DNA of 64,000 nucleotides from the NCBI RefSeq assembly GCF_900129685.1, contig NZ_FQWM01000005.1:7501-71500 (forward strand), given 5' to 3'. Within the stretch, counting starts at the first letter, position 1. Each line of letters starts with the position of its first letter. The notes under the pieces were generated by a model. It saw only the letters and a program-made list of their open reading frames with translations, had not been told where the DNA came from and ran no database searches. Both the position numbers and the translations under genes were made by a program. The stretch is from Cognatishimia maritima (GTDB lineage: Bacteria > Pseudomonadota > Alphaproteobacteria > Rhodobacterales > Rhodobacteraceae). Shown here in pieces: positions 1 through 64,000 of this stretch.

Positions 1-638
1 TACTTCCATGGCACGACCAAACGCAGCGGCGCGCCGTTCTGATTTGGAATCGTCTTGCCATATATCCCGGTCGCCATGAGGGTCAGCGGGTGCATCGCCT
101 CATCGAGGCGCAAACCCTCGACATAGGGCCAATCCAGCGTGCCAAATCTCTGACCGACCATTTCCTCAGGTCGATAGAGCGTTTCAAAGGCCACGTACTT
201 TGCACTCTCCTGAACACCCGCTAGATCAAGCAGGTCTTTCAGCTCAAATCCGTTCCAGGGGATGACCATCGACCAAGCCTCGACACAGCGGAAACGGTAG
301 ATGCGTTCTTCGATTGTCATGGCGGCCATGATCTCATCAAACTTATAATCACCTGGCCGGTCCACCATACCGTCGATGGTCACAGTCCATGGAGAGGTCG
401 TCAGACGGTGCGCGTGCTGCGCCGGATCGCCCTTGCCGGTGCCAAATTCATAGAAGTTGTTGTAGCTGATGATTTCTTCCCAACTGTTGGGCTCAAGCTC
501 AGACGCCTGCGCTTTGCCACCGGCCAATGTCGCCAAACCAAGCCCCGCGGCACCGCCAAGCAGTTGACGCCGGTTAAGGTAGATATCATGCGGTGTCACA
601 TCACTGCGCGTCAGGTTGTTTTTCCAACGGTGGGCCAT
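1..638 (-). CDS. msrP: Protein-methionine-sulfoxide reductase catalytic subunit MsrP (5' part, cut by window edge)
   Basis: This is the molybdopterin-dependent periplasmic subunit of the MsrPQ system, which repairs oxidised methionines in envelope proteins using electrons from the quinone pool through MsrQ. About 212 residues are visible, read right to left. They contain a twin-arginine signal (LNRRQLLGG), as expected for a cofactor-loaded Tat substrate, then the sulfite-oxidase-like fold with FRCVEAWSM, whose cysteine is the expected molybdenum ligand. The start at 636-638 follows AGGAG at a good distance. The 3' end lies outside the window, so the presence of msrQ downstream cannot be checked. 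The gene is divergent from the NYN gene at 934. Confidence 0.93.
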   Translation of the reverse strand, partial: MAHRWKNNLTRSDVTPHDIYLNRRQLLGGAAGLGLATLAGGKAQASELEPNSWEEIISYNNFYEFGTGKGDPAQHAHRLTTSPWTVTIDGMVDRPGDYKFDEIMAAMTIEERIYRFRCVEAWSMVIPWNGFELKDLLDLAGVQESAKYVAFETLYRPEEMVGQRFGTLDWPYVEGLRLDEAMHPLTLMATGIYGKTIPNQNGAPLRLVVPWK

Positions 639-933
639 CACTCACTCCTGTGTCCTTGTGAAAGATGTAGAGCCAGCTCAACAAGATGCCAAACCACATC
701 GCATAACGATCTGGTGGGTAGGTTGAAACAATTTGGAGCTGGCATCCCAAGCCGAGGCACTAATTAGGCTACGTCGCCCCAGATTTTCCTAAAGACAGGC
801 ACGCTTCACTTCCTAAGCTTGGATAAATTGCAATTCTCTCAATCTGGACAACTGAGCGCTTTCGCTTTTCTTTGACCGACGATAGCCATGAAGTTGTTAG
901 CCCAATTATTTTGAACCAATACCGAGGCCTCAT

Positions 934-1686
934 TTGAAACACGAAAATAACAATCTCGCCATTCTCATCGACGCAGACAATGTGACTCCCAAAGTTGCCG
1001 ATGGCTTATTTGCAGAAATTGCAAAATACGGCACAGCCAGTGTGAAGCGGATCTATGGTGACTGGACCAAGCCAGCGCTTAAGGGCTGGAAAGATTGCCT
1101 GCTTGAGCACTCAATTCAGCCGATTCAACAATTCGCGTACACTGTTGGCAAAAACAGCACCGACAGCGCATTGATTATTGATGCGATGGACCTACTCTAT
1201 TCAGCTAGATTCTCAGGGTTTTGCATCGTCTCCAGCGATAGTGATTTTGTTAGGCTAGCAACGCGCATTCGAGAGCAAGGATTAACGGTCTTTGGATTTG
1301 GGGAACGAAAAACACCTCGCCCATTCATAGCAGCCTGCGACAGGTTCGTTTACTTTGACATTCTCAATGGCCAGAGAGTTGCAGACGGTAGCGAAGATAG
1401 CTTGCCTACTGAAGCCAAAGATATCTCGGAAAACTCGGCAAAAAGTGCGCCACCCATTGATGGACGTCTGCGCAAAATGCTGAAGAACGCAATTGAAGCA
1501 ACATCGGAAGACGACGGCACTTCGCAGCTATCAAGAATTGGTTCGCATCTTGCAAAACAATCGCCTGACTTCGATTCCCGAAACTATGGCTACAAACAGC
1601 TTTCGGCGCTTGTCGAGGCATCAGGAATTGCGAACGTCAAACGTGTGGGTAACAATCCCACGCATATTATCGTCAGCCTCAAATAG
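934..1686 (+). CDS. NYN-domain protein with C-terminal LOTUS (OST-HTH) domain
   Basis: A 250-residue cytosolic protein. Residues about 7-150 form a NYN (PIN-like) nuclease domain with the conserved acidic positions: ILIDADN at the N-terminus, DSALIIDAMDLL in the middle, and SSDSDF later. Residues about 178-250 look like an OST-HTH/LOTUS module, which binds RNA in other proteins. The family suggests a metal-dependent RNase or RNA-binding factor; the substrate is unknown. The start codon is TTG at 934, chosen because GAGG at 924-927 lies six bases upstream and no better ATG fits. The base composition looks more AT-rich than the flanking genes, which may indicate transfer. A bidirectional terminator follows. 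Confidence 0.85.
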   Translation: MKHENNNLAILIDADNVTPKVADGLFAEIAKYGTASVKRIYGDWTKPALKGWKDCLLEHSIQPIQQFAYTVGKNSTDSALIIDAMDLLYSARFSGFCIVSSDSDFVRLATRIREQGLTVFGFGERKTPRPFIAACDRFVYFDILNGQRVADGSEDSLPTEAKDISENSAKSAPPIDGRLRKMLKNAIEATSEDDGTSQLSRIGSHLAKQSPDFDSRNYGYKQLSALVEASGIANVKRVGNNPTHIIVSLK

Positions 1687-1727
1687 AACGTTGTTGCAGC
1701 CAGATAAGATACTCGCAGCTTAAATAG

Positions 1728-1762
1728 AAATGGCCGGGTGCAAGCCCGGCCATTTCTGTTTT
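1728..1762. terminator. Bidirectional intrinsic terminator between the NYN gene and clpB
   Basis: Perfect 11-bp arms (AAATGGCCGGG at 1728-1738, CCCGGCCATTT at 1745-1755) are followed on the plus strand by CTGTTTTT. On the minus strand the hairpin is followed by TTTCTATTT. It separates two convergent genes. Confidence 0.85.
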
Positions 1763-1791
1763 TGGATTTGCTGGCAGATGCTCTCAATCGA

Positions 1792-4407
1792 TCAATGCAC
1801 CACCGCATCATCAGGACGTGGCGCGCCAGAGGTGCCCAATCGGTCGCCGATCATCAGGCCACTTTCATTGGCGCTGACCGGAATGACCGACCCGTCGACG
1901 ATATCGCCTGCCAGCAGCATTTCCGCGAGCGGGTTTTGCAGCGCCCGTTGGATCACGCGTTTCAGGGGACGCGCACCAAAGACCGGGTCGTAACCTTCGT
2001 CCGCCAGCCATGTGCGGGCCGCGTCATCCAGAGTGATCTCGATCTTGCGCGCCGCAAGCCGTTTGCGCAGCCGCGCCAGTTGGATATCGACGATCCCGTC
2101 CATGTCTGCGCGGGCCAGCCGGTCAAAGATGATGGTCTCATCCAGACGGTTCAGAAACTCTGGGCGGAAATGCGCCCGGACCGCGTCCATCACATCGCGT
2201 TTTGCCTGCGCGGCATCCGCCCCATCTGGCAACTGGCTAAGCGCCTGCGCACCGAGGTTTGACGTCAGCACGATCAGCGTCTGCTTGAAATCAACCGTGC
2301 GACCTTGGCCGTCCGTCAAAACCCCATCGTCGAGAACCTGCAACAGAACGTTAAAGACATCTGGGTGGGCCTTTTCGACCTCATCAAACAGCACGACCTG
2401 GTAGGGCCGACGCCGCACGGCTTCGGTCAGAACGCCACCTTCGTCATAGCCAACATAGCCCGGAGGCGCGCCTATCAGACGGGCGACCGCGTGTTTCTCC
2501 ATGAACTCCGACATATCAATGCGCACCATGGCGCTGTCGTCATCAAAGAGGAAATCCGCGACGGCCTTGGTCAGTTCGGTTTTACCCACACCGGTTGGGC
2601 CAAGGAACAGGAACGATCCAAGCGGGCGGTTTTCGTCGTTCAGCCCGGCGCGTGCGCGCCGCACAGCATTGGAAACGGCGTTGACCGCCTGCGCCTGACC
2701 GATGACCCGCTTGTGCAGTTGGTCTTCCATGCGCAGCAGCTTTTCGCGCTCGCCTTCCAGCATCTTGGACGTCGGGATACCGGTCCAGCGTTCGACCACT
2801 TGCGCGATCTGCTCTGGGCGCACTGCTTCCTCAACGGTCATGTCGCCTTCGGTATCTTCGGCTGCGGCCAGTTGCTTTTCCAAACCCGGAATGACGCCGT
2901 AGCTCAGCTCCCCTGCTTTTGCGAGGTTGCCTTCGCGTTTCGCGATGTCGAGTTCTGCACGGGCATGATCCAGCCGCTCTTTCAGATCACGTGCCGATGC
3001 CAACTTATCGCGCCCAGCCTGCCACTGCGCTGTCATCTCAGACGACTTGTCCTGCAGGTCAGCAAGGTCTTTCTCGAGCTTCTCAAGGCGATCTTTGGAC
3101 GCCGCATCATCTTCCAGACGCAGCGCTTCAGCCTCGATCTGCAACTGCAGGATCTGGCGATCCAATGCGTCGAGTTCCTCTGGTTTAGAGTCAACCTCCA
3201 TGCGCAGACGGCTAGCGGCTTCATCCATCAAGTCGATGGCTTTGTCCGGCAGGAACCGATCCGTGATATAACGGTGGCTCAGCGTTGCGGCAGACACCAG
3301 CGCCGAATCCGAAATCCGCACCCCGTGGTGCAGTTCGTATTTCTCCTTAATGCCCCGCAGGATCGAGATCGTGTCTTCGACAGTTGGTTCTTCGACCAGC
3401 AAAGGCTGAAACCGACGTGCCAAGGCCGCGTCTTTTTCGACGTGTTTGCGGTACTCATCTAAGGTGGTCGCGCCAACGCAGTGCAACTCGCCACGGGCCA
3501 AAGCAGGCTTGATTAGGTTTGCCGCATCCATTGCGCCGTCTGTCTTGCCCGCGCCGACCAGCGTGTGCATCTCATCAATAAAGAGAATGATGTCGCCCGC
3601 TGCCTCAGTCACTTCGGTCAGGACGGCTTTCAGGCGTTCTTCGAATTCACCGCGGTATTTCGCGCCCGCAATCAGAGCACCCATATCAAGCGCAAGCAAT
3701 TGCTTGTTGCGCAAGGATTCTGGCACGTCGCCATTCACGATCCGCAGAGCCAGACCTTCGGCAATCGCCGTTTTACCAACACCGGGTTCACCGATCAGTA
3801 CCGGGTTGTTCTTGGTCCGGCGTGACAACACCTGCATCGCACGGCGAATTTCATCGTCCCGGCCAATAATCGGGTCGATCTTGCCTTCTCGGGCACGCTC
3901 CGTCAGGTCCTGCGCGTATTTTTTCAGCGCGTCATAGCCTTCCTCGGCAGAGGCTGAATCAGCCGTACGGCCTTTGCGAATGTCATTGATCGCCGAGTTC
4001 AGCGCCTGAGCATTCACAGCCCCTGCTTCCAAAGCCTCTCCGGCTTTGGATTTGACCAATGCCAGCGCCATTAAGATGCGCTCGACAGGCACAAAGCTGT
4101 CGCCCGCTTTCTTGGCGACTTTCTCTGCCTCAGTCAGGACCTTAGCAGTGGCATTGTCCATATAGACCTGCCCCGCGTCGCCTGACACCTGCGGAATTTT
4201 GGACATGGCTGCATCCAGCGCCTCAACCACACGGTTTGGCGCGCCGCCGGCACGTTTGATCAGATCGGACGCCAGCCCCTGATCATCATCCATCAATGCT
4301 TTCAATATGTGTTCGGGCATCACCCGCTGGTGATTTTCCCGCATCGCGATCGTTTGCGCCGCTTGCACGAAGCCACGCGACCGTTCCGTGAACTTATTGA
4401 AGTCCAT
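1792..4407 (-). CDS. clpB: ATP-dependent disaggregase ClpB
   Basis: ClpB is the hexameric AAA+ disaggregase that works with DnaK/DnaJ/GrpE to rescue aggregated proteins after heat stress. The 871-residue product has the full family length. It shows the N-terminal Clp repeat domain (about 1-150), the first AAA module with Walker [11 protein letters not shown], a long coiled-coil M domain (about 400-530, rich in Glu, Lys, Leu and Ala), the second AAA module with [10 protein letters not shown], and the C-terminal D2-small domain. The start at 4405-4407 follows AAGGAG. An upstream heat-shock-like promoter is listed separately. The gene stands alone and ends at the shared terminator. Confidence 0.98.
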
Positions 4408-4484
4408 GGTTGCTCTCCTTCTATAAGCGCCCGTTTTAGAATTGGCGCCCGCTTTGCGGCACGCCCCATTGTGGGCCTCAGCAT

Positions 4485-4515
4485 CTATCTGGGCAAGTCC
4501 GGGGCTTGCTTCAAG
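4485..4515 (-). promoter_or_regulatory. Candidate RpoH (heat-shock) promoter of clpB
   Basis: Read leftward there is CTTGAAG (4509-4515), then 15 bases, then CCCAGATAG (4485-4493). The -35 element is a good match to sigma-32 promoters and the -10 element is a partial match. The position about 80-100 bases before the clpB start is sensible. The assignment rests on motif likeness only. Confidence 0.5.
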
Positions 4516-4610
4516 ATTGCGACCTGAAAATCCATCAAATTTTCACGAAAACCCCTTTGTAGACCCTGTCTTAAGTCTTGTTGCGCAGGCTGACTGCGGA
4601 GGTCGATCAG

Positions 4611-4907
4611 ATGGATGTTTTCTATGTTGAAGGGATGAAACAGCAGGTTGGGCGCGATGGGATGGTGCGCGGCACTGTCTGCCTGAATGGACCGATGGGT
4701 CAGCGTGTTCATTTGACCTGTGCAATTCCAAAGCGGCAGCTTGGCCCCAAGTCCAATTGGGCCGCGTCCTTTCTACAAGACGCACGTCGGCAACTTCGGC
4801 GCATGCCGGAGTATCGACAAAGCCGTGCGCCAGTGTGCGTCTCGCAGTTCCCAAAACCGAAACCAACAAAGCAGCGGGTGATCACGCTCCTGGCAAACGT
4901 CACCTGA
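4611..4907 (+). CDS. Conserved small hypothetical protein
   Basis: A 98-residue product that I do not recognise. It has no signal peptide or membrane segment; it is basic, with Arg, Lys, Gln and Pro enriched in the second half, and contains two cysteines. The ATG at 4611 was chosen because GGAGG (4598-4602) lies eight bases upstream; an in-frame TTG at 4578 lacks such a site. It lies between divergently transcribed clpB and pyrF, reading towards pyrF with a 76-base gap, so it may be cotranscribed with pyrF. The clear ribosome-binding site and intact frame support a real gene; no function can be inferred. Confidence 0.6.
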   Translation: MDVFYVEGMKQQVGRDGMVRGTVCLNGPMGQRVHLTCAIPKRQLGPKSNWAASFLQDARRQLRRMPEYRQSRAPVCVSQFPKPKPTKQRVITLLANVT

Positions 4908-4983
4908 AATGCGGGTTGCCAAGCCGGATAAGCCTGCCTAGACAGGCTCAATTTCATTGCCACAGCCTGACCGGAGCATCCCG

Positions 4984-5706
4984 ATGACCAAAGCCGACGA
5001 CCGCCTGATCGTAGCCCTAGACGTGCCCAACGCCCTTGAGGGTCTGAAACTGGCAGAACAGATCGGCGATGCTGTTTCTTTCTATAAGATTGGTCTTGGT
5101 ATGCTGACGGGGGGCGGTCTCGCGCTGGCGAACGAGCTCAAAGACGAGCACGGCAAGAAAATCTTCCTTGATATGAAACTGTTCGACATCGGTGCGACGG
5201 TTGAAAACGCAGTGCGCGGACTGGCGCAATTCAACCTCGATTTCCTGACCGTGCACGGCGACCCCTACGTTGTGAAAGCCGCCAAAGAAGGGGCGGCGGG
5301 CAAAGATATGAAGATTCTAGCGGTCACCATCCTGACCTCTCTGGATCGCGCGGACCTTGACGGCGCTTTGATCAAAGCCGGTGACATCCGCGATCTGGTG
5401 CAAGAACGTGCAGGCAACGCCTTTGCTGCAGGCGCAGATGGTGTGATTGCCAGCCCGCAAGAGGCGGCGCTGATCCGTGCCCTGCCCGAAGCTGAAGGCA
5501 AATTGATCGTCACCCCCGGTGTGCGCCCGACAGGGGCCGACCTTGGCGACCAAAAACGTGTCGCAACCCCAGCCAACGCCGTTGCCGATGGTGCCGACCA
5601 CATCGTCGTCGGCCGCCCCATCTGGCGCGCCACCAACCCGCGCGCAGCGGCCGAGGCAATTGTGCAGGAGCTTAGTTCTGTGCAAGCCCTACGTCCCAAT
5701 CACTAG
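4984..5706 (+). CDS. pyrF: Orotidine 5'-phosphate decarboxylase
   Basis: This enzyme catalyses the last step of de novo UMP synthesis, decarboxylating OMP. The 240-residue TIM barrel shows the N-terminal strand LIVALDVPN, the catalytic Lys/Asp array in FLDMKLFDIGATV, and the phosphate-binding VTPGVRP and VVGRPIW segments. The ATG at 4984 follows GGAG at 4973-4976; an in-frame ATG at 4957 would add nine residues without a better site. A short hairpin (AGCCTG / CAGGCT) lies at about 4930-4949. The convergent Nudix gene ends seven bases after the stop, so little space is left for a terminator. Confidence 0.97.
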   Translation: MTKADDRLIVALDVPNALEGLKLAEQIGDAVSFYKIGLGMLTGGGLALANELKDEHGKKIFLDMKLFDIGATVENAVRGLAQFNLDFLTVHGDPYVVKAAKEGAAGKDMKILAVTILTSLDRADLDGALIKAGDIRDLVQERAGNAFAAGADGVIASPQEAALIRALPEAEGKLIVTPGVRPTGADLGDQKRVATPANAVADGADHIVVGRPIWRATNPRAAAEAIVQELSSVQALRPNH

Positions 5707-5713
5707 GGCGAGG

Positions 5714-6181
5714 CTAAAGCGCCCCAGCACACCCCGCGATCCAATCGGCCAGTCGTTTCTGAAAATGCGGAATGGCTTTGGGATGACAAAGGTACTCGTC
5801 TGCGGTCATCAGTTTGAGGGCCTGCCCTTCGTCGCCAAGTGTCATCCCAGCAGCACGATCTTCCGAAATGCATGCGACAAAGAACCAATTGGTGTGGATG
5901 CCTGTTTGATAGGGACGCCCCCACAGAAGGTCAGCTCGGTCAAGCACGAGCGCGGTTTCCTCTTGGCATTCGCGCGCTGCGCAGTCCCAAGCGCTTTCTT
6001 TCCCTTCTCGCCCGCCGCCCGGCAAATCCCAATGACCGGGGAATGGGATCACCGCCTTGTTGTCGCGCAAAATTGTGACGATGCGGCTCCCGACAAAGAC
6101 CGTCACCTTGGCCCCGTAAAACCGGCTGCGCGTGTCGCTCACAAATGCTAAGTTTGGGGTCTCTGCCATTGCCGGAGTCAT
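5714..6181 (-). CDS. Nudix hydrolase
   Basis: A 155-residue Nudix enzyme, which would cleave a nucleoside diphosphate linked to another group. The Nudix box is clear: GGREGKESAWDCAARECQEE holds the Gly, the first Glu and the REx2EE metal ligands, and Thr replaces the final Gly. LPGGG precedes it. Clustering beside a translesion polymerase would suit a nucleotide-sanitising role, but specificity cannot be read from sequence. The likely start is the ATG at 6179-6181, behind a weak CAGG; an internal ATG at 6167-6169 is possible. The start codon lies two bases from the divergent dinB start. Confidence 0.85.
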   Translation of the reverse strand: MTPAMAETPNLAFVSDTRSRFYGAKVTVFVGSRIVTILRDNKAVIPFPGHWDLPGGGREGKESAWDCAARECQEETALVLDRADLLWGRPYQTGIHTNWFFVACISEDRAAGMTLGDEGQALKLMTADEYLCHPKAIPHFQKRLADWIAGCAGAL

Positions 6182-6183
6182 CG

Positions 6184-7437
6184 ATGCCTGCCCTATGTCG
6201 TCATTGCCTATCTGAAGCCACCGAGGCGCGGCGTTGCCCGTCATGTGGTAGCATGCGGATCGTGCGGCATGACGAACTTTTTGATCTGTCGATTGCCCAC
6301 ATGGATTGTGATGCATTCTACGCCAGCGTCGAAAAGCGCGACAATCCGGAACTGGCGGACAAACCGGTGATTATTGGCGGCGGCAAACGCGGTGTTGTGT
6401 CGACGGCTTGTTATGTCGCCCGCATCCGCGGCGTGCGCTCTGCGATGCCAATGTTTCAAGCGATGAAGCTCTGTCCCGACGCCGTCGTCGTCAAACCGCG
6501 CATGAAGGTCTATGCCGAAGCAAGCCGCCAAATCCGGACTTTGATGGATGAACTCACACCAGCCGTTGAGCCCTTGTCGCTGGACGAAGCCTTCATGGAC
6601 CTGACCGGCACCGCAAAGCTACACGGCGCGCCGCCCGCCGTGATGCTGGCACGATTGGTCAAACGCATGAAAGACGAAGTTGGCGTGACCGGCTCCATCG
6701 GGTTAAGCCACAACAAATTCCTCGCCAAGGTCGCCTCCGACCTCGACAAGCCGCAGGGATTTGCCGTCATTGGCAAGGCCGAAACCGACGGTTTTCTGAG
6801 GGACAAACCCGTGCGCCTGATCTGGGGCGTCGGCCCGGCTGCCCAAGACGGGCTGGAACGCGCGGGCATCCATACCTTCGCTGACCTGCTGCGCTGGGAT
6901 CAGCGCGACCTGACGGATCGCTTTGGCTCTATGGGCTATCGGCTTTGGCATCTGGCGCGCGGGCAGGATCGCCGTAAGATTTCCGCCCGCCAACCGGTCA
7001 AAAGCATCAGTAAAGAAACCACGTTTTTTGAGGATACAAGCAGCATCGATTTGCTTGATGGGCATATCTGGCGGCTGAGTGAACAGGTCGCTGATCGGGC
7101 GAAAGCCAAGGGCAAGGCGGGCCGCGTTGTGACGCTGAAGCTGAAGCGCGCGAATTTTTCCCTGATTTCGCGCCGGATCAGCCTGCGCGACGCCACGCAG
7201 ATGGCGGACACAATTTATCACACCGCACGCGGATTGTTTGACCAAGTTGGCAACCAAGGCCCCTACCGGCTGATCGGCGTGGGCATCTCAGACATCGTGG
7301 AGGAAAGCGCCGCAGACCTAAGCGGCGACCTGCTGGACCCAAAAGCCGCTCAGCGACGCAAAGCGGAACGTGCAACGGACAAAATCCGCGAACGCTTTGG
7401 GTCTGACGCGATTCTAAAGGGACGCGCGATGCGGTGA
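6184..7437 (+). CDS. dinB: DNA polymerase IV with N-terminal zinc ribbon
   Basis: A Y-family translesion DNA polymerase of 417 residues. The catalytic core starts at about residue 33 with AHMDCDAFYASVE and continues with LSLDEAFMD, which together carry the acidic metal ligands; helix-hairpin-helix, thumb and little-finger regions follow. Ahead of the core is a four-cysteine module (C5-x2-C8-x9-C18-x2-C21) of zinc-ribbon type, absent from E. coli DinB. The start at 6184 follows GGAG (6174-6177). No LexA-like GTTC/GAAC direct repeat is evident upstream. The gene stops one base before the stop codon of the convergent amidohydrolase gene. Confidence 0.95.
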   Translation: MPALCRHCLSEATEARRCPSCGSMRIVRHDELFDLSIAHMDCDAFYASVEKRDNPELADKPVIIGGGKRGVVSTACYVARIRGVRSAMPMFQAMKLCPDAVVVKPRMKVYAEASRQIRTLMDELTPAVEPLSLDEAFMDLTGTAKLHGAPPAVMLARLVKRMKDEVGVTGSIGLSHNKFLAKVASDLDKPQGFAVIGKAETDGFLRDKPVRLIWGVGPAAQDGLERAGIHTFADLLRWDQRDLTDRFGSMGYRLWHLARGQDRRKISARQPVKSISKETTFFEDTSSIDLLDGHIWRLSEQVADRAKAKGKAGRVVTLKLKRANFSLISRRISLRDATQMADTIYHTARGLFDQVGNQGPYRLIGVGISDIVEESAADLSGDLLDPKAAQRRKAERATDKIRERFGSDAILKGRAMR

Positions 7438-8298
7438 CTATTCGGCGGCCAACCTCTGGGTTGGACGACCGACCTCGACGATCTGCGAGATCACACCATT
7501 CAACACATCCCTGAACGTATCGAACTGTGCATTCGGCGCGATGCGTCGTTCATCCATATAGAGCGCACGGTCGATCTCAACTTGGATAGCGTGTTGGCGG
7601 CGGGACGGACGCCCGTAATGTTGCGTCACAAAGGCCCCGGCAAAGGGCGCATTGCGTGACACGACGAACCCCGCCGACTCAAACGCCGCTTCGATCATAT
7701 CGACAATGTCACCATCCGCAGAGGCCCCAAACCGGTCACCCAGAACAATTTCAGGACGTTTGCCGGATTTGGTTCGGACATGTTCCAGCGCCTCATGCGG
7801 CATCGAATGGCAATCAACCAGGATTGCGCGGCCAAAGAGGCGGCGCGAGTCATCTAGCAAGGCCTGCAAAGCGTTGTGATAGGGATGCCAATAGGCGTGC
7901 AGCCGACTTTCTGCCTCAGCGACCGAAAGCTTTCCGCGATAAATAGGCCGCGCGTTGGACACCACGCGGGGAATCACACCAAGCCCGGACGCAACGCGCG
8001 GGTTATTCCCCGACCATCTGATACCGGCGATCAGGGCAGGGTCTAGTTCATCCGCGCTGCGGTTGTAGTCAATGAAAGCGCGTGGCGCGCCTGCCTTCAA
8101 AAAGGGCGCGCCAAAGGAGGGAGCGGCATCAAAAAGCCTGTCAACAAAGGCGTCTTCGCTGCTGCGAATGCTGCGCGCGTTTAAAATCGAACGCTGCAAA
8201 AACCAATCAGGATAGTCATTTCCGCTATGGGGAGATGCAAAGACAACCGCTGAGTTTAGCTCGCGTGGTCGATCCAATATATAGGCTTGTGCGGGCAT
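7438..8298 (-). CDS. N-formylglutamate amidohydrolase family protein
   Basis: A 286-residue cytosolic hydrolase of the FGase family, whose founding member (HutG) cleaves N-formylglutamate in histidine breakdown. Family-like elements are ASPHSGNDYPDWF near the N-terminus, FIDYNRSADELDP, LVDCHSMPH with probable metal ligands, and QVEIDRALYMDE. No other hut gene is nearby, so histidine catabolism is not supported by context; a different N-acyl amino acid may be the substrate. The start at 8296-8298 follows AAGGAG; an in-frame ATG nine codons upstream lacks this. The gene ends back to back with dinB. Confidence 0.85.
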   Translation of the reverse strand: MPAQAYILDRPRELNSAVVFASPHSGNDYPDWFLQRSILNARSIRSSEDAFVDRLFDAAPSFGAPFLKAGAPRAFIDYNRSADELDPALIAGIRWSGNNPRVASGLGVIPRVVSNARPIYRGKLSVAEAESRLHAYWHPYHNALQALLDDSRRLFGRAILVDCHSMPHEALEHVRTKSGKRPEIVLGDRFGASADGDIVDMIEAAFESAGFVVSRNAPFAGAFVTQHYGRPSRRQHAIQVEIDRALYMDERRIAPNAQFDTFRDVLNGVISQIVEVGRPTQRLAAE

Positions 8299-8354
8299 CT
8301 GCTCTCCTTGTTCAAAATAAAGCATAGCGCAAAAAAGATATTTGACGAAAGCTC

Positions 8355-8383
8355 TTGATCACCCCTACGACTCCTTTTATAGA
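8355..8383 (+). promoter_or_regulatory. Candidate sigma-70 promoter upstream of tRNA-Val
   Basis: TTGATC (8355-8360), a 17-base spacer and TATAGA (8378-8383) form a good housekeeping promoter. Transcription would start near 8390 and run towards the tRNA, but it would meet a terminator-like hairpin at once (8395-8420). Confidence 0.6.
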
Positions 8384-8394
8384 CGCCTCCACCA

Positions 8395-8420
8395 GCGCGG
8401 ACTTCCGCGCCCTTTTTTCT
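8395..8420 (+). terminator. Terminator-like hairpin between promoter and tRNA-Val
   Basis: GCGCGG (8395-8400), loop ACTT and CCGCGC (8405-8410) are followed by CC and six T residues. No plus-strand gene lies upstream since dinB ended at 7437, so it either attenuates the tRNA transcript or ends a very short RNA. Confidence 0.6.
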
Positions 8421-8448
8421 TGAAGGGCTAGGCTCGCAAAGGTTTCAT

Positions 8449-8523
8449 GGGCGATTAGCTCAGCGGTAGAGCACTTCGTTGACATCGAAGGGGTCACAAG
8501 TTCGATCCTTGTATCGCCCACCA
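8449..8523 (+). tRNA. tRNA-Val (anticodon GAC)
   Basis: A complete 75-base cloverleaf: acceptor GGGCGAT / ATCGCCC, D arm GCTC-AGCGGTA-GAGC, anticodon stem CTTCG / CGAAG with loop TTGACAT (anticodon GAC, reading GUC and GUU), T arm ACAAG-TTCGATC-CTTGT, discriminator A, and an encoded CCA. The L36 gene starts 73 bases downstream and could be read from the same transcript. Confidence 0.97.
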
Positions 8524-8595
8524 TGAATTCATTGCCCCATTCTGGGGTGCCCGATTAACCAGGCGCACGTCGCGCCGCGAAATGAGGAGATTGCC

Positions 8596-8721
8596 ATGAA
8601 GGTAAAGAACTCGCTCCGCTCGCTCAAGCAGCGTCACCGCGACTGCCGTGTTGTGCGCCGTAAGGGCCGCGTTTATGTGATCAACAAAACGCAACGCCGG
8701 TTCAAAGCACGTCAGGGCTAA
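8596..8721 (+). CDS. ykgO: 50S ribosomal protein L36, type B (zinc-free form)
   Basis: A 41-residue, very basic ribosomal protein starting [15 protein letters not shown]36 binds 23S rRNA at the base of the L7/L12 stalk. The zinc-binding form has three cysteines and one histidine; here only one cysteine remains (RDCRVV), so no zinc site can form. The length and the insertion between the RDC and KGRVYV blocks fit the type B family. GAGGAG precedes the ATG and a strong terminator follows. In many rhodobacters this is the only L36 gene. Confidence 0.95.
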
Positions 8722-8745
8722 GCCCGACTTATACCGCGAAATTCT

Positions 8746-8780
8746 AAGGCCGCTCGGAAACGAGCGGCCTTTTCTTTTCG
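8746..8780 (+). terminator. Intrinsic terminator after the L36 gene
   Basis: A nine-pair stem (GGCCGCTCG 8748-8756, CGAGCGGCC 8761-8769) with a GAAA tetraloop is followed by TTTTCTTTT. Confidence 0.92.
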
Positions 8781-8796
8781 GCATCCTCTACTCCGC

Positions 8797-10446
8797 TTAT
8801 CGACCAAGCAGCAGTTGCACCATGGTTTGCTGATCCACAAACCCTGTCACGCTAAGATCGCGCGATTTTTGGAAACGCCGGATCGCACGTCGTGCATCGC
8901 GGTCAAAGGCACCGTCAACTTTGCCGGTGTCAAAACCAAGACTGCGCAGACGGTTCTCAACCAACAGCCTCACGGCCGAATTCCCTGCCACAGCATTCTC
9001 TGCGGCTTGTAGACGTTTACGAGTTTCCTCGTTGTTGTCAGACTCGTTGGTCAATTGATCGATCCGCGTCTTCGCAGCATCAGCGAACACGCCGTCAGGA
9101 TGTGCGTTGAGGAAGGCACGATAGCTTTGAACGGTGTTTTTCTCCCGCGCTTCGTCCCATGCTGCACGTTCACGTGCATCCATTTCAGCGCGGCGTTCTG
9201 CTTCGATCGTGTCCAATTCTTCGCGTGCGATGTCTGCAAACAACCCATCGGGGAATTCTTTCAAATAGCTGCGATATCCCGCTTCTGTATTGCGAGCCCC
9301 GGTATCCTGCCAAAAGGCGCGGTCCCTTGCGTCTTCAATCTCGCGACGGCGGCGCGCTTCTTCTTCCAGTTCGGCTGCACGGCGCAACGCGAATTCTTGC
9401 ATCACCTGCAACTGATCACGATCAAGGTATCCATGCGCTTCGCGCCCCTGCGTGTCTTGCCATGCGCTGATTGCGCTGCGGGTGGCTGGGCCAAAGACGC
9501 CATCAATGCCACGCGGATCAAACCCCAATAGGGACAGATCGCGCTGTACATCGCGGCGTTGCTCGCGCGAGAGATTTAGCGCCTCTTCACGCTCTTTCAG
9601 GCGCGCCTCACGGTCATTCTCACGCTGAGAGAGCAAGCCCTTGGCATTCGCCGCAAACTGCCCGTTTGGGTAACGCTCCAGATAAGATCGCAAAGCCGCG
9701 TCTGATCCGATTTCACGCACCGCGTTCCAGAACGCAACCTCGCCACTGTCGCGGGATATATCGCGATTATCAGAGCGTGCCTCTGTGGGTTCGCGCGGCG
9801 TGAACGCAACGCTGCCTGAGACAAACCCTGTGACCTCAAGATCGTCAATGCCGCGCTCGATTTGACGCGTCGTGCCGCCCTCAGCCAGCAAGTTGTTCAG
9901 CGCAGCCTGCACATCCCGGCTGCTCCCCTTCAGAACGGTGGTTCCCTGCAATGGGGTATAGGTCAGCGTTTCGAAATCAAGACCGTCCACATCCTCGATG
10001 GGACGAGGGTCTTGGATCAAGGCCAAAACCGCGCGCCCGGCAGCGGCATCAAGCGCTTCATCAAACAGCGGTATTGGAAGCGCCTTCGCCCCAATATCAA
10101 ATCGATCCGGTGCGCGCGCTTCTTGCGACAACAGCCACGTCTGGCGTGGATCAGACAGCAAATGCCCGCGCACCACGATTACCACGCGATCAGCGCCATT
10201 GTCCGTGGTGGAATTAAGTGTAAACAGGGCCGCGCGCAACTCACTAAGGGTCGCGTTCTTGACCTCGATCACTTCAAATTCAGACTTTCGCAGGGCGTTT
10301 GCCATCGAAGATATACGCGCATCCCGTGGCAAGTCCTCCAGTGATCGGTAATCCTGCTGGTCAATAACAACGGCGACATCTCTGGCCGCAAGCGTTTGGG
10401 GCGCAAGCAACACCAAGGTCGCCACGGCGGCTTTCAAAATATGCAT
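8797..10446 (-). CDS. Exported caspase-like (peptidase C14 fold) pseudoenzyme with peptidoglycan-binding domains
   Basis: A 549-residue protein with a signal peptide (cleavage near TLAARD, residue 22). Residues about 23-150 follow the caspase-like pattern: VVIDQQDYRSLEDLP, then ALRKSEFEVIEVKNAT, then VVIVVRGH where the catalytic His would be (H95). The catalytic Cys position reads ALIQDPRP, and the whole protein has no cysteine, so it should be proteolytically dead. Two peptidoglycan-binding type 1 domains follow (about 294-345 and 488-548). Between and around them lie three copies of a 35-residue repeat (about 238-273, 378-412, 428-463) with the pattern W-x(n)-YxxYL-x3-PdGxFA-x2-A. GGAGAAG precedes the start. 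Likely a periplasmic wall-associated scaffold. Confidence 0.75.
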   Translation of the reverse strand: MHILKAAVATLVLLAPQTLAARDVAVVIDQQDYRSLEDLPRDARISSMANALRKSEFEVIEVKNATLSELRAALFTLNSTTDNGADRVVIVVRGHLLSDPRQTWLLSQEARAPDRFDIGAKALPIPLFDEALDAAAGRAVLALIQDPRPIEDVDGLDFETLTYTPLQGTTVLKGSSRDVQAALNNLLAEGGTTRQIERGIDDLEVTGFVSGSVAFTPREPTEARSDNRDISRDSGEVAFWNAVREIGSDAALRSYLERYPNGQFAANAKGLLSQRENDREARLKEREEALNLSREQRRDVQRDLSLLGFDPRGIDGVFGPATRSAISAWQDTQGREAHGYLDRDQLQVMQEFALRRAAELEEEARRRREIEDARDRAFWQDTGARNTEAGYRSYLKEFPDGLFADIAREELDTIEAERRAEMDARERAAWDEAREKNTVQSYRAFLNAHPDGVFADAAKTRIDQLTNESDNNEETRKRLQAAENAVAGNSAVRLLVENRLRSLGFDTGKVDGAFDRDARRAIRRFQKSRDLSVTGFVDQQTMVQLLLGR

Positions 10447-10534
10447 ATTTACTTCTCCAGATCATCCGGGACACTGGGTCCCATTCTGGAGCAGAAACGC
10501 CCGACTACAAAATTTCGTTCCTAAATCAATGGTT

Positions 10535-10558
10535 GCACCGGCGAAATGAGGCCGATGC
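10535..10558 (-). terminator. Stem-loop after the CoA-ligase operon
   Basis: GCATCGGC and GCCGGTGC, read leftward, form an eight-pair stem (one wobble pair) 25 bases after the last gene of the operon. There is no T-run, so it may be a 3' stabilising hairpin rather than a true terminator. Confidence 0.35.
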
Positions 10559-10582
10559 GAGGGTTTGTCGAACAGTCAAAGC

Positions 10583-11803
10583 CTAGTCGTATTTGCGCTG
10601 ATCCTCGATCACGATGCCATCGTTTGGCAGCGAGCCAGGCGGAACAATTTCGATCTGCCCTTTCAGCTTCAATACGCTGACGACGCTGTCCAGATAATGG
10701 TCTGCATTGTCGGCAATTGTCTCTAGTTGAACCGTCATCACATCGGTCTCACCTTTGCGACTTGCCACAATCCGCGCCTTGGACACTTCGCTGTGACGCG
10801 CGACCAGCGCGGCGACCTGTTCAGGACGTACAAACATGCCTTTGATCTTAGCGGTCTGATCCGCCCGTCCCATCCAACCACGGATACGCATATTGGTCCG
10901 GCCACATGGGCTGGTGCCAGTCAAAACAGCAGACAAGTCCCCGGTGGCAAACCGAATGAGGGGGTAGTCGGGGTTCAACGTGGTCACCACAACTTCGCCA
11001 ACCTCACCCTCGGGAACAGGGTTGCCCGTGCCCGGCGTGACGATTTCGACGATAACATGCTCGTCCAATATCAGGCCCTCTTTGGCCTCTGTCTCATAGG
11101 CAATGTTGCCAAGATCCGCTGTCGCGTAGCTTTGCAAGCAGGTGATCCCACGGTCTTCGTAATAGGCGCGCAACGACGGAAAAAGCGCGCCGCCGCCCAC
11201 TGCTGCTTTGGCAAAGCTGAGGTTCTTGCCCAGTGCGTCTGCTCGATCCAGAATGATCTTCAAGTAATCTGGCGTGCCCGCATAGGCTGTCGCGCCCAGC
11301 GCCTCGGCGGCCTCAACCTGCAGGTCGGTTTGACCTGTTCCAGCCGGAATAACCGACGCCCCAACCGCGCGCGCGCCATTTTCAAAGATCATGCCAGCTG
11401 GTGTGAGGTGGTAGCCAAAACAGTTCTGAACGACGTCACCCCGACCGATGCCGCAGGCGTGCAAAAACCGCCCCATTCGCCACCAGTCGTCACTCGTGCG
11501 ACCGGGCTCATAGATGGGACCCGGGGATTGAAACAGATGCTCGAATTGCCCTGTGGTTGCGGCGGCAAAGCCGCCAAATGGCGGGTGCTTTCTCTGTGCA
11601 GCCACAAGATCGGATTTCCGAAGCACCGGCAATTCTGCAAGATCAGCGACAGAAGTGACCTCAGATGCATCTACTTCACGATAACATTCGGCGTTCCCGG
11701 CCAAAGCCTTTGCACGCGCGATCTGCTGCGGAAGCCTCTCGGCGATGTCCTTTGCGCGTTCATCGTCCGAGCGCGTTTCCAAATGGTCGTAATAGCGGCT
11801 CAT
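10583..11803 (-). CDS. Phenylacetate-CoA ligase family protein (PaaK-like)
   Basis: A 406-residue adenylate-forming ligase expected to activate a carboxylic acid with ATP and CoA. PaaK-like features are FQSPGPIYEPGR, the CFGYHLTPAG segment, GTPDYLK, LQSYATADLG, the hinge-region RFATGDLS and the C-terminal RIRGWMGRADQ followed by KIKGMFV. It is slightly shorter than PaaK. No other phenylacetate-pathway gene is present, so the substrate is probably another aromatic or short acid. It is the last gene of the leftward operon with the Liv-type importer, 50 bases after livF, suggesting it activates the imported compound. Confidence 0.85.
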   Translation of the reverse strand: MSRYYDHLETRSDDERAKDIAERLPQQIARAKALAGNAECYREVDASEVTSVADLAELPVLRKSDLVAAQRKHPPFGGFAAATTGQFEHLFQSPGPIYEPGRTSDDWWRMGRFLHACGIGRGDVVQNCFGYHLTPAGMIFENGARAVGASVIPAGTGQTDLQVEAAEALGATAYAGTPDYLKIILDRADALGKNLSFAKAAVGGGALFPSLRAYYEDRGITCLQSYATADLGNIAYETEAKEGLILDEHVIVEIVTPGTGNPVPEGEVGEVVVTTLNPDYPLIRFATGDLSAVLTGTSPCGRTNMRIRGWMGRADQTAKIKGMFVRPEQVAALVARHSEVSKARIVASRKGETDVMTVQLETIADNADHYLDSVVSVLKLKGQIEIVPPGSLPNDGIVIEDQRKYD

Positions 11804-11853
11804 GAGGTCTCTTCTTTGCTTTGATCAGGGCGAGTGTCGGGAAGGAACAAGCG

Positions 11854-12678
11854 TCAGCTCAGCCAACGCTTGCGGCGGCGATAAGACCGCACATCCCGGA
11901 AGGACTTGCGCCCATCATCTGACATACCGAGGTAGAATTCTTTTACGTCCGGGTTCTCTCGCAATTCGGCGGCAGGGCCATCCATCACAATGCGCCCAGA
12001 TTCCAAAATATAGCCGTAGTGGGCATAGCGCAGGGCGACATTGGTGTTCTGCTCTGCGAGCAGGAAGGTCACGCCTTCATTTTCATTCACCGATTTCACG
12101 ATCTCAAAAATCTGTTCGACCAGCTGCGGAGCCAGACCCATCGACGGTTCATCAAGCAAGATGGTTTCCGGGCGGCTCATCAAGGCGCGGCCCATGGCAA
12201 CCATCTGCTGTTCGCCACCAGATGTGTAGCCCGCTTGCGATTTGCGCCGTTCTTTCAGGCGCGGAAAATATTGATAGACCATTTCCAGATCTCGCTGCAC
12301 CGCTGCTTTCCCATCGCTCCGGGTATAGGCTCCTGTCAGCAAGTTTTCTTCGACAGTCAGGTGTTCAAAGCAGTGACGGCCTTCCATCACTTGGATCACT
12401 CCGCGTTTCACCAAGGCTGCCGGATCAAGGTCCTGCACACGCTGGCCGCGATAGATCACAGACCCTTTGGTGACCTCGCCCCGTTCGGAATGCAGCAGGT
12501 TTGACACGGCCTTGAGCGTCGTTGTCTTCCCTGCCCCGTTGCCGCCGAGCAATGCGGTGATCCCGCCCTTTGGTACGCTGAGGCTCACGCCTTTCAGCAC
12601 GAGGATCACATGGTTGTAGATCACCTCGATATTGTTGACCTCAAGCAGGTTGTCTTGTGGTGAAGCTGCATCCAGCAT
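11854..12678 (-). CDS. livF: Liv-type ABC transporter ATP-binding protein (LivF)
   Basis: A 274-residue cytosolic ATPase of the HAAT (branched-chain amino acid type) importer family. It shows Walker A GGNGAGKTTT, signature TSGGEQQMVAMGRA and Walker B ILLDEPSMGLAP, the last being typical of LivF. The C-terminal tail after YLGMS is longer than usual and ends in an Arg-rich stretch (SYRRRKRWLS). The start at 12676-12678 follows AAGGA. It is separated from the binding-protein gene by a strong inverted repeat. Partners are LivG, LivH and LivM upstream in the operon. Substrate specificity rests on the binding protein and is not known. Confidence 0.93.
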   Translation of the reverse strand: MLDAASPQDNLLEVNNIEVIYNHVILVLKGVSLSVPKGGITALLGGNGAGKTTTLKAVSNLLHSERGEVTKGSVIYRGQRVQDLDPAALVKRGVIQVMEGRHCFEHLTVEENLLTGAYTRSDGKAAVQRDLEMVYQYFPRLKERRKSQAGYTSGGEQQMVAMGRALMSRPETILLDEPSMGLAPQLVEQIFEIVKSVNENEGVTFLLAEQNTNVALRYAHYGYILESGRIVMDGPAAELRENPDVKEFYLGMSDDGRKSFRDVRSYRRRKRWLS

Positions 12679-12704
12679 GGACCGGTATCCTTATCATCAA
12701 TAGC

Positions 12705-12730
12705 GGCCCGGCCGACAATCCGGCCGGGCC
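12705..12730. repeat. REP-like inverted repeat between the binding-protein gene and livF
   Basis: Perfect 10-bp arms, GGCCCGGCCG (12705-12714) and CGGCCGGGCC (12721-12730), with a six-base loop. No T-run follows on either strand. The position, just after the binding-protein stop, fits an RNA-stabilising hairpin that raises binding-protein mRNA over downstream genes. Confidence 0.75.
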
Positions 12731-12737
12731 ATTGCAC

Positions 12738-14021
12738 TTAGCTGCACCCTGGGGTGATATTGCTTTCCGCTGCATAGGCAGCAGAGTCCGCTTCAATCAG
12801 CGGCCCAACGACAGAGGCATCAGCAGGAGCGAACTCTGAAATCAGGCTCCACTCTTCGGTTGATGCATTCCACTGAGCAATGGCCGCCATGCCTTCACCG
12901 CCATGGTTCTCGCAGGAGATAGTGAATTCCGGCCCGAAGTTCGGAAGGCCTGCAGCCTCCATGGTTTCAGCCGTGATCGACAGGCTCTCCATCGCATCGC
13001 GCATCATGCCCGAGTCGATCTCGGAGACGCCATTCGCAGCCTGCGCTTGTTTCGCAGCTTCGGCCGCAAGGAAGGCCGCATAGACGCCACGGTTATAGAG
13101 AACCGTACCGACCTGATCGCCCGCGCCGGCGGCTTTGCCCGCATCGACAACATACTTGCGGATATCGTCAAACACCGGGAAATCGGAGCCAACATTGTGG
13201 AACTGAACAGACTTGTAACCATCTGCCCCCATGCCCGCTGGCTTCACGTCGTTCTCAGAGCCAGACCACCAGATGCCCATGAAGTTTTCCATGTTGAACC
13301 GGATGTTCGCGGCTTCTTGGATTGCCACTTGGTTCATTACACCCCAACCCCAGAAGAGGATGAAATCTGGGCGTTCGCGGCGAATTTGCAGCCACTGCGA
13401 CTTTTGCTCTTGACCTGGGTAATCAATCGGGATCGCGTTGAAGTCAAAGCCGTGCTTCTCTGCCAGCGCTTCCAGCGTTGGAATCGGTTCACGACCATAG
13501 GCACCATTGAAGTGCAGGAGCGTGATTTTCTTACCTTCCAGCGAACCACCAGACTGTTCTAGGAAGTGGTTCACACCAGCAGAGGCCCCATCCCAGTAGT
13601 TGGCGGGATAGTTAAAGACGTGGCTAAACACTTTGCCGTTCTTGGCTGAGGTCCGGCCATAGCCCATGGTGTGCATCGGGATGTTGTCCGCCGTCACCTT
13701 GGGGATCAGCTGATAGGTGATACCTGTGGACAGCGGTTGATAAATCAATGCGCCATCGTCCTTCGTGGCCTCATAACACTCGACACCTTTTTCGGTGTTA
13801 TAGGCTGTCTCACATTCTGGGACCCGCGCCAGTTCGCCGCCGATGCCGCCGTCACGCTCATTCAACAGCGTAAAGTAGTCGGCGTAGCCATCCGCAAAGG
13901 GAATCCCGCCTGCCGCAAATGGGCCGGTCCGGTAGCTGAGCGATGGGAACACGAGGTCTGCCATCGCCGGGGCTGCCGCGACGGTCATCCCCAATGCCAA
14001 GCTTGCAAGTTTCAGTTTCAT
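12738..14021 (-). CDS. Liv-type ABC transporter periplasmic substrate-binding protein
   Basis: A 427-residue type I periplasmic binding protein with a clear signal peptide (MKLKLASLALGM, cleavage after AMA). Features of the family include the early LSYRTGPFAAGG segment, DGGIGG, and FILFWGWGVMNQ. The start at 14019-14021 follows a very strong GGAGGAG. The binding protein sets the importer's specificity; its place between two acyl-CoA ligase genes suggests an acid other than an amino acid, but this is inference. It lies between livM and livF in the operon, followed by a stem-loop, which is the usual arrangement for a highly expressed binding protein. Confidence 0.9.
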   Translation of the reverse strand: MKLKLASLALGMTVAAAPAMADLVFPSLSYRTGPFAAGGIPFADGYADYFTLLNERDGGIGGELARVPECETAYNTEKGVECYEATKDDGALIYQPLSTGITYQLIPKVTADNIPMHTMGYGRTSAKNGKVFSHVFNYPANYWDGASAGVNHFLEQSGGSLEGKKITLLHFNGAYGREPIPTLEALAEKHGFDFNAIPIDYPGQEQKSQWLQIRRERPDFILFWGWGVMNQVAIQEAANIRFNMENFMGIWWSGSENDVKPAGMGADGYKSVQFHNVGSDFPVFDDIRKYVVDAGKAAGAGDQVGTVLYNRGVYAAFLAAEAAKQAQAANGVSEIDSGMMRDAMESLSITAETMEAAGLPNFGPEFTISCENHGGEGMAAIAQWNASTEEWSLISEFAPADASVVGPLIEADSAAYAAESNITPGCS

Positions 14022-14103
14022 AGGTTTCTCCTCCCTACTGATTAAACAATCTCGGGCACTTGGGCGGCCCTTGGATTGCATGATGGTTTGACGGTGGCCC
14101 GGC

Positions 14104-15180
14104 CTAGTGCGGGAAGGGCCACAGCCGCAGTTTTTCCTTAGCCACGCGCCAAAGCTGCGCGAGGCCGTGTGGTTCAAGGATCAGGAACATGATGATCAGC
14201 CCACCAACGATGATGAACTCTAGGTGTGCCGCCAAATCAGTCGGCCAACCCAACGTGCCCACGAGCACGTTCTTCAGGAACACCGGTAGCAGCACGAGGA
14301 ACGCGGCACCTGCAAAGCTGCCAAAGATCGATCCCAAGCCACCAATGATGATCATGAAAAGAACAAGGAAACTTTTGGTGATGCCAAAGCTGTCTCCGGC
14401 CTCAGCGGCTCCAAGGTAAACAGCAAAGAACAGTGCGCCCGCAATTCCAACAAAGAAACCTGACACCGCGAAGGCTGAAATCTTGGCTTTCAATGGGTTC
14501 ACCCCAATGATTTCAGCCGCAATATCCATGTCGCGGATCGCCATCCATTGCCGTCCTTGCATACCACGGGTGAGGTTGCGCGCAATCAGAGCACAGACGG
14601 TCAGGATAACCAGACAGAACAGATAGGTCGCCCAGGCTTCGGTGTTTGGGCCTGTCACCTCGATCCCGAAAATTGTGCGTTCCGGTGCGTTGATTTGCCC
14701 AGACGCCGAGTAGTTGTAGAACCACGGCACCCGGTTGAAGAGCCAGACCAGAAAGAACTGCGCAGCCAAGGTAGCAACAGCCAGATAGAACCCTTTGATC
14801 CGCAGCGACGGCAGGCCGAAAACCACACAGACGATCCCTGTGATCCCGCCCGCCAAAAGGACGTGGATCAAGATGCTGACGTCAGGAAAGGCAGTCATCA
14901 GCTTGTAACAGCCATAGGCCCCTACCGCCATGAACCCGCCGGTCCCAAGGCTGACCTGACCGCAGTAACCGGTTAGGATGTTTAGCCCGATGGCCGCAAT
15001 CGAGTAGATCAGGAACGGCAGGAAGATCGCATTGACCCAATAGTCATTGATCAGGAAGGGTATGATGGCGAAGCCCATAAACAGGACCGCATAGTACCGA
15101 TACCGGTCGAATTTGACCGGAAAGGTCTGGTTGTCTTCGGCGTAAGACGTTTTGAAATCGCCTGCTTCACGATAGAACAT
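14104..15180 (-). CDS. livM: Liv-type ABC transporter permease (LivM)
   Basis: A 358-residue inner-membrane permease with about nine to ten hydrophobic segments. The family signature for LivM is seen as NILTGYCGQVSLGTGGFMAVGAY split over the third helix region, with the coupling motif around AEIIGVNP. A hydrophilic N-terminal extension of about 28 residues precedes the first helix. GGAGG precedes the start at 15178-15180. It should pair with LivH to form the channel and be energised by LivG and LivF. Confidence 0.93.
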   Translation of the reverse strand: MFYREAGDFKTSYAEDNQTFPVKFDRYRYYAVLFMGFAIIPFLINDYWVNAIFLPFLIYSIAAIGLNILTGYCGQVSLGTGGFMAVGAYGCYKLMTAFPDVSILIHVLLAGGITGIVCVVFGLPSLRIKGFYLAVATLAAQFFLVWLFNRVPWFYNYSASGQINAPERTIFGIEVTGPNTEAWATYLFCLVILTVCALIARNLTRGMQGRQWMAIRDMDIAAEIIGVNPLKAKISAFAVSGFFVGIAGALFFAVYLGAAEAGDSFGITKSFLVLFMIIIGGLGSIFGSFAGAAFLVLLPVFLKNVLVGTLGWPTDLAAHLEFIIVGGLIIMFLILEPHGLAQLWRVAKEKLRLWPFPH

Positions 15181-15226
15181 CTCTTAGGCCTCCGTTCGGG
15201 AATTGGTTTGAATTGCGAGTTGGGGG

Positions 15227-16213
15227 TTAGACGCGTTCAATGATCTTCTCCCCAAAGAGGCCCTGCGGCCGGAACACCAGAAAGATCAGCGCCAGAACAT
15301 AAGCGAACCAGTTTTCAGTCGCGCCGCCCACCAGCGGGCCCACTGCGAACTCAAACATTTTCTCGCCAACGCCGATGATCAAACCGCCAATGATCGCGCC
15401 GGGGATAGATGTAAAACCTCCGAGCATCAGCACGGGCAGCGCCTTGAGTGCGATCAGAGACAGTGAAAACTGCACGCCCGACTTCGCGCCCCACATGATG
15501 CCTGCCACCAGAGCGACAAAGCCTGCGACAGACCAGACCATGATCCAGATGAAGTTCAGCGACACGCCAACCGACAAAGCCGCCTGGTGGTCATCCGCAA
15601 CCGCACGCATGGCGCGGCCCTGCTTGGTGTATTGAGCAAAGATCACCAGCGCGCTGACCAATAGGATCGCAATCGCGGTCGCAACCAGATCAAGATTGTC
15701 GATAAAAAAGCCATAGCCAAACCAACCGTAGGTGGTCTCATCGATCAGGGTGTTGATCCCTTGCGGCAGGCCAACTTCCAGCTTCTTGATTTCAGAGCCC
15801 CACATGATGTCCCCGACACCTTCGAGGAAATACGCCAGGCCAATCGTGGCCATAAAGAGGATGATCGGCTCCTGCCCCACCAGATGGCGGAACACAAATT
15901 TCTGCACGCAAACTGCCAGCAGAACCATGACACCCATGGTCAATAGGATCGCGAGAACAGCGGGCACGTGCCATCCGAAGTGATGGATTTCTGTACCAAA
16001 GATCGCATTGATAAGATGGCCAAAGGGTACCTGCCCTTCCATGATCCCCACCAAGGTCAGCGCAGAAAAGAGCGCCATCACACCTTGGGCGTAATTAAAG
16101 ATGCCAGAGGCTTTGTAGATCAGGACGAACCCCAAGGCGACCAGCGCGTATAGCACTCCGGCCATCAATCCGTTGAGGAATACCTCCATGCCGAATATCA
16201 GTTGATCAGGCAT
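15227..16213 (-). CDS. livH: Liv-type ABC transporter permease (LivH)
   Basis: A 328-residue permease, the second half of the importer channel. The LivH hallmark is near the N-terminus: LVALGFVLIYKASGIFNYAQG. The coupling loop reads MRAVADDHQAALSVGV and the C-terminal GGFTSIPGAIIGGLIIG is also typical. About eight to nine membrane segments are seen. The start follows GGAGG, and livM follows after 46 bases. Confidence 0.93.
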   Translation of the reverse strand: MPDQLIFGMEVFLNGLMAGVLYALVALGFVLIYKASGIFNYAQGVMALFSALTLVGIMEGQVPFGHLINAIFGTEIHHFGWHVPAVLAILLTMGVMVLLAVCVQKFVFRHLVGQEPIILFMATIGLAYFLEGVGDIMWGSEIKKLEVGLPQGINTLIDETTYGWFGYGFFIDNLDLVATAIAILLVSALVIFAQYTKQGRAMRAVADDHQAALSVGVSLNFIWIMVWSVAGFVALVAGIMWGAKSGVQFSLSLIALKALPVLMLGGFTSIPGAIIGGLIIGVGEKMFEFAVGPLVGGATENWFAYVLALIFLVFRPQGLFGEKIIERV

Positions 16214-16245
16214 CGTGATGGCCTCCGAATTTCATGTGAATTTGA

Positions 16246-17064
16246 TTAGTCATGTGCGACCCCCAAATAGGCGTCGATGACGTCTTGATTGTTGCGGACT
16301 TCGTCCGGGGTGCCGTCGCCGATCTTTTTGCCGTAATCCATCACGACCACGCGGTCGGACAGGTCCATGACCACACCCATGTCGTGTTCAATCAGTGCAA
16401 TCGTCGTGCCGAACTCGTCATTCACGTCGAGAATGAAGCGGCTCATGTCCTCTTTCTCTTCGACGTTCATGCCAGCCATAGGCTCATCCAGCAAAAGGAT
16501 GGAAGGTTCCGCCGCTAGGGCACGCGCCAGTTCGACACGTTTCTTTAGGCCATAGGGCAGACGGCCCACCGGCGTTTTTCGGATCGTCTGGATTTCAAGG
16601 AAGTCGATGATCTTTTCGACCACTTCACGGTTCGCAACTTCCTCGCGCTCAGCACGACCTTTCCAGAACGCCTGCTCAAACAGGTTCGCTTTGGAGTGGT
16701 GCAACCGCCCCGTCATGATGTTGTCCAGCACAGTCATGCCTTCGAACAAGGCAATGTTCTGGAAGGTACGCGCGATACCCTGGCGTGCCACCTGATAGGG
16801 GCGCATTGAGGGGCGCAGCTTGCCTTTATAGAAAACCTGCCCTTCCTGCGGATTGTAAAAGCCGGAAATGACATTCAACATAGATGACTTGCCAGCACCA
16901 TTAGGTCCGATGATCGCGCGGATTTCGCCTTGGCGGATGTCAAAACTGATATCCTTGATGGCAACCACACCGCCAAACCGCAGAGTGATGTTTTTCATCT
17001 CCATCACCACACCGCCAATGGTGCGACCGTCTTCTGTGACGTAGCTGTCAGAGGCATCAAGCAT
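16246..17064 (-). CDS. livG: Liv-type ABC transporter ATP-binding protein (LivG)
   Basis: A 272-residue ATPase. Walker A is GPNGAGKSSM, Walker B ILLDEPMAGMN, and the ABC signature is the unusual LPYGLKKRVELARA seen in many LivG proteins of this type. The long TGRLHHSK insertion region after the Q-loop is also LivG-like. GGAGG precedes the start at 17062-17064. The gene lies 93 bases after the acyl-CoA synthetase gene and 32 bases before livH, so it belongs to the same transcript. Confidence 0.93.
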   Translation of the reverse strand: MLDASDSYVTEDGRTIGGVVMEMKNITLRFGGVVAIKDISFDIRQGEIRAIIGPNGAGKSSMLNVISGFYNPQEGQVFYKGKLRPSMRPYQVARQGIARTFQNIALFEGMTVLDNIMTGRLHHSKANLFEQAFWKGRAEREEVANREVVEKIIDFLEIQTIRKTPVGRLPYGLKKRVELARALAAEPSILLLDEPMAGMNVEEKEDMSRFILDVNDEFGTTIALIEHDMGVVMDLSDRVVVMDYGKKIGDGTPDEVRNNQDVIDAYLGVAHD

Positions 17065-17157
17065 GGCGCACCTCCAGAGTTTGAATTTTCTGTTGGCCTA
17101 GGCGCGGCATTCTTTTCGCACCAAGGGCTGTGATTTGTCGGGATTCAACGCGCGCAA

Positions 17158-19131
17158 TCATTCTGCAGCCACCTTGTGTTGAAATGTCGGAACAACCTCG
17201 GCGTCGCGTAGATCAAGCGTTGCGCGAATGCTGCCTTTGCGACCGTCTTCATAGGTGACTTCGGTCTCAGTGGTGATCTCGTCAGAACCGTCATAAAGGG
17301 CGGTCACAAGGTCAGAGAATTTCTCTTCAACGATCTTGCGGCGAACTTTGCGGGTCCGGGTCATCTCCCCATCGTCCGCATCCAATTCCTTGTGCAACAC
17401 GAGGAAGCGATGGATTTGGCACCCAGAGAGCATAGGGTCCTCGGCCACAGACCGGTTCACGGCCTCCACATGGGATTGGATTGTGTCGAGGACCCTGGGA
17501 TGCCCGGCGAGTTCCTGATATGAGGCGTAGGCGATATTGTTACGCTCTGCCCAGTTTCCGACAGCTGTCAGATCGATGTTGATGAAGGCAACACAGCGAT
17601 CCATGCCATTTCCAAACAGAACGGCCTCCAAGATATCTGGGTAGAACTTGAGCTTGTTCTCGACATATTTCGGCGCGAACATGGACCCATCTGCCAGTTT
17701 GCCCACGTCCTTGACCCGGTCGATGATCCGCAAGTGGCCCGAGGCTTCGTCGATGAAGCCAGCATCCCCTGTCGCCACCCAACCTTCGGCATCCTTGGTT
17801 GAGGCGGTGCTGTCGGGGTTATTGAAATACTCAACAAAAACGCCAGGCGAACGATAGAAAATCTCTCCGCTGTCATCGATGCGCAGTTCGACTTCTGGCG
17901 CAGGGACACCGACGGTATCCGCACGAACCTCGCCGTCAGGCTGAAGGGTGATGAACACCGAGGCCTCGGTTTGCCCGTAAAGCTGTTTCAGGTTGATCCC
18001 AAGTGACCGGTAGAAATCAAAAAGTTCTGGCCCTATGGCTTCGCCTGCCGTGTAGCCAACCCGTATACGTGAAAGACCCAAAGTGTTCTTGAGCGGACCA
18101 TAGATAAACAGCTCACCCAGCTTGTACTTAAGCTTGTCCATGGCGTTGACAGGTTTGCCATCCAGGATCGCAGGACCGACCTTTTTGGCATGATCCATGT
18201 AGCGACGGAAGAGCCAGCGTTTGAACGCACCAGCATCTTCCATGCGGATCATCACCTCTGTCAGATGCTTCTCAAAAACCGCTGGCGGGGCAAAGAAATA
18301 AGTCGGTCCGATCTCTCGTAGATCAGAACTGACTGTGGCGGCGGATTCAGGACAGTTGACCGTTAACCCAGTCCAATAGGCTTGCCCAATGGAAAAGATA
18401 AAGTCGCCGACCCAAGCCATGGGCAGATAGGCAAAGACCTCATCGTCCTTGCGCAGCCCATCAAACTCACTGGTATTCTGCGCGCTTTTGATGATGTTGC
18501 GATTGGACAGAACAACGCCCTTCGGCTTGCCCGTTGTCCCAGAAGTATAAAGCATCACGCATGTGCTATCGAAATCCAGTTTCGCTTGACGCCGTTCCAA
18601 CTCTGGCAGGAATTCCTCTTGCGCCGCGCGGCCCTGTGCTTGGACATGACTGTATTCATGCAACTTGCTGTGATCGTATTTCCGCAGACCGCGCGGGTCG
18701 ACGTAGATCATATGCTCGAAATCATTCAACTGGTCGCGAACTTCGATCACTTTGTCGACCTGTTCCTGGTCATCAACGATCGCGTATTTTGCGCCGCAAT
18801 TGGACAGCACATGCGCCAATTCCTCGGCTGCGCTGTCCTGATACATCGGCACAGGAATGGCCCCGACAGATTGAATAGAAACCATCGCCCAATAGAAATA
18901 CGGGCGGTTGCGGCCAATGATGGCGACAAAATCGCCCTCGGCCACGCCAAGGTTCAACAACCCCAACGCCAACTCCTCTATCTCTTGTGCGGCTTCGGCC
19001 CACGTCCATGTCTGCCAAATGCCGAACTCTTTTTCCCGATAGGCTGTTTTCGCGCCAAATGTCTTGACGTTTCGCTTTAAAAGCGCCGGGATGGACACAA
19101 GTCCATCGGTCGCCGGTGACGACTTGTTCAA
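17158..19131 (-). CDS. Long-chain-type acyl-CoA synthetase (AMP-forming)
   Basis: A 657-residue ANL-superfamily ligase. The P-loop is MLYTSGTTGKPKGV, the adenine-binding segment is LYGQTEAS, and GWVATGDAGFID followed by RVKDVGKLADGSMFAP marks the hinge. The length and insertions are like FadD15-type (long-chain or bile-acid type) synthetases. The start is TTG at 19129-19131, supported by a strong GAGGAGG seven bases upstream. It is the first gene of the operon with the Liv-type importer and the PaaK-like ligase, and it is divergent from the two-component genes. The substrate is unknown. Confidence 0.88.
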   Translation of the reverse strand: MNKSSPATDGLVSIPALLKRNVKTFGAKTAYREKEFGIWQTWTWAEAAQEIEELALGLLNLGVAEGDFVAIIGRNRPYFYWAMVSIQSVGAIPVPMYQDSAAEELAHVLSNCGAKYAIVDDQEQVDKVIEVRDQLNDFEHMIYVDPRGLRKYDHSKLHEYSHVQAQGRAAQEEFLPELERRQAKLDFDSTCVMLYTSGTTGKPKGVVLSNRNIIKSAQNTSEFDGLRKDDEVFAYLPMAWVGDFIFSIGQAYWTGLTVNCPESAATVSSDLREIGPTYFFAPPAVFEKHLTEVMIRMEDAGAFKRWLFRRYMDHAKKVGPAILDGKPVNAMDKLKYKLGELFIYGPLKNTLGLSRIRVGYTAGEAIGPELFDFYRSLGINLKQLYGQTEASVFITLQPDGEVRADTVGVPAPEVELRIDDSGEIFYRSPGVFVEYFNNPDSTASTKDAEGWVATGDAGFIDEASGHLRIIDRVKDVGKLADGSMFAPKYVENKLKFYPDILEAVLFGNGMDRCVAFINIDLTAVGNWAERNNIAYASYQELAGHPRVLDTIQSHVEAVNRSVAEDPMLSGCQIHRFLVLHKELDADDGEMTRTRKVRRKIVEEKFSDLVTALYDGSDEITTETEVTYEDGRKGSIRATLDLRDAEVVPTFQHKVAAE

Positions 19132-19326
19132 GATCTTTCCTCCTCAAGACTCACAATCGTGAGCTGAACCGCACAGGGCGATTCTCCCCTCTCCATTAGG
19201 CTTGCCCTCACAATAGCGGGTCAACTTTTTCCTGATCATTTCTCAAACCTTACGAATTGTAACAGTGCCGGAATGCCTCTTTTCCTGCGCCGTGTTCCGG
19301 TGCTAGCCATAGGGTGGGAGGACGAT

Positions 19327-21246
19327 ATGCCGGTGCGTGATGACACGAAGGCCGCCATGACAATGGCGGGTCTGAACCTGATCAAACAAGGGCTGTCGAT
19401 CTTTGACAGTGACCTTAAGCTTGTTGTCGCCAACGCCCGGTTCCGCGAAATGTTTGAGGTGCCCGATAGCCTTGCCCGACCGGGCACGAGCTTTCAGGAC
19501 CTCATCCGTCATATGGTGGCGCGCGGCGAGTATGGGACAGACCAATCGGCCGAAGAGATGGTGCGCGAGCGCGTGGAACTCGCCAAGGCCTTTGAACCAC
19601 ATTACATTGAGCGGCAACGCTCAAATGGGCGGTGGATCAGTGTCGAAGGCAGCCCCTTGCCCGATGGCGGCTGGATCACGGTCTACACAGACATCACGCA
19701 AGTCAGACGGCAAGAAGAACTTTTGAGGTCACGTTCCGAAGTGCTTTCGGACCAGTTGATCCGCTATGCCGAAGACCTTTCTAGTGCCAACCGCGAGTTG
19801 GAAAGCACCGTGATCGCTTTGGAAGAAGCCAAACGGCAGATCATGGAAAGCGAAGCCCGCATGCGGCTGACCGCCGAGATGATGCCTGCGCATATTGCCC
19901 ATGTCGGCCCTGATCGCTGCTACACCTACTCAAACCGCCGTCTGTCGGCTGTGATGCCCGGACGCCCCAGCAATATCGTTGGGGCGCATATCAAGGATAC
20001 ACTCGGTGCCGAGACCTATCAGATCATCGCGCCGAAACTCCAAGTGGCATTATCCGGTGACTCTACGGTGTTTGAATTCAACGATCCCAAGAGCACGCGT
20101 CGTATTCGGTTGGCATTGACGCCGGATAGTGAAGACGGTGACGCCCAAGGGGTCTATATCCTGTCGATGGATGTTACTGAAGAAGCGCAAGCGCGCGCCG
20201 CTTTGCAGCAAACCAAGCGGCGCGAAATCGCAGCGCAAATGACCAGCGGTCTGGCGCATGATTTCTCGAACCTTCTGACCATCATTTTGGGCATGCAGGG
20301 CAAGCTGGAAAAAATGGACTTGCCGGCCGAGGCGCATGAGTTGATTGACGGCACCCTCGCGACGGCGCGGCGGGGCGGCAAGCTCCTGAACAGTTTGGCC
20401 GATGTGACAAGCCAGCGTGCTCCGCAATTACAGCCAACCGACGTTGGCGCGTTGTTGCGCGATAGCATGACATTGGCGCGCCCGATCCTGAACAAATCCA
20501 TCGATCTACAACTCCAGGATCGGACGCCAAATGAGCCGCTGATTCTGGACCCCGGTATGTTACAAGACAGCCTGTTTAACCTAATCCTGAACGCCCGCGA
20601 TGGCTGTGACGGCGCGGGGCGTATCACCATATGTTGCGAAACTGTGCAGGACACTTGGCTGCAAATATCGGTGCAGGATACAGGGAAAGGGTTCTCGGAC
20701 GAGGCCTTGACGCATGCGTTTGATCCGTTTTTCACGACCAAGGGTGCGGCAGGAACGGGGCTAGGGCTACCCATGGTCTATGACGTGACAAAACTTGTCG
20801 GGGGTGAGGTTCGCATCGCGAACGCCGAGGGCGGCGGCGCGATTGTCAGATTGCGCCTTCCATTGCGCCGATTGCGTGCCGATCAAAGTACCTCGCTGGT
20901 GCTATTGGTCGAAGATGACCCAGATTTGCGCGATCAAATCAGAGAGATGCTGATTGATCAGAACCACATGGTGATTGAAGCAAGCAGTGTGGATGAGGCT
21001 CTATTGCTGGTGGAACATGTGCCGGGCATTAGCGCCGTGCTGAGTGATATCAACCTCGAGGGCAACGCAACCGGTGTTGACCTTGCCGGAAAACTTGGAA
21101 AGACAGACATCCCGGTCATCTTGATGACCAGTCTCCCCACAACGCACTCTCTCTACCAGGATGGCGCTGCGCGCGCGCCCATCATTCGCAAGCCGTTCGC
21201 GGCATCTGACCTCGTGCCACTACTGACGCTAAAGGACCCCCAGTGA
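19327..21246 (+). CDS. PAS-domain hybrid histidine kinase
   Basis: A 639-residue soluble sensor kinase with no membrane segment. Order of domains: PAS (about 20-125, GLSIFDSDLKLVVANARF), a short coiled coil (130-175), a second PAS (180-285), a HisKA segment with SGLAHDFSN (phosphorylated His at 311), HATPase_c with NLILNARDGC, DTGKGFSDEA and GTGLGL, and a C-terminal receiver starting LVLLVEDDPD with phospho-Asp in LSDINLEG. The start at 19327 follows GGGAGG. It overlaps the response regulator gene and faces the acyl-CoA ligase/importer operon, which it may control. Confidence 0.92.
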   Translation: MPVRDDTKAAMTMAGLNLIKQGLSIFDSDLKLVVANARFREMFEVPDSLARPGTSFQDLIRHMVARGEYGTDQSAEEMVRERVELAKAFEPHYIERQRSNGRWISVEGSPLPDGGWITVYTDITQVRRQEELLRSRSEVLSDQLIRYAEDLSSANRELESTVIALEEAKRQIMESEARMRLTAEMMPAHIAHVGPDRCYTYSNRRLSAVMPGRPSNIVGAHIKDTLGAETYQIIAPKLQVALSGDSTVFEFNDPKSTRRIRLALTPDSEDGDAQGVYILSMDVTEEAQARAALQQTKRREIAAQMTSGLAHDFSNLLTIILGMQGKLEKMDLPAEAHELIDGTLATARRGGKLLNSLADVTSQRAPQLQPTDVGALLRDSMTLARPILNKSIDLQLQDRTPNEPLILDPGMLQDSLFNLILNARDGCDGAGRITICCETVQDTWLQISVQDTGKGFSDEALTHAFDPFFTTKGAAGTGLGLPMVYDVTKLVGGEVRIANAEGGGAIVRLRLPLRRLRADQSTSLVLLVEDDPDLRDQIREMLIDQNHMVIEASSVDEALLLVEHVPGISAVLSDINLEGNATGVDLAGKLGKTDIPVILMTSLPTTHSLYQDGAARAPIIRKPFAASDLVPLLTLKDPQ

Positions 21247-21947
21247 ATCAACCGCTTGTTTCCATTCTGGACGATGAACCGGAAATTCGGTTGATCCTGT
21301 CCGAGGCCCTGACCGAAGCCGGGTTTCGGACCATGACCTTCGCGCGTGCGACTGAATTTGAGGCAAGCCTCAGGAAGACCGTGCCGGATGTCTGCCTTGT
21401 GGATCTCAGCCTGCCTGACAAAGACGGGCTGACACTGGTGCACCGGCTGGCCTTGGAGCAAGGGGCCGTGGTGATCATCATTTCCGGTCGGGCCCAAGTT
21501 CAAGACCGTGTGACAGGTTTGGAATTGGGTGCCGATGATTACATCATCAAACCCTTTGATCCTGCAGAGGTCGTCGCCCGCATCCGCGCCCAATTGCGCA
21601 AAGAACGAGTGACGCGGCAGAGCCAGTCAAACACGGCCAGTTTCAACGGCTGGACCGCGAATTTTGACAGCTATTTGCTTTTGGATGACACAGGCAGCAG
21701 CACGCCGTTTAGCCACGCCGAAGGCGAGGTCCTGCGCCTTTTCCTTGAAAGCCCAAAACGCCTAATCAGTCGGACGCAAATGCAAGAAACCTTGGGGGGT
21801 GCCGCAGGGGAAAGCTTTGATCGGGCGATGGACGTGCGCATTTCTCGACTGCGCACGAAATTGCGCGAAGACCCAAAAAACCCGCGGTTGATCAAAACGA
21901 TCTATGGGGCGGGCTATATCTTTCTCGGCGATGTGGAATGGCATTAA
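21243..21947 (+). CDS. OmpR-family response regulator
   Basis: A 234-residue regulator with a receiver domain (SILDDEPEIR, phospho-Asp in CLVDLSLPDKDG, switch Ser in IISGRA, Lys in YIIKPFDP) and a C-terminal winged helix (DVRISRLRTKLREDP, IKTIYGAGYIF). It starts with GTG at 21243, overlapping the kinase stop as GTGA, so the two are translationally coupled. The kinase carries its own receiver, so the pair may act as a phosphorelay or the kinase receiver may be a modulator. The operon at 10.6-19.1 kb is the natural target candidate. Confidence 0.93.
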   Translation: MNQPLVSILDDEPEIRLILSEALTEAGFRTMTFARATEFEASLRKTVPDVCLVDLSLPDKDGLTLVHRLALEQGAVVIIISGRAQVQDRVTGLELGADDYIIKPFDPAEVVARIRAQLRKERVTRQSQSNTASFNGWTANFDSYLLLDDTGSSTPFSHAEGEVLRLFLESPKRLISRTQMQETLGGAAGESFDRAMDVRISRLRTKLREDPKNPRLIKTIYGAGYIFLGDVEWH

Positions 21948-22124
21948 CGGCGAAATTCCGCTCTATATAAGGCGATACACCCCAGATCGCACACTATATA
22001 TGGAATTCTTCACCAAATCTGTGTAATGTAAATTTATCGGAGATCTCTGACTCATTTCCTCTTCCAAGACCGGAAATCTCGGGACGTCTGCCTCAGTAAC
22101 GATCCGGGGAAAGTCACTCCCACT

Positions 22125-22160
22125 CCCCCGCTGTGATACACTCCGGCGGGGGCTTTCTTT
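22125..22160 (+). terminator. Terminator after the two-component genes
   Basis: CCCCCGC (22125-22131) and GCGGGGG (22146-22152) pair around a 14-base loop and are followed by CTTTCTTT. It lies about 180 bases after the response regulator stop and abuts the end of the convergent LysR gene. Confidence 0.7.
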
Positions 22161-23031
22161 AGGCCACGAACAAATGCGAATGCGCCTTGAAATGGGGCAA
22201 GAGGACCTCTCGGAATGCGGCCACGCGCGCTGAACGCCAAACATCGCGATGCGCCACCGCCCAGATTTCTGGAAATGGCATAGGATCATTGATCGGTAAT
22301 TCATACAGGTCAGAGGCATTTCGCCCCAAAAATGCTGGCAATACGACCACGCCAATGCCAGCTCGCGCCGCTTCGATCATGGTCAACATATCGTCAGAGC
22401 GCATCACGACGTTCTCAGACGGAAGTTCGGGCACGTATTTCTTGAAAGAGGATGGCAAACGCTCTGGAATGATCCAAGACACTGGGTGGTTCGGATCGTG
22501 AGCTAGCTTCTCAAGCCACTCTTTTGATGCAAAGGTCAGGCTCTCTTGTCGCGTCAGAATACGCCCAGTCAGGCTGTCGCCAGGTGCGTCGCTCACCCGT
22601 ATAGCCAAATCCGCCTCGCGCCGATTGAGGTCGAGCAACGAGTTGTCCGAGCGGACATGCAACTCTACATCCGGGTAGCGCTCTGCAAACGTCTTAAAGA
22701 CAGGAATGAGGTGCGTGGAGCACAATAGCTGTGGTGCGGTGATGGTCAGATGACCAGACACAACTTGCTCTGCGCCGGCCAGATTGCGCAGCAGATCCAT
22801 TTCCTCGGTTTCCATAGCTGCCGCTTTGCGCGCAACCGCCTCGCCCGCTTCGGTGGCTTGATAGCCATCCACAAGGCGATCAAAAAGCTGCACGCCCAAA
22901 TCGTCTTCGGCGCGCTTCACGCGACGCGCCACTGTTGTGTAGGAAACATCTAAGGCAGCGGCGGCACTGGAAAGTGACCCTCCTCGGACAAGGTGCATGA
23001 CTGTTTTCAGGTCGTCCCTATGTGCTGACAT
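22159..23031 (-). CDS. LysR-family transcriptional regulator
   Basis: A 290-residue regulator. The N-terminal winged helix (about 5-65) contains GSLSSAAAALDVSYTTVARRVKRAEDD split over helix 2 and the recognition helix; the C-terminal effector domain has the periplasmic-binding-like fold (HLTITAPQLLC, ADLAIRVSDAPGD, GIGVVVLPAFLG). The start at 23029-23031 was chosen for its match to the usual N-terminal length; the ribosome-binding site is weak. It lies downstream of the formate dehydrogenase gene on the same strand with a 244-base gap, so regulation of that gene is possible but not shown. Confidence 0.9.
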   Translation of the reverse strand: MSAHRDDLKTVMHLVRGGSLSSAAAALDVSYTTVARRVKRAEDDLGVQLFDRLVDGYQATEAGEAVARKAAAMETEEMDLLRNLAGAEQVVSGHLTITAPQLLCSTHLIPVFKTFAERYPDVELHVRSDNSLLDLNRREADLAIRVSDAPGDSLTGRILTRQESLTFASKEWLEKLAHDPNHPVSWIIPERLPSSFKKYVPELPSENVVMRSDDMLTMIEAARAGIGVVVLPAFLGRNASDLYELPINDPMPFPEIWAVAHRDVWRSARVAAFREVLLPHFKAHSHLFVA

Positions 23032-23220
23032 TTTGTATTTCCGCCTAGAGGAGCAGACCCTCGTTGCGGTCTGCAAATTTGCCTCTACTTAGGCACGACG
23101 AACCTCAGATCAAGTTTTCGGAGACGCTTTCGACACCATCTTGCCCGCTGCTGCCACTTACCGACAAGAGCGACACGGAGCTGTCCCGCATCAATTGCGT
23201 GCCTCAGAATGACGAACGCC

Positions 23221-23246
23221 CGCCTGACACTGCTACGTGTCAGACG
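23221..23246 (-). terminator. Stem-loop downstream of the formate dehydrogenase gene
   Basis: Read leftward, CGTCTGACAC and GTGTCAGGCG form a ten-pair stem with a six-base loop, 29 bases after the stop codon. There is no T-run, so it may be a 3'-end processing or Rho-linked hairpin. Confidence 0.4.
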
Positions 23247-23275
23247 GACGCTCAAATTTCAGATCTCAGGTCGCT

Positions 23276-26050
23276 TTACTCCGCCGCCACCTGATTTTCG
23301 ATCTTCTCGACCCGCACAGCAGAGAACTTGAACTCAGGGATTTTGCCGTATGGGTCAATCGCCGGGTTGGTCAGCACGTTTGCCGCCGCCTCAACATAGG
23401 CGAAGGGTACAAAAACCATGTCTTCGGCAATCGCACGGTCAGCGCGCGCCATGATTTCGATTGAGCCGCGACGGGTTGTCAGGCGGATCATCTCACCCGG
23501 TGCAATCCCCATCAGCTTCAACGTCCGAGGGTTAAGCGAACAGTTCGCTTCAGGCTCAACCGCATCCAGAACCATGGACCGGCGTGTCATCGACCCGGTG
23601 TGCCAATGCTCCAGCTGGCGGCCCGTGGTCATCACCATCGGATATTCCGCATCTGGCGCTTCATCCGGCGGGATCACCGAGGCCGGTGCAAAACGTGCAC
23701 GACCATCCGGACGAGGGAAGCCATCGCCAAACACAATCGCCTGACCGGGGTCTTCCGGGCTAAGCGATGGATAGGTGACCGTTTCGGTTTCCAGACGCTC
23801 CCATGTGATATTGTCGAGGCTCTTCATATTAAGCTTCATCTCGGCAAAGACTTGCGACACATCGGTGTAGTCCCAAGGCAGGCCAATGCGTTTCGCGAGA
23901 TCAACAGTGATCGACCAATCCTCACGTGCCTCACCCGGAGGGGTGACCGCTGGGCGCACGCGTTGCACCTGACGGTTGGTATTGGACACCGTACCGTTCT
24001 TTTCATAGAGCGCAGAGGCCGGCAGGATGATGTCGGCATAGTTTGCGGTCTCTGTCAGGAAGATGTCTTGAACGATCAGAAGGTCCAGCTTGGCAAAGGC
24101 GTCACGCGCGTGGTCGACATCCGGGTCCGACATGGCAGGGTTTTCACCCTGAATATACATGCCCTTGATATTGCCCGCGTAAGCTTGGTCCACGATCTCG
24201 GTCACAGTCAGGCCCTTTTCATCTGAAAAGTCGCCCCCGCCCCAAACATCGGTGAAGCTTTTGCGTACATCATCGCTGGTGACGGTCTGATAGTCCGGCA
24301 GGAACATCGGGATCAGGCCCGCATCAGAGGCACCTTGTACGTTGTTCTGCCCCCGCAGCGGGTGCAAGCCCGCGCCCGGTTTGCCCACGTTGCCAGTCAT
24401 CAGAGCCAAAGAAATCAGGCAACGTGAGTTATCCGTGCCGTGGATGTGTTGGCTGACACCCATGCCCCAGAAAATCAGGCCTGCATTGGCATTGGCAAAC
24501 AACCGTGCGACGCGGCGAATTTGCTCTGGCGCGATGCCACAGATATCGGTCATCTTTTCGGGGCTGAAGCCCTTCAGATGCTCTTTCTCGGCCTCCCAGT
24601 TTTCCGTCCAGCGGTGAATATACTGGCTGTCGTAAAGCTCTTCTTCTACGATCACATGCATGATCGCGTTCAAGAGCGAGACATCCGCCCCCGGACGGAA
24701 TTGCAACATCTCTGTCGCGAAACGGCGCATGCCGACGCCGCGTGGGTCCATCACGATCAGCTTGCCGCCGCGTTTGGTGAACTGTTTGAAATAGGTCGCC
24801 GCCACCGGGTGGTTTTCAATCGGGTTTGCGCCGATGATGATCGCCACATCAGCATTTTCGATCTCGTTAAAGGTCGCGGTCACAGCACCGGAACCGACGT
24901 TTTCAATCAGCGCAGACACGGAAGACGCGTGACAGAGCCGCGTACAGTGGTCGACGTTGTTGTGTTTAAAGCCCTGACGGATGAACTTTTGGAAGAGGTA
25001 GGCCTCTTCGTTGGTGCATTTCGCAGAGCCAAAGCCCGCCACGGATTTCGGGTCCTGATCGCGCAGGGCAACCAGACCTTTGCCCGCGAGGTCCAGCGCC
25101 TCTTCCCAGGTGGCTTCCCGGAAGTGGGTCGACAGATCACCAGGATCGACGTTCAGCCCCTTGGCAGGGGCATCCTCGCGCCGGATCAGAGGTTTGGTCA
25201 GGCGATGGGGGTGGTGGATATAGTCAAAACCAAAGCGGCCTTTGACACAAAGGCGACCTTCGTTGGCCGGGCCATTGATACCTTCAACGTATTTCACTTT
25301 GCCGTCTTTGACTTTCAGGCTGACCTTACAGCCGACGCCGCAGAACGGGCAGACGCTTTCGGTTTCGCTGTCAAAATCTGCACTGTCGCCGACTTGGTTC
25401 TCGTCCATCACGGTCGCGGGCATCAGCGCCCCGGTGGGGCAAGCTTGAACACACTCGCCGCAGGCTACACAGGTCGATGCGCCCATCGGGTCGGCGATAT
25501 CAAAGGTCGGATAGGCTTCGTGACCGCGACCTGCCATCCCGATCACGTCGTTCACCTGCACTTCGCGACAGGCCTGAACGCAAAGGCTGCACGAGATGCA
25601 GGCATCCAAGTTGACCTTCATCGCGACGTGGCTGTCGTCCAGCAGCGGAATGCGGCCTTCTTCCAGCTTTGGAAAGCGGCTTTCCGAGACGCCGTTCAAA
25701 TCCGCCATATCCCAGAGGTGGCTGGATTTGTCATGGGCCTGATCACGCTCGGGCTGGTCAGTGACCAGCATCTCGACCACCATTTTGCGCGCGGTTTCGG
25801 CACGGGCAGAATTGGTCGTCACAACCATGCCCTCGGCAGGTTCGCGGATGCAGGAGGCCGCCAATGTGCGCTCGCCTTCGATTTCCACCATGCAGGCCCG
25901 GCAGTTGCCATCAGGCCGATATCCGGGCGCGGGCTTGTGGCAAAGATGCGGGATCACCAGACCGCGGCCATGGGCGACTTCCCAAATCGTTTCGCCTTTT
26001 GCGGCGGTGACCTGCTGGCCGTCCAGGGTGAATGTGACGTGGTCGGACAT
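23276..26050 (-). CDS. fdhF: Formate dehydrogenase alpha subunit (molybdopterin, FdsA/FdhF type)
   Basis: A 924-residue cytosolic molybdo/tungsto-bis-MGD enzyme oxidising formate to CO2. From the N-terminus: a [2Fe-2S] domain (HLCHKPAPGY, CRACMVE), a His-Cys3 cluster region (SSHLWDMAD), two ferredoxin-type [4Fe-4S] motifs (CISCSLCVQAC, CVACGECVQACP), the catalytic-domain cluster (CPFCGVGCK with LCVKGRFG), and TRLCHASSV, where Cys373 followed by His is the metal ligand in place of selenocysteine. Start 26050 follows GGAG; an ATG 12 bases upstream lacks a site. The usual flavin/NAD subunits (FdsB, FdsG) and FdhD are not in the window, so its electron acceptor is unknown. Confidence 0.92.
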   Translation of the reverse strand: MSDHVTFTLDGQQVTAAKGETIWEVAHGRGLVIPHLCHKPAPGYRPDGNCRACMVEIEGERTLAASCIREPAEGMVVTTNSARAETARKMVVEMLVTDQPERDQAHDKSSHLWDMADLNGVSESRFPKLEEGRIPLLDDSHVAMKVNLDACISCSLCVQACREVQVNDVIGMAGRGHEAYPTFDIADPMGASTCVACGECVQACPTGALMPATVMDENQVGDSADFDSETESVCPFCGVGCKVSLKVKDGKVKYVEGINGPANEGRLCVKGRFGFDYIHHPHRLTKPLIRREDAPAKGLNVDPGDLSTHFREATWEEALDLAGKGLVALRDQDPKSVAGFGSAKCTNEEAYLFQKFIRQGFKHNNVDHCTRLCHASSVSALIENVGSGAVTATFNEIENADVAIIIGANPIENHPVAATYFKQFTKRGGKLIVMDPRGVGMRRFATEMLQFRPGADVSLLNAIMHVIVEEELYDSQYIHRWTENWEAEKEHLKGFSPEKMTDICGIAPEQIRRVARLFANANAGLIFWGMGVSQHIHGTDNSRCLISLALMTGNVGKPGAGLHPLRGQNNVQGASDAGLIPMFLPDYQTVTSDDVRKSFTDVWGGGDFSDEKGLTVTEIVDQAYAGNIKGMYIQGENPAMSDPDVDHARDAFAKLDLLIVQDIFLTETANYADIILPASALYEKNGTVSNTNRQVQRVRPAVTPPGEAREDWSITVDLAKRIGLPWDYTDVSQVFAEMKLNMKSLDNITWERLETETVTYPSLSPEDPGQAIVFGDGFPRPDGRARFAPASVIPPDEAPDAEYPMVMTTGRQLEHWHTGSMTRRSMVLDAVEPEANCSLNPRTLKLMGIAPGEMIRLTTRRGSIEIMARADRAIAEDMVFVPFAYVEAAANVLTNPAIDPYGKIPEFKFSAVRVEKIENQVAAE

Positions 26051-26254
26051 TTCAGACTCCATATTTCAGACCCAATGTACCGCAAGCGCAGCCTTCGAAA
26101 ACGTTCCCTTCCCGACGCCAAAGCTACGTTTCGCGCCAACTTAACACAAAGCTGCGTCAGGCGTTTCCTATTGATCACAAAAACCTAAGCCATCCATTTT
26201 TGCCTTTTCCTATGGGGCGACCCGGACTAGGGAACGGGGAAAAGGAAGCGACGC

Positions 26255-26914
26255 ATGGCACATATGACACTGGTCCGCCACGGGCAGGCACAAAGCGGGG
26301 CACAAGATGAAGCCAGCTATGACCGGTTGTCGGATCTCGGTCACCAGCAAGCACAGTGGCTGGGAGCGCATTTTCAGCGCACCGAAGAGCACTTTGTCCG
26401 TGTCTACACCGGTACAATGCGACGCCATATCGAAACAGCAGAAAGCATGGGAGCCGCCCAGTATGGTGAGGTCATCCAAGACCCGCGCCTGAATGAGTTT
26501 CCCTATTTCTCGCTTGAAAAGGCCATGCAGGACCAGCACCGCGAACCCGTCGCCCAAAGCCGAGAAGAATTCGCGCGTCACTTGCCGAAAACATTGGACT
26601 ATTGGGCAGAAGGCCGCCTTGAAGGCGTGGATGAAAGCTTTGAGGCCTTTACCAGCCGCGTCACTGATGTGATTGCCGAAATAGCAGAGGGTCCCGGTCA
26701 GGCGCTCGTCGTGACGTCAGGTGGTTTCATCAGCACCGTGATGCAGCAGACCTTGGCGCTGAATACCGATGGCTGGGCGCGTATGTGCCTTGCCATTTTC
26801 AACAGTTCAACACATCGGTTTCAAAGCCTGCTGGACCGACCAATCCTCACCCAATTCAACGGCATACCGCATCTGGAAGGCCGCGACCGTCAACACGCGC
26901 GGACGCATATCTAA
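26255..26914 (+). CDS. Histidine phosphatase family protein
   Basis: A 219-residue member of the phosphoglycerate-mutase-like superfamily. The catalytic motif LVRHGQAQ is at the N-terminus, the second conserved Arg lies in TGTMRRHIETA, and an acidic pair is near RLNEFPYF. The second catalytic His of the family is usually in a VSHGG-type motif; here that place reads VVTSGGF, so the His is missing and activity may be altered. AAGGAAG precedes the ATG. The substrate is unknown. It is divergent from the formate dehydrogenase gene and convergent with the small zinc-finger gene. Confidence 0.82.
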   Translation: MAHMTLVRHGQAQSGAQDEASYDRLSDLGHQQAQWLGAHFQRTEEHFVRVYTGTMRRHIETAESMGAAQYGEVIQDPRLNEFPYFSLEKAMQDQHREPVAQSREEFARHLPKTLDYWAEGRLEGVDESFEAFTSRVTDVIAEIAEGPGQALVVTSGGFISTVMQQTLALNTDGWARMCLAIFNSSTHRFQSLLDRPILTQFNGIPHLEGRDRQHARTHI

Positions 26915-26929
26915 CGCGAAAGTGCCCGA

Positions 26930-27115
26930 TCAGGCCGCTTTGTCTGCAAAATCCTTGTGGACATATTTGCAGTCGCAATAGCCGCATTCGACAAAGCCAG
27001 TGTCATGCGGCACGCTGAGCCAAACCCGAGGGTGCCCCAAAGCGCCTTCGCCCCCGTCGCATGCGATGCGAAAGCTCTCTACGATTTTGGTTTCAGGTGC
27101 TTCGATAGACATCAT
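26930..27115 (-). CDS. zf-CHCC zinc-finger protein (NDUFS6-like)
   Basis: A 61-residue protein with the CHCC zinc-finger pattern: Cys in RIACDGG, His in LGHPRVWL, and a Cys pair in [10 protein letters not shown]. In mitochondria the related NDUFS6 subunit binds zinc in respiratory complex I; in alphaproteobacteria small proteins of this family are thought to be complex I accessory factors. AAGGG lies six bases before the ATG at 27113-27115; the next codon is also ATG. The nuo genes are not in the window. Confidence 0.85.
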
Positions 27116-27199
27116 TCTATCCCTTAATTGGCTGCCGTTGGGTGGCGTGAATATGCGGCAAACAGAGTAGTTGGGCAAGCGCTGTTCTGGCTTGGAGGA

Positions 27200-28777
27200 C
27201 TAGTCCGCAAACAAATGCGGCGTCATGGCGATCTCACGAGCTTTGTCTTCGCCAACGGTCAGAAATTCCATGATCGGCTTCAAGAAATCGCCAATTTCAT
27301 CCACCTCACGAATTCGGCCGTAGTTCTCAAAGTCCGCATCGCGAATGGCGTCGCTTTCGTCTTCGATATCGCGACGAATTGTGGGCAGTATGCGATTGAA
27401 CGTGTCTTGCGGCGTTTGCTCTCCGGCGAGGCCAATGCGCGCGGCGTGGCCCTTTAGGTAATGCTCTGAATAATTGCACTGAACCTCAAGCGCACGAGTT
27501 GTTGAGCGGTCGTTGTAGAAGTCATGTAAGAGATCAAGCGAACCCGGGTCCAGACAGATGATCATCCGGTTGGTCTGGAAATAATCAAACAGCATACGAA
27601 TAAGCGCCCGCCGGTGGCGTGTGCGTTTTTCGATGGTGGACTGGATGCCGCCAAGATCAGGCAATTCCGTATCTTCTTCCTGAAAAAGGTAGTCCACAGC
27701 CGGGATATTGGTTTCCTGCTTGATCTTGGCAAGCAACCGCTTTGCAACGTGCCATTTCTTGCAAACAAGGATCATCAACTCACGTTCTCGACCCAATGTT
27801 GCCTCGGTTTCCCAAAAACGGTTGGCAAACCGCCGCCCAACCCGGCCCCGTTCGGTCACAAACTTAAAAAGGCTCGGCCCCTCGCCCGAAATTTTGAAGG
27901 TGACGCCCTCCGTCGCGTAAAGCGCCCCCAAGCGCTCCTTCAGTTCCACCGCCTCAGGGCTGATTTTGCGCGCAAAGAGGTCGTCCTGATTGAGCAGCAG
28001 ATCATAGTGATCGTTATAGAACACCAAAGGCATGCCGTAATCGGTGAACATCAAAAACGTAAGCGTGCGGGCGTTGATTTCTTCCGCTGGAATCAGGTGA
28101 CGCACCAGCGTCTGGAAAAAAGTTTCGTCAGGTATCCAAGTTCGCTTGAAGAAGCGCACGACGTCGCGGCGTTGGCGGACCATCTCCATCACCGCTTCAA
28201 CCGTTGGGCGGCGCAAGCACCACCATTGGCTACCAATCTGCACTTGGATGTCGCTTGGTATCTTGCGCGCAAGACCCAGTTTTTTCTGCCACTCCAACGA
28301 TTTATAGAACAGCGCTTTGTGTTTGCGCTCGTTAAAGAAATGACGATAGAGCAACCGCTCTGCCTTCATGCCGGTCTTGATCCAATCGCTTGCGAAGAAG
28401 TCAAAACTTTCGATGAAGTCAAAATCATTGTCATCTAAATAGTCGTGAACATATTCAGATGTCTTGATCGCCATACAGTCGCCGGACAGCATGTAGAAAT
28501 GCGTGGCCCTAGGGAAATCTCTGAGCGCGGCTTCGATGGCGGAAAGCGTTGCTTGAACAAGGGACCATTCCCCCCATCCGCATTTGACGCGTTTGATGGC
28601 AAAGGTCACATTCGGATTGTCCGCAAGCGCAGTTTGGATCTGACGGAAGTCCGCCGCATCAGCGCGCGCATCAAAGTGGATGGCCATGCAATCACCTGTC
28701 GCGGTAAGGCGCTCGGCTTGCTGGATGACGGCCTCCGGGTCTTTATGGCAGAGAAGAATATATGCGATCTTTGCCAT
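27200..28777 (-). CDS. Beta-1,6-N-acetylglucosaminyltransferase-like glycosyltransferase (GT14 type)
   Basis: A 525-residue cytosolic glycosyltransferase. Residues about 1-270 resemble the GT14/branch domain: AYILLCHKDPE at the N-terminus, KRVKCGWGEWSLVQA, FYMLSGDCMAIK, IGSQWWCLRR and WIPDETFFQT, the last being a conserved acidic region. The C-terminal half (about 290-525) matches a conserved extension found in rhodobacter homologues and has no known activity. No signal peptide or membrane span is present. The gene is divergent from a sulfotransferase gene, which suggests synthesis or decoration of an extracellular or envelope glycan. The ribosome-binding site is weak. Confidence 0.82.
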   Translation of the reverse strand: MAKIAYILLCHKDPEAVIQQAERLTATGDCMAIHFDARADAADFRQIQTALADNPNVTFAIKRVKCGWGEWSLVQATLSAIEAALRDFPRATHFYMLSGDCMAIKTSEYVHDYLDDNDFDFIESFDFFASDWIKTGMKAERLLYRHFFNERKHKALFYKSLEWQKKLGLARKIPSDIQVQIGSQWWCLRRPTVEAVMEMVRQRRDVVRFFKRTWIPDETFFQTLVRHLIPAEEINARTLTFLMFTDYGMPLVFYNDHYDLLLNQDDLFARKISPEAVELKERLGALYATEGVTFKISGEGPSLFKFVTERGRVGRRFANRFWETEATLGRERELMILVCKKWHVAKRLLAKIKQETNIPAVDYLFQEEDTELPDLGGIQSTIEKRTRHRRALIRMLFDYFQTNRMIICLDPGSLDLLHDFYNDRSTTRALEVQCNYSEHYLKGHAARIGLAGEQTPQDTFNRILPTIRRDIEDESDAIRDADFENYGRIREVDEIGDFLKPIMEFLTVGEDKAREIAMTPHLFAD

Positions 28778-28830
28778 TTTAGAAACCGTAACCCCACTTT
28801 AACCCGATTGTTCATGGCTTACCGATGAAC

Positions 28831-28864
28831 CCAGATTGAATAAACCGTTATAATCTGGTTTTTT
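28831..28864 (+). terminator. Terminator-like hairpin ahead of the sulfotransferase gene
   Basis: CCAGATT (28831-28837) pairs with AATCTGG (28852-28858); an inner ATAA/TTAT stem with loop ACCG extends it, and six T residues follow. It stands about 60 bases before the sulfotransferase ATG with no plus-strand gene immediately upstream. Confidence 0.6.
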
Positions 28865-28925
28865 AAAGCATTAATAAATGTGTGACTTTAAGAAATTAGC
28901 GCACCGAATGCCGGAGGCATAAAAT

Positions 28926-29744
28926 ATGGGTTTCCCAGGCACATGGATGACCGAAAGTCAAAGTGTCGTATATCGCGTAGTGCCGAAATGCGCTTGCTCG
29001 ACCATTGGCCAAATCATGCATTATTCGGACCATGGCCGGTATTTTGATGGCGACATCCATGACGCAAAAGACGGTCTGCACAAATGGGCGCTTGATGAAA
29101 GCAAAGAACCAATCCGAGAGGTCATGGCAGCAGGGCAGACCTATGCTTTCACCTGCGTGCGCAACCCTTACACGCGCATTCTAAGCTCCTTCTTTGACAA
29201 AATTTGCGGCGTTCAACGCAATGGCAAACGCTATCGCGGCAACCTCGTTCCAATGCTGATCCAGAACTACGGGATCGAAGTTGGCGGGAAGGATGGGCAA
29301 CAAGAGTTTGACCAGATCAAAAGCTTCCGCCGGTTCCTTCTGTTTGCCCGTGACACCATCCGCTGGCGTCGCCCGATGGACCCGGATATCCACTGGTCTG
29401 CAAGCTCTGGCCATGTATCGACCTTTGTCACCAACGGTGGTCGCTATGACAAGATTTTCTGGACCGAGGCCTTTAATGACGGAATGCAGGATGTCCTGAA
29501 CAACATCGACACCAAACACGACGTTGATCTGACGAAGGTGCCGCGCTTCAATGAGTCCGCCGACCACGGCCCCAAGCGCGCCCATCCGGTCGAAGACTAT
29601 TTTGACGACCTGTCGATGCATCTGGTCTATGAAATCTACAAACGCGATTTTGAACTTTTCAAATATGATTTCGAGAACCCAGCCAACAAAAAACCCATCG
29701 GTGAAATCGATCTGGATGAGGTCCATATTAAACTTGGGGACTAA
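28926..29744 (+). CDS. Sulfotransferase family protein
   Basis: A 272-residue PAPS-dependent sulfotransferase of the type 2 (carbohydrate) family. The 5'-phosphosulfate loop reads VPKCACSTIGQ and the 3'-phosphate motif CVRNPYTRILSSF. There is no signal peptide, so it acts in the cytoplasm on a nucleotide- or lipid-linked sugar or a soluble acceptor. GGAGG precedes the ATG. With the divergent glycosyltransferase it may make a sulfated glycan. The stop is followed by two short hairpins and a motif shared with the recF-gyrB gap. Confidence 0.85.
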   Translation: MGFPGTWMTESQSVVYRVVPKCACSTIGQIMHYSDHGRYFDGDIHDAKDGLHKWALDESKEPIREVMAAGQTYAFTCVRNPYTRILSSFFDKICGVQRNGKRYRGNLVPMLIQNYGIEVGGKDGQQEFDQIKSFRRFLLFARDTIRWRRPMDPDIHWSASSGHVSTFVTNGGRYDKIFWTEAFNDGMQDVLNNIDTKHDVDLTKVPRFNESADHGPKRAHPVEDYFDDLSMHLVYEIYKRDFELFKYDFENPANKKPIGEIDLDEVHIKLGD

Positions 29745-29745
29745 G

Positions 29746-29800
29746 GGGGCTTTGCCCCTCGGCCTGTGGCCTCACCCCAAGGTATTTGGACCAAGAAGAA
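29746..29800 (+). repeat. Post-stop hairpins plus GTATTT...AAGAAGAA element
   Basis: GGGGC/GCCCC (29746-29758) and GGCC/GGCC (29761-29771) hairpins are followed by GGTATTTGGACCAAGAAGAA (29781-29800). A related element lies at 48793-48814 on the other strand. From memory, such elements recur after genes in Rhodobacterales genomes. Confidence 0.5.
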
Positions 29801-29878
29801 TAACGGCTTGTTAACTGTAATTTGGTGAGATTGCGCTGCGGTACAGGCTGAGGAGCCGATGGCCGCCCAAGGAGAAGT

Positions 29879-29929
29879 CGCTCTTTTCAGGTAAGCATCG
29901 GCAAATGCCCGACCGGCCTGAAAAGAGCG
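29879..29929. repeat. Long perfect inverted repeat between sulfotransferase and adenosine kinase genes
   Basis: CGCTCTTTTCAGG (29879-29891) and CCTGAAAAGAGCG (29917-29929) are perfect 13-bp arms around a 25-base loop that can itself form a GCAT/ATGC hairpin. CTTCTTTTT begins about ten bases after the right arm. An 11-codon reading frame (29859-29894) with GAGGAG upstream runs into the left arm. Confidence 0.6.
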
Positions 29930-29983
29930 CAGCCTGACCTTCTTTTTGGCCCAAATGCCTAATCAAACACAGCGTCAATGCAC

Positions 29984-30970
29984 CTATAGCAAACCTTCCT
30001 TGCGAAAGAGCGCCTTAAGGTCCGTTTCAGGGCGCGCGCCGAAATGGCTGATGACCTCGGCAGCGGCAACACACCCCATGCGGCCCGACACTTCGAGCAT
30101 TTGACCGGTGGCGTAGCCATACAAGAACCCCGCCGCGAACTGATCGCCGGCCCCGGTCGCATCAACCGGTACAATTTCGTTCACAGGCACGGACGCCCGT
30201 TCATCGCCTTGGACGAGCACAACGTCATGGCCTGACCGAGTGCAGACGATCAAACCAGACTCAGAGGCCGCTGTTTCCAGTGCCAAACCAAGGTCATCGG
30301 TTTCATAAAGCGACTTCCACTCGTGTTCATTACCGATCACATAGTCGAGTTCGCGGACCAAGCGACGGAAGTCTGCCCGGTGGCGATCCACGCAGAACGG
30401 ATCAGACAGGGAGATACCGGCCTTCCCGCCACTCGCTTTGCACAAGACTGCGGCGCGTTCGAAGGCCTCTTTGCCTTTTGGCTTGTCATATAGGTAACCC
30501 TCTAGGAATAGGATCTTTGCCTGACCGGCGACGTCGTCGGCGACATCTTCTGGACCAAGCTCTGACGAAATGCCCAGATAGGTATTCATCGATCGCTCTC
30601 CATCCGGCGACACAAAGATCATGGACCGCGAGGTTGGCAGCTCTCCACCCGCGACCGGCGCATTGGGGAAATCCGTGCCGCCTGCGATCATCTCGCGCGC
30701 GTAAAACTTGCCCAGCGCGTCATCGTTCACGCGACCGATGAAGGCCGTGCTGAGACCAAGATTACCCAACCCGGCAAGCGTGTTGGCAACCGATCCACCC
30801 GGAGCCTGCACGCGGTTACTCATCGCACCGTATAGCATCTCACCGCGCTCTTTTTCGACCAACTGCATAATGCCCTTCTGAATGCCCATCAGGTCCAAGA
30901 AGCTGTCGTCAGACTGGCTGATCACGTCAACGATGGCGTTGCCGATACCGACAACCTGATACTTACTCAT
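29984..30970 (-). CDS. PfkB-family sugar kinase, probable adenosine kinase
   Basis: A 328-residue ribokinase-fold kinase. PfkB signatures are seen as GGSVANTLAGLGNLG near residue 60 and DATGAGDQFAAGFLYG near the C-terminus, the latter carrying the catalytic Asp. The N-terminal VGIGNAIVDVI and the length match alphaproteobacterial proteins annotated as adenosine kinase, which would recycle adenosine (for example from S-adenosylhomocysteine) to AMP. Another sugar kinase activity cannot be excluded. Its ATG overlaps the nth stop as ATGA, so the two genes are cotranscribed and coupled. Confidence 0.85.
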   Translation of the reverse strand: MSKYQVVGIGNAIVDVISQSDDSFLDLMGIQKGIMQLVEKERGEMLYGAMSNRVQAPGGSVANTLAGLGNLGLSTAFIGRVNDDALGKFYAREMIAGGTDFPNAPVAGGELPTSRSMIFVSPDGERSMNTYLGISSELGPEDVADDVAGQAKILFLEGYLYDKPKGKEAFERAAVLCKASGGKAGISLSDPFCVDRHRADFRRLVRELDYVIGNEHEWKSLYETDDLGLALETAASESGLIVCTRSGHDVVLVQGDERASVPVNEIVPVDATGAGDQFAAGFLYGYATGQMLEVSGRMGCVAAAEVISHFGARPETDLKALFRKEGLL

Positions 30971-31611
30971 AGGTTCTTTTCCTCAAACATGCAGAGATCG
31001 CGGATCAAACAGGTGCCGCATAGGGGTTTACGTGCCTTACAGGTGTAGCGGCCGTGCAATATCATCCAGTGATGTGCGTGCAATTGGAAATCAGCTGGAA
31101 TGTGATCTTCAATCGCGCGCTCGACAGCGACGACGTCCTTGCCCGGGCAGACACCTGACCTGTTTCCGAAGCGGTAGATGTGGGTATCCACAGCCTGCGC
31201 CGGGTGGCGCCACCACATGTTCAAGACAACATTGGCAGTCTTGCGCCCGACACCCGGCAGGCTTTCCAAGGCCGCGCGGGAATTCGGCACCTCGCCGCCG
31301 TAGTCGTCGACCAGTATCTTAGACAGCTTCATCACGTTCTTGGCTTTATTGCGATAAAGCCCAATGGTCTTGATGTGCTCAATCAAGGCTTCTTCGCCAA
31401 GGTCGAGCATTTTCTGCGGCGTATCGGCCACCTTGAACAGCTCTGCGGTCGCTCGGTTCACACCCTTGTCGGTGGCCTGCGCAGACAGGGCAACAGCCAC
31501 CACCAATGTGTAGGCATTCACATGATCCAATTCGCCTTTGGGCTCTGGCGCTGCATCACGGAAGCGGGTGAAAATCTCTCGGATCGTGTGATAGTCTAGC
31601 TGCTTGGCCAT
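30967..31611 (-). CDS. nth: Endonuclease III
   Basis: A 214-residue DNA glycosylase/AP lyase that removes oxidised pyrimidines. The helix-hairpin-helix reads LPGVGRKTANVVL with the catalytic Lys before its end, the catalytic Asp is in AVDTHIYR, and the [4Fe-4S] ligands are complete with the classic spacing C-x6-C-x2-C-x5-C (from CKARKPLC). The start at 31609-31611 was chosen for AGGCAGGA just upstream; an ATG eight codons earlier lacks it. It is coupled to the downstream kinase gene through an ATGA overlap. Confidence 0.97.
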   Translation of the reverse strand: MAKQLDYHTIREIFTRFRDAAPEPKGELDHVNAYTLVVAVALSAQATDKGVNRATAELFKVADTPQKMLDLGEEALIEHIKTIGLYRNKAKNVMKLSKILVDDYGGEVPNSRAALESLPGVGRKTANVVLNMWWRHPAQAVDTHIYRFGNRSGVCPGKDVVAVERAIEDHIPADFQLHAHHWMILHGRYTCKARKPLCGTCLIRDLCMFEEKNL

Positions 31612-31743
31612 GCTGTCCTGCCTCGTTGCGCCCAAAGGGCTTAGAGCGGTGATGCTAAAATTTCAACGTCCGTTCAGCAAAAGCGCAGTATTCGGGTCGA
31701 TTACGATACGCTCTGTCCGTAAGTTGGGGTCAAGGAGAGCACC

Positions 31744-32586
31744 ATGAGCGATATGGAACAAAGCTATCACTACGGGGTAATTCGCCGAGCGATTGAATTG
31801 ATCGACCAAGGCGGGCCGACCATGTCTTTGGAAGACCTCAGTTCCGCCATGGGTATGAGCCCCGCCCACTTCCAGCGTTTGTTCTCGAAATGGGCAGGCG
31901 TATCGCCCAAAAAGCTGCAGCAATATCTTGCGCTTGGGCATGCCAAAGCCTTGTTGAACGAACGTTTCACCACGCTTGAAACAGCGCAATCCGTAGGGCT
32001 TTCGGGCACGGGCCGCTTGCACGATCTGTTTCAAAGGTGGGAGGCGATGAGCCCCGGCGAATATGCGCGCGGCGGTGAAGGCCTAGAAATTTTCTGGGGC
32101 TGGTCTGAAAGCCCCTTTGGCGAGGCTTTGGTGATGGCCACCACCAAAGGCATTTGCGGGATCGCCTTTGCCGCTGAAACAGGTGCCGAGGCGGCGATGG
32201 CCGATATGCTATCGCGCTGGCCGAACGCGACCTTCACCGAAGACCCTTTGACAATTCGCCCCCTTGCCCAGTCTGCTTTTGGAGGCCCTGAGTCCCTGCA
32301 AAGAACCCCGCTTTTCCTGATGGGCAGCGCGTTGCAGATCAAGGTTTGGGAGGCGCTGGTTTCGATCCCTGAGGGCCAAGTCAGCACCTATTCCGAAATC
32401 GCCCAAAGTATCGGCTGCCCCAAAGCAGTCCGGGCGGTGGCCTCAGCCATCGGTCGCAACCCGATCTGCTGGGTCATCCCCTGCCACCGTGCCCTGCGCA
32501 AAACCGGTGGGCTGGGCGGTTACCACTGGGGGCTGCCTGTCAAACGTGCGATGCTGGCCTATGAAAGCGCGCGCCGCGCAGGTTAG
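31744..32586 (+). CDS. Ada-like protein: AraC-type HTH fused to O6-methylguanine-DNA methyltransferase
   Basis: A 280-residue fusion. Residues about 10-105 are an AraC-type helix-turn-helix pair (SLEDLSSAMGMSPAHFQRLF; LETAQSVGLSGTGRLHDLF). Residues about 115-275 are a methyltransferase with the active site NPICWVIPCHRALRKTGGLGG, whose Cys accepts the alkyl group. The N-terminal Ada zinc domain that senses methylphosphotriesters is missing, so the classical Ada activation switch cannot work unless Cys methylation itself is the signal. AAGGAG precedes the ATG. The gene is divergent from nth, placing two DNA-repair genes together. Confidence 0.93.
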   Translation: MSDMEQSYHYGVIRRAIELIDQGGPTMSLEDLSSAMGMSPAHFQRLFSKWAGVSPKKLQQYLALGHAKALLNERFTTLETAQSVGLSGTGRLHDLFQRWEAMSPGEYARGGEGLEIFWGWSESPFGEALVMATTKGICGIAFAAETGAEAAMADMLSRWPNATFTEDPLTIRPLAQSAFGGPESLQRTPLFLMGSALQIKVWEALVSIPEGQVSTYSEIAQSIGCPKAVRAVASAIGRNPICWVIPCHRALRKTGGLGGYHWGLPVKRAMLAYESARRAG

Positions 32587-32732
32587 AGATTTGAAACAAC
32601 GGCTGTTTTTCGCCGAGTCGACGGCATTGTGTCATAATTCACACAAATCGACTTGCTGAGGGAACCTTCTCATCGCAGTGTCCGTTTACGGATCATACGT
32701 CCGTTTAAACAAGCTTGTTGAAAGAGGCACAG

Positions 32733-33386
32733 ATGACTCGTTCTAAATTCGCCATCGGTTTAACTCTTAGCGCGGGGCTGATGCTTTCCGCTTGTACTGA
32801 TCCTGAATATGCGGGCATCGACCGCACCAACACCAAACAAGGCGCGGCCATTGGTGCAGCGATTGGTGGTATCTTTGGCGCAGCTGTCAGCGACGACAAA
32901 GGCGCAGGCGCGATCCGAGGTGCGGCCGTAGGCGCAGGCGTTGGAGCTTTGATTGGCGACGATCTAGACAAACAAGCCACCGATCTGCGTCGTAAAGTCA
33001 GCAACGGCAATGTTGTTATCACCAATACCGGCGACCGCCTGATCGTGACGCTGCCGCAGGATATCCTCTTTGCGACAGACAGCACATTCGTGCGTTCTGA
33101 TCTGCAGCGTGACCTGCGCGCCATCGCGGGCAACCTATTGGCCTACCCGAATTCCACAATCCAAATCTTGGGCCACACTGATAACACCGGCTCCGCCGCT
33201 TACAACCAAGACCTCAGCCTGCGCCGCGCGCAAGCTGTGACTGCGGTCCTGCAGGACGCGGGTGTTCCCTCCAGCCGCATGCGCGCTATTGGCCGGGGCG
33301 AAGACCAGCCGGTTGCGTCAAACCTGACGGCGGAAGGCCGCGCGCAGAACCGTCGCGTCGAAATCGTTATCCTGCCAAACGCATAA
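32733..33386 (+). CDS. OmpA-family lipoprotein with glycine-zipper region
   Basis: A 217-residue outer-membrane lipoprotein. The signal peptide ends in the lipobox LSAC. A Gly/Ala-rich glycine-zipper region (about residues 30-75, GAAIGAAIGGIFGAAV) may sit in a membrane, and residues about 100-215 form an OmpA C-terminal domain with the peptidoglycan-binding ILGHTDNTG and NRRVEIVI motifs. The ATG at 32733 follows GAGGC; an in-frame codon at 32715 has no site. It probably ties the outer membrane to the cell wall. A strong terminator follows. Confidence 0.92.
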   Translation: MTRSKFAIGLTLSAGLMLSACTDPEYAGIDRTNTKQGAAIGAAIGGIFGAAVSDDKGAGAIRGAAVGAGVGALIGDDLDKQATDLRRKVSNGNVVITNTGDRLIVTLPQDILFATDSTFVRSDLQRDLRAIAGNLLAYPNSTIQILGHTDNTGSAAYNQDLSLRRAQAVTAVLQDAGVPSSRMRAIGRGEDQPVASNLTAEGRAQNRRVEIVILPNA

Positions 33387-33410
33387 ACGTAGCGGCAGAG
33401 GAAAATATCT

Positions 33411-33437
33411 AGGCCCGCCCCTGTGGCGGGCCTTTCT
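33411..33437 (+). terminator. Terminator after the OmpA-family gene
   Basis: AGGCCCGCC (33411-33419) and GGCGGGCCT (33425-33433) are perfect arms, followed by TTTCT. Confidence 0.85.
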
Positions 33438-33532
33438 GTGCGCCACCTGCGGCGCATCTGTGCGGCGTTGGCGGCTTGAGATAGGCCGCGAAAAGCATAG
33501 TTTGATAAGCAGACATGGTAGGAGGCAGATCA

Positions 33533-34072
33533 ATGAAACTATTGGGAATATCAGGGTCACTTCGCGGTGATTCCGTGAACTGCAAATTGATCCGCGAAGC
33601 TGCGCGTTTGTTAAATCCTGATCACTTTATCGAGGCAGACCTGAACATTCCCCTCTTTGATGCCGACGAAGAAGAGGTCAGTGGATTGCCAGAAGCGGCG
33701 ATGACATTGGTCCATCAGATCGCAGAAGCCGACGGGATTGTAATATCCACCCCGGAATACAATGCCGCAATCTCTGGCGTTTTGAAAAACGCATTGGATT
33801 GGGTCAGTCGCCATAAGCCCAACCCTTGGGCCGGGAAGCCCGTTGCCGTGATGAGCGCTGCGTCTGGTCGTGCGGGCGGTATTCGTGCGCAAACCATGCT
33901 GCGCGCCTGCATGACGCCATTTAATGTGCGGTTTCTTCCGGTCTCGGAATTGGCCATTGCCGGGGCACGGTCCGAATTTGACGAGGCAGGCCGCCTGACC
34001 TCTGAACGCTACGAAGCCGCGTTACAACGGATGATGGACGCGCTGAAGGCTGAGATTGCGCGCGGCAAATAG
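33533..34072 (+). CDS. NADPH-dependent FMN reductase
   Basis: A 179-residue flavodoxin-like quinone/FMN reductase. The FMN phosphate loop is GISGSLRGDSVN, the flavin-ring loop is STPEYNAAISGVLKNALDW, and SAASGRAGGIRA follows as in chromate/quinone reductases. It likely reduces quinones or flavins with NAD(P)H, protecting against redox stress. GGAGG lies before the ATG at 33533. It is convergent with the oxidase gene, with only three bases between the stops. Confidence 0.92.
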   Translation: MKLLGISGSLRGDSVNCKLIREAARLLNPDHFIEADLNIPLFDADEEEVSGLPEAAMTLVHQIAEADGIVISTPEYNAAISGVLKNALDWVSRHKPNPWAGKPVAVMSAASGRAGGIRAQTMLRACMTPFNVRFLPVSELAIAGARSEFDEAGRLTSERYEAALQRMMDALKAEIARGK

Positions 34073-34075
34073 ACC

Positions 34076-35110
34076 CTAAAGCGAGGCTTCTGGCCGAAAG
34101 TCCGTTGGGATTTCATCTCGGCCCTCAAGCACCAGATCAGCCATGACTTGCCCGACCTTTGGGGCCATCCCAAAGCCGATTTTAAAACCACCATTGGCAA
34201 TGAAAGAGCCTTTGAGCACGGGATGCTCACCCAGCATCGGGGCACGGCTTTTGGCACGGGGGCGCACACCAGCCCAGCGCTCTAGGATCGGCGCTGCTGT
34301 GAGTTCCGGCAATGCGCGTTTGGCGCGTTCGATCACATCATCCAACAAGGCGTCGGTTGCGGTGGCGTCTCCAAATTCTCGCTCGCTTGTGGAACCAACT
34401 GCCACAGTTCCATCCGCATGCGGCACAATATGCAGCCCGTCGGCAAAGAGTTGCGGTTGATCCCGTCGATCTAGCTTAAACAGAGCCGCTTGCCCTTTGA
34501 CGCCGTTGCCGACCGTGCGGCCCAGACGCTCGGACAGGTCGCAAAGCCCCTGCCACCCAGTTGCCCAGATGACCCGCCCTTGAGCAGGCCCTTCTGTCAC
34601 AATTTCAACGCCCTTCGCGCGCAGTGCGGCTGCCAGCGCGTTGCACGCCTGTCTTGGATGCATGCGCGCTGTCAGCGTGTCATGGATCAGCAAACCCGTC
34701 GGCGAAGCAGGTGCCCACTCACCAGCGGATTCAGCAGAAATGACGCGCCATTGCGCCTTCCCCTGCCAAAGCGTTTTTGCAGACTCAGCGCGTGCCTCTG
34801 CAAGGGCGAGCGCACGCTGATCTGCAATGGGCTGTAGGCGTCCGCTGCGTCCGTAACCGCTTGGCTGGCCGCCGACGGCTTCGACCTCTGCCCAAAAGTC
34901 TTCGGCCATGATCAGGCTTTCAAACTGGAAGGCTTTTTTGTTATTCCAATTCTCTGGCGTATGCGGTGCCAAGGCACCGACAAGGCCGCCAGACGCCCCG
35001 CCGGCGACTCCGTTCGGGTCAATCACACGCACGCGCGCGCCGCGTTTTTGACAGGCCCAAGCGACCGAAAGACCAAAGGCCCCCGCGCCCATGACTGTGA
35101 CATCCACCAT
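34076..35110 (-). CDS. FAD-dependent oxidoreductase (DAO family), possible MnmC oxidase half
   Basis: A 344-residue flavoenzyme of the glycine/D-amino-acid oxidase superfamily. The dinucleotide-binding motif is at the N-terminus (VMGAGAFGLSVAWA), a GGASGGLVGALAPH segment follows, and the C-terminal FAD contact is GGFKIGFGMAPKVG. It is divergent from mnmD, 70 bases away. In E. coli MnmC one chain holds both an MnmD-like methyltransferase and a DAO-type oxidase that removes the carboxymethyl group from cmnm5(s2)U34, so this gene may supply the oxidase half. A plain amino acid oxidase is the alternative. The start at 35108-35110 fits the fold but has a weak ribosome-binding site. Confidence 0.8.
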   Translation of the reverse strand: MVDVTVMGAGAFGLSVAWACQKRGARVRVIDPNGVAGGASGGLVGALAPHTPENWNNKKAFQFESLIMAEDFWAEVEAVGGQPSGYGRSGRLQPIADQRALALAEARAESAKTLWQGKAQWRVISAESAGEWAPASPTGLLIHDTLTARMHPRQACNALAAALRAKGVEIVTEGPAQGRVIWATGWQGLCDLSERLGRTVGNGVKGQAALFKLDRRDQPQLFADGLHIVPHADGTVAVGSTSEREFGDATATDALLDDVIERAKRALPELTAAPILERWAGVRPRAKSRAPMLGEHPVLKGSFIANGGFKIGFGMAPKVGQVMADLVLEGRDEIPTDFRPEASL

Positions 35111-35180
35111 TGCCAAACCCCATCCAGTTGTCCAAAGCTGACTGCCGGACAAATTCACTCCCTCTCTAGGACAAAGCGGC

Positions 35181-35852
35181 ATGAGCGACCAGTCGGCAAA
35201 TCTTGAATGGCGAGACGAGAAGATCCCCGTTTCGACACGGTTTGATGACCCATACTTCAGTTTGGACAACGGGTTAGATGAAACGCTGCACGTGTTTTTG
35301 GCGGGCAATGACCTGCCTGCTCGATTTGTCCCAGGCTTTCACATAGCGGAACTTGGGTTTGGCACCGGGCTGAATTTCCTAGCGGCTTGGCGCGCTTGGG
35401 AGCAGTCCGGGCAAACAACGCCCCTGCGCTATACCAGTTTTGAGGCCTTCCCAATGACGGCAACGGAGATGCGACGCGCGCTTGAGGCTTTCCCGGAGCT
35501 TGAGGCCTATGCTGATCGGCTTTGCACGGCATGGGCCGATGACCCCACGCTATCGACCCTCGAAGGGGTCGACGCCCAAGTGGTCATTGGCGATGCGCGC
35601 ACGACTCTGGCGCAGCAGGGCTGGCAGGCAGATGCGTGGTTCCTTGACGGGTTTTCCCCCGCTAAGAACCCTGAACTCTGGGACGAGGCACTGCTTGCCG
35701 AAGTCGGCAAACATACCGCCATCGGCGGGACTTCGGCTACTTATACCGCGGCGGGTTTCGTGCGCCGCAATCTTGAAGCCGCAGGATTTGAGGTGACGCG
35801 CGTACCGGGCTTTGGGCGCAAGCGGCATATGACCGTTGCGCGGCGGGTTTAG
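35181..35852 (+). CDS. mnmD: tRNA 5-methylaminomethyl-2-thiouridine methyltransferase MnmD
   Basis: A 223-residue SAM-dependent methyltransferase that makes the last step of mnm5(s2)U at tRNA position 34. It matches the methyltransferase half of MnmC: the N-terminal block with DDPYFSLDNGLDE, the SAM loop ELGFGTGLNFLAAW, the TSFEAFP strand, and the hallmark WFLDGFSPAKNPELW. It stands alone instead of being fused to an oxidase. The DMT permease gene begins two bases after its stop, so the two are cotranscribed. Confidence 0.92.
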   Translation: MSDQSANLEWRDEKIPVSTRFDDPYFSLDNGLDETLHVFLAGNDLPARFVPGFHIAELGFGTGLNFLAAWRAWEQSGQTTPLRYTSFEAFPMTATEMRRALEAFPELEAYADRLCTAWADDPTLSTLEGVDAQVVIGDARTTLAQQGWQADAWFLDGFSPAKNPELWDEALLAEVGKHTAIGGTSATYTAAGFVRRNLEAAGFEVTRVPGFGRKRHMTVARRV

Positions 35853-35854
35853 CT

Positions 35855-36721
35855 ATGGCGCGCGCGGACAACAGGCTTGGCTTTCTCCTGATGACACTCA
35901 CCTCTCTGCTGTTTGCGTTGCAGGACGGCCTGTCTCGGTATCTTGCTGCAGAATACAACGTCTTTATGATCGTGATGATCCGGTTCTGGTTTTTCGCGGC
36001 TTTTGCTTTGTGGTTGGCCCGCCGAAACGGCGGGCTACAGATGGCGATCCGGTCCCGCCACCCATGGCTTCAGATCGGGCGCGGGGTGATTATCGCGCTA
36101 GAGATTTGCGTGACCGTCGCCGCCTTTACCATCCTTGGCCTGACCGAAACGCATGCGATTTTTGTTTGTTACCCCCTGATTATCATTGCCCTGTCCGGCC
36201 CGCTCTTGAAAGAAACCATCGGGTGGCGGCGATGGGCGGCGGTTCTGGTGGGTTTCATCGGTGTTCTGATCATCATTCAGCCCGGCACCGGAGTGTTTTC
36301 ACCTTGGGCGATTGTGCCTGTGATCGGGGCCAGTATGTTTGCGCTTTACGGAGTGATGACCCGCTTTGTGTCAGCCGAAGACAGTGCCACGACAAGCTTT
36401 TTCTACACCGGCTGCGTCGGAGCGGTGGTCATGACAATCATTGGCGCATTCAACTGGCAGCCTCTCGCCTCGCAGGACCTCAGTTGGTTGTTGCTGCTCT
36501 GTTTAATGGGCATCCTCGGGCATTGGATGCTGATCAAAACCTACGAAGTGGCCGAGGCCAGCGCCGTCCAGCCTTTTGCCTATTTGCAAATGCCATTCGC
36601 CGCGATGGTCGGCTTCTTCGCATTCCATGAAGAGGTCCGCGTCAATGTGATTGCCGGGGCGGCTCTGATCATTTGTGCAGGGCTCTTTGCCCTATGGCGG
36701 GAACGGCAGCAAGCTGTCTAG
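35855..36721 (+). CDS. EamA/DMT-family transporter
   Basis: A 288-residue inner-membrane protein with ten predicted helices in two EamA repeats, the second starting near residue 150 (SPWAIVPVIGASMFALYGV). Typical DMT features are the conserved Glu in LGLTETHAI and PFAYLQMPFAAMVGFFAF near helix 9. It probably exports a metabolite or amino acid derivative. The ATG follows the mnmD stop by two bases and probably depends on coupled translation. It is convergent with the lytic transglycosylase gene. Confidence 0.92.
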   Translation: MARADNRLGFLLMTLTSLLFALQDGLSRYLAAEYNVFMIVMIRFWFFAAFALWLARRNGGLQMAIRSRHPWLQIGRGVIIALEICVTVAAFTILGLTETHAIFVCYPLIIIALSGPLLKETIGWRRWAAVLVGFIGVLIIIQPGTGVFSPWAIVPVIGASMFALYGVMTRFVSAEDSATTSFFYTGCVGAVVMTIIGAFNWQPLASQDLSWLLLLCLMGILGHWMLIKTYEVAEASAVQPFAYLQMPFAAMVGFFAFHEEVRVNVIAGAALIICAGLFALWRERQQAV

Positions 36722-36738
36722 CCTAGGCCGACGCGCGC

Positions 36739-38670
36739 CTATTTCAGCAAGGTGCGCCCAACCAATTCTTCGCTAAATGGAATGGGAAGCGGATCGCGTC
36801 CGAGGCGCGCCCGATAGACAGGTAGGCTTTCAGCCACGCGCATCACATAGTTCCGGGTCTCGGTGAAAGGGATATGTTCGATCCAATCGACCATATCCAT
36901 GCTACCCCGTTGCCGTGGATCACCACGTTGCGCCATCCAGCGCGCTGGACGACTGGGGCCAGCGTTGTAGCCTGCCGCCACCATGATGACATTTCCCCCG
37001 AATTCTTCGACCAAACCAGCCAAATAGGCGGTGCCAAGCGTCACGTTGTAATCGGGATCGGTCAGCAAACGCGCGCGGGAATACGGCAGGCCCAGTTTGC
37101 CTGCGACCTCTTTCGCTGTGCCCGGAAGAATTTGCATCAGGCCCTGAGCATTCGCACCAGAGACAACATTTGGGTCAAACTCAGATTCGCGGCGAGCAAT
37201 CGACAGCGCCATTTCCGTTGGCACCGGCAGATCGCGCCGTTTGGCCAAAGGGTGGAGCGCATAATAAGGCGCGTGGATCGTTTGGCCATATTGCACAAAT
37301 CGTTTGCCAAGCATGACGGCGACATGCGGTTGCCCCATGTCAATCGCCATCTGACCCATTTGCGCCATCGTGCCTCGGTCCTGCGATTCTGCGAGGTGGG
37401 TCCAGAAGCGTTCTGCCAAAGACAGCTCGCCCGCTTTAAGCAAGGCAAGCGCCGCCTGATGCACGGACGTCCGCGTAAAAGGTGCGCCGCGCCAATCCGT
37501 CGCGCGCTCCCCTGCAAAGCCATCTTCGGGCGGCAATCCAACCTTTTCCGCAGCCAATAGCCCATAAAAGCTGGTTTGGTGCTGTGCACCCCCCGCATAC
37601 GCGCGCCGCGCAGACTCCTTGTCACCCAATGCTTCGTAGGCACGGCCCAGCCAATAGCCCGCGCGGCCCCATGAAATCGGAGTCTCGACGCTTTGTTCAA
37701 AGCGGATGAAATGCTGCAAGGCGGTTTGAGGTTTGTTCAAGAACCGCAACGCAATATACCCAGACAGCCATTCCAGATCAGCATAACTGCTACCCTCGTT
37801 AAGACCGTGGCGAGCGGCGAGTTCATAGGCCTGCGCATGACGCCCTGCCCGCATCTCACTGCGGGCTAGGGATCGACGCCAGCCTGCCCATTGACCTGCT
37901 TCGCCAAGTCGCTTGGCCTTGCTTTGCGCCATGAGGAGGTCGATGGCGGACTCATTCCGACCTTTCCGAGCGCGCCACTGAAAGCGCTCAAAAGCCAAAC
38001 CGGGATCATCTGCCAAACTGGCCGGGACCGCCGCAATCAGGGCGTCCACCCCATTTTGATCCTTCCGCAGGGCCAGCCGGGCCCTTGCCAGTTTCTGCCA
38101 ACCGTCTGAAACCAAAGGATACATCCGCTCTGCATCAGATGCCCACCCACGCCACAGCGCGTGATCCAATCGCGCGGCATGGTGGTCTTTAAGCAAGCGA
38201 CTGTAGCGCTGCAGTACGTTGCTTTGCAGCTCTTCCGTCATCGACATGGTGCGCCATGCAAGCACCACTGTCTCCTCCGCCGCGCCCTTTTTGCCTTCCG
38301 ATTCTAAAGCCTGCGCATAGGCAAATGCGCCTTTCGCTGTACGTGGCTCCTGCGCTGCAAAAAACTCTAGAACCTGCGCGCGCCGCGCGTCAGGGAAAGC
38401 CCCCTCCATGCGCTGACGCAAATAAGGCAGACCTGGCCAGTCCGCGCGGCGTTTCAAGAATGCAATCGCATCCGTCGCTTCGCCCTGCCCGGCGCGCAGA
38501 CGGTGCCATTCGATGATATCGCGCACGACATCGTCTTCGCCGCGCACAAGTTGGGCGGCCCTATCCCAGTCTTTGGCGCGCACGGCATCCATGGCCTGCG
38601 AAAGGGGCTGGGCCATCGCGCTGCCGCACCAGATGAGTGTCAAAATGAGGGACCAGAGGATTCGTAACAC
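36739..38670 (-). CDS. Lytic murein transglycosylase (Slt70-like)
   Basis: A 643-residue periplasmic enzyme that cleaves peptidoglycan glycan strands to form 1,6-anhydro ends. A signal peptide ends near AMAQP (residue 21). A long all-helical TPR-like region (about 25-465) forms the ring seen in Slt70, and the C-terminal SLT domain (about 480-620) has the catalytic Glu in IARRESEFDPN, with GLMQILPGTA and AAGYNAGP. It starts with GTG at 38668-38670 behind AGGA. It is divergent from dapA, which makes a cell-wall precursor. Confidence 0.95.
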   Translation of the reverse strand: MLRILWSLILTLIWCGSAMAQPLSQAMDAVRAKDWDRAAQLVRGEDDVVRDIIEWHRLRAGQGEATDAIAFLKRRADWPGLPYLRQRMEGAFPDARRAQVLEFFAAQEPRTAKGAFAYAQALESEGKKGAAEETVVLAWRTMSMTEELQSNVLQRYSRLLKDHHAARLDHALWRGWASDAERMYPLVSDGWQKLARARLALRKDQNGVDALIAAVPASLADDPGLAFERFQWRARKGRNESAIDLLMAQSKAKRLGEAGQWAGWRRSLARSEMRAGRHAQAYELAARHGLNEGSSYADLEWLSGYIALRFLNKPQTALQHFIRFEQSVETPISWGRAGYWLGRAYEALGDKESARRAYAGGAQHQTSFYGLLAAEKVGLPPEDGFAGERATDWRGAPFTRTSVHQAALALLKAGELSLAERFWTHLAESQDRGTMAQMGQMAIDMGQPHVAVMLGKRFVQYGQTIHAPYYALHPLAKRRDLPVPTEMALSIARRESEFDPNVVSGANAQGLMQILPGTAKEVAGKLGLPYSRARLLTDPDYNVTLGTAYLAGLVEEFGGNVIMVAAGYNAGPSRPARWMAQRGDPRQRGSMDMVDWIEHIPFTETRNYVMRVAESLPVYRARLGRDPLPIPFSEELVGRTLLK

Positions 38671-38829
38671 GCTTGCAATTTCCTGACTGACAAAGGATAT
38701 GACCCAAACGTATGCGCATCCGGTTTGTTCCCCAATCCCTAACTTGGCAAACCGGCATGATCCCGCTAGGGTCCGCGCGTCTTTTTAACCGGGCGTTTCG
38801 CCCAGCTACGCAAAGCAAAGGAGCGTGTC

Positions 38830-39705
38830 ATGTTCAAAGGGTCTTTTCCCGCACTCGTCACGCCGTTCAAGAACGGCGAGCTGGATCTTGAAACGCTTAA
38901 GAAGCTGGTCGAGTGGCACATTTCTGAAGGCACAAATGGCTTCGTCCCGGTTGGCACAACCGGCGAATCGCCAACATTGAGCCACAGCGAACATGAGATC
39001 GTGATCGAAGAGGTTGTGAAAGCTGCGGCAGGCCGCGTGCCTGTAATAGCGGGCGCTGGGTCCAATAACACGACCGAGGCCGTTCGCCTTATGCAATTCG
39101 CTGAACGCGCGGGCGCCGATGCCGGCCTTGTCGTGACGCCTTATTACAATAAGCCAACCCAACGCGGTTTGATTGCGCATTACACCGCGCTGCACGACTG
39201 CTGCGACCTGCCAATTATCATCTACAACATTCCGGGTCGGTCCATTGTGGACATGACGCCTGAAACCATGGGTGAGCTTGCAAAGCTGCCTCGGATTGTT
39301 GGCGTCAAAGACGCAACCGGCGACCTCAATCGCGTCAGCCAGCAGCGCATCACCTGCGGCTCGGACTTCGTTCAACTGTCCGGCGAAGACGGCACTGCAC
39401 TTGCGTTTAACGCGCACGGCGGTCAGGGCTGTATCTCGGTCACGGCAAACGTCGCGCCGCGGCTCTGCGCCGAGTTCCAAGCGGCCACGCTGGAAGGCGA
39501 TTTTGCCAAAGCGCTGGACCTGCAGGACCGGTTGTTCCCGCTGCACGAGGCGATCTTTGTGGAGCCGGGTTTGGTCGGCGCGAAATACGCCATGTCGCAG
39601 CTTGGTCTTTGCAGCGACGAGGTGCGCTCTCCGTTGACCGGATTGCTGGACAGCACCAAGAGTCAAATCGATGCGGCCATGCGCCATGCCGGTTTGATCA
39701 ACTGA
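38830..39705 (+). CDS. dapA: 4-hydroxy-tetrahydrodipicolinate synthase
   Basis: A 291-residue aldolase condensing pyruvate with aspartate semialdehyde, the first committed step to lysine and meso-diaminopimelate. Family motifs are [27 protein letters not shown] with the catalytic Tyr, YNIPGRS, and the Schiff-base Lys in [16 protein letters not shown] precedes the ATG and a strong terminator follows. The gene is alone in its transcript. Confidence 0.98.
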
Positions 39706-39730
39706 TCACTGCTGTCCTCTGTTAGAACAC

Positions 39731-39763
39731 GAAAAGCCTCAGCAACGCGCTGAGGCTTTTTTG
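39731..39763 (+). terminator. Terminator after dapA
   Basis: A perfect 12-pair stem (AAAAGCCTCAGC 39732-39743, GCTGAGGCTTTT 39749-39760) with loop AACGC and a T-run. Confidence 0.95.
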
Positions 39764-39794
39764 TTCGTCGTTAACTTAGGCCTTTGTGCGGCAA

Positions 39795-41327
39795 TCAGAA
39801 CAATGCGAGCGCCGCCCAAAACCCGGCGGCCGCAACAGCGCCACCAAGTGCCGCCCCAATGGCAAACGCAGGCCAAAGGCGCGTTTCTTTTGGTTCCTCC
39901 GGCGTGACCTGTGCAATCAGCGCCCCCTCAACCAAAGCCGGCAAACGCGGACCAAACCGTGCGAGCACTTTCGCCGTTTTCATAAGGTCATTGGCAAGGG
40001 CTTTGGGTCCAATGGAGTCTTTGATGTAAGACCCGACCACCGGCTTGGCGACGTCCCAGATATTCAGTGTTTCATCTAAAGACCGCGCGACACCTTCCAC
40101 CACAACCATGGTGCGTTGTAGCAAGATCAATTCGGTGCGGGTTTCCATGCCAAAGCGTTCGGTCACCTCAAAGAGGTAACTCAGCAGACGACCCATCGAA
40201 ATCTTGGCGGCGTCCATGCCGAAAATTGGCTCTCCGACGGCGCGGAGTGCTCGCGCGAACTCATCGACATTGCGATCCGCAGGCACATAGCCCGCTTCAA
40301 AATGCACTTCGGCGACGCGCTGGTAGTCGCGTTGAATGAAACCATACAGGATCTCGGCATAGACGCGACGCGTGTATTCATCGATATGCCCCATGATGCC
40401 AAAGTCATAGGCAATGATATCACCGTTGCTGGCGACCTTCAGGTTGCCCTGGTGCATGTCCGCGTGAAAGAACCCGTCCCGCAGCGCATGGCTGAGGAAT
40501 AACTGCAACACGCGGCTTCCCAGCGCATGACGGTCATGCCCTGCCGCATCCAGCGCATCATTGTCACCCAAACGCACGCCTTCGGCCCAGTCCAGCGTCA
40601 TCACGCGGCGACCGGAATAGTGCCAAAGCACGCGTGGCACCTGAAACCCGGCGTCGTTCTGCGTATTGTCCGCAAATTCGCTGGCCGAGGCGCTTTCAAG
40701 ACGCAGGTCCAACTCGCCGGTGACAACGCCATCAAAGTGCTCAATCACATCATTGGGACGCAGGCGGCGCGAAGACGGTAGGAAAAATTCCACAAACCCT
40801 GCTGCAAAGTAGAAGGCGTCAACGTCCTTGCGAAACGCGCGTTCAATGCCGGGGCGCAGCACTTTGACGGCGACCACCTGACCGGTTTCAGCCAAACGTG
40901 CCTTATGGACCTGCGCGATAGAGGCAGCTGCGACAGGTTCAGAAAACTCGGAAAATATTGTATCCGCTGGGGTCCCCAATTCCGTGGAAATTGCCTTTTT
41001 GGCTTCGGCAACTGAGAACGGCGGCAGCTCGTCCTGTAGCACGCGCAATTGTTTCGCGAGATCACTGCCAACCACATCTGGCCGTGTGGACAGCACCTGA
41101 CCAAATTTGATGTAGGCCGGACCCAGCGCGTTTAGTGCCCGCACCACCGGCGGCATGGTTGGATCGCCCTTGATCCCAAGCCAACGGAATGGCCAGACGA
41201 TGGTCCGCGCCAGAATGCGCAATGGCTTCGGGGCCTCAAATGCCTCCATCACAGCGCCCATGGCACCCGTGCGCTCCAAGGTAGCGCCGGTACGGATCAG
41301 GCGCAGAATATTGTGTGGTCCCCGCAT
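39795..41327 (-). CDS. ubiB: Ubiquinone biosynthesis protein UbiB
   Basis: A 510-residue ABC1/UbiB atypical kinase needed for ubiquinone synthesis, probably as an ATPase that helps extract lipid intermediates. The KxGQ motif is in AYIKFGQVLSTRPD, the Ala-rich loop in VAAASIAQVHKA, the conserved Lys in VVAVKVLRPG, the catalytic-like Asp in FHADMHQGN and the metal-binding DFG in AYDFGIMG. The C-terminus has hydrophobic segments that anchor it in the inner membrane. The ATG lies one base after the ubiE stop, so translation is coupled. Confidence 0.97.
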   Translation of the reverse strand: MRGPHNILRLIRTGATLERTGAMGAVMEAFEAPKPLRILARTIVWPFRWLGIKGDPTMPPVVRALNALGPAYIKFGQVLSTRPDVVGSDLAKQLRVLQDELPPFSVAEAKKAISTELGTPADTIFSEFSEPVAAASIAQVHKARLAETGQVVAVKVLRPGIERAFRKDVDAFYFAAGFVEFFLPSSRRLRPNDVIEHFDGVVTGELDLRLESASASEFADNTQNDAGFQVPRVLWHYSGRRVMTLDWAEGVRLGDNDALDAAGHDRHALGSRVLQLFLSHALRDGFFHADMHQGNLKVASNGDIIAYDFGIMGHIDEYTRRVYAEILYGFIQRDYQRVAEVHFEAGYVPADRNVDEFARALRAVGEPIFGMDAAKISMGRLLSYLFEVTERFGMETRTELILLQRTMVVVEGVARSLDETLNIWDVAKPVVGSYIKDSIGPKALANDLMKTAKVLARFGPRLPALVEGALIAQVTPEEPKETRLWPAFAIGAALGGAVAAAGFWAALALF

Positions 41328-41328
41328 A

Positions 41329-42096
41329 TTAGATCTTCCACCCAGAATGCAGGGCGGCGATCCCCATGGTCAGATTGCGGTACTTCGCGTTTTCAAATCC
41401 CGCGGCTTTCACCATCTCAAGGAACGTGTCCTGATCAGGGAATTTGCGGATTGACTCAACGAGGTACTGATAGCTGTCGCGATCATTGGCGATCAATTGG
41501 CCCATCTGGGGAATCACATTGAAAGAATAGCGATCATAGGCCCATTGCATCGCGGAGTTAGGCAATTGGCTGAATTCCAAAACCATCAAACGCCCGCCGG
41601 GCTTAAGCACGCGATAGGCTTCGTTCAATGCTTCCTGCGGGCGCGTCACATTCCGAATGCCAAAGCTGATTGTGTAGACATCAAAGGTGTTGTCTTCAAA
41701 TGGCAGCGCCATCGCATCGCCAACCACCCAATCGAGGCTCTCAGACATCTTTTCCGCATCTGCGCGTTTGCGGCCTTCGACCAACATTGGCTCGGTCAGG
41801 TCACAGACTGTGGCATGGCCATGTCCAGCGCGGTTAAGAAAGCGAAAAGAAATGTCACCTGTTCCGCCTGCGACATCCAACAATTTTTGGCCCGGCCGCG
41901 GCGCAAGCCAATCCATCATCGCGTCTTTCCATACGCGATGGATGCCCATGCTCATCACGTCGTTCATCACGTCATATTTGCTGGCGACAGAGTTGAATAC
42001 GCCCTGAACGCGCCCCGCCTTTTCAGATTCCGGCACGGTCTCAAAGCCGAAATGGGTGGTGTTCTGATCTGCGTCTGTCATGTCACTGTCACTCAT
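41329..42096 (-). CDS. ubiE: Ubiquinone/menaquinone biosynthesis C-methyltransferase UbiE
   Basis: A 255-residue SAM-dependent methyltransferase adding a ring methyl group in ubiquinone synthesis. Family motifs are [14 protein letters not shown] near residue 30, the SAM loop [13 protein letters not shown], the signature [15 protein letters not shown], and RFPDQ/KFPDQ near the C-terminus. The start at 42094-42096 is behind GGGAC; other in-frame ATGs at 42108 and 42081 are possible. It forms an operon with ubiB (TAA-T-ATG junction) and is divergent from mutM. Confidence 0.96.
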
Positions 42097-42237
42097 TTTG
42101 TCCCGCATTACATATAGCCCCGACTGGGAACAGACAATGCGCTCTGGCCGTGTCTTTTGAACGCAACGCGGCCGGGACCTACACGGGCGAAACGAAATCG
42201 CGTAGCAAGGTGCACAAAGAGCCAAGCGGAGAGCCAA

Positions 42238-43089
42238 ATGCCCGAACTTCCCGAAGTTGAAACTGTCCGCCGGGGCCTCGTGCCTGCGATGGAAGGTGTG
42301 GCAATTGCAAAAGCGGATGTGAACCGGCCCGACCTGCGCTGGCCCTTCCCGGACCGTATGGCAGAGCGGTTGACCGGGGCCCGTGTGAACACGCTGCGCC
42401 GCCGTTCAAAATATATTCTGGCAGATTTGTCGACGGGGGAAACACTTCTGATCCACCTTGGCATGTCGGGCCGGATGTTGATTTCAGGCGATCCACTCGG
42501 ACAATTTCTGCACGCGCATCCTGCGCCGCAAAAACATGACCACGTGGTCTTTCACATGGACAACGGCGCACGCGTGACCTTCAACGACCCGCGTCGCTTT
42601 GGGGCCATGGACTTGCTGGACACGGCAACCGCCAGTGCGCATCCCCTACTGGCCTCCATCGGACCGGAGCCTTTGGGCAACGATTTCCACGAAGACTACC
42701 TTGTCCAAAAGCTCGCCCATCGCAAAACGCCCATCAAATCGGCGCTGCTGGATCAAAAAATCGTCGCGGGTTTGGGCAATATCTACGTCTGCGAGGCGCT
42801 TTTCAGGGCACAAATCTCACCCAAACGTCACGTCAATAAAATTTCCGAGTCGCGCATTCGCTCCCTTGTGCCAATCATCCGAGAGGTGCTGGCCGATGCA
42901 ATCGCCGCAGGGGGATCGTCACTCAAGGATTTCCGTCAAGCCGATGGAGAACTTGGATATTTTCAGCATAGCTTCGATGTCTATGGCCGTGAACATCAGC
43001 CCTGCAGGACACCTGACTGCGGGGCGGTCATCACCCGAATCGTCCAATCTGGACGCTCATCCTTCTATTGTCCGCAATGCCAAAGATAA
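42238..43089 (+). CDS. mutM: Formamidopyrimidine-DNA glycosylase
   Basis: A 283-residue bifunctional glycosylase that removes 8-oxoguanine and ring-opened purines. The start at 42238 is fixed because the N-terminus must be MPELPEVE, with Pro2 as nucleophile and Glu3 as catalyst; GGAGAG precedes it. Other motifs are the DNA-binding [17 protein letters not shown] and the C-terminal four-cysteine zinc finger (CRTPDC ... CPQC). The enoyl-CoA hydratase gene follows 63 bases later. Confidence 0.97.
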
Positions 43090-43152
43090 CTTGCCTGAAC
43101 CGCCGCAGATGGTAAGGAATCAATCTGACTGGAAACAAGTGAAAGCAGATTC

Positions 43153-43929
43153 ATGGCTTTTGAGACGATCATCGTCGAAGTTGAAGATCACGTCGCACTG
43201 ATCAAGTTGAACCGCCCCGATGCATTGAACGCGTTGAATTCGACCCTCCTCGGAGAATTGGCAACCGCGCTTGAAGAGGCGGACCAAAACGACAAGGTGC
43301 GTTGCATCGTTCTGACTGGCTCGGAAAAGGCGTTTGCCGCGGGCGCAGACATCAAGGAAATGTCCGAAAAGACATTTGTCGATATGTACCTGTCAAACTT
43401 CTTTGCCAAAGAAGGCGACGCGGTGGTGAACACCCGCAAGCCCATCATCGGCGCCGTGTCAGGCTATGCCTTGGGTGGCGGATGTGAATTGGCTATGATG
43501 TGCGATTTCATTATCGCCTCTGACACCGCCAAATTCGGCCAGCCAGAAATCAACCTCGGCGTCATTGCCGGGATCGGCGGCACACAGCGGCTGACGCGTT
43601 TTGTTGGCAAATCCAAATCCATGGACATGCACCTGACAGGGCGTTTCATGGATGCAGAAGAGGCCGAACGCAGCGGGTTGGTTTCCCGCGTCGTGCCCGC
43701 GAAGAAACTGATGGATGAGGCCATGGGCGCGGCCCAGAAAATTGCTGAAAAATCCATCATCGCCAGCCTCGCTGCGAAAGAGGCCGTGAACCGCGCCTAT
43801 GAGACAACGCTGTCCGAAGGCATCCTATACGAACGCCGCCTGTTCCATTCGCTCTTTGCGACCGAAGATCAGAAAGAAGGCATGGCCGCATTCCAAGAAA
43901 AGCGCGAGGCGCAGTTCCGCGACAAGTAG
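43153..43929 (+). CDS. Enoyl-CoA hydratase
   Basis: A 258-residue crotonase-fold enzyme that hydrates trans-2-enoyl-CoA in fatty acid beta-oxidation. The oxyanion hole and catalytic residues are in [10 protein letters not shown], the [13 protein letters not shown] segment (first Glu), and [18 protein letters not shown] (second Glu). It is highly similar in pattern to short-chain enoyl-CoA hydratases found beside mutM in this group. The ribosome-binding site is modest. A good terminator follows. Confidence 0.95.
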
Positions 43930-43950
43930 CGGAAAGCCTATAGCAACCAA

Positions 43951-43976
43951 AGAGGCCGTCCACGACGGCCTTTTTC
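43951..43976 (+). terminator. Terminator after the enoyl-CoA hydratase gene
   Basis: AGGCCGTC (43953-43960), loop CAC and GACGGCCT (43964-43971) with TTTTT. Confidence 0.9.
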
Positions 43977-44066
43977 ATGTCGAATCGATTCAATTGTTTG
44001 GCGCTTTGATTTGAGGCCCCGGTGCAATCGCCGCAAAAGGCTCAAAACAACTGCAAAACTTTGCTA

Positions 44067-44095
44067 TTCACAATCTGTAGTAAACCGACTATAGA
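44067..44095 (+). promoter_or_regulatory. Candidate sigma-70 promoter of rpsT
   Basis: TTCACA (44067-44072), a 17-base spacer and TATAGA (44090-44095). It would give a leader of about 115 bases before rpsT, long enough for the translational autocontrol known for S20 in E. coli. Confidence 0.65.
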
Positions 44096-44219
44096 CCGCC
44101 GTCATACATGCGCGTGATGCCCGCTCAGGCAAGAATCAACCCGAGAGATCGGGCAGACCTGTTTGGTGTATCTGCACGCGTTAGAAACTGAACGAATATG
44201 AAATAAAGGTCTGAGATTC

Positions 44220-44483
44220 ATGGCAAACTCACCACAGGCGAAAAAACGCGCCCGTCAGAACGAACGTCGCTTTGCAGTAAATAAAGCCCGTCGTTCCCGT
44301 ATCCGCACTTTCCTGCGCAACGTTGAAGAAGCAATTGCATCCGGCGATCAGTCCGCTGCGGCAGACGCGCTGAAAGCGGCTCAACCAGAAGTAATGCGCG
44401 GCGTGACCAAAGGTGTTTTCCACAAAAACACCGCGTCCCGCAAAATCTCTCGTCTGGCGGCGCGCGTCAAAGCACTCGGCTAA
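44220..44483 (+). CDS. rpsT: 30S ribosomal protein S20
   Basis: An 87-residue, strongly basic protein that binds 16S rRNA helix 44 and the body of the small subunit. The N-terminal [17 protein letters not shown] and the C-terminal [19 protein letters not shown] blocks are diagnostic. AAAGG precedes the ATG. It is a single-gene transcript with its own promoter and terminator, upstream of the dnaA region. Confidence 0.99.
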
Positions 44484-44506
44484 GTCGTTATCAAAGCTTG
44501 ATAAAT

Positions 44507-44537
44507 CAAAGCGCTCCGGTTTTCGGGGCGCTTTTTT
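44507..44537 (+). terminator. Terminator after rpsT
   Basis: AAAGCGCTCCG and CGGGGCGCTTT pair (one wobble) around GTTTTT, followed by more T residues. Confidence 0.92.
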
Positions 44538-44952
44538 TATTGGCTCTTCCAGCACAGCCGAGAGATTCTTTTCGCGGAATCACAGAGTCAAGATCGAAGA
44601 TCAGTTGCCCGCCCGCAGGCGATATTGCTAGCTTAGCTATACGATTCACATCGCCACATCGGGGGGCCGGCGCCAATCAGTTCAAACTGAATATTTGCCT
44701 GCCATTACAACCCAAGAGAGATCGCTTATATTTAAAGCAGCGATTGACGACTTGGGTGTAATTGCAGGGCGCCAAGCCTATTTTTGCTCGCACATACGTG
44801 CGCTGGGACCAAATAGCAGGGAAAGTGGGGACTTTCCTTGACGGGTATGTTTTGTCCTAGACCCTAGGGTCGCAATGCCGATGAGGCCGTGGATTTGGGA
44901 ACGGCAAAGACGGGGCATCGCCCCACAAGGCAAGGCGCAGAAACGGGGACAG
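44538..44952. other. Noncoding region upstream of dnaA
   Basis: About 415 bases without a convincing gene. It holds two dyads: CGCACATACGTGCG (44789-44802, one central mismatch) and GGAAAGT-GGGG-ACTTTCC (44820-44837), the latter abutting TTGACG (44838-44843), a possible -35 element without a clear -10. I found no run of DnaA boxes (TTATCCACA-like), so an origin is not supported here. An upstream in-frame ATG for dnaA at 44875 falls in this stretch. Confidence 0.6.
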
Positions 44953-46344
44953 ATGGAACAGGAGCAATGGGGGTCGCTGCAGCAAGACCTTTTGAATACA
45001 GTTGGGCAGAACAACTACAAAGCTTGGATTGAGCCGCTGCGGCTCACAGAACTGGCAGACGGTGTCGCCACATTCTCTGTACCGACCAACTTTATCGGCA
45101 ACTATGTTTCGCAAAACTTTGGTGACCTGATCATTCATCAGCTGACCAAAGCCGGTGAAGATGTACAGCGCATTCACTTCCGAGTTGGGCGGGCAGCCGC
45201 AAACCAGAATGGCGCGGCGTCGCCATCGATCGCACCGGCCTCTGCGCCAAAGGCTGCGACGTCCAGATCTACCCCGACCCGCGCGGCGGCCCTCAAGGAC
45301 GAACTGCCCGGTGCGCCGCTGGATACGCGTTTTACCTTTGACAGTTTTGTCGTCGGCAAACCGAATGAGCTGGCCAATGCCGCTGCGCGTCGTGTCGCAG
45401 AAGGTGGCCCGGTCTCTTTCAACCCTCTGTTTCTATACGGCGGCGTCGGTTTGGGCAAAACCCACCTGATGCACGCGATTGCCTGGGAACTGCAAACCCA
45501 GCGCCCTGACTTGAACGTCCTTTATCTTTCCGCCGAACAGTTCATGTATCGTTTCGTGCAGGCCCTGCGCGACCGCAAGATGATGGACTTCAAAGAGCTG
45601 TTCCGTTCTGTAGATGTCCTGATGGTGGATGACGTGCAGTTCATCGCTGGCAAAGATTCCACGCAAGAAGAGTTCTTCCATACGTTCAACGCGCTGGTCG
45701 ATCAGAACAAGCAGATCATCATCTCTGCTGATCGGGCACCCGGTGAGATCAAGGATATGGAAGATCGCATTCGCTCTCGCCTGCAATGTGGCTTGGTTGT
45801 TGACTTGCATCCGACCGATTACGAATTGCGCCTTGGCATCCTGCAAAGCAAAGTCGACCAGTATCGCGGCCAATACCCGGACCTGCAGATCGCAGACGGC
45901 GTTTTGGAATTCCTCGCCCATCGCATCTCGACAAATGTGCGTGTGTTGGAAGGTGCCCTGACCCGGCTCTTTGCCTTTGCATCTCTCGTCGGCCGCGAAA
46001 TCACGATGGACCTAACGCAGGACTGCCTGTCTGACGTGCTGCGCGCCTCGGAACGCAAGATCAGCGTCGAGGAAATTCAGCGTCGCGTGGCTGAACATTA
46101 CAACATTCGCCTCAGCGATATGATCGGCCCCAAGCGGGTGCGCACCTTTGCCCGCCCACGTCAGGTCGCGATGTTCCTGTGCAAGCAACTGACCAGCCGC
46201 AGCCTGCCTGAAATCGGGCGTCGCTTTGGCGGGCGCGACCACACGACCGTTATGCACGGCGTGCGCCGGATCGAGGAACTGCGCAGTTCTGATGGCCAGA
46301 TCGCCGAAGACCTAGAATTGCTGCGGCGGGCGCTGGAAGCGTAG
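44953..46344 (+). CDS. dnaA: Chromosomal replication initiator protein DnaA
   Basis: A 463-residue AAA+ initiator that opens oriC and loads the helicase. Domain I is at the N-terminus (MEQEQWGSLQQDLL ... NFIGNYVSQNFGD), then a flexible Ala/Pro/Ser-rich linker (about 78-120), the AAA+ domain with Walker A GGVGLGKTHL and Walker B VLMVDDVQF, and domain IV with the signature GRDHTTVMHGVRRI that binds DnaA boxes. The start at 44953 matches the usual alphaproteobacterial N-terminus, with a G-rich stretch upstream; an in-frame ATG at 44875 would add 26 residues. A terminator follows. Confidence 0.98.
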   Translation: MEQEQWGSLQQDLLNTVGQNNYKAWIEPLRLTELADGVATFSVPTNFIGNYVSQNFGDLIIHQLTKAGEDVQRIHFRVGRAAANQNGAASPSIAPASAPKAATSRSTPTRAAALKDELPGAPLDTRFTFDSFVVGKPNELANAAARRVAEGGPVSFNPLFLYGGVGLGKTHLMHAIAWELQTQRPDLNVLYLSAEQFMYRFVQALRDRKMMDFKELFRSVDVLMVDDVQFIAGKDSTQEEFFHTFNALVDQNKQIIISADRAPGEIKDMEDRIRSRLQCGLVVDLHPTDYELRLGILQSKVDQYRGQYPDLQIADGVLEFLAHRISTNVRVLEGALTRLFAFASLVGREITMDLTQDCLSDVLRASERKISVEEIQRRVAEHYNIRLSDMIGPKRVRTFARPRQVAMFLCKQLTSRSLPEIGRRFGGRDHTTVMHGVRRIEELRSSDGQIAEDLELLRRALEA

Positions 46345-46367
46345 CCGTTTTGCATAAGCAGACACCG

Positions 46368-46396
46368 AAGCGGGCCCTTTGTGGCCCGCTTTTCTG
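46368..46396 (+). terminator. Terminator after dnaA
   Basis: AAGCGGGCC (46368-46376) and GGCCCGCTT (46383-46391), with TTTTCTGT following. It separates dnaA from dnaN transcription. Confidence 0.9.
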
Positions 46397-46514
46397 TCTA
46401 ACGCTTGACGCCCCTTAAATAACGGCTGAAAAAGGCAAAAAGGGCTTGAGCAACGGGACGAACAGGCTACTGTGATCCCCCCGGGAACCTGCCCGCACTT
46501 CGGAGGAAGAAGAG

Positions 46515-47633
46515 ATGAAAATCAGCGTCGAACGTGGCACCCTGCTGAAAGCAGTATCTCAGGCACAATCCGTCGTCGAACGGCGCAACACGATCCCGAT
46601 ACTGGCCAATGTACTGATCGAGGCTGAAGGCAACACTGCCCAGTTCCGCGCAACAGACCTTGATATCGAAGTGGTCGACAAAGCCGCAGCCCAAGTGGAA
46701 CGCGCTGGTGCCACTACTGTGTCGGCCAATACGTTGCATGAAATCGTGCGCAAACTTCCAGACGGCGCGCTTGTGACGCTGACCGATGATGGCGCATCGG
46801 GTCGTCTGACGGTTGAAGCGGGACGGTCTAACTTTTCTTTGGCGACCTTGCCGAAAGAAGATTTCCCGGTAATGGCATCCTCTGAATATGCCTGCAACTT
46901 CACTGCCAATGCCGCTCAGCTGCGTCGCCTGTTTGATAAATCCAAGTTCGCGATCTCGACCGAGGAAACACGCTATTACCTAAATGGCGTTTACATGCAC
47001 GTTTCAGACGCTGAAGGTGGCAAGGTGCTGCGTTGCGTGGCGACTGACGGTCACCGTTTGGCGCGGATCGATAGCGCCCTGCCTGAAGGCGCAAGCGAAA
47101 TGCCCGGCGTTATTGTGCCGCGCAAAACTGTCGGCGAACTACGTAAGCTGCTGGACGACGACGAGATGGACATCGCGGTTTCCGTGTCTGAAACCAAAGT
47201 GCGCTTTGCGACGCCGGACATCACGCTGACATCCAAAGTGATCGACGGCACCTTCCCCGACTACACACGCGTGATCCCTTCGGGCAACACACGCCGGTTG
47301 GAAGTCGACGCTGCCGAATTTGCGCAGGCCGTTGATCGCGTGGCGACGGTTTCGTCAGAGCGATCGCGTGCAGTGAAACTGGCGCTGGACGAAGACCGGC
47401 TGATCCTATCCGTCAACGCGCCGGACTCAGGTGCGGCAGAAGAAGAACTTGCCGTTGCTTACGGCGATGAGCGTTTGGAAATCGGTTTCAACGCGAAATA
47501 CCTGCTGGAAATTGCCAGCCAGGTGGATCGCGAGAACGCCGTCTTTATGTTCAATTCTGCCGGCGACCCAACCTTAATGCGTGAAGGCAATGACACGACT
47601 GCGGTCTATGTTGTCATGCCGATGCGCGTGTGA
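46515..47633 (+). CDS. dnaN: DNA polymerase III subunit beta (sliding clamp)
   Basis: A 372-residue clamp that encircles DNA and tethers polymerase III and other partners. Three repeated clamp domains are seen, starting MKISVERGTLLKAVSQ; the C-terminal YVVMPMRV is the classic end that forms part of the partner-binding pocket. CGGAGGAAG precedes the ATG. dnaA lies upstream beyond a terminator and recF follows after 58 bases holding a hairpin. Confidence 0.99.
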   Translation: MKISVERGTLLKAVSQAQSVVERRNTIPILANVLIEAEGNTAQFRATDLDIEVVDKAAAQVERAGATTVSANTLHEIVRKLPDGALVTLTDDGASGRLTVEAGRSNFSLATLPKEDFPVMASSEYACNFTANAAQLRRLFDKSKFAISTEETRYYLNGVYMHVSDAEGGKVLRCVATDGHRLARIDSALPEGASEMPGVIVPRKTVGELRKLLDDDEMDIAVSVSETKVRFATPDITLTSKVIDGTFPDYTRVIPSGNTRRLEVDAAEFAQAVDRVATVSSERSRAVKLALDEDRLILSVNAPDSGAAEEELAVAYGDERLEIGFNAKYLLEIASQVDRENAVFMFNSAGDPTLMREGNDTTAVYVVMPMRV

Positions 47634-47662
47634 TCGGGCGAACTCTGATATCGAAATTTCCT

Positions 47663-47691
47663 AAGGCCTCCGCAGCATTGCCGGGGGCCTT
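47663..47691 (+). promoter_or_regulatory. Hairpin ending at the recF start codon, covering its ribosome-binding site
   Basis: AAGGCCTCCG (47663-47672) and CGGGGGCCTT (47682-47691) form a ten-pair stem (one wobble) that ends at the base before the recF ATG. The right arm contains the only Shine-Dalgarno-like sequence. No T-run follows, so translation control is more likely than termination. Confidence 0.6.
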
Positions 47692-51367
<3,676 letters not shown>

Positions 51368-51385
51368 AGCACCTCAAATTCAATA

Positions 51386-51416
51386 AGAAGCCCGCCAGAT
51401 TGGCGGGCTTTTTCGT
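51386..51416. terminator. Bidirectional terminator between gyrB and the aldehyde dehydrogenase gene
   Basis: AAGCCCGCCA (51388-51397), loop GAT and TGGCGGGCTT (51401-51410), with a T-run on the plus side. It serves the convergent gene ending at 51428 as well. Confidence 0.9.
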
Positions 51417-51427
51417 TTTGTGCATGC

Positions 51428-52891
51428 TTACACGGGTTTGACGTCCGCCATGCAGATGTATTTTTCTTCCATGAATTCATCCAACCCCTGACGCGCGCCT
51501 TCGCGGCCGAGGCCTGACATTTTGACGCCGCCAAACGGAGCCTCGTGGGTTGCAATCACGCCCGCGTTCACGCCGACCATGCCATAGTCAAGCGCCTCGC
51601 TGACACGCCAACTGCGCGCCATGTCTTTGGTGTAGAAATAGGCGGCTAGGCCGTATTCTGTGTCATTCGCTGCAGCGATGACTTCAGCCTCGGTCTCGAA
51701 CTTAAAGAGTGGCGCGACGGGGCCAAAGATTTCTTCGCTGGCGAAAACCATCTCCGCTGTCGCATCGCGCAGGATCGTGGGTTGGAAAAACTTGCCACCA
51801 AGATCATGCTTTGCTCCGCCGGTCACAATAGACGCACCTTTACCGACCGCATCAGCCACGTGACGCTCGACCTTGGCAACGGCGTTGTCATCAATCAGCG
51901 GACCGATCTGAGCGCCCGGCGCAAAACCGTCTGCGACTTCCAAACTGTTGACCTTTTCCGCGAACTTATCAGCGAAAGCGTCATAGACGCCCGCCTGCAC
52001 GTAGATCCGATTGGCACAGACGCAGGTTTGCCCATTGTTACGGAACTTGGACCACAGCGCGCCTTCCGCCGCCAAATCCAGATCAGCATCATCAAAGACA
52101 ATGAAAGGCGCGTTGCCGCCAAGTTCCAAACCGAGCTTCTTCACTGTCGGCGCGCATTGCCCATAGAGAAGTGACCCAACTCCGGTTGAGCCGGTGAAGG
52201 TCAACTTGCGCACCGTTGGGCTGGCAGTCATCACGCCGCCGATTTCTGCGGCGTCTCCGGTTATGATCGACAGCAGCCCAGAAGGCAGCCCTGCGCGTTC
52301 GGCCAAGACAGCCAGCGCGATGGCCGAAAATGGGGTCTGTGGCGCGGGTTTCAGGACCATTGCGCAGCCCGCGGCAAGGGCAGGCCCAGCTTTACGGGTG
52401 ATCATGGCGTTGGGGAAATTCCAAGGTGTGATCGCAGCGACGACGCCGACGGGCTGCTTGATCACAACGATGCGGCGGTCGGCAATCGGGGCCGGAATCG
52501 TCTCTCCGTAAGCGCGGCGTGCCTCTTCGGCGAACCATTCAAGGAACCCCGCGCCATATGCGATTTCCCCTTTGGCCTCTGCAAAGGGTTTTCCCTGTTC
52601 TGCCGTCAGGATCGCGGCAAGGTCATCTTGGTTCTCGACCAAAAGCTCATACCAGCGACGGATAACTTTGCTGCGCGCCTTTGCCGTCTGCGCCGCCCAA
52701 TCGCGACGGGTTTTGTCGGCAACGGCAATTGCTTCTTCGGTTTTATTGGCACCAAGATTGGGAACATAGCCCACCAAGTCTCCGGTCGAGGGATTGTAGA
52801 CCGGCGTCCCTGTCGCAGGATCAGCTGCGATCCATTTGGTGCCCACCGGGACAGCTTCGCGCAGCAGCGTTGGGTCATTCAGATTTAGCAT
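51428..52891 (-). CDS. gabD: NAD(P)-dependent succinate-semialdehyde dehydrogenase (GabD type)
   Basis: A 487-residue aldehyde dehydrogenase that would oxidise succinate semialdehyde to succinate in 4-aminobutyrate breakdown. It shows the cofactor segment TPWNFPNAMITRK, the general base Glu in KLGLELGGNAP, and the catalytic Cys in NNGQTCVCANR; the second Cys next to it is a known feature of SSADH. FGGVKMSGLGREG at the C-terminus also matches. The ATG at 52889-52891 follows GAGGC; a GTG four codons upstream is less likely. No gabT is seen. Confidence 0.9.
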   Translation of the reverse strand: MLNLNDPTLLREAVPVGTKWIAADPATGTPVYNPSTGDLVGYVPNLGANKTEEAIAVADKTRRDWAAQTAKARSKVIRRWYELLVENQDDLAAILTAEQGKPFAEAKGEIAYGAGFLEWFAEEARRAYGETIPAPIADRRIVVIKQPVGVVAAITPWNFPNAMITRKAGPALAAGCAMVLKPAPQTPFSAIALAVLAERAGLPSGLLSIITGDAAEIGGVMTASPTVRKLTFTGSTGVGSLLYGQCAPTVKKLGLELGGNAPFIVFDDADLDLAAEGALWSKFRNNGQTCVCANRIYVQAGVYDAFADKFAEKVNSLEVADGFAPGAQIGPLIDDNAVAKVERHVADAVGKGASIVTGGAKHDLGGKFFQPTILRDATAEMVFASEEIFGPVAPLFKFETEAEVIAAANDTEYGLAAYFYTKDMARSWRVSEALDYGMVGVNAGVIATHEAPFGGVKMSGLGREGARQGLDEFMEEKYICMADVKPV

Positions 52892-52998
52892 GAGGCCTCG
52901 CACTTTTTCGTTTGGTCAAATCTTGATGCATTCGGCCAAGATTTACAAACGTGCAATCGCCGCAGCTAATCAATCAAACGTGCGGTAAGCATGCGGAC

Positions 52999-53325
52999 TT
53001 AGTGCCCCGCCATCAGATCGTCTTCTTCACCGGACAGCGAAATGCCCAAGGCATCCATACCGTTTTCCAGATGATCCGACAGGTGCGGCGTGCCAAGCAG
53101 ATAGTCAGCTGTTGGCGTTGTGCGTTCATCTCTCGCAGTGCGGAGCGCCTCTGCAAGGTCGCCGGGTTCAAAGCTTTCGCGCCCGATCCACATAATCGCA
53201 ACGAGGTCGATCATTTCATCCTCGTTCAGGCGTTCAAAAAAGCCGCGCAATTCGCCCTCGGCGCGATCCAGCTCGCGCCCCATCAGGACAACTTGCGCGA
53301 CTTTCCATGGTGTAATTTCAAGCAT
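52999..53325 (-). CDS. DUF3775 domain protein
   Basis: A 108-residue acidic, helical, cytosolic protein that matches my memory of the DUF3775 family of alphaproteobacteria. The WIGRESFEPGD and PHLSDHLENGMDALG blocks are typical. No enzyme motif or metal site is evident and the role is unknown. AAGGAG precedes the ATG at 53323-53325. It stands between gabD and a small membrane protein gene, with gaps of about 80-110 bases. Confidence 0.75.
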   Translation of the reverse strand: MLEITPWKVAQVVLMGRELDRAEGELRGFFERLNEDEMIDLVAIMWIGRESFEPGDLAEALRTARDERTTPTADYLLGTPHLSDHLENGMDALGISLSGEEDDLMAGH

Positions 53326-53402
53326 CTCGCGGCTCCTTTCTCAGTGCCACAGTGACTCACTGTAACACACAGGCGCTTTGATCTTGCTCAATAGACTGTG
53401 AC

Positions 53403-53774
53403 TCAGGCTGTCTCGCGCGTGGTGACGACCACATACAGGAACATCAAACCAACGATGATCCCAAGGACCGAACCAAGTTTGGCCAAGGTTTCGCCGGTCT
53501 GATTGATCGCCATCACGATCCCAGGAACCATGATGACAACAGCCAGCGCGGCAAGTGCGAAATGCAGCTTCGCGACCATTTTTTCAGCCGCAGCCGGAAC
53601 CGTATGGTAGTAAAAGCCAAAAATGCTGAACAATACGAACCCGATCAGGTTCAGGTGCCCATGGGCCGGTGCCAGGGTGAAATCCTGCGACGCGGACATC
53701 TTAATGCCCCAACCCATGCCGATTAACAAAAATACCGTTCCCAAAGTTACAAACCAGAGTGCTACTCCACGCAT
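53403..53774 (-). CDS. Small four-helix membrane protein, cytochrome oxidase subunit I-like
   Basis: A 123-residue protein with four membrane segments (about 3-25, 33-57, 64-85, 95-117). The loop and second helix read APAHGHLNLIGF and later GFYYHTVP, which resembles the first histidine helix of haem-copper oxidase subunit I, but the protein is far too short for a whole oxidase. A haem or metal role is possible and unproven. AAGGAGAGG precedes the ATG at 53772-53774; an upstream in-frame codon has no site. It lies before rmuC on the other side with a 45-base gap. Confidence 0.6.
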   Translation of the reverse strand: MRGVALWFVTLGTVFLLIGMGWGIKMSASQDFTLAPAHGHLNLIGFVLFSIFGFYYHTVPAAAEKMVAKLHFALAALAVVIMVPGIVMAINQTGETLAKLGSVLGIIVGLMFLYVVVTTRETA

Positions 53775-53819
53775 TGTCCCTCTCCTTTGCGCTGTTGTCT
53801 CAACAAGGTAGCACAAAAT

Positions 53820-55118
53820 TTACTCTGCTGGAGATTTTGTAAGCGGCACGACATTTGGCTGGTCCGGGGCAAGTTCCTCGAAGTCGAAGTTGTCCAAGCG
53901 ATGCGCCCGTTTTTCTGCGCGTGTGGCTGCCGTCAGAATACCTGTGACGTCTTCGTTCGCTTGACGTAGATGGACCTCCAGCTTGCCCGCGCGTTGACCG
54001 ACAAGCTCGACATCCCGGTGCAAATTGCGCAGGGCCTTGCGAATTTCCCCGGCTTGCTCGCGCATCCGCGCGTCTTTCAGGATTGCCCGCATGGTGTTCA
54101 AGGTCGCCATGCAAGTGGTGGGCGACACAATCCAGACCCGCTTGTTGAACCCTTCTTGAACAAGGTCAGAAAATTTCGAATGCAGTTCGGCATAGATTGC
54201 TTCGGATGGCAGGAACATCAAAGCGCCGTCTGCGGTCTCTCCTTCGATGATGTATTTTTCAGAGATGTCGTTGATGTGTTTGCGCACAGAGGTCTTAAAG
54301 GCCTGAATGCCTGCTTTCAGTTCGGCGTCCGTTTGCGACGCCAACATGGCTTCGTAGGCTTCCAAAGGGAACTTGCTATCGATGACAATAGGACCGGGTG
54401 GATTGGGCAGTTTGATCAGACAGTCCGCCCGCTTTCCATTCGGCAGCGTGTGCTGCAGCAGATAGCTATCGCGCGGCAACGCCTTGCCGACGATGTCGTT
54501 TAACTGGATTTCGCCGAACGCCCCACGCGTCTGTTTGTTGCTCAGGATGTCTTGCAAGCTCAGGACATCGCCCGACAGTTTGGTGATGTTTTCCTGCGCC
54601 TTGTCGATCGTGGCCAGACGTTCCTGAAGTTGCGTCAAAGATGTTGCTGTCTGTTTGGCGTTGCCCATCAGGCTGCTGTTCATTTTTTCATGCAACTCGG
54701 CCAAGGAGTGATTGGTCCGCACCTGCATATTGGACAGGTTTTCCTGCAGCTTCAGCTGCTGCGTCGCCAAGTTATCCGCCATCTGCTGCTGCATCTTGGC
54801 GAGGTTTTCCCCGGTCCGCTGCTGCACCCGAGACAGGTTTTCGTGCACATTCAGTTGCACTTCACCCAAGCGCTGCTCCATCAAATTTGTGATCTGGGTC
54901 TGGCTGTGGGTCTGGTTCTGCGCGACCGTCGCAAGGCTGCCACCCAGTTGATCCTGACCAGATGACAGCTGATCAACCCTTTGAGACAGCGTTGCCATCA
55001 TTTGGCTGGCCCCGTTGGACTGGCGCAGCACAGCCCGCAGCATCAATAGGATCGCAGCGACAAGAACGCCGCCGCAAATCAGCAGATACATTTGAACTTG
55101 CGGATCAGAAAATTCCAT
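53820..55118 (-). CDS. rmuC: DNA recombination protein RmuC homologue
   Basis: A 432-residue protein with one N-terminal membrane anchor (about 10-30), a long coiled coil (about 40-180), and the RmuC nuclease-like domain (about 185-400; GAFGEIQLNDIV, VIDSKFPLEAYE, DGALMFLPSEAIYAEL, VSPTTCMATLNTM). RmuC limits inversions and rearrangements at short repeats. The coiled coil contains an 11-residue repeat at least five times. The start at 55116-55118 overlaps the mutL stop by one base (TAATG). Confidence 0.92.
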   Translation of the reverse strand: MEFSDPQVQMYLLICGGVLVAAILLMLRAVLRQSNGASQMMATLSQRVDQLSSGQDQLGGSLATVAQNQTHSQTQITNLMEQRLGEVQLNVHENLSRVQQRTGENLAKMQQQMADNLATQQLKLQENLSNMQVRTNHSLAELHEKMNSSLMGNAKQTATSLTQLQERLATIDKAQENITKLSGDVLSLQDILSNKQTRGAFGEIQLNDIVGKALPRDSYLLQHTLPNGKRADCLIKLPNPPGPIVIDSKFPLEAYEAMLASQTDAELKAGIQAFKTSVRKHINDISEKYIIEGETADGALMFLPSEAIYAELHSKFSDLVQEGFNKRVWIVSPTTCMATLNTMRAILKDARMREQAGEIRKALRNLHRDVELVGQRAGKLEVHLRQANEDVTGILTAATRAEKRAHRLDNFDFEELAPDQPNVVPLTKSPAE

Positions 55119-57004
55119 TATGTCCGTCCGAACAGCCGCTCGATATCGGCCAGTTTGAGTTCCACATAGGTCGGTCGGCCATGGTTGCATTGACCGGAAT
55201 GGGGCGTGGCCTCCATCTCTCGCAGCAGTGCGTTCATTTCCTCTGCGCGCATACGTCGGCCAGAACGGATGGAGCCATGGCAAGCAACGCGGCTGACGAT
55301 GGCCTCAATCTTGGCCTGCACCAACATACTTTCGCCTTGGTCGTCCAACTCGTCAAGGATGTCCAAGATCAGCGCGCGCGCGTTGACCTCGCCCAGAATG
55401 GCAGGCGTTTCGCGCACGGCGATGGCGTCTCCGCCGAAAGCTTCGATGGTAAGGCCCATCTTCGCCAAGGCCTCTGCATGGGCTAGTAAACGTTCGCAAT
55501 CCCCAGACGACAGTTCCACGATGTCCGGGATCAACAGCGCCTGCGCCGCGACACCGTTTTCGGCCATCTGCCGTTTGAGCTTTTCATAAACCAAACGTTC
55601 ATGGGCGGCATGTTGATCGACGATCACCATGCCATCTGTTGTCTGAGCGATGATGTAATTCTCATGCACTTGGCCGCGTGCAGCCCCAAGCGGGTTTTGT
55701 TCCAACCCAACTTGAGTTTCGCTCTCGTCGACCCGCCCTGACACGGGCGTCTCCATCAGCGTCGCGCCGGGATCACCATCCCAAGTTGCAGGCGACTCCG
55801 CCAGACCCGGCGCCATCGATGACGGGGCCTGCCCGTGATAGGCCGCCATTCTTGCACCCAAAGAGGGTCGATCCATCTGATAAACCCGCGCAGGTCCGGT
55901 CGCCTCAGGACGCATCGCACCAAGCGTGGCGTTGGCGACTGTTGAAGACGCGCGATGACCTGCTTCGGCCAAAGCATGTTTCAACGCGGATACAATCAAA
56001 CCTCGGGCAAGGCCCGGATCACGGAACCGGACTTCGGATTTTGCAGGGTGCACGTTCACGTCCACCAATTGCGGGTCGCAATCAATGAACAGTGCTGCAG
56101 CCGGATGCCGATCGCGAGACAGAAAATCGAAATACGCCGCGCGCAGGGCCCCGACCAACAGCTTGTCCTTCACGGGGCGGCCATTCACAAACAGATACTG
56201 CGCTGTGCTTGAGCCGCGTGAATACGTCGGCAGGGCTGCATAACCGATCAGCTTTAAGCCCTCGCGCTCTGCATCAATCCGCAACGCGTTTTCGGCAAAC
56301 TCTGCGCCCAAAATGCGCGCGAGGCGACCGTGCAGGGCGTCGAACAGATCACCGCTTTCGGCATCGGCACGGAAGGTCACACGGCCTTCGCCGCCGCCGG
56401 TAACATCGCGCAGTGTGATCCCGACAAATGGCTCTGCCATGGCAAGCCGTTTGACAACATCGGTAATCGCTTGGGATTCCGCCCGGTCGCTGCGCATGAA
56501 CTTTAGGCGCGCAGGCGTGGCGTAAAACAGATCGCGCAGTTCAACGATAGTGCCCTGCCCCAGTGCGGCGGGTTTGACGGGACTGAGTTTGCCACCCGCA
56601 ACCGAGATAGAGGCTGCATCCGCCCCTTTCACCCGAGAGGTGATCGTCAACCGACCGACAGCGCCCAGAGACGGCAAAGCCTCTCCTCGGAAGCCGAATG
56701 TATGAATATCCAGAAGATCACTGCCGTCAATTTTTGAGGTCGCATGACGGCTTAAAGCGAGGGGCAATTGATCCGGCAGTATACCGCACCCATTGTCCGT
56801 CACGCGGATCAGCGTCTTGCCACCAGCGGCAATCGCGATCTCAACCCGCGTCGCGCCCGCATCAATCGCGTTTTCCACCAATTCCTTCACGGCGCTGGCT
56901 GGACGCTCAACAACCTCACCCGCAGCGATGCGGTTGATCGCCCCTTCGTCCAATTGACGAATAACAGGTAAATTTTCGCTTATTTTGCGGTCGTGATCTA
57001 GCAT
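55118..57004 (-). CDS. mutL: DNA mismatch repair protein MutL
   Basis: A 628-residue mismatch-repair coordinator. The GHKL ATPase domain is N-terminal (RIAAGEVVERPASAVKELVENA split in two, DNGCGI, FGFRGEALPS). The C-terminal domain has the endonuclease motif DQHAAHERLVYE (the DQHAx2Ex4E pattern) and CNHGRPT, so this MutL should nick DNA itself, unlike the E. coli protein, which uses MutH. The start at 57002-57004 fits family length but has a weak site; an ATG 19 codons upstream is less likely. rmuC overlaps its end. Confidence 0.96.
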   Translation of the reverse strand: MLDHDRKISENLPVIRQLDEGAINRIAAGEVVERPASAVKELVENAIDAGATRVEIAIAAGGKTLIRVTDNGCGILPDQLPLALSRHATSKIDGSDLLDIHTFGFRGEALPSLGAVGRLTITSRVKGADAASISVAGGKLSPVKPAALGQGTIVELRDLFYATPARLKFMRSDRAESQAITDVVKRLAMAEPFVGITLRDVTGGGEGRVTFRADAESGDLFDALHGRLARILGAEFAENALRIDAEREGLKLIGYAALPTYSRGSSTAQYLFVNGRPVKDKLLVGALRAAYFDFLSRDRHPAAALFIDCDPQLVDVNVHPAKSEVRFRDPGLARGLIVSALKHALAEAGHRASSTVANATLGAMRPEATGPARVYQMDRPSLGARMAAYHGQAPSSMAPGLAESPATWDGDPGATLMETPVSGRVDESETQVGLEQNPLGAARGQVHENYIIAQTTDGMVIVDQHAAHERLVYEKLKRQMAENGVAAQALLIPDIVELSSGDCERLLAHAEALAKMGLTIEAFGGDAIAVRETPAILGEVNARALILDILDELDDQGESMLVQAKIEAIVSRVACHGSIRSGRRMRAEEMNALLREMEATPHSGQCNHGRPTYVELKLADIERLFGRT

Positions 57005-57063
57005 ACCGCCAAATCTAGCACATTCAGCGCCGATTCTGCCACCGCAAAGCAGAAAGAACAAAA

Positions 57064-57095
57064 CAAGAAAAAAGGGCCGGGAAAACCCCCGACCC
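57064..57095 (-). terminator. Terminator after the alanine symporter gene
   Basis: Read leftward, GGGTCGGG and CCCGGCCC pair (one wobble) around GGTTTT, followed by TTTTTTCTTG. It separates the symporter transcript from mutL. Confidence 0.85.
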
Positions 57096-57118
57096 TCTCT
57101 CGATCAAGTGCAAGCAGC

Positions 57119-58675
57119 TTATTCAGCTGGTGTGCTGAATTTCTTGATCTCGCCAGACTTCAGGCGACCAAGGTAGCCTTCGAGTTCGCGTTTCACGATT
57201 GGCATCAGGAAGTAGAGGCCAATCACGTTCACAACCGCCATTGCGAAGATCGCAGCGTCGGAGAAGTCGATGACCGGACCCAGAGATGCAGAAGCACCGA
57301 TGACCACAAAGATGCAGAACAGTACCTTGAAGAACAGCTGGGAACCGTTGCTTTCGCCAAACAAGAAGGTCCATGCTTTCAGGCCGTAGTAGGACCAGGA
57401 AATCATGGTGGAGAAAGCAAACAGGATCACGGCCAGAGCCAAGATGTACTTGAAGAACGGCACCGCAGAAGAGAAGGCCGCAGATGTCAGAGCAACACCA
57501 CCGTTGCCGTCAACTGTTGCGATCGCAGAACCTGCTTCGTTCAGCATGTAGTTACCTGTCGCAGGATCGATCAGCAGCTGACCGGTGATGATGATCACCA
57601 AAGCCGTCATTGTACAGATCACAACGGTATCGATGAACGGTTCCAGAAGGGAAACGTAGCCCTCAGTGATTGGCTCTTTGGTGCGGACCGCAGAGTGCGC
57701 AATCGCCGCGGAACCAACGCCCGCTTCGTTCGAGAACGCAGCCCGTTTGAAGCCTTGGATCAGTGCACCAACCATACCGCCGGCAACACCGAGGCCTGTA
57801 AATGCGCCTTCAAAGATCTGACCAAATGCCCAGCCGATCTTGTCGAAGTTGATCAAGAGGATCACAACCGCAGTCACGACATACAAAACGCCCATGAACG
57901 GAACGACCTTTTCGGTCACTTTCGCAATGGATTTCAGGCCGCCAACGATTACAGCGAATACCACTGCAGCAAAGACGACACCGGTGATCACACCAGGGAA
58001 GTCGCCAACAACGTTGGTGATCTGCGCGTGCGCTTGGTTCGCTTGGAACATGTTGCCGCCGCCGAATGCGCCAAGGATACAGAAGATCGAGAACAGAACC
58101 GCCAGGATCTTACCACCTGGGATGCCGCGCTCTGCGAAACCTTTGGTGATGTAGTACATTGGGCCACCAGAAACGGTGCCGTCTGGGTACTCGTTCCGGT
58201 ACTTCACACCAAGCGTACATTCGGTGAACTTGGATGCCATCCCCATCAGACCCGCGAGGATCATCCAGAAGGTTGCACCCGGGCCGCCGATGCCAACCGC
58301 AACAGCCACACCGGCAATGTTACCAAGGCCGACGGTGCCCGATAGCGCGGTCGCAAGCGCTTGGAAGTGGCTTACCTCACCTGCGTCGTTTGGATCGGAA
58401 TAGTCGCCTTTGACCAAGGAGATCGCGTGGCCGAAACCTTTCAGCTGAATGAACGCGAAGTAGAGTGTGAATACAGTCGCCGCAACGACCAGCCATGCCA
58501 CGATCCATGGGAAGGATGTGCCCGGAAATGGAGAGAAGATAAAGCCAACGAACCAGCCAGTGGAGTTGGCAAATACTTCGTTAATCTTCTGGTCAATCCC
58601 CTGCGCTGCCGCTGGCATGGCTGCCAGAGAGAGCGCTGTCGCAGCAGCCGCTGCGCGCGTGTAGATGGATGTCAT
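57119..58675 (-). CDS. Sodium:alanine symporter family protein (AGCS)
   Basis: A 518-residue secondary transporter importing alanine or glycine with sodium. The AGCS signature is present (GTVGLGNIAGVAVA, GGPGATFWMILAGLMGMASKF, GGPMYYI, FSNEAGVGSAAIAHS). An unusual point is the N-terminal signal-peptide-like segment (residues 1-26, ending MPAAAQG) before the first transporter helix. AGGGAC precedes the ATG at 58673-58675. It follows the UspA gene by 23 bases in one operon, divergent from an Lrp-type regulator that probably controls it in response to an amino acid. Confidence 0.95.
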   Translation of the reverse strand: MTSIYTRAAAAATALSLAAMPAAAQGIDQKINEVFANSTGWFVGFIFSPFPGTSFPWIVAWLVVAATVFTLYFAFIQLKGFGHAISLVKGDYSDPNDAGEVSHFQALATALSGTVGLGNIAGVAVAVGIGGPGATFWMILAGLMGMASKFTECTLGVKYRNEYPDGTVSGGPMYYITKGFAERGIPGGKILAVLFSIFCILGAFGGGNMFQANQAHAQITNVVGDFPGVITGVVFAAVVFAVIVGGLKSIAKVTEKVVPFMGVLYVVTAVVILLINFDKIGWAFGQIFEGAFTGLGVAGGMVGALIQGFKRAAFSNEAGVGSAAIAHSAVRTKEPITEGYVSLLEPFIDTVVICTMTALVIIITGQLLIDPATGNYMLNEAGSAIATVDGNGGVALTSAAFSSAVPFFKYILALAVILFAFSTMISWSYYGLKAWTFLFGESNGSQLFFKVLFCIFVVIGASASLGPVIDFSDAAIFAMAVVNVIGLYFLMPIVKRELEGYLGRLKSGEIKKFSTPAE

Positions 58676-58698
58676 AGTGTTTGTCCCTGTTTTATGCT

Positions 58699-59133
58699 TT
58701 ATGGCACGATCGTGCACGGTACAGGCGATGTCTGTACCAACGAGCCCGCAACCGACCCGAAAACACGGCTGCCGATGCTGCTGTGCCCATTACGGCCAAT
58801 AACGATTTGCGTGGCGTTGTTTGCCGCGGCAACGTCGCCCAGCGTATCCGCGATGTGACCGTATTTGATGACGGTTTGAATCGCGACACCGCTGTCACCC
58901 AGCCCATCAAGGACAGGTTTCATTACAGCAGTCTCTGCGCGCTCAAGCTCTTCGGTGCGGCGCTTATGGCGCTCTTCCAGCTCGTTCGGTGTCAAGAAAG
59001 AGTAAGGTGACCATTCCAGAACGTGAATGAGTACAACTGAACCCCCTTGCGCCTTAGCGCGCCCGATTGCGAACTCAAGCGCGCGCTTGGCCGCATCGCT
59101 ACCGTCAAAGCCGACGGCGAATTTTTCGGACAT
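58699..59133 (-). CDS. Universal stress protein (UspA family)
   Basis: A 144-residue UspA-fold protein. The N-terminal VGFDGSDAAKRALEFA and the C-terminal ATP-binding pattern VIGRNGHSSIGSRVFGSVAGS (in shorter pieces, G-x2-G-x9-GS) suggest nucleotide binding. Proteins of this sort next to a transporter often adjust its activity. AAGGGAG precedes the ATG, and TATAAT lies a short way upstream. It is the first gene of the symporter operon. Confidence 0.92.
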   Translation of the reverse strand: MSEKFAVGFDGSDAAKRALEFAIGRAKAQGGSVVLIHVLEWSPYSFLTPNELEERHKRRTEELERAETAVMKPVLDGLGDSGVAIQTVIKYGHIADTLGDVAAANNATQIVIGRNGHSSIGSRVFGSVAGSLVQTSPVPCTIVP

Positions 59134-59197
59134 AGTGTCACTCCCTTATTATTATAGGACGCCAGCTTGGCGCGTGCGCAGTGTACCTGTCAACAAA

Positions 59198-59251
59198 TTG
59201 CAAAAAATCTTTAAGTTTGCACAATATTCGAAAAAATTCGAAACTGAGCCG
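59198..59251 (+). promoter_or_regulatory. Candidate Lrp promoter with phased CGAA sites
   Basis: TTGCAA (59198-59203), an 18-base spacer and CAATAT (59222-59227) make a moderate promoter. CGAA appears at 59229, 59239 and 59250, about one helical turn apart, as expected for a wrapped Lrp-family operator. The reading is tentative. Confidence 0.4.
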
Positions 59252-59282
59252 AAATTTGATACAAATCTCGGGAAAAATTCCA

Positions 59283-59750
59283 ATGGATAGAATAGACCTT
59301 CAAATCCTTTCCATTCTTCAGAAAAATAGCCAAATTTCGATGTCGCGACTTTCAGAGCGTGTCGGTTTGTCCTTATCCGCGTGCCATCGGCGCGTGAAAA
59401 TCTTGGAGGCTGATGGGAAAATTTCCCATTATTCTGCGCAAGTTGATCGAGAAGCGGTGGGTCTACACATCCAAGTCTTTATCGAAGTGAAGCTAAAGTC
59501 TCATGGTCGCGAGGACTTCGATGCCTTCGAGGAAGCAATTTCGCGAATCGATGATGTTTTGGAATGTCATGTCATAACCGGGGAATTCGACTACCTGATT
59601 CGCGTCGCGGCCCCGAATGCCAGCAGCTATGAGAGCGTTCTCATGGACCGACTCGCCAAAATCCCGGCGATTCTGCACACGAAGACAATGCTGAGTCTGC
59701 GCACCGCCAAAGATTTTCGCGGCTATAACCTGGCAGGCCTTGGCAGTTAA
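59283..59750 (+). CDS. Lrp/AsnC-family transcriptional regulator
   Basis: A 155-residue feast/famine regulator. The N-terminal HTH is in MDRIDLQILSILQKN and LSERVGLSLSACHRRVKIL; the C-terminal RAM domain has the ligand-binding GEFDYLIRV segment. GGGAAA precedes the ATG at 59283. It is divergent from the UspA/symporter operon, the expected target. Its stop codon shares the TTAA palindrome with the stop of the convergent permease gene. Confidence 0.93.
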   Translation: MDRIDLQILSILQKNSQISMSRLSERVGLSLSACHRRVKILEADGKISHYSAQVDREAVGLHIQVFIEVKLKSHGREDFDAFEEAISRIDDVLECHVITGEFDYLIRVAAPNASSYESVLMDRLAKIPAILHTKTMLSLRTAKDFRGYNLAGLGS

Positions 59751-60673
59751 TGTGCTGGCGCTCCGCTGCGGTGCCGACAAGGGCCTGCGATGGCCGCCAG
59801 CGCAAGCAAAAGCCCAGAGATCGTCGCGATCATCCCGGCTGCGCTTACCGCGTGATTGGCTCCAAGCCAAAGCGGCCCGTACCCAGCGAGGACATAGCCA
59901 AGAATTGCGCTGAGCATCGCGAACACCACGGACCAGCCGATTTGTTTACCCAATTGGTTCGTCATCATGCGCGCCGCTGCGGGCGGGCAAATAAACATCG
60001 CAATCACGATAATCGAGCCAACCGCATCAAAGGCAGCAACCGCCGCAACGGCAGCCACCACCACCAACGACAGTCCGATCAATCCGGTGCGCATGCCCAA
60101 AGCCTCTGCAAAGCCCGGGTCGAAAGTTGACACTTTCAAAGGTCTCCAGAAAAGGCCGATGAATAGGCAGACGCCGATCAAGGTCATAAATATCCGCAGC
60201 AACTCGTCAGGCAGCCCGGCAAGTGCCGAAGCGTCCAGCAGGCTCTCCCAACCAATGGCATCAAGCCAGATGAGGCTTTCAAGATTGCCATAAAGCGCAT
60301 GTTCCACGTCAAGGTGAACGCTGGATGTGTCCGTCTGCTCAAGCAAAAGAACACCACCGGCGAACATCGCTGTGAAGGTCACGCCCATCGCTGCGCCGGG
60401 TTCAATTTTGCCAAGGCGTCTGATTGCCTCGATCAGACCCACCGCGACCAAAGATGCCAAGGCCGCCCCGATCATCATCGGCCAGGCGCTGACCACGCCT
60501 GTGACAAGAAAGGCAACGACAATCCCCGGCAGCACCACGTGGCTGATCGCGTCGCCGATCAAGGCTTGTCGTCGCAGCACAAGGAAGTTCCCCGGCAAGG
60601 CGCAGGCAATTGCCGAAAACACACCAATCAGCAAAGGCGTCAGGCTTAGGGGGACAAACTCTGCTCCGCTCAT
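59747..60673 (-). CDS. Metal ABC transporter permease (MntC/SitD type)
   Basis: A 308-residue permease of the ABC-3 family with about eight to nine hydrophobic helices. Family motifs are FLVLRRQALIGDAISHVVLPG near the N-terminus (in two parts) and AMFICPPAAARMM in the second half. It lies last in the four-gene metal importer operon and its ATG overlaps the upstream permease stop as ATGA. The C-terminus ends shortly after the last helix with PCRHRSGAPAH. Its partner permease carries an extra domain that this one lacks. Confidence 0.93.
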   Translation of the reverse strand: MSGAEFVPLSLTPLLIGVFSAIACALPGNFLVLRRQALIGDAISHVVLPGIVVAFLVTGVVSAWPMMIGAALASLVAVGLIEAIRRLGKIEPGAAMGVTFTAMFAGGVLLLEQTDTSSVHLDVEHALYGNLESLIWLDAIGWESLLDASALAGLPDELLRIFMTLIGVCLFIGLFWRPLKVSTFDPGFAEALGMRTGLIGLSLVVVAAVAAVAAFDAVGSIIVIAMFICPPAAARMMTNQLGKQIGWSVVFAMLSAILGYVLAGYGPLWLGANHAVSAAGMIATISGLLLALAAIAGPCRHRSGAPAH

Positions 60674-61875
60674 ACCGGCACCCCCTGAGGTCCGCCCAAT
60701 TTTATGTCGATCTCGGCGATCTGGTCTGCGGTCAGCACGGTTTCGAGGTCGCGCAAGCCATCATATAGCGCCGCTGCGCCCTCCATCGCTTGATCGGCGC
60801 GCACGAGTTCCCAGCGCTTTTCGTCGCGCAATGCCTTGGCAGCACGTGCTTTGCCGCGGTCGGTTGCGACCCCATCTGCCTGCACGAGCCCCGCAGATTT
60901 CAAAAGGCGCAACGTGTAGCCCTCGTAGATCGGCTGTGCCTGCGCCAGCGCCAGCAATCCCTGCCGCATGTGCACGCGTCGTTGAAACCGCCGGTGCCGC
61001 AAGACTGCCGCCAGAACGCCACGTCCGGGCGCGAACAGCAAAGACGCCGCAAAGAACGCGAAGCTGACCAAAACGATAATCGGCCCGGTCGGCAAGGCAG
61101 GTGCAGAGGCAGAAAAAGCAGCGCCAATATAGGCCGCAGCTCCGCCCAAAACCCCTGACAATATGACGACATGATCCGTGCGGTCGCTCCAGAACCGGGC
61201 GGTGACAGGGGGGATGATCAACATCGCCACAATCAGGATCAAACCGACAATTTTCAGGCCGACAACCGTCACAGCCATAACAAGCGCCATGATCGCCAGA
61301 TCAATCCGGTCTACATTCACGCCGCGCGCCGCCGCATATTCGGGGTCAAAAGCAACCAAGGTCATCGGTCGACGCATCGCCACCACAAGCAACAACGTGA
61401 GCGTGCCGCCCACTGCGATAATGATTGCATCATTCCACAGCATGCCAGCGGTAGAGCCGAGCAAAAAGCTTTCCAGCCCCGCCTGCCGCCCTGCGCTGAG
61501 GTTTTGGATGATGGTCAAAAGCACAATGCCAAAGCCAAAAAACACCGAAAGCACCGCGCCTATGGCCGCATCCTCGGCCAGCCGGGTGTATTTGGTCAGC
61601 CAGCCGATGCACAGCAGACCAAAACCTGCAGAAGCCGCAGACCCCAGCAGCAAACCGATCAAGCTGCGCCCGTCGCCTCCTAAAGCAACCATCAGCATAA
61701 AGGCGATGCCGACGCCCGGTAGGGTGGCATGGCTGATCGCATCGCTGACCAATGCGCGTTTACGCAGAAAGAGGAAGGTGCCTGTCACACCGGCAGCAAT
61801 ACCCAGTGCCATCGCACCCAGCGTGACCAGCGTCGCATTGTAGCCAAGTTGTAGGGTCAGGGCCTCAAGCCACAT
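60670..61875 (-). CDS. Metal ABC transporter permease with C-terminal DtxR-like domain
   Basis: A 401-residue protein. Residues about 1-275 are an ABC-3 permease (FLFLRKRALVSDAISHATLPG in two parts, VAMLIIPPVTARFW). Residues about 285-401 are hydrophilic and resemble the winged-helix end and dimerisation part of DtxR/MntR regulators: LRLLKSAGLVQADG, TDRGKARAAKALRDEKRWE, and IDIKLGGPQGVPV, the last like the LGxPxxxPHGxPIP end of that family. The fused part might sense metal and gate transport. Its ATG lies one base after the ATPase gene stop, and its stop overlaps the next permease. Confidence 0.88.
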   Translation of the reverse strand: MWLEALTLQLGYNATLVTLGAMALGIAAGVTGTFLFLRKRALVSDAISHATLPGVGIAFMLMVALGGDGRSLIGLLLGSAASAGFGLLCIGWLTKYTRLAEDAAIGAVLSVFFGFGIVLLTIIQNLSAGRQAGLESFLLGSTAGMLWNDAIIIAVGGTLTLLLVVAMRRPMTLVAFDPEYAAARGVNVDRIDLAIMALVMAVTVVGLKIVGLILIVAMLIIPPVTARFWSDRTDHVVILSGVLGGAAAYIGAAFSASAPALPTGPIIVLVSFAFFAASLLFAPGRGVLAAVLRHRRFQRRVHMRQGLLALAQAQPIYEGYTLRLLKSAGLVQADGVATDRGKARAAKALRDEKRWELVRADQAMEGAAALYDGLRDLETVLTADQIAEIDIKLGGPQGVPV

Positions 61876-61876
61876 A

Positions 61877-62680
61877 TCAGCCCGCCGCGAGGTCCAGCTG
61901 ATCAATCTGTGCTGTGGCCAGCCGACCGCCGTAAGCCGCTATCAGGTTGCCAGACGTAAAGGCCTCTGACACCGGACCCTCAGCCACTTTGCGCGTGTTT
62001 ATCAGGAATACGTGGTCGAAATATTCTGTCACCGTTGCAAGATCATGGTGCACGGCAACTACGGTTTTGCCCTCGTCGATCAGAGATTTCAGAACCGAGA
62101 TAATCGCTTTCTCTGTCGCGGCATCGACACCTGCAAAAGGTTCGTCCAGCAGATAGAGGTCTGCGCCCTGCGCTAGGGCGCGGGCCAGAAAAACACGTTG
62201 CTGTTGCCCGCCAGACAGCTGACCGATCTGACGATCCGCAAAGTCAGCCATGCCAACGCGGTCCAGACAATCCGTCGCCTTATCGATGTGATGTGCCCTT
62301 ACGCGGCGCAACAGGCCCAACTCGCGGTAAAGTCCCATCATCACAACGTCGAGCACACGGGTCGGAAAATCCCAATCTACGCTGGCGCGCTGCGGCACAT
62401 AGGCGATCCGGGCGCGCTGCGTTTTGAGCGACGCGCCAAAAACCGTCGCTTGCCCGGCAAGCGGTTTAATCACGCCAAGCGCGGCTTTCAACAATGTAGA
62501 TTTGCCAGCTCCGTTCGGCCCGATGATGGCTGTCATCGCGCCTTCGGCCACAGTCATATCCACCGAAAAGACGGCAGGTTTTTCGCCATAGGACACGGTC
62601 ATGCCACGAATGGCCAATGGGCTTTCCGCAATCAGATCGACCGCCGCGATCCCCTGTTCTGTAGCCAATGCCACTGTCAT
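61877..62680 (-). CDS. Metal ABC transporter ATP-binding protein
   Basis: A 267-residue ATPase powering the metal importer. Walker A is GPNGAGKSTLLK, signature LSGGQQQRVFLARA, Walker B LYLLDEPFAGVD and the H-loop VVAVHHDL. The YVPQRASVDWDFP segment is common in manganese/zinc/iron importers of the Mnt/Sit/Tro type. The start at 62678-62680 follows GGAGG. It lies second in the operon, 22 bases after the binding-protein gene. Confidence 0.95.
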   Translation of the reverse strand: MTVALATEQGIAAVDLIAESPLAIRGMTVSYGEKPAVFSVDMTVAEGAMTAIIGPNGAGKSTLLKAALGVIKPLAGQATVFGASLKTQRARIAYVPQRASVDWDFPTRVLDVVMMGLYRELGLLRRVRAHHIDKATDCLDRVGMADFADRQIGQLSGGQQQRVFLARALAQGADLYLLDEPFAGVDAATEKAIISVLKSLIDEGKTVVAVHHDLATVTEYFDHVFLINTRKVAEGPVSEAFTSGNLIAAYGGRLATAQIDQLDLAAG

Positions 62681-62702
62681 GCTGATGCCTCCGCCCCTAA
62701 GG

Positions 62703-63656
62703 TCAAGATCCTGCGCTGAGTTTGTCTTGCATCCCGCGCGTTGGGACGTTGCCGCCCAAAGCGGACGCGATAGTTGTGATATTGTGATCAATCATGCCAA
62801 CGTAGGTGCCTTCATAAGTGCCCTCGATGCCCATGGCGTCACTAAAGAGCTCTCCGCCAATTTTGACGTCATGCCCCTTGGCCGCAGCCCCTTCGATCAA
62901 TGCGCGAATGCTGCGATCTGACACCGAGCTTTCGACAAACACGGCGGCCACTTTGCGTTCGACAAGCATGTCCACCAACTCACTGATGCGATTCAGACCT
63001 GCCTCTGATTGGGTGGAGATGCCTTGAATGCCCAGCACCTCGAACCCGTAAGCCGTACCGAAATAGCCGAACGCATCATGTGCGGTCAGCAACACACGCG
63101 CCTCTTCTGGCACTGTCACCATTGCGGTCTGCGCGTATTCGGACAATCTGGAAATCTCTTCCAAATGCGCAGCGGCATTGGCCTCAAAAATCGCAGCGTC
63201 TTCGGGGCGCGTTTCGATCAGTGTATCACGCACTTCGGTCACCACTTGCGCCCAAAGCTCTGGGTCCATCCAGACGTGCGGATCAAACTTGTCCGCATAA
63301 TCGTCATGGCCTTTCAGGACCTCTTTCGGAAGCCCCTCTGCCACCGCGATGACACGCCGTTTGCCTTCGAGGTCATGGAAGAAATCCTCCATCTGCGCTT
63401 CAAGGTAGAGCCCGTGCCACAAAACCAGATCAGCGCGAGTCATCGCGACGATATCTGTGCGGGTTTGGCGATAGGCATGCGGGTCAACGCCCGGCCCCAT
63501 CAGCCCACGCACATCCACAAGATCACCACCGACCTGACGCACGGCATCGGCAATCATACCGGTCGTGGCCACCACGCTCAGCTTTTCAGCAGCATATACG
63601 GGCGCTGCGACGATGGCTGCAGCTACGGTCATGAACAGACGACGAGAGAATCGCAT
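62703..63656 (-). CDS. TroA-type metal-binding periplasmic protein
   Basis: A 317-residue cluster A-I binding protein with a signal peptide ending near VYAAEK. The metal ligands can be placed as His in GVDPHAYRQ, His in FDPHVWMDP, His in TAHDAFGYFG and Asp in LFSDAMG, the three-His/one-Asp set of TroA. The His-rich loop typical of ZnuA is missing, so manganese, iron or zinc are all possible, with manganese favoured by operon type. AAGGAAA precedes the ATG. Two copies of a dyad sit on its promoter. Confidence 0.92.
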   Translation of the reverse strand: MRFSRRLFMTVAAAIVAAPVYAAEKLSVVATTGMIADAVRQVGGDLVDVRGLMGPGVDPHAYRQTRTDIVAMTRADLVLWHGLYLEAQMEDFFHDLEGKRRVIAVAEGLPKEVLKGHDDYADKFDPHVWMDPELWAQVVTEVRDTLIETRPEDAAIFEANAAAHLEEISRLSEYAQTAMVTVPEEARVLLTAHDAFGYFGTAYGFEVLGIQGISTQSEAGLNRISELVDMLVERKVAAVFVESSVSDRSIRALIEGAAAKGHDVKIGGELFSDAMGIEGTYEGTYVGMIDHNITTIASALGGNVPTRGMQDKLSAGS

Positions 63657-63682
63657 TTCGGGTTTCCTTCTTCTTGCAACTG

Positions 63683-63733
63683 AATATGAGAATTATTCGC
63701 AACAAAGTCAACGCAATTGAGAATTATTCGCAA
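63683..63733 (-). promoter_or_regulatory. Metal importer promoter with duplicated operator
   Basis: Leftward TTGACT (63706-63711), a 17-base spacer and CATATT (63683-63688). TGAGAATTATTCGCAA occurs at 63687-63702, filling most of the spacer, and again identically at 63718-63733, 31 bases away (three helical turns). The GAAT-T-ATTC core is a dyad of the kind bound by Fur-superfamily regulators (Mur, Irr, Zur). Confidence 0.75.
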
Positions 63734-63821
63734 TAAGATTTGACCAAATGGACAAAAACATGACGTAACTTCGCCGACTGTCCCTTGAAATGGCGGGGTT
63801 TGCATGAATAATTGGGGGTAA

Positions 63822-63833
63822 TCTAAGCTTAGA
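63822..63833. promoter_or_regulatory. Perfect 12-bp palindrome before the last gene
   Basis: TCTAAGCTTAGA is its own reverse complement and ends seven bases before the ATG at 63841, overlapping its ribosome-binding region. It could be an operator, though short palindromes also arise by chance. Confidence 0.35.
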
Positions 63834-63840
63834 GACCGTC

Positions 63841-64000
63841 ATGCAAACAACCATCCAGCAAGACGCGACCCATCAGCTGCCGCAAGCTGTTGAGCCGCGC
63901 AATCCCGGCATGGAGTTGGACCTCGACTGGGTCCGCGCCGTGCAAGCCAATACGTCGGCCATTGAACGCCGGGCAGCGACGCTGCCGGGGCGGCGGTCTG
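63841..64000 (+). CDS. deoC: Probable deoxyribose-phosphate aldolase, N-terminal part (cut by window edge)
   Basis: Only 53 codons are visible. The segment EPRNPGMELDLDWVRAV followed by ANTSAIERRAATLPGRR matches, from memory, the N-terminus of the large alphaproteobacterial DeoC, which cleaves deoxyribose 5-phosphate in nucleoside salvage. The catalytic lysine region lies outside the window, so the call rests on this N-terminus alone. The gene is divergent from the metal importer operon, with 184 bases between them. Confidence 0.55.
   Translation, partial: MQTTIQQDATHQLPQAVEPRNPGMELDLDWVRAVQANTSAIERRAATLPGRRS

Follow-up and report, generated by a model that had tools for sequence, protein, structure and literature searches.

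A family of predicted exported pseudo-caspases in Rhodobacteraceae lacks the catalytic cysteine motif and carries peptidoglycan-binding domains

A protein family found across the Rhodobacteraceae combines a predicted caspase fold with repeats and two peptidoglycan-binding domains, and has lost the catalytic-cysteine motif of caspases throughout. The member analyzed here is encoded on the reverse strand (8797-10446) of the window, by which we mean the whole 64,000-nucleotide stretch of Cognatishimia maritima DNA that was studied. Its translation has 549 residues and, as a preliminary description of this DNA had stated, not a single cysteine. The fold, the family-wide motif loss, the grouping of the members in one clade and the domain order are established computationally. 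The protein is almost certainly not a cysteine protease, and very probably an exported pseudo-caspase. The preliminary description had already proposed the latter, which agrees with the caspase fold, the signal-like N-terminus of all assessable members and the loss of the cysteine and pocket motifs across the family. We also lean towards the fuller proposal that a caspase inactivated once now acts as an exported, wall-anchored scaffold or regulator; taken by itself, this predicted role has about even chances. As to which bacteria lost the cysteine, the loss appears to be shared by the entire clade; a single event is the simplest account, and the pocket motif disappeared too.

Materials and Methods

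The host bacterial family, Rhodobacteraceae, was taken from the named loci. Family members were selected by blastp at E 1e-30, and the 115 matches, minus 13 rows identical over residues 60-400 and plus the window protein, form a 103-member set that leaves out loci L001, L027 and L057 (the window's own). Since this selection favors the closest relatives, 20 lower-scoring members were added as a check, among them a short reading frame (L207) and a locus at a contig end (L204). The 30 intact caspases used for comparison (L058-L087) are the loci of the best-scoring C14 matches in a draw of 149 genomes. A quick tree was built from 50 of 70 diverse members and the 30 intact caspases, and a further subset holds 60 of the 68 rows left after a 75% identity cut of 80. 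The profile searches of the bacterial family and of the class scored the three best candidates per genome, so that copy numbers are lower bounds. Flanking genes were scored by tblastn with the neighbors from the window, which replaced a greedy gene calling that was noisy. Associations of the gene with C14 matches and with the neighboring ligase were computed on 147 of the 149 genomes (G009-G155 on an inferred genome list, leaving out G000 and G156). Strong C14 matches were defined by score alone, with matches weaker than 1e-15 (14 genomes including G000) counted as not strong.

Domain architecture

The features of the protein and of its surroundings are given in Table 1. Pfam PG_binding_1 matches two stretches of the window protein (2.8e-27, 95.1 bits against a cut-off of 23), which bears out the two peptidoglycan-binding domains of the preliminary description. 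Peptidase_C14 is borderline on residues 23-95, with E 2.3e-4 and 21.3 bits against a cut-off of 21.4, and reaches 21.5 bits when the protein is run together with its frame neighbors. At a limit of E 2e-4 the same model recovers 36 of 81 members; the window member, in the cut form used there, is not included. None of the NCBIfam models reaches its own cut-off for the window protein. By a simple hydropathy rule, all 101 assessable members have a signal-like N-terminus with a hydrophobic core, and by a similarly simple rule 99 of them have a small-x-small site close to the start of the domain.

Table 1. Coordinates of the pseudo-caspase features and of neighboring genes (window positions unless a locus is named)
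Feature	Residues	Position	Strand	Basis or remark
Signal-like sequence	1-21	10384..10446	(-)	MHILKAAVATLVLLAPQTLAA; hydropathy rule
Pseudo-caspase (p20-like) domain	22-216	9799..10383	(-)	AlphaFold model; MALT1 match by fold and PDB profile
His95, caspase catalytic His position	95	10162..10164	(-)	Aligns with the invariant His of 30 intact caspases
ALIQDPRP, former catalytic-Cys loop	142-149	10000..10023	(-)	MAFFT alignment; DxCR motif search
QGTT (family consensus QGVT)	167-170	9937..9948	(-)	Pocket segment next in intact caspases is absent here
TPR-like repeat 1	237-270	9637..9738	(-)	Repeat units; helix pair in AlphaFold models
Peptidoglycan-binding domain 1 (PG1)	286-345	9412..9591	(-)	PG_binding_1/2; SltB3 by sequence; CtpB by fold
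Long helical linker	346-373	9328..9411	(-)	AlphaFold models
TPR-like repeat 2	376-409	9220..9321	(-)	Repeat units; AlphaFold model
TPR-like repeat 3	427-460	9067..9168	(-)	Repeat units; AlphaFold model; BamD overlap of model residues 190-240
Peptidoglycan-binding domain 2 (PG2)	489-546	8809..8982	(-)	PG_binding_1; SltB3 by fold
AMP-dependent (PaaK-like) ligase, frequent upstream neighbor		10583..11803	(-), same strand	Pfam AMP-binding
Hint-domain (Hint_2) genes, unrelated to the pseudo-caspase		L185:6795-7778; L186:7068-8051	(-)	Genomes without the pseudo-caspase

Caspase fold of the N-terminal domain

Structure prediction gives the p20-like domain a caspase fold, the pattern that the preliminary description had recognized at the N-terminus. 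The AlphaFold model, made from 81 aligned sequences, has a mean pLDDT of 93.8 and a pTM of 0.44, the latter probably low owing to a flexible domain order. MALT1 is the top Foldseek match (E 6.4e-8); caspases and the bacterial GSU0716 come next. The VIA fold comparison superposes 179 residues on MALT1 paracaspase (Z 17.1, rmsd 3.3 A), with caspases-6 and -7 at Z of about 15. A profile of 35 N-terminal domains searched against the PDB also finds MALT1 paracaspase (E 9.4e-7), along with caspases-1 and -4, and in this alignment the GH of the family falls on the GH of MALT1. The comparison of a predicted structure with C14 peptidases had been suggested beforehand as a check on the reading; the prediction is caspase-like, and a non-caspase fold was not seen.

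The domain has a conservation pattern of its own. Residues D23, R87, W104, Q167, T170 and G207 are conserved in 84 to 103 of the 103 members and occur in at most 3 of the 30 intact caspases, which argues that a different constraint is maintained on p20. The mean majority frequency of p20 is 0.44, against 0.69 for PG1, 0.69 for repeat 2 and 0.66 for PG2, and columns of at least 95% identity number 5 of 194 in p20, 15 of 60 in PG1 and 8 of 37 in repeat 2, so that p20 may be the less important part. From the alignments, p20 appears to be under a new constraint, and the wall-binding part under a stronger one.

Loss of the active site across the family

Not one of the 54,325 residues in the mature chains of the 103 aligned members is a cysteine. 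The 20 lower-scoring members have one mature cysteine between them, in a single protein (L188), near the former His loop and off the catalytic position. In a plain motif search, DxCR is present in all 30 intact caspases and in none of the 103 members, while the pocket motif DGxGxxS is found in 27 of the 30 and in 1 of the 103, and is absent from the window protein. A MAFFT alignment of members and intact caspases puts a gap in the Cys column for 98 of 103 members and in the A.DG and T..Q.P columns for all 103, with the NDA motif replaced. In the window protein the site reads ALIQDPRP, just as reported before. The QGVT consensus that follows is held by most members (Q in 95, G in 102, V in 97 and T in 90 of 103).

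When hmmalign is used with a profile built on the 30 intact caspases, 79 of 103 members, including the window protein, have a gap at the Cys position and none has a cysteine there. Because this procedure fails to place a large part of the domain's C-terminal half, in the window protein as well, the gaps it counts do not independently prove local deletions, and the plain motif searches were added beside them. The looser motif A.DG, sought anywhere in the domain, occurs at other places in 25 of 103 members and does not discriminate. The motif loss is firm across these searches, and the exact place and size of the putative deletions depend on the alignment. An alignment of homologues at the Cys position had been suggested earlier, and all 103 members lack the cysteine. 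A recent mutation of the window copy alone is excluded, with no intact-dyad member among the 123 examined.

The His at residue 95, which the preliminary description had found retained in the window protein, is shared by 62 of the 103 members; another 28 have Arg. A fast tree places 13 changes at this position, at least eight of them forced by well-supported branches, and His95 was lost repeatedly, mostly to Arg. Most simply, the cysteine would have been lost once and the His would have drifted afterwards. His is still the commonest residue at position 95, which may count slightly against full freedom there. Across the 103 members, no Ser, Thr or Asp is conserved in the former Cys loop (residues 142-149).

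For comparison, we counted cysteines in other proteins of the same loci. The exported transporter-binding protein has 185 in 20,646 residues, with cysteine in 50 of 50 chains, and pyrF in the flanks has almost none, 10 of 12 chains being without. Since pyrF chains are mostly free of cysteine, a cysteine-free chain needs no special cause.

Repeats and peptidoglycan-binding domains

The W...YxxYL...PdG.FA unit is present in the three copies described earlier, at W240, W379 and W430. It had also been called novel-looking, which no longer holds, as a repeat HMM finds the unit in 14 of the 30 intact caspases and weak matches make it look TPR-like. These matches comprise the YfiO profile (32 of 61 members at E 0.01, the window member not among them), NCBIfam OM_YfiO against the window protein (E 2.8e-4, far below the model's own cut-off) and CpoB in a profile search of the PDB (E 7.8e-4, a weak match). 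The AlphaFold model of residues 232-549 (pLDDT 95.3) has helix pairs at the repeats. BamD overlaps this model over 50 residues at 1.1 A with Z 7.4, a score that helical repeats can reach by chance, and Foldseek finds no match for it at E 0.001, the best being a BamA-BamD fusion at 8.2e-3. The likeness to the TPRs of BamD/YfiO and CpoB lies, through weak matches, in the helix-pair repeat, whereas here a peptidoglycan-binding domain separates repeats 1 and 2.

A PG_binding_1 match is present in 81 of 81 members, and the two domains match SltB3, CtpB and SleB. PG1 resembles SltB3 by sequence and CtpB by fold (Z 10.1 over 69 residues), and PG2 resembles SltB3 by fold (Z 11.1 over 65 residues). Domains of the PG_binding_1 type may not all bind peptidoglycan. 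As 8 of the 30 intact caspases also carry PG_binding_1, the architecture would be older than the loss of the active site, or parallel to it.

Distribution and phylogeny

With a full-length family profile at E 1e-60, matches are found in 174 of 394 Rhodobacteraceae genomes, drawn from 393 genera. Most of the listed matches span nearly the whole model, with partial ones among the rest. A single match, itself a lower bound, is seen in every one of the 174 genomes except two. The class search, covering 385 genomes (at least five of them Rhodobacteraceae), gave no full-length match outside this bacterial family. Two matches outside it (L171 on G584:C7 and L170 on G676:C39) span only repeat 1 and the first peptidoglycan-binding domain, and this pair is therefore also present in other proteins. 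The order search at E 1e-30 found the gene in 86 of 196 genomes, and those listed all belong to the Rhodobacteraceae. Within the genus, seven of nine genomes carry it, and the closest named relatives are from Cognatishimia species, at identities of at most 69%. Scanning the genome contigs with a single-protein query revealed no relative.

In the tree, the family members group together and are separated from the 30 intact caspases with SH-aLRT 99; this single clade fits one old inactivation. By this placement the intact caspases are distant homologues in a separate clade.

L119, whose record carries the name Maritalea mobilis (Devosiaceae by NCBI rank), sits among Roseicyclus in the tree, and either the record name or the gene history may be wrong. 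Distant copies, 26-28% identical in the seven best matches, are found on Paracoccus plasmids such as NZ_CP045074.1; in the 20 listed of 30 plasmid records, the matched genes are annotated as peptidoglycan-binding or hypothetical, not as caspases. At G122:C250:4432-5388, a frame of 341 residues matches the model at positions 208-526 alone; the match lacks the p20 part and may come from a member without p20 or from a broken assembly. A copy at G848:C11:19077-19688 looks broken, with p20 only and an in-frame stop.

Gene neighborhood

In the window, the ligase gene and ABC transporter genes of the branched-chain type precede the pseudo-caspase gene on its strand; the gap to the ligase is 136 bases, and the pseudo-caspase gene faces rpmJ. 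After 13 of 80 loci were dropped for short flanks, 67 family loci remained. In 47 of them the ligase lies upstream in the same orientation, no more than about 620 bases away (150 or less in 41), and in the other 20 it was not found. The transporter genes lie further upstream, with the ATPase in 52 of 80 loci and no room for it in six more. Presence of the ligase is not linked to presence of the pseudo-caspase (44 of 56 genomes with the gene against 63 of 91 without it, p 0.25), which suggests an inherited neighborhood; an obligate partnership with the AMP-ligase genes is not supported. A promoter scan of positions 8300-11000 found none, and terminator-like sites there are no more frequent than in shuffled sequences. 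A role in anti-phage defense was rejected, with no PADLOC match at E 0.01. In the two genus genomes without the pseudo-caspase, the site beside rpmJ holds a gene for a 327-residue Hint_2 protein; the ligase follows in one of them and was not found within the fetched stretch of the other.

Proposed function and alternatives

We propose that the protease center of an ancestral exported caspase-repeat protein of the Rhodobacteraceae was lost, in the simplest case a single time. This would have removed the catalytic-Cys motif and the substrate-pocket loop and left the caspase fold in place as a folded module. The signal-like sequence points to export by Sec, and the peptidoglycan-binding domains would hold the protein on peptidoglycan in the periplasm. 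There, the dead caspase domain and the TPR-like helices could provide binding surfaces, making the protein a wall-anchored scaffold or regulator of envelope proteins. It counts against the proposal that the gene is dispensable, being absent from two of nine genus genomes and without a match at E 1e-60 in 220 of 394 genomes of the bacterial family.

The p20 domain could instead be a folded vestige, the working part being the C-terminal array of repeats and peptidoglycan-binding domains, for example as a wall spacer or tether. Its low share of near-invariant columns beside PG1 and repeat 2, the up to 13 changes at His95 and the G122 match without p20, if that is a true member and not a broken assembly, are what such a vestige would leave. 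We nevertheless consider it rather unlikely, since p20 keeps a residue set that intact caspases lack and all 20 lower-scoring members align with at least 180 p20 residues, a count from a selection that favored full length and possibly under-saw p20 loss. In view of the close ligase and the upstream ATPase at most loci, the protein could also assist the ABC transporter and the AMP-ligase from the periplasm, its gene being co-transcribed with theirs. This explanation is improbable given the independent occurrence of the ligase, its absence from 20 of the loci and the 136-base gap in the window; shared descent would account for the gene order.

The preliminary description had also considered a decoy, which would inhibit intact caspases in the manner of c-FLIP. 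The fold is the same, dead caspase homologues can regulate caspases (accessible text of PMC3501461), and 19 of 56 gene-bearing genomes also have a strong C14 match. The idea fares poorly, however: at E 0.01 the pseudo-caspase is the sole C14 match in the 3.28 Mb genome of the window, and 37 of the 56 gene-bearing genomes are without a strong one. Across 147 genomes strong matches accompany the gene in 19 of 56 cases against 39 of 91 without it (odds ratio 0.68, p 0.30), and the pocket motif that would help to hold a substrate is missing. With no other C14 match in the genome and no association elsewhere, a decoy is very unlikely. That the protein retains enzymatic activity by means of a different nucleophile is barely credible; GH95 is kept in 62 of 103 members, but the former Cys loop offers no conserved candidate and the His drifts to Arg.

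Relation to known systems

Pseudo-caspases as such are already known; what appears to be new here is the family-wide loss of the active-site loops and its spread. Among the best matches in the open-licence literature, we found no description of a cysteine-less, wall-binding pseudo-caspase family. The closest known systems, judged from the accessible portions of both sources, include the bacterial pseudo-orthocaspases (PMC6426788) and SyOC of Synechocystis (PMC7889975). As described in the accessible text of PMC6426788, the pseudo-orthocaspases have a p20 caspase fold without the His-Cys dyad, are abundant in Alphaproteobacteria, and in FS variants have TPRs behind p20. Their dyads are substitutions (YS, YA, FS, QC, HA), whereas the Cys loop and the pocket motif are missing here. 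The proteins studied here also have signal-like and peptidoglycan-binding parts, whereas the word 'peptidoglycan' is absent from that paper. According to the same portion, the survey described 582 alphaproteobacterial pseudo-orthocaspases, 14 of them in Rhodobacterales, by their substitutions. Its definition asked for a p20 match below E 1e-4, other residues at the dyad positions and the absence of a p10 domain, and sequences in which His or Cys aligned to a gap were filtered out. Through this filter or the score limit it would probably have missed most of the present family, which suggests that pseudo-caspase counts requiring an aligned dyad overlook a large family. Eleven caspase homologues with a peptidoglycan-binding domain are reported in the accessible part of PMC3501461.

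The family may exemplify how marine bacteria put a death-protease fold to new use in the cell envelope. Dead LytM regulators have a fold unrelated to that of caspases. They serve as our working analogy, since in examples such as DipM (accessible text of PMC10336132), EnvC and NlpD a dead hydrolase fold regulates cell-wall enzymes. In the broadest version of our proposal, a single old loss of the active-site loops would have turned a caspase domain into a wall-anchored, protein-binding envelope regulator throughout a large bacterial family. Such a regulator would parallel the dead LytM proteins with a caspase fold, and would belong to a class discarded by surveys whose filters demand a filled dyad. 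We put this version forward tentatively, as possible but doubtful.

Nearer at hand, the intact C14 proteins of the Rhodobacteraceae resemble the family in fold and, in the proportions given above, in the repeat unit and PG_binding_1. They differ in keeping GH, a DACR-type cysteine and the DG..S pocket motif, as well as in their separate clade. In 14 of these 30 proteins the open frame has exactly three cysteines past residue 60, a number that would fit one catalytic cysteine and a disulfide.
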